This document shows, in pieces, positions 1 through 22,182 of a DNA stretch of 22,182 nucleotides. Source of the DNA: a virus. The notes under the pieces were generated by a model that saw only the letters and a program-made list of their open reading frames with translations, made no database searches and was not told where the DNA came from. The stretch covers positions 1-22,182 of the IMG/VR virus record IMGVR_UViG_3300044640_001542; one strand, 5' to 3'. Position 1 is the stretch's first letter. Each line of letters opens with the position of its first letter. The position numbers and the translations under genes are program-made.

Positions 1-258
1 GTAGTACTGCGGATCGCGTGGCATCATTGCAGACTTTGTATAGGGTCGCTGAGGCCGTCGAAAGCTGGTCAACCGTGAGTCATCGTTGCGCAGTGGGAGC
101 ACGGTGCCTTTGTGGCTCATGGTCATCACTTCGGCATAGTGGTACTTCACATCTGCGATATCGATGTTGAGCGCGTTGGCGATGTACCACAGCGGGTTGC
201 TACTCTGTAGCGTGGCTATGACGTCGTCCGTATAGCGTAGGTCATCTCGGTGAATCAT
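1..258 (-). CDS. Unknown protein, 3' end cut by the window edge
   Basis: The frame opens at an ATG that overlaps the stop of the next upstream gene (ATGA) and stays open for 86 codons to position 1, so the C-terminus is missing. The residues around 26-45 (WYIANALNIDIADVKYHYAE) look like a helix-turn-helix, with a short helix, a turn and a second amphipathic helix, so DNA binding is possible. I do not recognise a family. It is the last visible gene of the leftward small-gene unit that starts near 3473. No SD precedes it, so translation is probably coupled to the upstream gene. Confidence 0.6.
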   Translation of the reverse strand, partial: MIHRDDLRYTDDVIATLQSSNPLWYIANALNIDIADVKYHYAEVMTMSHKGTVLPLRNDDSRLTSFRRPQRPYTKSAMMPRDPQYY

Positions 259-683
259 AGGAATGTCAACTGCCCTTCTTTGCGCTTATGGCGTTTGACG
301 TTGTCCGTGTAGGTGCCGTCAAAATCGCCGTCTTTGAATCTTCGTGTGATGTCAGTGACCGCTGCTCGGTGCGTGTTGTGCGCCAAAGTGTCGGCTGATT
401 CGTCATGGTGATTGATACACAACTTGTATCCGTCGAGTTTGATGATGCCAGTCTCGACGGAATGCAAAAACGGTGCGATGTGAACAAACATCGAATAATA
501 CGATCCGTTCCGCACATCCACGTAGTACTCGCCACTGGTTCCGCGTAGCTCTTTGCCCTGAGATGCAACGACAATCATAAAGTCAGTCGTTGTGAGCTCG
601 GTGCGTTGACAATACAGAAACCGACCCCATAGCGGTATGATTTCAGCGTTTGCCTGTTCTTTGATCATAAACGTGCGACTCAT
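255..683 (-). CDS. Hypothetical protein, 142 aa
   Basis: The start is an ATG preceded by AGGAGG with a 7-nt spacer. It overlaps the stop of the HTH-repeat gene upstream (ATGA), and its own stop overlaps the next start. The protein is soluble and mixed alpha/beta, with no signal peptide or membrane segment. A central stretch rich in Tyr, His and Asp (about residues 50-100) and a basic end (VKRHKRKEGQ) are the only visible features. The strong ribosome site and clean junctions support it as a real gene. I do not recognise the family and assign no function. Confidence 0.72.
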   Translation of the reverse strand: MSRTFMIKEQANAEIIPLWGRFLYCQRTELTTTDFMIVVASQGKELRGTSGEYYVDVRNGSYYSMFVHIAPFLHSVETGIIKLDGYKLCINHHDESADTLAHNTHRAAVTDITRRFKDGDFDGTYTDNVKRHKRKEGQLTFL

Positions 684-1264
684 AGGTATCCCTCCTGTAC
701 TAAGAAGTACCAGCGTTTCATGCGGTCAACTGGCAAGCCAAGACGACGCGCCGCTTCGTGCCGTGTCTTGGAATCAACGAGGATTGCGCGCTGTTCTTCG
801 GTGACGACGGTCTTGACTGTCGGTGTGCGTATGCCAAGTTTGATACGCCACTCCCAGACGGAACTCGTGCAAACACCTAGCGCCATTGATGCGCGCTTAT
901 TGCTAAACTTTGACCGCAATATAGCCATGACCGACGGTGTCAACCGTAACTCCTCGACACGCTTGCCAATGTGCCGTCGGCGTAAGCGTTCCAACGTGTT
1001 GTACGAAATCTTAAACCGCTTGGCGAGCTTCCTCGAAGTGGCTGATGATTTGAACGCAGCGAGCAACTCCGGAGTGACTTCGTGTGGACTGCGCCGCTGC
1101 TCGCGAGGTACAACGGCTTTGCGCAGTATGCATATCCAAGACTGGGTCGTTCCGTGCTTCTCTGCCATTGCGCGCTGGGTCATCTTCTTGTTGAAGAGGT
1201 CGCGACGAAACTCTTCGCCGCGACCCTGTACGTACCGCTCTGCGCTCTCGGGGTTGTATTTCAT
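680..1264 (-). CDS. Protein with about four helix-turn-helix repeats, 194 aa
   Basis: The frame is open further upstream, but the ATG at 1264 overlaps the preceding stop (ATGA) and marks where the sequence becomes protein-like. Four segments read as helix-turn-helix units: about residues 28-50 (MTQRAMAEKHGTTQSWICIL), 76-100 (TSRKLAKRFKISYNTLERLR), 121-145 (SNKRASMALGVCTSSVWEWR) and 168-192 (RHEAARRLGLPVDRMKRWYF). Units 2-4 each follow a similar lead-in (TPELL, TPSVM, TEEQR) at a spacing of roughly 45 residues, which suggests internal duplication. The protein is very basic, so DNA binding is likely. It could be a regulator or a DNA-organising protein. Homeodomain-like repeats also occur in transposase- and terminase-related proteins, but no catalytic domain is present. 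Confidence 0.75.
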   Translation of the reverse strand: MKYNPESAERYVQGRGEEFRRDLFNKKMTQRAMAEKHGTTQSWICILRKAVVPREQRRSPHEVTPELLAAFKSSATSRKLAKRFKISYNTLERLRRRHIGKRVEELRLTPSVMAILRSKFSNKRASMALGVCTSSVWEWRIKLGIRTPTVKTVVTEEQRAILVDSKTRHEAARRLGLPVDRMKRWYFLVQEGYL

Positions 1265-1482
1265 ATCTTCGGCCGCTTCTCTGCGAATTGCTCCGCGATC
1301 CGCATCGCACCTTCGACGGTGTCCGAGGTGAAAGCGTGCTGTACTTTGGTTTCCTGTGTGAAGACGTCGACGCGGAACCGGCCAGCGTAGGTCATGGCGC
1401 AGGTGAAGACGAAGGTGCGAGACTTCGTCTTGTGCGTTGCCTTGATGCGTGAGCCGTCGCGAATCCATGTCAGAATTGGCAT
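1261..1482 (-). CDS. Hypothetical protein, 73 aa
   Basis: A short gene that overlaps the end of its upstream neighbour by 13 bp and hands on to the HTH-repeat gene through an ATGA overlap. The protein begins MPILTWIRDGSRIKA and looks like a small beta-sheet domain with alternating hydrophobics (RTFVFTCAMTYAGRFRVDVF), followed by a helix (VEGAMRIAEQFAEKR). No motif is recognisable. The ribosome site is weak (AAGG about 13 nt upstream), so the exact start is uncertain. Confidence 0.62.
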   Translation of the reverse strand: MPILTWIRDGSRIKATHKTKSRTFVFTCAMTYAGRFRVDVFTQETKVQHAFTSDTVEGAMRIAEQFAEKRPKI

Positions 1483-1664
1483 TCTTTGCGGTTCCCTTCT
1501 TTGCGCAGTGCATCGACGTACGCCACCGCAGCATCACGGGTATAGCAAAGTTTGATGCTGGCAGATCCATCAGCGTGCTCGGCTTCGACTTCGTAGTAGT
1601 GCCCCATCGAGCGAACCCAGACGCGCATTGTCAACCATCGATAATAGAGTTCTAAGCGGGTCAT
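1470..1664 (-). CDS. Hypothetical protein, 64 aa
   Basis: The frame is open further upstream, but the ATG at 1664 overlaps the preceding stop (TAATG), which fixes the likely start. The protein begins MTRLELYYRWLTMRVWVR and ends GNRKECQF. It looks like a small beta domain (MGHYYEVEAEHADGSASIKL) followed by a helix (TRDAAVAYVDALRKEG). The family is unknown. An internal ATG at codon 13 could also serve as start. Its position in an unbroken chain of overlapping genes is the best support. Confidence 0.6.
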   Translation of the reverse strand: MTRLELYYRWLTMRVWVRSMGHYYEVEAEHADGSASIKLCYTRDAAVAYVDALRKEGNRKECQF

Positions 1665-1885
1665 TACTTGCTCTTTTCTGCTGATGTGTCGATGATGCGC
1701 TCGATGTCGACAATCTCCCAATCCTCGGTCTTGTATCCCTTGTAGATGTCGTGTTTGCTGCCGAGGTAATGAAATATTCTTTCGTGTATCCCCAGCGAAA
1801 GTTTCTCGTCTTTTTCTTTGACCGCCATCAAACACGGGGTGTAGATTCCTTCCGTCCATCGAATAGTAAGCTTCACCAGAATCAT
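1664..1885 (-). CDS. Hypothetical protein, 73 aa
   Basis: Begins MILVKLTIRWTEGIYTPCLM. The ATG overlaps the stop of the small two-helix membrane protein upstream (ATGA), with GGTGGTGGA just before it. The product is soluble, with a beta-rich first half and an acidic C-terminal helix (EDWEIVDIERIIDTSAEK). No family is recognised. The stop overlaps the next start (TAATG), consistent with coupled translation. Confidence 0.62.
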   Translation of the reverse strand: MILVKLTIRWTEGIYTPCLMAVKEKDEKLSLGIHERIFHYLGSKHDIYKGYKTEDWEIVDIERIIDTSAEKSK

Positions 1886-2037
1886 AATTTCCACCACCAA
1901 AGAACAAAGAAAACTAGCCACGCATAAACAAATAACCAGAACATGTCGCGTTTTGTCCCGTACAACAAGACGTGTCCCAAAATTATCCATCCGGTAATTA
2001 CTGCAAGAACAAGACCAAACATTAAATAAACAGGCAT
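1882..2037 (-). CDS. Small membrane protein with two predicted helices, 51 aa
   Basis: Reading the minus strand from the ATG at 2037 gives a 51-residue protein, MPVYLMFGLVLAVITGWIIL and onward. It has two hydrophobic segments (about residues 3-20 and 32-49), the second very rich in Phe, Trp and Val, separated by a basic loop (YGTKRD). AAAGGTGG lies upstream, and the start and stop overlap both neighbours as ATGA. A small inner-membrane protein is inferred. It resembles a holin only in size and topology and lies far from the lysis genes, so I do not call it one. A longer frame at 1664-2053 covers the same bases in another phase and is a shadow here. Confidence 0.6.
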   Translation of the reverse strand: MPVYLMFGLVLAVITGWIILGHVLLYGTKRDMFWLFVYAWLVFFVLWWWKL

Positions 2038-2114
2038 CACTTCCACCTTTCAACGATGGCGGTGCTCAGCATGAACACCGCAGCCATCAAGACCACACCG
2101 ACGAGCACGGTCAC
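2037..2114 (-). CDS. Micro membrane protein, 25 aa
   Basis: A GTG start overlaps the stop of the 153-aa gene (GTGA), and the stop overlaps the next ATG (ATGA), so this frame exactly fills the gap between two genes. The product is one hydrophobic helix (VTVLVGVVLMAAVFMLSTAI) followed by a short basic end (VERWK), typical of single-pass phage microproteins. Function is unknown. The double overlap is the main evidence, since a peptide of this length could also occur by chance. Confidence 0.45.
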   Translation of the reverse strand: MTVLVGVVLMAAVFMLSTAIVERWK

Positions 2115-2572
2115 CACGGGTATTGCTCTCCATTCTCTGCACGTTGTCGCATCAATTCTGCAACGGCAATCTTCAACGCTGGAAATATCGCAACATCATC
2201 ACCGATGAAAAACTCTACCTTTGCGGTTTTACGCTCTCCGTATATCTTTTCATCGTAGTCCTGCGGACGATCATGCAACACCGCTGTGCAGGCTTTGTCG
2301 CCGCTCTCGATGTTGTAATACCTGAACGTCATTTTTACGCCTTCAGGTACCAGCGTGATATTCTCGGTATGGTTTTGGTCGGTCAGGTGCAACATACCAA
2401 ACGCGTTTGCCAACCCGTCAAGACTGCAATCTTTGTAACTACGCAATTCATTTTCGCGTACCAACTTACGATAAATGCGCATATCTTCATAGTATTCTTG
2501 GTCGTAATCACGCACTGGTGTTTGCTTTGCTTCCTCGGATGCAAACCATTTAGGAAAGAGTAGTCTCATCAT
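2111..2572 (-). CDS. Hypothetical protein, 153 aa
   Basis: Starts at the first of two adjacent ATGs, the one that overlaps the preceding stop, with GAGGG upstream. It begins MMRLLFPKWFASEEAKQTP. The N-terminal third is strongly charged and probably helical (DQEYYEDMRIYRKLVRENEL). The middle and end look like a beta-rich domain (LVPEGVKMTFRYYNIESG, KTAKVEFFIGDDVAIFPALK) closing on a helix (VAELMRQRAENG). No signal, membrane segment or catalytic motif is seen and the family is not recognised. It is the largest unknown in the first half of this unit. Confidence 0.72.
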   Translation of the reverse strand: MMRLLFPKWFASEEAKQTPVRDYDQEYYEDMRIYRKLVRENELRSYKDCSLDGLANAFGMLHLTDQNHTENITLVPEGVKMTFRYYNIESGDKACTAVLHDRPQDYDEKIYGERKTAKVEFFIGDDVAIFPALKIAVAELMRQRAENGEQYPW

Positions 2573-2790
2573 CGCTTGCCCTCTTTGATTTCTTCGTCGC
2601 TGATCATGCTGGACTCGTAGAGCATGGCGCAGGTCTTGGTGTAGAGCTCGCCGACCAAGTGTTGCAAGGCATAGTGCCTCAGTTCGTCGGGATGGTTGCG
2701 GTACAACAGCACCATCCCTTTGATGTCGACCAGCGCCCGCTCTGCTTCGACTGCGTACTCTTTGATGTTGTTGATGTGTGTTTGTTTCAC
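2569..2790 (-). CDS. Hypothetical helical protein, 73 aa, GTG start
   Basis: The start is a GTG overlapping the upstream stop (GTGA), with AGGAG 8 nt before it. The protein (MKQTHINNIKEYAVEAERAL and onward) is almost wholly helical and acidic at the end (SSMISDEEIKEGKR), with no motif I can name. It sits between two other small helical or coiled-coil genes, so the group may make interacting proteins, but that is inference only. Confidence 0.65.
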   Translation of the reverse strand: MKQTHINNIKEYAVEAERALVDIKGMVLLYRNHPDELRHYALQHLVGELYTKTCAMLYESSMISDEEIKEGKR

Positions 2791-3011
2791 AGCATTTGCT
2801 CCTGTACTGGCATGGTGTCAATTTGCTCGATTTGCTTCACGATAGACTGTGCGGTTTTCGCCATTGTGGCAATATCTTCGTAGTGTGTGTACGCATCAAA
2901 GTGCGTGTCGGCACGTTGCGCTTGCGACAGATGCGTGCGTATGCGCTCGTTGAGAATCGCGATCCGGTCAGTGAGTTCTTGTCGTTCAATGCGGCGTTTG
3001 GTGTTGCTCAT
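2787..3011 (-). CDS. Hypothetical coiled-coil protein, 74 aa
   Basis: ATG start with AGGAGG 8 nt upstream, overlapping the previous stop (ATGA). The sequence is rich in Arg, Glu, Gln, Ile and Leu with heptad-like spacing (RRIERQELTDRIAILNERIR, then TAQSIVKQIEQIDTM), so a short coiled coil is likely. It has a similar size and make-up to the 62-aa protein just upstream, and the two could be a duplicated or interacting pair. Function unknown. Confidence 0.66.
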   Translation of the reverse strand: MSNTKRRIERQELTDRIAILNERIRTHLSQAQRADTHFDAYTHYEDIATMAKTAQSIVKQIEQIDTMPVQEQML

Positions 3012-3196
3012 CGCTCGCCCTCCTCATGTTCTTTCTTGCGTTGCTCGATAACCCGGGACAACTGCGCCATCCTCGCCATTAGTGCGGTGTACCGTTCTTT
3101 TTCTCGCATCGTGAGGTACACAAACAACCGTTGGCGCAACTCGCGAACCTCTGCGCTGATTTGCATCAGGTCAGCGTCAATCGTTGGCTTACTCAT
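3008..3196 (-). CDS. Hypothetical coiled-coil protein, 62 aa
   Basis: The ATG at 3196 (MSKPTIDADLMQISAEVREL) overlaps the end of the first gene of the unit by 8 bp. The frame is open further upstream, but those codons are a shadow of that gene. The product is one long helix, highly charged, ending RKKEHEEGER. No SD is seen, so coupling to the upstream gene is likely. No function can be assigned. Confidence 0.62.
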   Translation of the reverse strand: MSKPTIDADLMQISAEVRELRQRLFVYLTMREKERYTALMARMAQLSRVIEQRKKEHEEGER

Positions 3197-3473
3197 CGAT
3201 GACACCATCGAACACCATGTGCACCCAATGCGTCCCGCAGATGTGGTCAGCGTGGTGCTCGGTCTTCTCGAAGATGTACGAACAGCCACACGGTGCGGTC
3301 AGTGTGATTGAGCCGACCCAAGACTTTTGCAAAACGCGAAGTATGGATTGCTCAAACTCATCCAACTTCTCATAGTCGAACGTCGCTTCTGCGGTCCGTT
3401 GCTGCGTCACAATCTTGACGCGATACGTCGGCGCCTCCATTGCGCAGAGCCAAGTGATAAACGTGTTCTCCAT
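3189..3473 (-). CDS. First gene of the leftward unit; small protein with a Cys/His cluster, 94 aa
   Basis: Two in-frame ATGs occur, at 3479 and 3473. The SD-like AGAAAGG lies only 1 nt from the first but 7 nt from the second, so I choose 3473 (MENTFITWLCAMEAPTYRVK). The C-terminal half holds CGCSYIFEKTEHHADHICGT followed by HWVH, giving three Cys and five His in about 25 residues, a possible metal-binding site. The first half is a beta/helix mix. It follows the promoter at 3511-3540 with a leader of only about 30 nt, so it is the promoter-proximal gene. Family unknown. Confidence 0.7.
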   Translation of the reverse strand: MENTFITWLCAMEAPTYRVKIVTQQRTAEATFDYEKLDEFEQSILRVLQKSWVGSITLTAPCGCSYIFEKTEHHADHICGTHWVHMVFDGVIDE

Positions 3474-3510
3474 CGCCATGCCTTTCTGTGTAACAAATGC
3501 CCACGTCGCT

Positions 3511-3540
3511 ATATTACCGTATACACATTCATCTTGTCAA
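3511..3540 (-). promoter_or_regulatory. Sigma70-type promoter for the leftward small-gene unit
   Basis: On the minus strand a perfect -35 box TTGACA (3540-3535) is followed after 18 bp by TAATAT (3516-3511), one mismatch from the -10 consensus. Transcription would start near 3504, about 30 nt before the first gene. It is the best promoter-like sequence I see in the window and lies in its only large gap. Confidence 0.68.
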
Positions 3541-3548
3541 CTCCTATC

Positions 3549-3570
3549 TTTGATGAGTTTTTGACGAGTT
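3549..3570. repeat. Tandem 11-bp direct repeat, operator-like
   Basis: Two adjacent copies of TTTGAYGAGTT (3549-3559 and 3560-3570) differ at one base. The period is about one helical turn, so a bound protein would sit on one DNA face. The repeat lies just upstream of the -35 box of the leftward promoter. A related core, CTTGTCAA, overlaps that -35 box at 3533-3540 on the plus strand. Placement suggests binding sites for an activator or repressor. Confidence 0.45.
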
Positions 3571-3712
3571 GCTGCAATGCTACAATGAAGGTGCAACAAC
3601 AGCCGGTCATTAGATATCGTAATCAAGCCGCTGTAGGCTCTGCTCGGTGACGACCGGCGCAACGGATGACGAGCGTGCACCTAACGGCATCCAATGCGCA
3701 GACAGCAGATAC

Positions 3713-3750
3713 AAAGAGGCCCCGCATCGATTAAGATGCGGGGCCTCTTT
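3713..3750. terminator. Bidirectional rho-independent terminator
   Basis: A perfect 16-bp inverted repeat, AAAGAGGCCCCGCATC paired with GATGCGGGGCCTCTTT, encloses a 6-nt loop. The stem core is GC-rich and each arm ends in AAA/TTT, so the RNA from either strand ends in a short U run. It lies about 145 bp past the last tail gene and would end late transcription before the next unit's promoter. Confidence 0.8.
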
Positions 3751-3755
3751 GCATA

Positions 3756-3790
3756 CACCAACGCCGCCCCGTGATGGAGCGGCGTTGGTG
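3756..3790. terminator. Second strong hairpin next to the terminator
   Basis: A perfect 12-bp stem, CACCAACGCCGC with GCGGCGTTGGTG, has an 11-nt loop. No T run follows on either strand, so it may not terminate alone. Late transcription meets it just before the 16-bp hairpin, so it could reinforce termination or protect the mRNA 3' end from exonucleases. Confidence 0.6.
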
Positions 3791-3893
3791 CAGATGACCG
3801 TCTGCGGGAAAGGCACCGCGTACGACATTTGTATTGTATCACCGCGATGCAGTTCTGCCAAGAATAGGACACCGCGGTAATGAGTTCATTATA

Positions 3894-4196
3894 CTACGGT
3901 CTCGATGGCCATTGCGTCACATTCCACACAATGTTTTCGGTGATGTCTCGCAGTTCTTGACGATAGACGCGCCACGCTTCAACCTGCGCCTCGGTAAGTG
4001 TCACGTCGGGCAATTGCGTGTAATCAGAATTAACGAGCCTTAGATTGCGTTCTGTGCGAAGTGCGTCCATCGCTTCGGCTTCGGTGTACGGTCGCTCTTC
4101 GACGTCGGCACCGTCGGGCAATACTGCGTACTGCTCTCCGTACTCATCGAAGTATTCGTACGAGATCGCGACGGGGTTATAAATCCGGTAAATCAT
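3894..4196 (-). CDS. XkdW-like / tail-fibre-assembly-type small protein, 100 aa
   Basis: The C-terminal part reads TERNLRLVNSDYTQLPDVTL, then AWRVYRQELRDITENI. This pattern (RN-x-L-x-x-S-D-x-T-Q-L-P-D, then W-x-x-Y-R-Q-x-L-R-D-I) is typical of small proteins encoded at the end of phage tail modules, such as XkdW-like and tail-fibre assembly chaperone families. The N-terminus (MIYRIYNPVAISYEYFDEYG) is variable in such proteins. The ATG overlaps the previous stop (ATGA). It is the last gene of the late unit. A chaperone role in fibre or tip assembly is inferred from family resemblance and place. Confidence 0.72.
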   Translation of the reverse strand: MIYRIYNPVAISYEYFDEYGEQYAVLPDGADVEERPYTEAEAMDALRTERNLRLVNSDYTQLPDVTLTEAQVEAWRVYRQELRDITENIVWNVTQWPSRP

Positions 4197-4663
4197 AGCA
4201 GCACCATGTGGAATATTGGCGATTCGCTGTCGCTGTCTTCTGTGGTGACCTGTAGCGTGCGGGTGCTTCCGCTGGTCGTTGCTCGGTACTGGACAACGTC
4301 GCCCGCTTTATAGAATCGCACGACGTTATGTGTGAACTTGTGGTCTCGAGCGGTGCCTGCGGTCATGGTGCACACGGTCACGCCGTTATCGACGATGTCG
4401 CCAGTAATATTATGGCCCGTGTCCAAAGCGCCAATAACCTGAATTAAATAATAGCCAGCGATAGGCACGGTAATGGATGAGCCCGACCACGTAATGTCTC
4501 CGCCGCTGTCTATTTCCGCTTGCCATGTGACGATCACGCCGGCCGTGGTGATGCTCAGCGTTGCGGTGCGGGTCAATGAGAGAAACACCGCATCATCACG
4601 CCGCTCCACGGTGCTGACGCGCTCGGTCAGCAATTGCGCCTCGTTAGACTTCAGCCAAATCAA
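4193..4663 (-). CDS. C1q-like tail-tip / receptor-binding protein, 156 aa
   Basis: No ATG fits. A TTG at 4663 has a perfect AGGAGG 6 nt upstream and overlaps the hub gene by 20 bp, so it is the likely start. After a short helical lead (LLTERVSTVERRDDAVFLSL) the protein has a jelly-roll-like beta pattern, with the core GSSITVPIAGYYLIQVIGAL, resembling the G-x-Y-x-I/V-x strand of C1q/TNF-like domains common in phage tip proteins. It ends on a hydrophobic strand (SPIFHMVLL), as such domains often do. A trimeric tip or receptor-binding part is inferred. Confidence 0.65.
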   Translation of the reverse strand: MIWLKSNEAQLLTERVSTVERRDDAVFLSLTRTATLSITTAGVIVTWQAEIDSGGDITWSGSSITVPIAGYYLIQVIGALDTGHNITGDIVDNGVTVCTMTAGTARDHKFTHNVVRFYKAGDVVQYRATTSGSTRTLQVTTEDSDSESPIFHMVLL

Positions 4664-5783
4664 TGCGCACCTCCTCAACCCCTTGCGAATTCATCGACAA
4701 CGACACCGCATAGACTTTGCGCGTCAATGGCGTAACCTGTTTGACGTCGACATAGACCAAGTCGCCGAGATAGTAATCACGCCCATAGCGCCAAGTACCA
4801 GTCTGCAGTACTTCGATATCAAATGCGTTGATGCTTAGTCGTTGATGACGAAACCGCGAAAAGGCGAGATTGAACAACTGAGTCGTGTTTGTTTGGTCTG
4901 CGCCTTTGATGTATGCTTCGCGCAAATCAACGCCCGTTGGCGCCGTCGTTGGGTATCGGCTGCGCAGATTGTTTTTATCCCTGCCTTTGCCGACCGCATG
5001 AAACAACGATGCGTAGTTCATCACGTTTGTCGACTGGTTAAGAGTGCCGATGGTGTTGTTCTCTTGGCTGAATTTGATGTAACTGCGCCGGTCGGCTCCA
5101 AGGTTGTCAGCGTAGAAAAACGAATAGTTGAGCGTGGCAATGGTGAAGCGTACGTCAAAGTCAAGGCCCCCAGTGTCTGCCACCTTGACCATTGTGTTCA
5201 ATACGTTTTCACCGCTGCATGATACTTCGATTGCGGTGCCAATACCGCTATTTACCGAGTCGGTAGCCGTGGTGACTCGACCGTCAACCCAACGTTGAAG
5301 CGAAGTGCCGTAGCGTCGTGTCAGAGCCGCGGTCATGTGTGGTGGATTACCGGTGGCCAGGCTCCCGACGTTGCGGTTCCATAGCTGGGACATGATGGAC
5401 GATGCCGTGGTGTAGACAGACGTCTTAAAAAACGACGCGCCCAACAAATTTGGATACCAAGCGACGATACGATCTGACAGAATGCACTTCGCATCGACCG
5501 CGGTCACGCTAAGAATGGGATTCTGTCCAAATGAGCGATTCCAAAACCGTATGAAGCCAACAAACTCCGTATACGCTTGCATACCGATTGCGGTATCGCT
5601 TCGGATAATCTCAATGATGTATCCGTAGTCTAAATCCTCGACGACTGGCGCATTGAGATTTACGGAGAACGTCGCCACGCTTGGCGTGTTGACTTTGTGA
5701 ACCACTGCAATGTCCAACGGGGTGACGATGCCAAGCGCCACCCCTGCATTGTCGTACAGTTTGATTGTGTACTGTACTGGCAT
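4644..5783 (-). CDS. Gp37-like baseplate hub / tail-associated protein, 379 aa
   Basis: The gene follows Dit and a tip protein, the usual place of the hub (Tal/gp27-like). The N-terminus (MPVQYTIKLYDNAGVALGIV) and the next 100 residues (VNTPSVATFSVNLNAPVVED, then FVGFIRFWNRSFGQNPILSV) match the pattern of Siphovirus ReqiPepy6 Gp37-like hub proteins: a first beta domain with 'sarasFtl', then a rim-type domain. The C-terminal part (YYLGDLVYVDVKQVTPLTRK) fits the closing beta domain of such hubs. It is expected to form a trimeric ring under Dit. No peptidase or lysozyme domain is visible. ATG start, 2 nt after the upstream stop. Confidence 0.75.
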   Translation of the reverse strand: MPVQYTIKLYDNAGVALGIVTPLDIAVVHKVNTPSVATFSVNLNAPVVEDLDYGYIIEIIRSDTAIGMQAYTEFVGFIRFWNRSFGQNPILSVTAVDAKCILSDRIVAWYPNLLGASFFKTSVYTTASSIMSQLWNRNVGSLATGNPPHMTAALTRRYGTSLQRWVDGRVTTATDSVNSGIGTAIEVSCSGENVLNTMVKVADTGGLDFDVRFTIATLNYSFFYADNLGADRRSYIKFSQENNTIGTLNQSTNVMNYASLFHAVGKGRDKNNLRSRYPTTAPTGVDLREAYIKGADQTNTTQLFNLAFSRFRHQRLSINAFDIEVLQTGTWRYGRDYYLGDLVYVDVKQVTPLTRKVYAVSLSMNSQGVEEVRIDLAEV

Positions 5784-5785
5784 GG

Positions 5786-6682
5786 CTAAGCCCTGCTAAT
5801 CGAGAAACTAACACTAATTATTGTCTGAGAAGCTATGCTACTAAGAGACGATACGCGTACAACATCACCAACAGCAGTTATGTTTACAAATGCTGTATGC
5901 GTAATTTGATGCTCACCGGTTCCCGATGATGCTGCACGTGTAAGGTTTACAAAAGCGCCGTTTACTGTTATGCCCAATATACGATTGCCTGTTGTGCCTG
6001 TTCCAAATTGACCAAAACCCGAAACGAGATACAGTCCAGTACGACGCACCGTGATTTCACCATTCGTCGTATTGACACTGAAAATCTTGTCATTACTCAC
6101 AGATGATGCGGAATATGTACCAGGTATATAAAACGTATTGGCAAGGGTAAGCGTCGCTGACCCACCGGTCATAAATGCATAGGATTGGTACGGTAACTGT
6201 GTCGTCGTGCCATACATTGCATACGATGGTGTGACTCCAGTGATAACCGCGCCAGCCACAATAACCGTACCAAGTAGTACATATGTCTGACCGGATAACT
6301 GCGCATCGGTTGCAACGACAAGCCGCACGGAGTAGGCGCCAATCGTTGTACCCGCGACGCTCCGCGATACGGTCAACGCTCCTGCGGTGTCGTTAACGAG
6401 GATTGCCACGTTGTAGGTAGCATTGGCCAGCGTTGACAATACGATGTTTTCCGACGCGGTGTTCTCGTAGAAGAAACCACCAACGACCGCAGCGCCGTCT
6501 TGGATGGTCAGCGTGCCTCCGCTGTTCGTCATGGTAAACAAATTGCCGACCTGGAGAACGCCGTTGCTCAGTGTCTTGGTTTCCATTGCGGTCAGTCGTG
6601 AGGATGCATAGCCCGCGCCGACGTTACCATCGCCAAACCCTGCGCCCGTTCCCGTCGCCATTCCCAAAGATTGCTCAGCCAT
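5786..6682 (-). CDS. Tail-tip protein with C-terminal C1q-like domain, 298 aa
   Basis: Encoded between Dit and the hub. Residues 1-35 are Gly/Ala-rich (MAEQSLGMATGTGAGFGDGN). Residues about 35-160 form repetitive beta strands with many small residues, typical of baseplate or fibre shafts. The last 100 residues (NGEITVRRTGLYLVSGFGQF, then GNRILGITVNGAFVNLTRAA) have the G-x-Y-x-V-x-G pattern and closing hydrophobic strands of a C1q/TNF-like jelly roll. A role in receptor binding or tip assembly is inferred. Start ATG with GGAG about 9 nt upstream. The low charge and high Ser/Thr/Gly/Val fit a secreted virion part. Confidence 0.68.
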   Translation of the reverse strand: MAEQSLGMATGTGAGFGDGNVGAGYASSRLTAMETKTLSNGVLQVGNLFTMTNSGGTLTIQDGAAVVGGFFYENTASENIVLSTLANATYNVAILVNDTAGALTVSRSVAGTTIGAYSVRLVVATDAQLSGQTYVLLGTVIVAGAVITGVTPSYAMYGTTTQLPYQSYAFMTGGSATLTLANTFYIPGTYSASSVSNDKIFSVNTTNGEITVRRTGLYLVSGFGQFGTGTTGNRILGITVNGAFVNLTRAASSGTGEHQITHTAFVNITAVGDVVRVSSLSSIASQTIISVSFSISRA

Positions 6683-6685
6683 TGC

Positions 6686-7585
6686 TTAGACTCCTATATA
6701 ACGCGCTGCGTAGTACATGATGACTTCGGAGTCGGTATCTGTTCCAGATGCCGATACAGAAATGGTATTCGTTCCGTTGAGAATCGTGGGGTCAGGATAC
6801 AGTCCCCAATTGACCAAGTTACTGTTGATGTTTAACGCTGCAAACTGATTTACACCGTTCTGATCAACGACACTCTTTTTTCCATAGGCCAGGTCAATGG
6901 TCCATATCTGACCAGCTGGTATGGGGTCATCGAACTGTATGATATTGCCAAGTCCGTCGACAATGGTCAGGTCTGTCGCAGGCCCTGTGCATTGAATGCG
7001 AGGAAATGATGGCCATGAGCCGAGATAATTGATAGTTGCAATGTTGTTAATGCTCCCCGCTCCGTACGGTACCGGATACGGTTTCGGATATGGTGTTGGT
7101 GTTCCAAATGCGGCACCGCTGATATATCTTGTCGTTTCGTATAGGTCGTACCATGTTGGGTCGGCTGCGCGCAACTGGATAACACCGCGCACTGTGAAGT
7201 CTCGCGCATCGGTGTCCATGGTCAACCCGCCAACGACCTGCACATCGATTTGTCGTGCAAATGAATTGGTACTAAATGTTAGTTGCGCGATATCGTTGCC
7301 GGGTTTGAATACTTGCAATATCTTTTCCCGTACGTTAAAACTTTCCGTGAAGGATGTTGCAGGCGCAACAAACGGTAAAGAAATGATGCGAGGGTCGAGA
7401 CGAAAGTCGATATCGGTATCGCCGTTTTGAAACGGGCCGCGCTGGGTAATGCGGTGCAATGGAGCAAGTCCCCAGTTCATTGTTCCGGTTAGATACACTC
7501 TGTACGGAACAAATCCAGTGTCTGGACTTGTATCGAGTAAATCGAACCAATATTCTTTTCCGCCACGTTTGAATATAGTTGTCAT
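6686..7585 (-). CDS. Distal tail (Dit)-like protein, 299 aa
   Basis: The frame is open upstream, but the ATG at 7585 (MTTIFKRGGKEYWFDLLDTS) overlaps the tape-measure stop (TAATG). The N-terminal half contains the strands and the segment DARDFTVRGVIQLRAADPTW, the 'ADPtw' signature of Dit/sipho-tail proteins. The second half (YLGSWPSFPRIQCTGPATDL, then IPAGQIWTIDLAYGKKSVVD) is the usual C-terminal galectin-like domain. Dit forms a hexameric ring joining tail tube and hub. Position directly after the tape measure supports the call. Confidence 0.82.
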   Translation of the reverse strand: MTTIFKRGGKEYWFDLLDTSPDTGFVPYRVYLTGTMNWGLAPLHRITQRGPFQNGDTDIDFRLDPRIISLPFVAPATSFTESFNVREKILQVFKPGNDIAQLTFSTNSFARQIDVQVVGGLTMDTDARDFTVRGVIQLRAADPTWYDLYETTRYISGAAFGTPTPYPKPYPVPYGAGSINNIATINYLGSWPSFPRIQCTGPATDLTIVDGLGNIIQFDDPIPAGQIWTIDLAYGKKSVVDQNGVNQFAALNINSNLVNWGLYPDPTILNGTNTISVSASGTDTDSEVIMYYAARYIGV

Positions 7586-9360
7586 TACACGCTCCCCATC
7601 GTCATCATCCATGCGCGTGCGTCGGAGATGAGTGACGATTCACTTTGCATGTTGCTGTAGTTTGCAGTGAGATTCAGCGTCACGTTTTGACCGTTGGTGT
7701 TCGTCGTCAAACGAGATCGCCCTGTGTTACCTGTTGCGCCTTCTCCGTCGCCTTCGCCATCTCCGCCGCCACCAAAGAACGACGTCACCGCACTCCATGC
7801 AGCACGAGCGGCGGCCATTAGCGCATCTTTGACCCAAGCGGCGCCACTCTTGATACCGTCGGCAACACCTTGAATCATGTTTGTTCCCAACTTCAACACT
7901 TCGGGTTTGATTGTTGTGAAGAACGTCATCAGGTTCTTGTCGAGGGTCTTGAAAAATCCCCAGAGGTCTTCGAGCGCAGTGCCGACCGTCGTTTTCAATG
8001 TCGTCCAAGCGCCCATAAAATCACCCTTGACGAGTTTTGACAACACCGTAAGAATACCGGTCACCGCCGCCATAACCGTGGTCACCAATGAGAAGAACGT
8101 ATCAAGCACCGTCTGAATATATGGCCATGCAATGGTAAACGCCTGACTGAGCAAATCCCACGCGATGGCGGCACCTTGGAACGCCAATACTAAGACATCG
8201 CGCACCGTTGTGGCGAGCGCACCGAGCAACGTTTGCAAACCCTCCAAAAACGCCATAACCGTAGGCGATCCGAGGTAGTCCGCAATTGCAGTACCTGCGC
8301 CAACCATGGCATTGACAAAGATAGTGCCGAAGGTAGTCGCCGCGTCGGTCAGTGGTTGCAAGAAGACCAGCACCGAAGCGAGCCCACCGTTGAGCGTCTC
8401 GAGTACGCCCGGTATACCTGCGATGGCATTGCGGATCATGTCGAAGACTCCCGACGTGGTGCCGGTTTCTTGCATCGAGGTTATCCACCCAGACAACGAG
8501 GTGACCACGCTTGCAATGATGGGAACGACGGTGTCGGACATGAATGTACCGAATTCCATTAAGATGGGCATCAGTGCTTCGCCAAGGGTCTGCTTAACGT
8601 CCGCCATCTTCTCTTGAAGTACGATTTGTTGTCCTGCGTAGGTGTCCACCGCAGCCGCCGCACTTCCGCCGAATTGGGTATTGAGTTCCGCCATCATGAC
8701 TTCTTGGGCACCTGCGACGTTGCCCGCCTCGACCATGGCTTTGATCATGGCTTCTTGGTCTGCAGTGAACTGCACACCGCTTCGGCTCAGCGCCGCCAAG
8801 CCCGCCACAGGGTCATTGAGTGCTTTACCGACTTGCATCGCTGCGCTGTTCAAATCCATCCCCAGCGCTTGCGACATGTCGAGGATGGATTGCGTCGCGA
8901 GTCCAAAGTTGCGCCCTTCGATGTTGGTAAACGTTGCGAGAACGTTCTGCGCGCCAAGGATGGCATCGTCAGAGAACAACGATTGACCCGACGCGGCACT
9001 CATGTTGCTCGCCAATTCCGCCATTTCTTCGGCAGTATATCCCGCTGCGAATCCCGTGGACTCAACGACGGCTTGAGTCTGCGCCATTACGGAATTCCAC
9101 GCGCTCGCCTCGTCGATTGCGCCACCGATAAAGTCAGTGACCGCACCGAGTGCTTGCTTACCCAAATCCAGCGCCATACCTGCGATGCCTTGGCCGATAC
9201 CTTGCAAGACACCGGTCATCGTTGCGCCCATGCCGGAAAACGAAGAGCCCGCTTTGGTGGCGTTTTTGCCAACATCGTCGAGCCCGTCGTTCACGGCTTT
9301 GGTCGTCTTTGTCGCGTCGTCTTCGCTCTTAAAGCGAATCAGTACCGTCTCTTCGGCCAT
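7585..9360 (-). CDS. Tape measure protein, 591 aa
   Basis: It sets tail length and is threaded in the tube until ejection. The protein is long, Ala/Gly/Met-rich and mainly helical, with hydrophobic stretches (GVLQGIGQGIAGMALDLGKQ; VLVFLQPLTDAATTFGTIFV; MAAVTGILTVLSKLVKGDFM). Residues about 85-260 resemble the conserved tape-measure region (SILDMSQALGMDLNSAAMQV, then KALNDPVAGLAALSRSGVQF). The C-terminal part (GTNMIQGVADGIKSGAAWVK) is also typical. It lies directly after the frameshifted chaperones, as in lambda-like tails. The start is an ATG 3 nt past the frameshift product's stop, with AAGGAAG upstream. By the usual 1.5 angstrom per residue it implies a tail near 90 nm. No lysozyme or peptidase motif is visible. 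Confidence 0.93.
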   Translation of the reverse strand: MAEETVLIRFKSEDDATKTTKAVNDGLDDVGKNATKAGSSFSGMGATMTGVLQGIGQGIAGMALDLGKQALGAVTDFIGGAIDEASAWNSVMAQTQAVVESTGFAAGYTAEEMAELASNMSAASGQSLFSDDAILGAQNVLATFTNIEGRNFGLATQSILDMSQALGMDLNSAAMQVGKALNDPVAGLAALSRSGVQFTADQEAMIKAMVEAGNVAGAQEVMMAELNTQFGGSAAAAVDTYAGQQIVLQEKMADVKQTLGEALMPILMEFGTFMSDTVVPIIASVVTSLSGWITSMQETGTTSGVFDMIRNAIAGIPGVLETLNGGLASVLVFLQPLTDAATTFGTIFVNAMVGAGTAIADYLGSPTVMAFLEGLQTLLGALATTVRDVLVLAFQGAAIAWDLLSQAFTIAWPYIQTVLDTFFSLVTTVMAAVTGILTVLSKLVKGDFMGAWTTLKTTVGTALEDLWGFFKTLDKNLMTFFTTIKPEVLKLGTNMIQGVADGIKSGAAWVKDALMAAARAAWSAVTSFFGGGGDGEGDGEGATGNTGRSRLTTNTNGQNVTLNLTANYSNMQSESSLISDARAWMMTMGSV

Positions 9361-9363
9361 TAC

Positions 9364-9761
9364 TTACTTCCTTCGCTCGCGTACCTTGCGTTCGATTTGC
9401 ATCATGACCAAGTCTTCTTGAATGACTCGCCATGGTACCGCTTCGAGTTCCGTAGGTGTGCAGTGGTACACATCGCGACACATAACGAGCCGTATATATT
9501 CCATTGGCGCTTCTTCGCCCACCCAAAGGTGAGCGCTGAGCGCCGTTCTTAGTTTCCCAGTGATGGCGACAACGAACCAAGCACGGCTTTGACGATTGAC
9601 GGAAAGTGTTTCGCCGGAATGTCTTCAAAGTCGCCCTCGGTAACGGTGACGCACTTGCGCAGGATCGCAACGGTGACACTGAGGTCATCTTTGCCCGCCT
9701 GCAGTTTGACCAAGTCGCCAATGGTCAATTTCGAATCGTCTACGGTGTATTCATGTGACAT
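9364..9761 (-). CDS. Tail assembly chaperone fusion (gpG-T type) made by -1 frameshift, 132 aa
   Basis: The product reads the 70 codons of the short chaperone, slips back one base at the heptamer at 9552-9558 and continues from codon CTA (9552-9550) to a TAA at 9366-9364. The 62 extra residues (LRTALSAHLWVGEEAPMEYI, ending MQIERKVRERRK) are protein-like, have no start of their own, and fill the gap between the short chaperone and the tape measure. In lambda the matching gpGT fusion recruits tail-tube protein to the tape measure. The arrangement and slip site match that system; use of the site is inferred. Confidence 0.82.
9549..9761 (-). CDS. Tail assembly chaperone, short form (gpG-like), 70 aa
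   Basis: A small acidic/helical protein between the major tail protein and the tape measure, the standard place for the gpG-like chaperone. It begins MSHEYTVDDSKLTIGDLVKL and ends PSIVKAVLGSLSPSLGN. AAAGGAG lies about 9 nt before the ATG. The terminal codons GGA AAC before TAA, with the preceding G, form the slip heptamer that gives the longer product. The short form is expected to coat the tape measure during assembly and is absent from the finished virion. Confidence 0.85.
   Translation of the reverse strand: MSHEYTVDDSKLTIGDLVKLQAGKDDLSVTVAILRKCVTVTEGDFEDIPAKHFPSIVKAVLGSLSPSLGN
9552..9558 (-). promoter_or_regulatory. Programmed -1 ribosomal frameshift site GGGAAAC
   Basis: In the zero frame it reads G GGA AAC TAA, a canonical X-XXY-YYZ heptamer closely like lambda's GGGAAAG. 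It sits directly before the stop of the short chaperone. Downstream on the mRNA are a GCGC-TCA-GCGC hairpin (9533-9543, 8 nt past the site) and an alternative 7-bp stem with a 4-nt loop (9517-9534), which share two bases. Either could stimulate slipping. Confidence 0.85.
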
Positions 9762-9803
9762 GTGGGGTGTCTCCTTTGTAGAAATTGTGTGGGGCTAAAT
9801 GTT

Positions 9804-9837
9804 GGCACGCGGTCACGCCCCACCATGACCGCACGCC
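9804..9837. other. Hairpin between major tail protein and chaperone genes
   Basis: The arms GCGGTCA (9809-9815) and TGACCGC (9826-9832) form a 7-bp stem, extended by three outer pairs across two mismatches. No T run follows. Placed just after the abundant tail-tube gene, it may stabilise that mRNA end or lower readthrough. Confidence 0.42.
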
Positions 9838-9840
9838 CTA

Positions 9841-10296
9841 CTATGCGACGTCAGTGTACGTAATTGCGGGACACCGTACAGTGAAGGAAACCATCAAGGC
9901 ATCGGCTGAGGATGCGTCAACGGCTGGATAGTCGATGGATGTGATGTAGCCGGTGGCTGCGGTCTCGATTGAGTTTGCACCCGAAGCGGCGCCACGTGGA
10001 AGCCACTTGATTTGCACTGCGCTTTTCGCTGCGAAGGCACCCTGCGCAACCATGAACGGCTCTGTGGTGATGGTCTCGGTGTACAAGATATTGACCGTCA
10101 CATCGACGGGCTCGTACTTGCCCAAGAGAATAATGGCGCCGGCACCGTCCAAGGTGTACGTGTCGGAGTTCATCACTGTAGCGGTTGCGGCGTCGACGCT
10201 CTGCGTGGCTCCACTGATATCGACGTACGATCCGGCGCCGACTTTGATGCTTACCGTTGAAGCGACGCCGTTGACTGCGGCTGTGGTTTGTGGCAT
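9841..10296 (-). CDS. Major tail (tube) protein, 151 aa
   Basis: Called from its position between the tail completion gene and the chaperones and from its make-up: short, beta-rich, high in Ala, Thr, Val and Ser, no charge clusters. It begins MPQTTAAVNGVASTVSIKVG. Segments such as DTYTLDGAGAIILLGKYEPV and VDVTVNILYTETITTEPFMV fit tail-tube strands, and the ending SADALMVSFTVRCPAITYTD is a closing strand. GGAG lies 8 nt before the ATG. It would stack as hexameric rings round the tape measure. A family-level match cannot be checked here. Confidence 0.8.
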   Translation of the reverse strand: MPQTTAAVNGVASTVSIKVGAGSYVDISGATQSVDAATATVMNSDTYTLDGAGAIILLGKYEPVDVTVNILYTETITTEPFMVAQGAFAAKSAVQIKWLPRGAASGANSIETAATGYITSIDYPAVDASSADALMVSFTVRCPAITYTDVA

Positions 10297-10307
10297 GGTT
10301 CAGTCTC

Positions 10308-10751
10308 CTATTGGTTAATCTCACGGAATACAAGGGTCGCCACGACGGCGTCATAGTTACGGCCCGAAGCCGCTGGGAACTCCAAGACCTGCGCACGGCA
10401 TCGAAGGTCAACAACTGCCCACGATGGCGCCGTTAATGTTTTGACTGCGTCGTGATACGCAGCCAAGTACGATTCAACGTTTGGCGCAACGTCCGACAAA
10501 CCAAGCCCCATCCCCGCTGAGCGGAGTAGTGCAAGGTCTGTAATGGTCCATTCCGCCATCATCACATGTCCAGACCCGCCGAGCGTCTTGGTTTGCACCC
10601 GTGCGGAACTCATGCCGATGGCGCTGATGATACGCATGGGGATGTCTGCGATTTCCGCAGAATCCCGAAGCGATGAACCGCGGTATACCGTGGTCACACC
10701 GCTGACCGTCATAGCCTCGACCGCGTCAAGGATGCTGTCGAGTTGCGACAT
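10308..10751 (-). CDS. Tail completion / tail terminator-like protein, 147 aa
   Basis: The frame is open upstream but the ATG at 10751 (MSQLDSILDAVEAMTVSGVT) overlaps the stop of the connector gene (TAATG). The protein has an N-terminal helix, a central strand/loop region (HVMMAEWTITDLALLRSAGM) and a conserved-looking end (YDAVVATLVFREINQ), with a 'W-x-I-x-D-L' pattern of tail terminator/completion proteins. Its place between the gp6-like connector and the tail-tube gene supports the call. It would cap the tail or join tail to head. Confidence 0.62.
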   Translation of the reverse strand: MSQLDSILDAVEAMTVSGVTTVYRGSSLRDSAEIADIPMRIISAIGMSSARVQTKTLGGSGHVMMAEWTITDLALLRSAGMGLGLSDVAPNVESYLAAYHDAVKTLTAPSWAVVDLRCRAQVLEFPAASGRNYDAVVATLVFREINQ

Positions 10752-11350
10752 TACGAGTGCCTCACGTATTTCTTGATGATGGTTGAGACATCGGTCGGAA
10801 ACCGTGCCGGTGCCATCAGCACGCCGTCTGCGCTGATGATGTTGCGGTCTGTATCCGGGCCGCCTTCGCGTCTTCGGTACAGATATGCGCCGAGCATCAA
10901 CGTGGCGCTTACGATGTCTGCTGGTGGCGTTGTAGAGTATGCAAAGCGACCGACGACCGAGATGGAGTATTCCGGCGTGCCGGTAAATGTCCACTCAATT
11001 CTTGCGCTGTCTTTGAGTCGGATTGCGTACCATGGTTTGACGTTGATATCGATGGTCACGACGTCTGACAGTGCAATAGCGGTGCCGTTGCCGTTGGTTA
11101 TCGACGTGATGGCGCACAAGTCAGCACCGAGCCACAAGGTGCGCCCGTCGTCCTCAAGATCGCCCAACACTTCGCGACGGTACAACGGTGTGTAATACCG
11201 CGTGGTGTCTGCGGCCGCTTCGAAGACTCGGTGCGTCTGTCGCTCTATTTCGGTCTGCGCACGGGTCACCGCATTGCCGAGTTGTGTGTCGTCCGTCGTT
11301 GCGGTTGCGCCGATGTACGCACGCAAATCCGCTGCGGTTGCGTATGGCAT
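10751..11350 (-). CDS. Head-tail connector (gp6-like), 199 aa
   Basis: The N-terminus MPYATAADLRAYIGATATTD, followed by an internal segment with DDTQLGNAVTRAQTEIERQT, is the typical start of gp6/gp15-like adaptor proteins, whose first helices pack under the portal. The end (FPTDVSTIIKKYVRH) fits the C-terminal helix. A central beta part (LWLGADLCAITSITNGNGTA) follows the pattern of this family. The ATG directly abuts the preceding TAA. The protein should form a ring below the portal that receives the tail. Confidence 0.8.
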   Translation of the reverse strand: MPYATAADLRAYIGATATTDDTQLGNAVTRAQTEIERQTHRVFEAAADTTRYYTPLYRREVLGDLEDDGRTLWLGADLCAITSITNGNGTAIALSDVVTIDINVKPWYAIRLKDSARIEWTFTGTPEYSISVVGRFAYSTTPPADIVSATLMLGAYLYRRREGGPDTDRNIISADGVLMAPARFPTDVSTIIKKYVRHS

Positions 11351-11539
11351 TTAGACTACCTTCGTGGTGCGCTTCGGCTTCTCGGTTGGCTCTGATTCCA
11401 CTGCGACGGCTGAGCCTTCGTCAATGAGAATCTTTGCATCCACTTCGCTGACTTCGATGATATCCCCGGCTTGGAACGTCGTACACGCCTTAGTGGCTGC
11501 GTCGCGAAACACGATGCCGGATAACATTTGTACTTTCAT
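11351..11539 (-). CDS. Small head-region protein, 62 aa
   Basis: Begins MKVQMLSGIVFRDAATKACT. The middle reads FQAGDIIEVSEVDAKILIDE, a beta-hairpin then helix seen in small proteins coded between capsid and connector in many phages, and it ends in a charged tail (PTEKPKRTTKVV). GGAG precedes the ATG. Role unknown; it may be a minor head or connector part. It lies just after the palindrome that follows the capsid gene, so its level may be set separately from capsid. Confidence 0.68.
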   Translation of the reverse strand: MKVQMLSGIVFRDAATKACTTFQAGDIIEVSEVDAKILIDEGSAVAVESEPTEKPKRTTKVV

Positions 11540-11558
11540 TGTGGGGTCTCCGTGTGGT

Positions 11559-11591
11559 AGGGAGGTGTCAAGGATTCCTTGACACCTCCCT
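11559..11591. terminator. Near-perfect palindrome after the capsid gene, probable partial terminator or RNA-stability hairpin
   Basis: Arms of 16 bases (AGGGAGGTGTCAAGGA and its complement TCCTTGACACCTCCCT) flank one central base, so the RNA can form about 14-15 pairs with a tiny loop. No T run follows on the minus strand. It starts 6 nt past the end of the protease-capsid gene. The likely role is to protect capsid mRNA or reduce readthrough into the connector genes. A DNA-level binding site for a dimer is also possible. Confidence 0.6.
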
Positions 11592-11597
11592 GATTGA

Positions 11598-13193
11598 CTA
11601 AGCGTGGACGCCGACTGCGAACGCTTCGATTTGGGTCACGTCGCCACCGTAGCGCCATGAAGCGACGATGTAGGTCAAGCCCTTGCGCACGTCGCGCCAT
11701 CGCTCAATCTGGACACCGCTTGCGCGCTCGACAAATGCGTAGAACGAGTAGTTGCCGAAGATAATCGACTTGTTGGTCGTGGCAATCGCTGGGATTTGCG
11801 CCGACAACATCACCGGCCAACCTTCGACCGTGCGCTGACCGTTCACGGTGTCCGTGATGCGGTTGTAGTTGGTCAGGTCGAGGGTCTTCAATGCGCCCCA
11901 AGTGGAGTTCTGCATAATGAAGCCGGTTTCACCGTTGGTCAGGTATTCGCCTGCAACGTCGGTGCTGAGCCCGACAATCTGCGCGTTGGTGATTGCCGTT
12001 GCGCTGAATGCGAAGGTGTTGGTGATTCGTGGCAACAAACCCCAAGGCTGCGAAGAACCGGTACCGTTGACGATGTAGTTGTTGGCGCTGACTGCCATTG
12101 CCCGTGCGATTTCGTTCTGCAGGAACTCTTCGAGGTTTGACGAGGTATCGGCCATCAACTCATCCGACAAAGCGAATTCGAGGGTGTCTTTGTAGAGTTG
12201 GATGGTCTTCGAGTTGGCGAGGTTTGGCTCGCTGGCTGTTGCGGTCACACCTTCGGCAACGATTCCGGGAGTTGCCTTGGTGCTCTGCGCAGGCATAATG
12301 TGCTTCCAAGATTCCGTGGTGACACGAGTGAAACCAATTTGACCCAAGAACGAGAGTTCGTCACGACGTGCCGTGATGGTGCGGTTGATGGTCGTTGGAA
12401 CGGTGAAACCGCCGTCGTTGTTCGTTGCTTCGGTCAGTGTCTTCGTTGCTGACTTTTTGGCGTTGTGCAAGGTGTTCATCACCGATGCATCGTCGCTGCC
12501 ACGCATGAACGATTTGTACGCCTGGTGGTACTCGTTGGTGTCAAATGGGCTCACTGATTCGACCGCAGCCGGTGCTGCCTTCATTGCTGGTCCGCTGTGG
12601 ATCGTGCCGCCTGCGACGGGTTCGCCTGCGAGCTCGCTGATTGCAGCCTTGACTGCGTCCTTGATGTTTTCCATGGTGTGTTGTGTTTCCTCTGTAGATA
12701 CTGCGGTTTTGATATCGTCATGACCGGTGTTCGCTGCCGCAGTGCGCACAGTGGTTCCCTTGGTCGAGACTTCGGTAGTGGTTCGGGGTTCCGCTGGGGT
12801 TGGGGTCAGTGAGATTTCACCGACGACCCATCGCTTGATTTCGCCGTCGACGCGTTCAACGAGGTGAGGCAATGCGCCGGTCGAGAGACCAAGTGCGCCT
12901 TGCTCCGCGAGCTTCATCACGTCGGCTGCGTATTTGTGCCTGCGGTCAAGTTCGATTTGCACATCGATACCGGTGTCGGTCGGTGTCCATACTTTGACCG
13001 TGCCAATCTGCGACTTTAAGCCTCCAAGTGCGTGGTCGTAGTAGACAGGCATCCCAACGAAGGGACGCGTACCGCCGAAGTCGGTGTCTTTGCTGAATCG
13101 GTCGCCGGTCAAATCCTCGCCACCGTAGACAACACCGGTGCCCTTAAGGGTGAACGGTGCGACGGCTTTGATAGCGTGTGGTGTTGACTTCAT
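11598..13193 (-). CDS. Prohead protease-major capsid protein fusion, 531 aa
   Basis: Residues 1-140 are an HK97-type prohead protease: GVVYGGEDLTGDRFSKDTDF, then His54 in VYYDHALGG and Ser104 in GALGLSTGALP, with the WVVGEISLTPTPAEP strand. Residues about 140-205 are a low-complexity linker/delta-like part. From about 205 the HK97-fold major capsid follows (SFMRGSDDASVMNTL, GGFTVPTTINRTITARRDEL, NYIVNGTGSSQPWGLLPRIT, NYSFYAFVERASGVQIERWR). Most phages code these as two genes; here there is no stop or start between them. Cleavage near the junction would free capsid during maturation. ATG start overlapping the previous stop (ATGA). Confidence 0.93.
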   Translation of the reverse strand: MKSTPHAIKAVAPFTLKGTGVVYGGEDLTGDRFSKDTDFGGTRPFVGMPVYYDHALGGLKSQIGTVKVWTPTDTGIDVQIELDRRHKYAADVMKLAEQGALGLSTGALPHLVERVDGEIKRWVVGEISLTPTPAEPRTTTEVSTKGTTVRTAAANTGHDDIKTAVSTEETQHTMENIKDAVKAAISELAGEPVAGGTIHSGPAMKAAPAAVESVSPFDTNEYHQAYKSFMRGSDDASVMNTLHNAKKSATKTLTEATNNDGGFTVPTTINRTITARRDELSFLGQIGFTRVTTESWKHIMPAQSTKATPGIVAEGVTATASEPNLANSKTIQLYKDTLEFALSDELMADTSSNLEEFLQNEIARAMAVSANNYIVNGTGSSQPWGLLPRITNTFAFSATAITNAQIVGLSTDVAGEYLTNGETGFIMQNSTWGALKTLDLTNYNRITDTVNGQRTVEGWPVMLSAQIPAIATTNKSIIFGNYSFYAFVERASGVQIERWRDVRKGLTYIVASWRYGGDVTQIEAFAVGVHA

Positions 13194-14119
13194 TTGACCC
13201 CCAGCAATCGACGTGCGAAGCGCTTTGTTGCTTCTTCGTTCATTGTCGCGGTGTTGTCAAGGGCTTTGTCTTCGTCGTCCATGTGTGCCGATGCGACGCC
13301 CTCTTCGACCGGCTCTTCGACCTCTGCGACGGCTTCCTCGGCCATCTCTTCGGCCATCTCTTCGACCATCTCTTCGGCTTCGGCTTCGACCGGTGCTTCA
13401 GCAATCAGTGCGGCCTCGGGAATAATCCAGAGCTTGCACAGTGCGTCTTCTTCGATGTCGCCTTCGACGATCTCGCATCGGTTGGCGAGGTAGAACACAC
13501 AGTTCTTGCACGCCATGCCTTCGGCCTTAAAGGGATTGCCTTCTGCGCCGATGTAGTGCGCACCGTTGGCACCGATGCCCTTGTCGAAAACACCGTACTC
13601 TTCAACGATGCTCTCGTACATGTCGTACATCACCACCTGACGCTCGTTGAGAATCGTTGATTCGTCGATTGCCTTGGTAGCGCTCTTTGGTTTCATGCCG
13701 TCATAGCCAACAGTACGAAGTGCCTTCATTGTTTCGCGATTGTGGTACGCCGCCATGCGTAGCGCTTCCATGTCGCTCTCGGAATGCCGACGTGATGCTT
13801 TGGTGCTCATGCTGTTCTCCTCTACAATACGACGTGCCCACGCACGCCCCTCATCGCCGCCCCATCCGTACCAAGCTTGCCACCCTTTGCCCTGCTCGTC
13901 CCACGTCTCACCCTCTTTGTCAATCTCGTGACGGTCGAAGTATGCAACCATGCGTCGCACCGTCTCGAAACTGACCGGCTCACGGTTGGCGAGTTGGTTC
14001 GCACGCGCCAAGCCGACCGGAGTCATGCCCTGCTGACTCGGTGGCTTCTCCGCACGCACATCGAGCGCACGCTGTGCATTGTCGGCGACCGCCTGCGGTG
14101 CGATATACGTCGCCTTCAT
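13190..14119 (-). CDS. XkdF-like head-associated protein with Cys cluster and acidic tail, 309 aa
   Basis: ATG at 14119 (MKATYIAPQAVADNAQRALD) with GGAG 5 nt upstream and an ATGA overlap. Three parts are seen. First, residues 1-100, a domain seen in phage structural regions, with GMTPVGLARANQLANREPVS, then RRMVAYFDRHEID and GKGWQAWYGWGGDEGRAWA. Second, a Cys motif (CKNCVFYLANRCEIVEGDIE, then ALCKLWIIPE) with four Cys, like the metal- or FeS-binding domain in XkdF-like proteins. Third, an acidic low-complexity stretch with EEMAEEMAEEAVAEVEEPVE. It lies between portal/gp10-like genes and the protease-capsid fusion, where scaffold or protease partners are coded. A scaffold-like role for the acidic part is inference. 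Confidence 0.7.
   Translation of the reverse strand: MKATYIAPQAVADNAQRALDVRAEKPPSQQGMTPVGLARANQLANREPVSFETVRRMVAYFDRHEIDKEGETWDEQGKGWQAWYGWGGDEGRAWARRIVEENSMSTKASRRHSESDMEALRMAAYHNRETMKALRTVGYDGMKPKSATKAIDESTILNERQVVMYDMYESIVEEYGVFDKGIGANGAHYIGAEGNPFKAEGMACKNCVFYLANRCEIVEGDIEEDALCKLWIIPEAALIAEAPVEAEAEEMVEEMAEEMAEEAVAEVEEPVEEGVASAHMDDEDKALDNTATMNEEATKRFARRLLGVK
13242..13265. repeat. 24-bp exact direct repeat, copy 1 (inside the XkdF-like gene)
   Basis: These 24 bases are identical to 19379-19402, about 6.1 kb away. This copy is coding: it spells part of KALDNTATMNEE near the C-terminus. The flanking base differs on each side, so the match ends exactly at 24. Confidence 0.85.
13340..13375. repeat. 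Three tandem 12-bp repeats in the XkdF-like gene
   Basis: The unit GGCCATCTCTTC occurs at 13340-13351 and 13352-13363, with a one-base variant at 13364-13375. On the coding strand it gives repeating EEMA/EEMV units in the acidic tail. The length is a multiple of three, so copy-number change would keep the frame. Confidence 0.8.
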
Positions 14120-14577
14120 AGTTTCTCCATTGCTTGCGCGACGAGCGCATTGAGACTGCCGTTGTTTTGTATGGTCTCCGCTGCATTGCCTGCGGTGTTC
14201 CATCGTCCTTTGTGAATATCCGCCTGCTGGTCTCCCACGACGTACGGAGCGTATGACGCGGCACTCTGTAGCACCGCATCATCGCCTTGCAAATCGACGC
14301 GATACGACCGGTTGAGCGCTTCGCTTCCCTTCAGCGTTGACCCGGTACCACGTTTGTATGGCACCGTGATGTTTCCGCGTCGTATGTTTGCCATGACAAA
14401 GCGCCGTTGCTTCTCTGACTTAAACTTCATCGAGCCAGCGCCAGGTGGCGGTGGCTTGTCTTCGTTTAACTGCCCCTGGACAAGCACCGCATAGCCCAGC
14501 GTGACGGTGCGTATCATCTCGCCAATCTGTGCCTCGCCGATGCGTCCGAGGATTTCCACGGTGATGCTGTTTGCCAT
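14116..14577 (-). CDS. HK97 gp10-like minor head-tail protein, 153 aa
   Basis: The frame is open upstream, but the ATG at 14577 (MANSITVEILGRIGEAQIGE) overlaps the portal stop (TGATG). The N-terminal helix is followed by a basic region (KFKSEKQRRFVMANIRRGNI) and then SAASYAPYVVGDQQADIHKG and RWNTAGNAAETI. The 'YA-x-YV-x-G-x-x-Q ... H-x-x-R-W' pattern is seen in HK97 gp10-like and neck proteins. It is coded earlier in the module than gp10 usually is, so an adaptor or minor capsid role is equally possible. Confidence 0.6.
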   Translation of the reverse strand: MANSITVEILGRIGEAQIGEMIRTVTLGYAVLVQGQLNEDKPPPPGAGSMKFKSEKQRRFVMANIRRGNITVPYKRGTGSTLKGSEALNRSYRVDLQGDDAVLQSAASYAPYVVGDQQADIHKGRWNTAGNAAETIQNNGSLNALVAQAMEKL

Positions 14578-16598
14578 CAGCGCACCAACCGCAGTGAGGT
14601 GTCGCATCGGCAATTGACGTGCGCAGGTGGACCCGCCGCAACTTCAGCGGGCCACTTGTCTTCAGTCAGTCCGTTCAACTGGACACCGTAGATTTTGCCT
14701 GTGCAGATTGCGCAGACTAACTCGTCCGCATCGGTATTCCACACCCGCACCATGTTGACGCCACGCTCTGCTAAGTAATCCTTGTACGACGTCGTTGCCT
14801 GCGATGCTGCGCGCGTCGTCTCCGTAATGGCTATCATCTTGGCGCGCACCGGGTCGCTCAGTGGCAACACCGCAGCGGTCACGTCCTGTATCGTCATACC
14901 CGGGGTTGTGCGAAACATCTCGATGATTGGCTTGATGCGGTTCGCCGTGGTTTCGTCGATGCGTGCAGTTTCGCGTGGTGTGTAATCAAGCAACCAATCT
15001 TGGATGTACCGCGACTGGTCATTGGTATCCATCGGGATGCTAAACTCTGTACTGAGCCGGTCGATGCGCTTGCCCATCGTCGTGCCCAGTTCCGAATCCA
15101 AGACCGGTTTGATAACTTCGCGCAACGATGTTTCCGGATCGCGCTCGTTGACGATGTCTTTGGCCCATTGCTCACCCTTTGCTCTCATCTCTTTGATGAT
15201 GCGGTTATAGATGCGCAGTTCATCCGGTGTCATGTCGTCAACCGGTGCCTTGACCGCGTGGATGACGTCGTGCACGTCTGCTACCGTCATGCCCTTGTAG
15301 CAGTGCGACATCACGGCATCGACGTGGTCAGCGGGTATCAGCGCAGAATCAAACGAGGTCTTCGGGTCTCGTCCGCTCTTAATTCTGCGCTCGATTTTTT
15401 TTGACAACAACGACCATTCATTGGCTACGGCTTTGGACGTGTTCGCCATGTCCGACGGTGCCGCGGTACCTGCGTCCGCTGGCGCTTCGACTGGTGTGGA
15501 CTCGGGAGCAACGAGGTCACCGGGCAGAATGACGTCGGCAATGCCGTCGTATCCGAGTATTTGCATAGCCGCCCGAAGCGGTACGCCTGCCTGTGTGAGT
15601 TGAAGCAACGAACCAGCACGCTGTGCCTCGTCCGCTTGCATGACGTCGAGTTGCTCCGGCATGAACTGGATTTCATACTTCAACGGCCCGAGTAGTTGCT
15701 CGTTCATGACGTCGGCTAACTTCGGCAACCGAGGTATTACGGTTTCGCGCCAAAACGATTGACGATCCGAATCTGCCGTCGCATAGTTCGCCGCCGATGC
15801 TTCAAGCATGGTCAGCGGTACGCCCATGGTCATTGCGATCTGCTTCAGCGTGCGCTCTGCTAATTCCGGCATCATCAACGTATTGATGTCTGGCGTAATC
15901 TTTTGCACCTTCAACTCTTGCGCTCGGACGAATATCCATTTGAACGCGTTCAACACACCGCTTCCGCGTTGGTTAATCTCAGCGCCCATCCGCTTGAACT
16001 CTGAATCATCCATCGAGTCGGGGAGGTTCATCACCGTTACTGGCTGCGCGCCACCTTCGAAGAACATCGACGTAAAGCGGTCAAGATTGTAGGATAACTG
16101 CGCGTTCTGCATAGCGACCTGCGCAGGTGCCAAGCCAGGCCCGACGTCGTCCGTAAATGAGTTTTCGCGGAAGTAGACAATCTCTTCGAGCGTCCACGGC
16201 CCGTACATCTTGCCGCCAATAACTTGGTTGAACGTGAGGCCCAAGTAGGGATTTTCCAGCGTGCCCAAGTTGGGATTGTATGCGTAGTTCACCGTGGTCG
16301 GGTTGAGCGCTTCGAAGCCGACCAACGTCCGTCCCTTGACGATGCGCACCCAATACGCCGCACCAGTCACAAGCAAACTGCGCTCCGTCGCTGCCAAGAG
16401 CCGAGAGAAATTCTTTTTCCACGGCCACTCGACTTCGACCCCGTTGCGAAGTAATCGATACGGCACCGAGCTGATCGCATCGGCTCGCAGTTCGACCGCA
16501 CGGTACAAAGGTGCGACGTGCGCATAGCCGACGTCAGCCGTCTTGATTGTTCCGTTCCGCAACAATTGACCCAGCCAAGCCGGGTTGTTCATGGTCAT
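14577..16598 (-). CDS. Portal-MuF fusion protein, 673 aa
   Basis: Start ATG at 16598 (MTMNNPAWLGQLLRNGTIKT), with GGAG 6 nt upstream and an ATGA overlap with the terminase. Residues 1 to about 370 are an HK97-type portal: YRAVELRADAISSVPYRLLR, the stem-region helix with NAQLSYNLDRFTSMFFEGGA, and GVPLTMLEASAANYATADSD. A short Ala/Pro/Ser linker follows. The last 220 residues are a MuF head-morphogenesis domain: MIAITETTRAASQATTSYKD, then NTDADELVCAICTGKIYGV, and the ending GPPAHVNCRCDTSLRLVR with the C-x-x-C and H-x-N-C-R-C motif. Portal forms the 12-mer vertex ring; MuF is a minor head protein placed with it. The fusion fixes a 1:1 ratio and places MuF at the portal vertex. Confidence 0.93.
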   Translation of the reverse strand: MTMNNPAWLGQLLRNGTIKTADVGYAHVAPLYRAVELRADAISSVPYRLLRNGVEVEWPWKKNFSRLLAATERSLLVTGAAYWVRIVKGRTLVGFEALNPTTVNYAYNPNLGTLENPYLGLTFNQVIGGKMYGPWTLEEIVYFRENSFTDDVGPGLAPAQVAMQNAQLSYNLDRFTSMFFEGGAQPVTVMNLPDSMDDSEFKRMGAEINQRGSGVLNAFKWIFVRAQELKVQKITPDINTLMMPELAERTLKQIAMTMGVPLTMLEASAANYATADSDRQSFWRETVIPRLPKLADVMNEQLLGPLKYEIQFMPEQLDVMQADEAQRAGSLLQLTQAGVPLRAAMQILGYDGIADVILPGDLVAPESTPVEAPADAGTAAPSDMANTSKAVANEWSLLSKKIERRIKSGRDPKTSFDSALIPADHVDAVMSHCYKGMTVADVHDVIHAVKAPVDDMTPDELRIYNRIIKEMRAKGEQWAKDIVNERDPETSLREVIKPVLDSELGTTMGKRIDRLSTEFSIPMDTNDQSRYIQDWLLDYTPRETARIDETTANRIKPIIEMFRTTPGMTIQDVTAAVLPLSDPVRAKMIAITETTRAASQATTSYKDYLAERGVNMVRVWNTDADELVCAICTGKIYGVQLNGLTEDKWPAEVAAGPPAHVNCRCDTSLRLVR

Positions 16599-17068
16599 GC
16601 AAAACTCCATTCTACGCGTGGCTTCGATATCATTGCGACCGCACCGCTGGCCGCGTCTACGTAGTCGTCATGCGGTGCGCTGGGGAAGGCGACGACCTCA
16701 TCGAGAAAGTCCCGCACCCAAGCACCGTTCACCAAGACCACGGCTCCGGCTTCGGCTCTGGCGGCCCAAGGCATAGCTCGTTGGACTTTGTCGCCCTTGA
16801 CGTCAATACCTTTGAACGACACGTCGGCAATCTCTGGGATGCGTCGCAACTCTTGGGTCGCAGCGAGTCCGTGCTGTGCTTTCTCGATGCCGTGCGTCGT
16901 GTCCTTCTCACGTCGCATCGTGTCCACCATGATGCGTCGTACATCGGGCCACTCCGCTTTCACTTTGATACCGTCGGCAATATAGAACACGCCGTCGTGT
17001 AAACACACACGGACGGACGCGGTATAGTCTGCGCGCCGTGTGGTCTGACGTCGGTCGTCTTCAGCCAA
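16595..17068 (-). pseudogene. terL: Large terminase, C-terminal nuclease part in a second frame
   Basis: This open frame (TTG at 17068 as the first possible start) carries the end of the terminase: ADYTASVRV and FYIADGIKVKAEWPDVRRIM strands, IEKAQHG with the expected acidic residue, KGDKVQRAMPWAARAEAGAV, and HDDYVDAASGAV with the metal-binding Asp pair. What normally precedes DYTA, a strand ending W-D-x-A-A-T with the first catalytic Asp, is in neither frame. It overlaps the N-terminal frame by 109 bp, and homology seems to switch at about 17029-17040. I read this as a deletion with frame change in one original terL gene. A variant population or assembly error is the main alternative. Confidence 0.72.
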
Positions 17069-17706
17069 TGGCGCTGGAACATTGCGCCGACCGGGTCGAT
17101 GAAATCACCATCGACTTCTTGTCGGTACATCTCAGACGTCATCGACTCTTTCAACGTCTCGACAAAGGTGTCATCAAGAAACACGTTATCCGTCGTCTTG
17201 CTTCGGATCGTGGCGTAGTCTTTGTGCGTGCCTGCGAAGAGTTGATACACCCAATCTTTGCCGCGTGGTGTTGTCGACATCCAAGCTCGACCGGGTTGCT
17301 CGCGCAACGTCGCAATGGACAACGGCCAAATGTCGCTGTCCATCATGGCGACCTCGTCCAACCAAAGCCACCCGGCGTTGGCGCCACGGAGCCGGTCGGG
17401 GTTGTCCGCACTGCGAAAGATGATGCGACGGTCACCAAGCAATCGAAGTTCCATATCTGACTTATTCCACGACGTCGCAATGCCTGCCTTCGCGACCAAG
17501 CGTAGGATGGTCTCCATGGCGCCAAGTTTGAGCATTGGGTATGTCGGTGCCACGATGAGCCCCGTGGAGCCCTTGGGCTGTCTCAGTGCCTCCACTGCTC
17601 CTGCTCGTGTCTTACCGCTGCCACGACCACCGACGAACAGACGAAACCGCGCGTCACTTGCCCAAAACGCTCTTTGGGGTGACGTCTGTGATTGGTGTCG
17701 GATCAT
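16960..17706 (-). CDS. terL: Large terminase, N-terminal ATPase part (frame ends early), 248 aa
   Basis: The packaging ATPase. Walker A GGRGSGKT is at residues 26-33, Walker B LWLDE at 114-118 and the coupling motif STTPRG at 144-149. Homology continues to FIDPVGAMFQRHWLKTTDV (about residue 220); the last 25-30 residues (IPRPSVCVYTTACSIL) look like out-of-frame sequence before a stop. The ATG at 17706 (MIRHQSQTSPQRAFWASDAR) overlaps the small terminase by 53 bp; ORF extension upstream is not protein-like. The usual TerL is 400-500 aa, so this half alone would lack the nuclease. Confidence 0.88.
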   Translation of the reverse strand: MIRHQSQTSPQRAFWASDARFRLFVGGRGSGKTRAGAVEALRQPKGSTGLIVAPTYPMLKLGAMETILRLVAKAGIATSWNKSDMELRLLGDRRIIFRSADNPDRLRGANAGWLWLDEVAMMDSDIWPLSIATLREQPGRAWMSTTPRGKDWVYQLFAGTHKDYATIRSKTTDNVFLDDTFVETLKESMTSEMYRQEVDGDFIDPVGAMFQRHWLKTTDVRPHGAQTIPRPSVCVYTTACSILPTVSK

Positions 17707-18097
17707 CAGCGGTGAGGTCGATGACGTAGTCGTTGGGGCCTGTAGTGGAGTGTACATTGTAGGATTCTCTGTAGCTCGGGTCGAGCTTCTTTAGCAGGAA
17801 CATCACCATCACCGGCGTCGTTGGCGCCATGCTGTACGCCAAGGATTCGAGGAACTCTTGGCGCACTTCGCGACCGCGTCGGGTCGCCTCTTCCACCTTC
17901 GCAGCGAACACCGGGTCGGCATCGCGTGCACGGAGTAGGTCGCGCCGGTTGATGTTGCACACCTTGCACGCATCCGTCATAAAACCAAGTCGCTCGATGG
18001 CTTCCAAGACTTCCACCTGTTGCAACTTGGTTATGATTGCCGGTTGTGCCTCGCTTTTGACGACGGCCTGCGCACGTGGCTTCTTTGGCGCAGTCAA
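17654..18097 (-). CDS. terS: Small terminase subunit, 147 aa, TTG start
   Basis: It lies directly before the ATPase gene. The N-terminal part is basic (MTAPKKPRAQAVVKSEAQPA); then a helix-turn-helix-like region, VEVLEAIERLGFMTDACKVC followed by NINRRDLLRARDADPVFAAK, matches the pattern of small terminases that bind pac/cos DNA. Next come a helical oligomerisation part (EEATRRGREVRQEFLESLAY) and a C-terminal tail. No ATG is available in frame; a TTG overlapping the holin-like stop has AAAGGA 9 nt upstream, which decides the start. It should form the ring that recognises the genome end and loads TerL. Confidence 0.82.
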   Translation of the reverse strand: MTAPKKPRAQAVVKSEAQPAIITKLQQVEVLEAIERLGFMTDACKVCNINRRDLLRARDADPVFAAKVEEATRRGREVRQEFLESLAYSMAPTTPVMVMFLLKKLDPSYRESYNVHSTTGPNDYVIDLTADDPTPITDVTPKSVLGK

Positions 18098-18270
18098 CGC
18101 AGCGAATCCTTTGTGACGAACCGTAGCAGTACGTTGACAATCGAAAGCGCATAGACAATGTGCACCGTGTACGCCATCATCTCAGGCCACTGCGCAACCG
18201 TTCCGAGTATCATCGCGATCAGGGTCAACGCGTTAACGATGACCGTCTTTGATTTGTACCAAGGTTTCAT
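18094..18270 (-). CDS. Holin-like membrane protein, 58 aa
   Basis: Read from the ATG at 18270, with GGAGG 7 nt upstream. It begins MKPWYKSKTVIVNALTLIAM. Two hydrophobic segments (about residues 9-24 and 32-52) surround a short polar loop, and the end is basic/polar (RFVTKDSLR). The 'KPWYKSKT-x-x-x-N' start is common in small phage holins coded beside endolysins. Here it follows the amidase and XhlA-like genes and overlaps terS by 4 bp (TTGA). It would form the membrane lesion that releases or activates the amidase. Confidence 0.75.
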   Translation of the reverse strand: MKPWYKSKTVIVNALTLIAMILGTVAQWPEMMAYTVHIVYALSIVNVLLRFVTKDSLR

Positions 18271-18273
18271 GTC

Positions 18274-18477
18274 TTAGCCTCCGTTCATCCGATACCACGA
18301 CAAAAACACCAACCACGCACCGCCACCGACGAGCATGACCGCGTACACCTGTTGTTCAAGTTTCGCAATACGCTTCTCGAACTCTTTGAAGTTCGCATCG
18401 CCGTTCTCGAGTCTTCGCAGTATCTGGTCTTGTTTCTCTTCGATGCGTGCTAACTTGATTTCTACTGACTCGGTCAT
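18274..18477 (-). CDS. XhlA-like coiled-coil membrane protein, 67 aa
   Basis: Residues 1-44 are a charged coiled coil (TESVEIKLARIEEKQDQILR, then FKEFEKRIAKLEQQ), and residues 45-62 a single membrane helix (VYAVMLVGGGAWLVFLSWY). This matches XhlA/hemolysin-type lysis proteins, which work with a holin and an amidase. It overlaps the amidase stop (ATGA) and precedes the holin-like gene by 3 nt. A role in lysis timing is inferred from context. Confidence 0.75.
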   Translation of the reverse strand: MTESVEIKLARIEEKQDQILRRLENGDANFKEFEKRIAKLEQQVYAVMLVGGGAWLVFLSWYRMNGG

Positions 18478-19031
18478 ACTTTTCCCTGCTGATATGCTGC
18501 GAACTCATAGCGCACTGCGTCTAGGTTTATTGCTGAGCCCGGGCACGTCTTCTTCGCCGCTGGGTATTCGCGGTGTCCTTTGAGCGTCGTTGCATCCACT
18601 GCGATACCGCGCCAATTCATCAGCGCCAACGTTGTGGAGCGCACGAGCCGGTGCACGTCGTCGGGCCATGGCCGCGTGTCGTACTCGCCGACGACTTCGA
18701 TGCCCCACATGTGAGCGTTGCCAATCAACGATGAACAATGAATACCGGCGACGTTCAACGGGCACATTTGCCAAATACCGTCAAGCTCTGGATTGCGTCC
18801 GCCAATGACGAGGAACAGATGGGGTCCGCCTCGCCATCCCATCGCCTCGTATCGTGAACTCATGGCGTTCATCGTGATAGCGCCGTTCCACTGAGATGGC
18901 AATGGTCGCCACGTGTGATGCAAGACAACGCCACGCGCCCACGGTGCCGTAGCAATGGGGTCGTGGCGATGCAGATGCGTGTCGAAGTCTTGCACCGTTG
19001 CCCAGTGCCGCAGATCGTACGCATACGTCAT
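18474..19031 (-). CDS. Endolysin, N-acetylmuramoyl-L-alanine amidase (Amidase_2 type), 185 aa
   Basis: It cleaves the bond between muramic acid and the peptide stem. The zinc-site pattern is complete: VVLHHTW (His38/39), MWGIEVVGEYD (Glu112), GHREY (His153) and K-x-C-P-G (Lys161, Cys163), as in T7 lysozyme-type amidases. The order and the total length (about one domain) mean there is no cell-wall-binding domain. No signal peptide is seen, so it needs a holin, and holin-like genes follow. The ATG at 19031 overlaps the preceding stop (ATGA); codons further upstream are a shadow. Confidence 0.92.
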   Translation of the reverse strand: MTYAYDLRHWATVQDFDTHLHRHDPIATAPWARGVVLHHTWRPLPSQWNGAITMNAMSSRYEAMGWRGGPHLFLVIGGRNPELDGIWQMCPLNVAGIHCSSLIGNAHMWGIEVVGEYDTRPWPDDVHRLVRSTTLALMNWRGIAVDATTLKGHREYPAAKKTCPGSAINLDAVRYEFAAYQQGKV

Positions 19032-19351
19032 ACGCGCACGCCCTTCCATTGCGTTACCTTTTGCATGAATGCCGATTTGTTCATGCGGTTCACAATGAAG
19101 TACAAATCATTGCCAATGACGGTGATGTTGCCGTGCGCATCTTCGTGCGCTCCCAACATCTGCCACCCTTTGTTGATTGCAGGTCGATACCACAGATGAA
19201 TTGCAAACTTCTTGGAGATGATGCCGTATGAACTCATCGACGTTGCAAACCATTGATTCGCTTTGTCTACCGCGACGAAGGTCTGCGTGGCCGTGTACGT
19301 TCCGCCCGGGATGTTTAGTTCTACACTGTTGGGAATTGGTAACTGCGTCAT
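19028..19351 (-). CDS. Hypothetical protein, 107 aa
   Basis: Begins MTQLPIPNSVELNIPGGTYT, with GAGGAG upstream of the ATG, and overlaps the amidase start. The sequence is beta-rich with aromatic strands (NQWFATSMSSYGIISKKFAI, then HLWYRPAINKGWQMLGAHED). It resembles no family I can name. The strong SD and the 49-bp gap before it show it may begin a translational subunit with the amidase and holins. Confidence 0.7.
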   Translation of the reverse strand: MTQLPIPNSVELNIPGGTYTATQTFVAVDKANQWFATSMSSYGIISKKFAIHLWYRPAINKGWQMLGAHEDAHGNITVIGNDLYFIVNRMNKSAFMQKVTQWKGVRV

Positions 19352-19378
19352 GCTTCGCTCTCCTCTTCGTGTAGTTTT

Positions 19379-19402
19379 ATTGTCGCGGTGTTGTCAAGGG
19401 CT
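19379..19402. repeat. 24-bp exact direct repeat, copy 2 (end of dcd and following gap)
   Basis: Identical to 13242-13265. This copy covers two bases of the dcd stop codon and most of the gap before the next gene. On the minus strand it holds TTGACA, but no good -10 box follows at the right distance, so it is not called a promoter. Confidence 0.85.
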
Positions 19403-19946
19403 ACTCCGTCACCCGTGGCAACGTCACTCCGCTCTGTCCTTGGTACTTGCCCCGCTTGTCTGCGTAGGTCACCGCAGGCCGTTCACCGCGAAAGAACATC
19501 ACTTGTGCGATGCCCTGATTGGCGTGCACCGTGATGTGATGCGCAGTGGCGTTGTGCAACTCGATGGTCAGCTGACCGCGCCACCCCGGCTCCATCGGTG
19601 TGCAATTGACGATGAGCCCGCATCGTGCGTACGTTGACTTCCCCACCACGATGCCGAGCACGTCCTCGGGAATGTTGAAGGTTTCGACCGAGCGACACAA
19701 CACAAATTGACCGGGCCCAATCCGCGTGTAGTCTTGGTGCTCGTAATGCTTCACCGCATCGTCAATGCGCAGCGGGTCGACGTGTGAGTACGGAGCGTAC
19801 CGCACCCACTCATCCGCCACGCGCATATCGTAGCCAAACGACGTGACCCCGTAGCTAATCACGCCGGGCCGTGCAATCCCCTCGGCAAACGGTGCGATCA
19901 TCCCTTCGCTGGCTAACCGTGTGATTTCGCGGTCATTGAGTATCAT
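19401..19946 (-). CDS. dcd: dCTP deaminase, 181 aa
   Basis: It converts dCTP to dUTP, the source of dUMP for thymidylate. The N-terminus MILNDREITRLASEGMIAPF and SYGVTSFGYDMRV are typical. The active region is GKSTYARCG (residues 102-110) and EPGWRGQLTIELHN with the catalytic Glu129. The closing lid region KYQGQSGVTLPRV is also present. Full length for the family. The ATG at 19946 overlaps the thyX stop (ATGA), so both are made from the same mRNA. Open codons further upstream are a shadow of thyX. A bifunctional deaminase/dUTPase cannot be excluded. Confidence 0.93.
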   Translation of the reverse strand: MILNDREITRLASEGMIAPFAEGIARPGVISYGVTSFGYDMRVADEWVRYAPYSHVDPLRIDDAVKHYEHQDYTRIGPGQFVLCRSVETFNIPEDVLGIVVGKSTYARCGLIVNCTPMEPGWRGQLTIELHNATAHHITVHANQGIAQVMFFRGERPAVTYADKRGKYQGQSGVTLPRVTE

Positions 19947-20614
19947 TGAAACGCCTCCCATGCTTCGCCGTAATGCTTCGCGCAAATCGTGTCTACCGCT
20001 TCGGCGTACGCTCGGATGTGACTCTGTGAAGTGGAGTGCGTGCGCAGGCTCACGAAGTGCTTCAGCGCTTGTTGCGATGCTGTCCAATAGAAGCGCGTGT
20101 ACACCGCCAACGGCAACACCATGCGCGCCTCTTCGCGAGAGACCCCGCGGTCAATCAGTTCATCGTAGCGATGCATTGCGTGCCGTATGGCGCTCCGCAC
20201 GTCTTCGGCGTCCTCGTCGTACATCGCTTCGCCGCTGCCCTGTTTGCTACTGATGCTTTGCTCGTGAACAATCTCAGGCAGATACGCGTGCACCGCTTCG
20301 CTGTACCGTTGGCTCACTTCGTTCCACCCCGTATCCACGAAGGCATACGCTGAGCCGACCACGTGCTTGTACCATTGCCGTGCGACGAACTCTGGAGCGC
20401 TGACCATGATGGTTATCGGAGAATGACGGAACGGTGACCAGTGGCCGTCCTTCGCCAATCGTCGCACCAACTTTGCATCCTTCTCCGGATCGTGCGCGCC
20501 GTCTTTGTCGTAACTCACTCGGGCCGCGTCGGTTATCTTCGTCACCGGGTCGACGGTCATCCAATCGACCAACTCCACAAAACCGTGCTGGCCATCAACG
20601 TCAATACGCTTCAT
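19943..20614 (-). CDS. thyX: Flavin-dependent thymidylate synthase, 223 aa
   Basis: It makes dTMP from dUMP using folate and FAD. The start at 20614 (MKRIDVDGQHGFVELVDWMT) matches the usual ThyX N-terminus; an ATG at 20677 with a good SD would add 21 residues. Conserved parts are AARVSYDKD, EFVARQWYKH, WNEVSQRYSE, VLPLAVYTRFYWTASQQALK and the SLRTHSTSQ segment with the substrate-binding Arg. The usual R-H-R-x-x-S-x-N-E core is altered: residues 82-104 read YKHVVGSAYAFVDTGWNEVS-QRY, with K-H-V in place of R-H-R and an insert of about seven residues. Activity is still likely, since the Ser/Arg/Tyr end is kept. It is coded with dcd. Confidence 0.92.
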   Translation of the reverse strand: MKRIDVDGQHGFVELVDWMTVDPVTKITDAARVSYDKDGAHDPEKDAKLVRRLAKDGHWSPFRHSPITIMVSAPEFVARQWYKHVVGSAYAFVDTGWNEVSQRYSEAVHAYLPEIVHEQSISSKQGSGEAMYDEDAEDVRSAIRHAMHRYDELIDRGVSREEARMVLPLAVYTRFYWTASQQALKHFVSLRTHSTSQSHIRAYAEAVDTICAKHYGEAWEAFQ

Positions 20615-20688
20615 CTCATCGCCTTTCCTTGGTTTCATCTGGTCTACCATTGCGTGCGCTCGGAGTTCGTCTTTCATCTCTTCCCCTT

Positions 20689-20781
20689 TCAATATCTTAC
20701 AAAGCCAACTAAGAAAGCGAACGCCAAGAAGCAACCAAGGTACAACACCGTCATGCAAAGAACCGCTAAGAAGTACCTCAT
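20689..20781 (-). CDS. Micro membrane protein, 30 aa
   Basis: Starts at ATG 20781, with GGAGAGGGG upstream. The product (MRYFLAVLCMTVLYLGCFLA then FAFLVGFVRY) is a single long hydrophobic helix with a basic residue at each end. It is too short for standard gene callers but fits the gap between the 129-aa gene and thyX. Function unknown. Confidence 0.52.
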   Translation of the reverse strand: MRYFLAVLCMTVLYLGCFLAFAFLVGFVRY

Positions 20782-20802
20782 CGCCACCCCTCTCCTTCGC
20801 TG

Positions 20803-21180
20803 TTAATCGTCGTACTCGTCTTTGTATCGCCGACGTGCTGCTAATTCGTCTTCGTGAGGTATTCTCGTAATATCGCATCCATACGGTTGTCCTTGGGCCC
20901 AACAATAGTTGAAAAACATTCTCCAGCTTGGATACTCTCCATGCAATGGCCTTACATACCGCCAATCACCATTGATACGCAAATACAACGATGCGTCGTA
21001 AATTGTCACAGAATTATTGTCGCCTTCGATACGAGGATACCCATCGAAATATCGCAATACAACAATGGCATCTTTGCATTGAAGCGCCAAATAAGCAGGG
21101 TATCCCAACACGTGCCTTGGCTCATCCCCCAGCCATGCCACGTACGCGTTATGCCACTGGCTATAGATTTTCGGTGTCAT
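20803..21180 (-). CDS. Hypothetical protein, 125 aa
   Basis: ATG at 21180 (MTPKIYSQWHNAYVAWLGDE), with GGAGG 5 nt upstream, overlapping the small gene before it (ATGA). The protein is aromatic-rich, with the segments YPAYLALQCKDAIVVLRYFD and NSVTIYDASLYLRINGDWRY, and ends in an acidic/basic helix (HEDELAARRRYKDEYDD). No membrane segment and no recognised motif. Confidence 0.68.
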   Translation of the reverse strand: MTPKIYSQWHNAYVAWLGDEPRHVLGYPAYLALQCKDAIVVLRYFDGYPRIEGDNNSVTIYDASLYLRINGDWRYVRPLHGEYPSWRMFFNYCWAQGQPYGCDITRIPHEDELAARRRYKDEYDD

Positions 21181-21290
21181 TCCCACCTCCATAATTCAAT
21201 TCGTTGTTTACGCACCCGCTGCATAACATCAACAACTCGCATTTTTTCCAGAATCGTCGCCAGTAAAATACTGTTGTCAGACGCTGCCAT
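21177..21290 (-). CDS. Possible small protein, 37 aa
   Basis: Reading from ATG 21290 gives MAASDNSILLATILEKMRVV and onward, ending IELWRWE, with the stop overlapping the next start (ATGA). It fills the gap between the transglycosylase-like gene and the 125-aa gene. The predicted product is a short basic amphipathic helix. No clear SD (only A-rich sequence), so it is a moderate-confidence gene. Confidence 0.42.
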   Translation of the reverse strand: MAASDNSILLATILEKMRVVDVMQRVRKQRIELWRWE

Positions 21291-21303
21291 TTTTTCAGTT
21301 TAT

Positions 21304-21672
21304 CTATCGCCACACCGCCCTCCCTTCGTCATCGATGCGCATCCATTGCGACCAGCACGGCTGCGACGCCTTCCAATGCTTCCACCCTCGCCCGTCACGC
21401 CATAACCGATGGAACGCGTCGTATTGATTCGCTGGGGTGTCGGTGTCCGCGTGTGTCCGCCCTGTAAGCCACTCGTAGGTGGCATCGTTAAACTGGAACA
21501 ATCCGCCGTCTTTCGTGTGAGATCGTGCGTGCCTGCTGTACGTCCCGTAGTGGTGACCGTCGCCGCTCTCACACGCCACGATGGCCGCCGCTTCGCGTGT
21601 CACCTCGAAGGGAACGACGTTGCATTCTGAGCCGTTGCAGAGTAGGTACCAGAACAGTATTACGGCTCCCAT
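21304..21672 (-). CDS. Transglycosylase/Rpf-like lytic protein, 122 aa
   Basis: Residues 1-13 are hydrophobic (MGAVILFWYLLCN), a possible membrane anchor or signal. Then comes a compact lysozyme-like domain: REAAAIVACESGDGHHYG with the likely catalytic Glu35, DGGLFQFNDATYEWLTGR, ANQYDAFHRLW, GRGWKHWKASQPCW. This resembles resuscitation-promoting-factor / SLT transglycosylase domains of phages of Gram-positive bacteria. The ATG overlaps the end of the 32-aa membrane protein. It could act in lysis or in entry; its distance from the amidase leaves that open. Confidence 0.78.
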   Translation of the reverse strand: MGAVILFWYLLCNGSECNVVPFEVTREAAAIVACESGDGHHYGTYSRHARSHTKDGGLFQFNDATYEWLTGRTHADTDTPANQYDAFHRLWRDGRGWKHWKASQPCWSQWMRIDDEGRAVWR

Positions 21673-21758
21673 CGTTTACGCTCCAATACCATGCCGACCG
21701 TCATTGCAATCACCGAAGCAACAAAGCCCACTACACATCCTGCGATGAATTCAAACAC
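21660..21758 (-). CDS. Micro membrane protein, 32 aa, GTG start
   Basis: GTG at 21758 with GGAGG 7 nt before it. The product (MFEFIAGCVVGFVASVIAMT then VGMVLERKRWEP) is a single membrane helix with a basic cytoplasmic end. It overlaps the start of the transglycosylase-like gene by 13 bp and the end of the 76-aa gene by 28 bp. It may be a spanin- or holin-like partner of the lytic protein, but only topology and neighbour suggest this. Confidence 0.55.
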   Translation of the reverse strand: MFEFIAGCVVGFVASVIAMTVGMVLERKRWEP

Positions 21759-21961
21759 TGTATTTCCTCCGCTAAGCATTGCAACTCGTCGACAATCGCC
21801 GCCATGATTTCGTCAATCGTTGCGGTCATCTCCCGACCGCGACACACTACCTCGTCGTGTCCCTCGTCGGCCCGCTCCCGTACCAACATCCACCGCCCGC
21901 TTTCGCCGACGTCCACGCGGTACCAGTGCCGCCCAATCAATCTCGTCCATTGCGTACGCAT
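21731..21961 (-). CDS. Hypothetical protein, 76 aa
   Basis: Begins MRTQWTRLIGRHWYRVDVGE. The first half is beta-like (GRWMLVRERADEGHDEVVCR) and the second is a helix (IDEIMAAIVDELQCLAEEIQ). It overlaps the 3' end of the nuclease gene by about 149 bp in another frame and looks the more protein-like of the two there. Family unknown. Confidence 0.58.
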   Translation of the reverse strand: MRTQWTRLIGRHWYRVDVGESGRWMLVRERADEGHDEVVCRGREMTATIDEIMAAIVDELQCLAEEIQCLNSSQDV

Positions 21962-22182
21962 TGCGTAGAACCTCCATCACATCGAAGACATCGTCTGGAG
22001 AACGAAGAACGAGTGCGGGGTACTCTGTCCAAGCGTCGAAGAATTCCCGTTGTTTGGCGCTGAGTGCGCCCGTTGCGGTTTTGACTTCAACTAAGAATAG
22101 CACGCCGCGGAAACCGCAAAGCAAATCAGGGACACCACCGCCGGCGTTGCCCATGTCCGCACCAATGGCGCCGTGGTAGATC
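21813..22182 (-). CDS. VRR-NUC-type nuclease, 5' end cut by the window edge
   Basis: The open frame reaches the right edge, and sequence before the first ATG (IYHGAIGAD) still looks coding, so the start is probably outside. The core GGGVPDLLCGFRG, FLVEVKTATG and LSAKQREFFDAW give the PD-(D/E)-x-K pattern (Asp in PDLL, Glu and Lys in EVK, then Gln) of VRR-NUC domains, found in phage Holliday-junction resolvase-like or nicking nucleases. After EVLRNAYAMDEIDW the frame becomes very basic and low in order (RGRRRKRAVDVGTGAGRR), as though out of frame or formed by overprinting. DNA processing in replication or packaging is likely. Confidence 0.78.
   Translation of the reverse strand, partial: IYHGAIGADMGNAGGGVPDLLCGFRGVLFLVEVKTATGALSAKQREFFDAWTEYPALVLRSPDDVFDVMEVLRNAYAMDEIDWAALVPRGRRRKRAVDVGTGAGRRGTRRGSVSRSGDDRND

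Follow-up and report, generated by a model that had tools for sequence, protein, structure and literature searches.

A 46-bp gap that splits the large terminase gene of an environmental phage contig is probably an assembly error

The window analysed here is the entire 22,182-base virus record IMGVR_UViG_3300044640_001542, obtained from an environmental sample and possibly a fragment, in which head, tail, and packaging genes sit on the minus strand. The large terminase gene (terL) runs on this strand from 17757 to 16595 and is broken at about 17031-17037. Its start is overlapped by a candidate for the small terminase subunit (17654-17980, minus strand), an intact open reading frame (ORF) of 108 amino acids that is 99% identical to a 108-amino acid ORF in relatives, and the longer ORF at 17654-18097 shows a weak match to the PHROG terminase small subunit. 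The next gene after terL is intact and encodes the portal protein (14577-16610, minus strand), where the portal and a Mu F-like head morphogenesis part at its C terminus are apparently fused in one 677-amino acid ORF.

The N-terminal ATPase half of TerL is a 265-amino acid ORF (16960-17757, minus strand) ending at a stop at 16960, and its last ~23 codons lie past the junction and are out of frame. Up to the junction, this half is intact, as the sequence-only reading had described: GGRGSGKT (Walker A), LWLDE, and STTPRG are all present, giving the Walker A, Walker B, and coupling motifs of the ATPase domain of a large terminase (Terminase_6N plus Terminase_6C), and Pfam matches are obtained to Terminase_6N (5e-19) and Terminase_3 (3e-14). 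The C-terminal half, reading from DYTASVRV to HDDYVDAA, follows in the other frame from about 17035 (17032) to 16595 on the minus strand. It contains an RNase H-like nuclease domain matching Terminase_6C (4e-8) over profile positions 9-154 of 155, with positions 1-8 missing, as compared with positions 2-154 in an intact relative. The two domains are not joined in a single frame, since the frames differ across a gap of 46 bp; this had been noticed before, and every point of that earlier description open to a check by sequence held up. In addition, around the junction the two open frames overlap by ~139 nucleotides.

A scan of viral contigs identified 80 loci with related TerL genes, and alignment to the 20 closest of these (L002-L021, 80-92% nucleotide identity), the kind of comparison already proposed for sizing the loss, gives exactly 46 bp (3 × 15 + 1), in agreement with the earlier claim that the lost bases are not divisible by three. 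The deletion junction on the minus strand has 2 bp of homology at its ends, leaving the deletion point ambiguous by 2 bases within plus-strand coordinates 17031-17037. TerL is a single 402-codon frame in these 20 relatives, except in L011, which reaches its contig end, and L021, which has a break of its own. Across all 80 related loci, the gene is either one open frame or cut by a contig end, with the separate 40-bp break of L021 as the sole exception, and the break in the window is therefore not due to chance. A homologue with the same two-frame layout and no W-D-x-A motif was found at none of these loci, the L021 break being a different one. The possibility of a junction common to other contigs was rejected, as the junction 22-mer of the window is absent from every other viral contig. 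For the window, searches from which very close records may have been withheld revealed no intact sister contig that is nearly identical, which is weak evidence, the nearest flanks being 94-97% identical. The 60 bp of terL just past the junction (16963-17022) are 99.7% conserved among relatives whose overall identity is 80-92%; an ultraconserved packaging or homing site was considered here and dropped, as the invariant runs are no longer than elsewhere in terL.

The missing 46 bases encode KWFRYWDLASSVKQSA or a close variant, corresponding to about residues 242-257, and the lost residues include W248 and D249, which are invariant across 14 diverse aligned relatives. While 14 of the 14 relatives have the first catalytic Asp in the W-D-x-A motif of strand 1, it is found in neither frame of the window, confirming what had been noted from the letters alone, and the core of the missing piece (WFRYWD) occurs nowhere else in the window even when 3 mismatches are allowed. 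In sequence searches against PDB, it was mainly the ATPase half that was covered, and the nuclease half needed a fold search. The structure model of an intact relative is reliable only for residues from ~230 onward, and within this part the nuclease domain is well predicted and resembles solved TerL nucleases, e.g., that of phage G20c (PDB 5m1o). According to the model, the lost stretch is the predicted first strand (residues 244-252) of the RNase H fold, carrying D249 as the putative first metal-binding Asp.

What remains of the gene closely follows its relatives. Comparison with five relatives gave dN/dS values of 0.05-0.08 for the ATPase half and 0.04-0.12 for the nuclease half, with only two amino acid changes private to the TerL of the window. 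Judged from these substitution patterns, the broken terL is otherwise under strong purifying selection and not decaying. The other conserved genes of the window that were tested against relatives are intact, and no stray single-base frameshifts were found in the window relative to them. Since dN/dS is 0.04-0.12, the other conserved genes are intact, and neither a tyrosine integrase nor a close relative in bacterial genomes turned up, the break is either very recent or not real.

Several other features of the window were inspected. The gene at 13190-14119 (minus strand), between the portal and capsid genes, has a 5' end 140 bp shorter than in most relatives, with a new ATG, arising from a substitution unseen in the relatives aligned there, that overlaps the upstream TGA; this short-form junction is also private to the window. 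A second assembly deletion was rejected at this site, as the frame is kept, the ATG overlaps the TGA, and L013 has a natural short form. The L013 form differs, and the N-terminus of this gene was apparently lost on more than one occasion. A split gene at 9549-9826 was also rejected, as the additional match falls before the start common to the relatives and, read from its ATG, the ORF agrees with theirs. After it comes a second ORF that overlaps it in a different frame, an arrangement that is usual for tail chaperone genes. Upstream of a thymidylate synthase-like gene, ~460 bp (20807-21263) are absent from the closest relatives, whose N-terminal coding sequence partly resembles a stretch beyond these bases. 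Finally, the major capsid protein (11598-13193, minus strand) matches Phage_capsid only from residue 261, and its first 260 residues, which have no assignment, may represent a scaffold or protease part fused to it.

Private deletions resembling that of the window occur in related contigs. A frame-break survey of ten conserved genes in related IMG/VR contigs, covering about 0.49 Mb with some contigs counted twice, revealed only three breaks, i.e., those in terL of the window, in terL of L021 (40 bp, at position 979), and in the tape measure gene of L120 (109-110 bp, at 4013). A matching scan for in-frame private losses identified 63 bp in the portal gene of L044 (at 4269), 60 bp in the portal gene of L058 (at 3395), and 39 bp in the tape measure gene of L090 (at 1438). 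Junction homology is 0-1 bp in these five deletions of 39-110 bp and 2 bp in the window. The frame is kept in three of the five and broken in two, which together with the window gives three kept of six, close to the one third expected if deletions were blind to frame, six being too few for firm statistics on frame bias. Apart from its deletion, L021 is 100% identical to L017, which lacks the deletion, over 4.7 kb (flanks of 979 and 3753 bases). At the L058 site, identity to the neighbor L055 falls from 100% to 93%, and at the L120 site, identity to L110 climbs from 97.7% to 100%; L120 also shows another shortening of ~142 bp at 6586 relative to L110, its 99.9% identical neighbor. At the window junction, nearest-neighbor identity is 93.7% to the left and 97.3% to the right, a modest change. 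The five private deletions in sister contigs are likely assembly joins, although the in-frame losses may be natural variants.

Taken together, the comparable gaps of sister contigs suggest that the loss in the window arose during assembly, and the 46-bp gap is probably an assembly error in an ordinary tailed-phage terL. Strain microdiversity is known to cause fragmented and chimeric contigs as well as indel errors in de Bruijn assembly of viral metagenomes (PMC11443906). Here, the assembler would have linked two sequence ends over a stretch that varies between strains, dropping the 46 bp between them. The identity of L021 and L017, the identity shifts at L058 and L120, and losses without regard to frame are the marks of mixed-strain joining errors and favor this explanation; the frame-blind pattern fits joining in strain-mixed short-read assembly. 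Yet, illegitimate recombination too can give junctions of 0-2 bp, and left/right identity shifts arise from phage mosaicism anyway. On the assembly-error reading, the phage itself probably has an intact TerL. Among the causes suggested in the sequence-only reading, the best supported is thus an error of assembly from a population of mixed strains, while the part of the suggestion that placed the error at a repeat did not hold, as homology at the junction amounts to only 2 bp and no repeat is therefore involved.

The strongest competitor, which is nevertheless rather unlikely, is a real and very recent 46-bp deletion that left the phage without a packaging nuclease of its own, making it a dead end or dependent on packaging by the TerL of co-infecting siblings. 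Such a deletion would still show purifying selection, agrees with a sequence that is clean elsewhere and free of stray single-base frameshifts, and is compatible with illegitimate recombination at a 2-bp junction. However, a lethal allele would have to dominate the sample to be assembled, the break is common to no other contig, and L021 has a like break yet is identical to its intact sister contig. That a terminase-null genome truly dominated the sample, as a cheater packaged by the TerL of co-infecting relatives, is very improbable. A prophage in decay whose packaging gene is dead, also among the earlier suggestions, has even less in its favor: the terL break would fit, and some contigs from bacterial genome bins carry TerL-like genes with 31-42% identity, yet neither host flanks nor a tyrosine integrase, the only type searched for, was found in the window, and the latter was likewise missing from 14 sister contigs, the window and these contigs all being likely fragments. 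Only remote relatives were found among 84,980 bacterial and archaeal genomes, no other conserved gene of the window is broken, and selection is not relaxed; the prophage proposal is considered unlikely because an integrase of this type, close relatives in cellular genomes, and relaxed selection are all absent. Least probable of all is a split terminase that works, or recoding over the overlap of the frames, as nothing supports it beyond that overlap: a frame shift would still leave strand 1 and D249 missing, the matching Asp is indispensable in G20c TerL (PMC5389553), none of the relatives shows this layout, and the motif core is nowhere else in the window.

Within this phage group, several IMG/VR contigs have short private deletions of ~40-110 bp, which can mimic pseudogenes or split genes. 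When a lone metagenomic contig has a broken hallmark gene, the gene should be compared with sister contigs before a biological reading is made.

Among known systems, the RuvC/RNase H-like fold of the TerL nuclease of Thermus phage G20c / P74-26 (PDB 5m1o and 5tge) matches the prediction for the intact relative. In G20c TerL, the metal-coordinating residue D294 is indispensable (PMC5389553), and from fold order and motif, D249 of the intact relatives should be its counterpart; compared with G20c TerL, the copy in the window lacks strand 1 and the residue that should correspond to D294. L021 (IMGVR_UViG_3300008107_007974) resembles the window in having a private, frame-breaking deletion in the nuclease half of terL, but its 40-bp deletion affects codons ~325-337 and its sister L017 is intact and otherwise identical. 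Finally, L002 (IMGVR_UViG_3300044643_001116) shares with the window the order of the terL, portal, and small terminase genes, and its TerL is 98% identical both in the ATPase part (residues 1-243) and in the nuclease part. Unlike the window, which is 46 bp shorter here, L002 encodes TerL as 402 codons in one frame and keeps the W-D-L-A strand.
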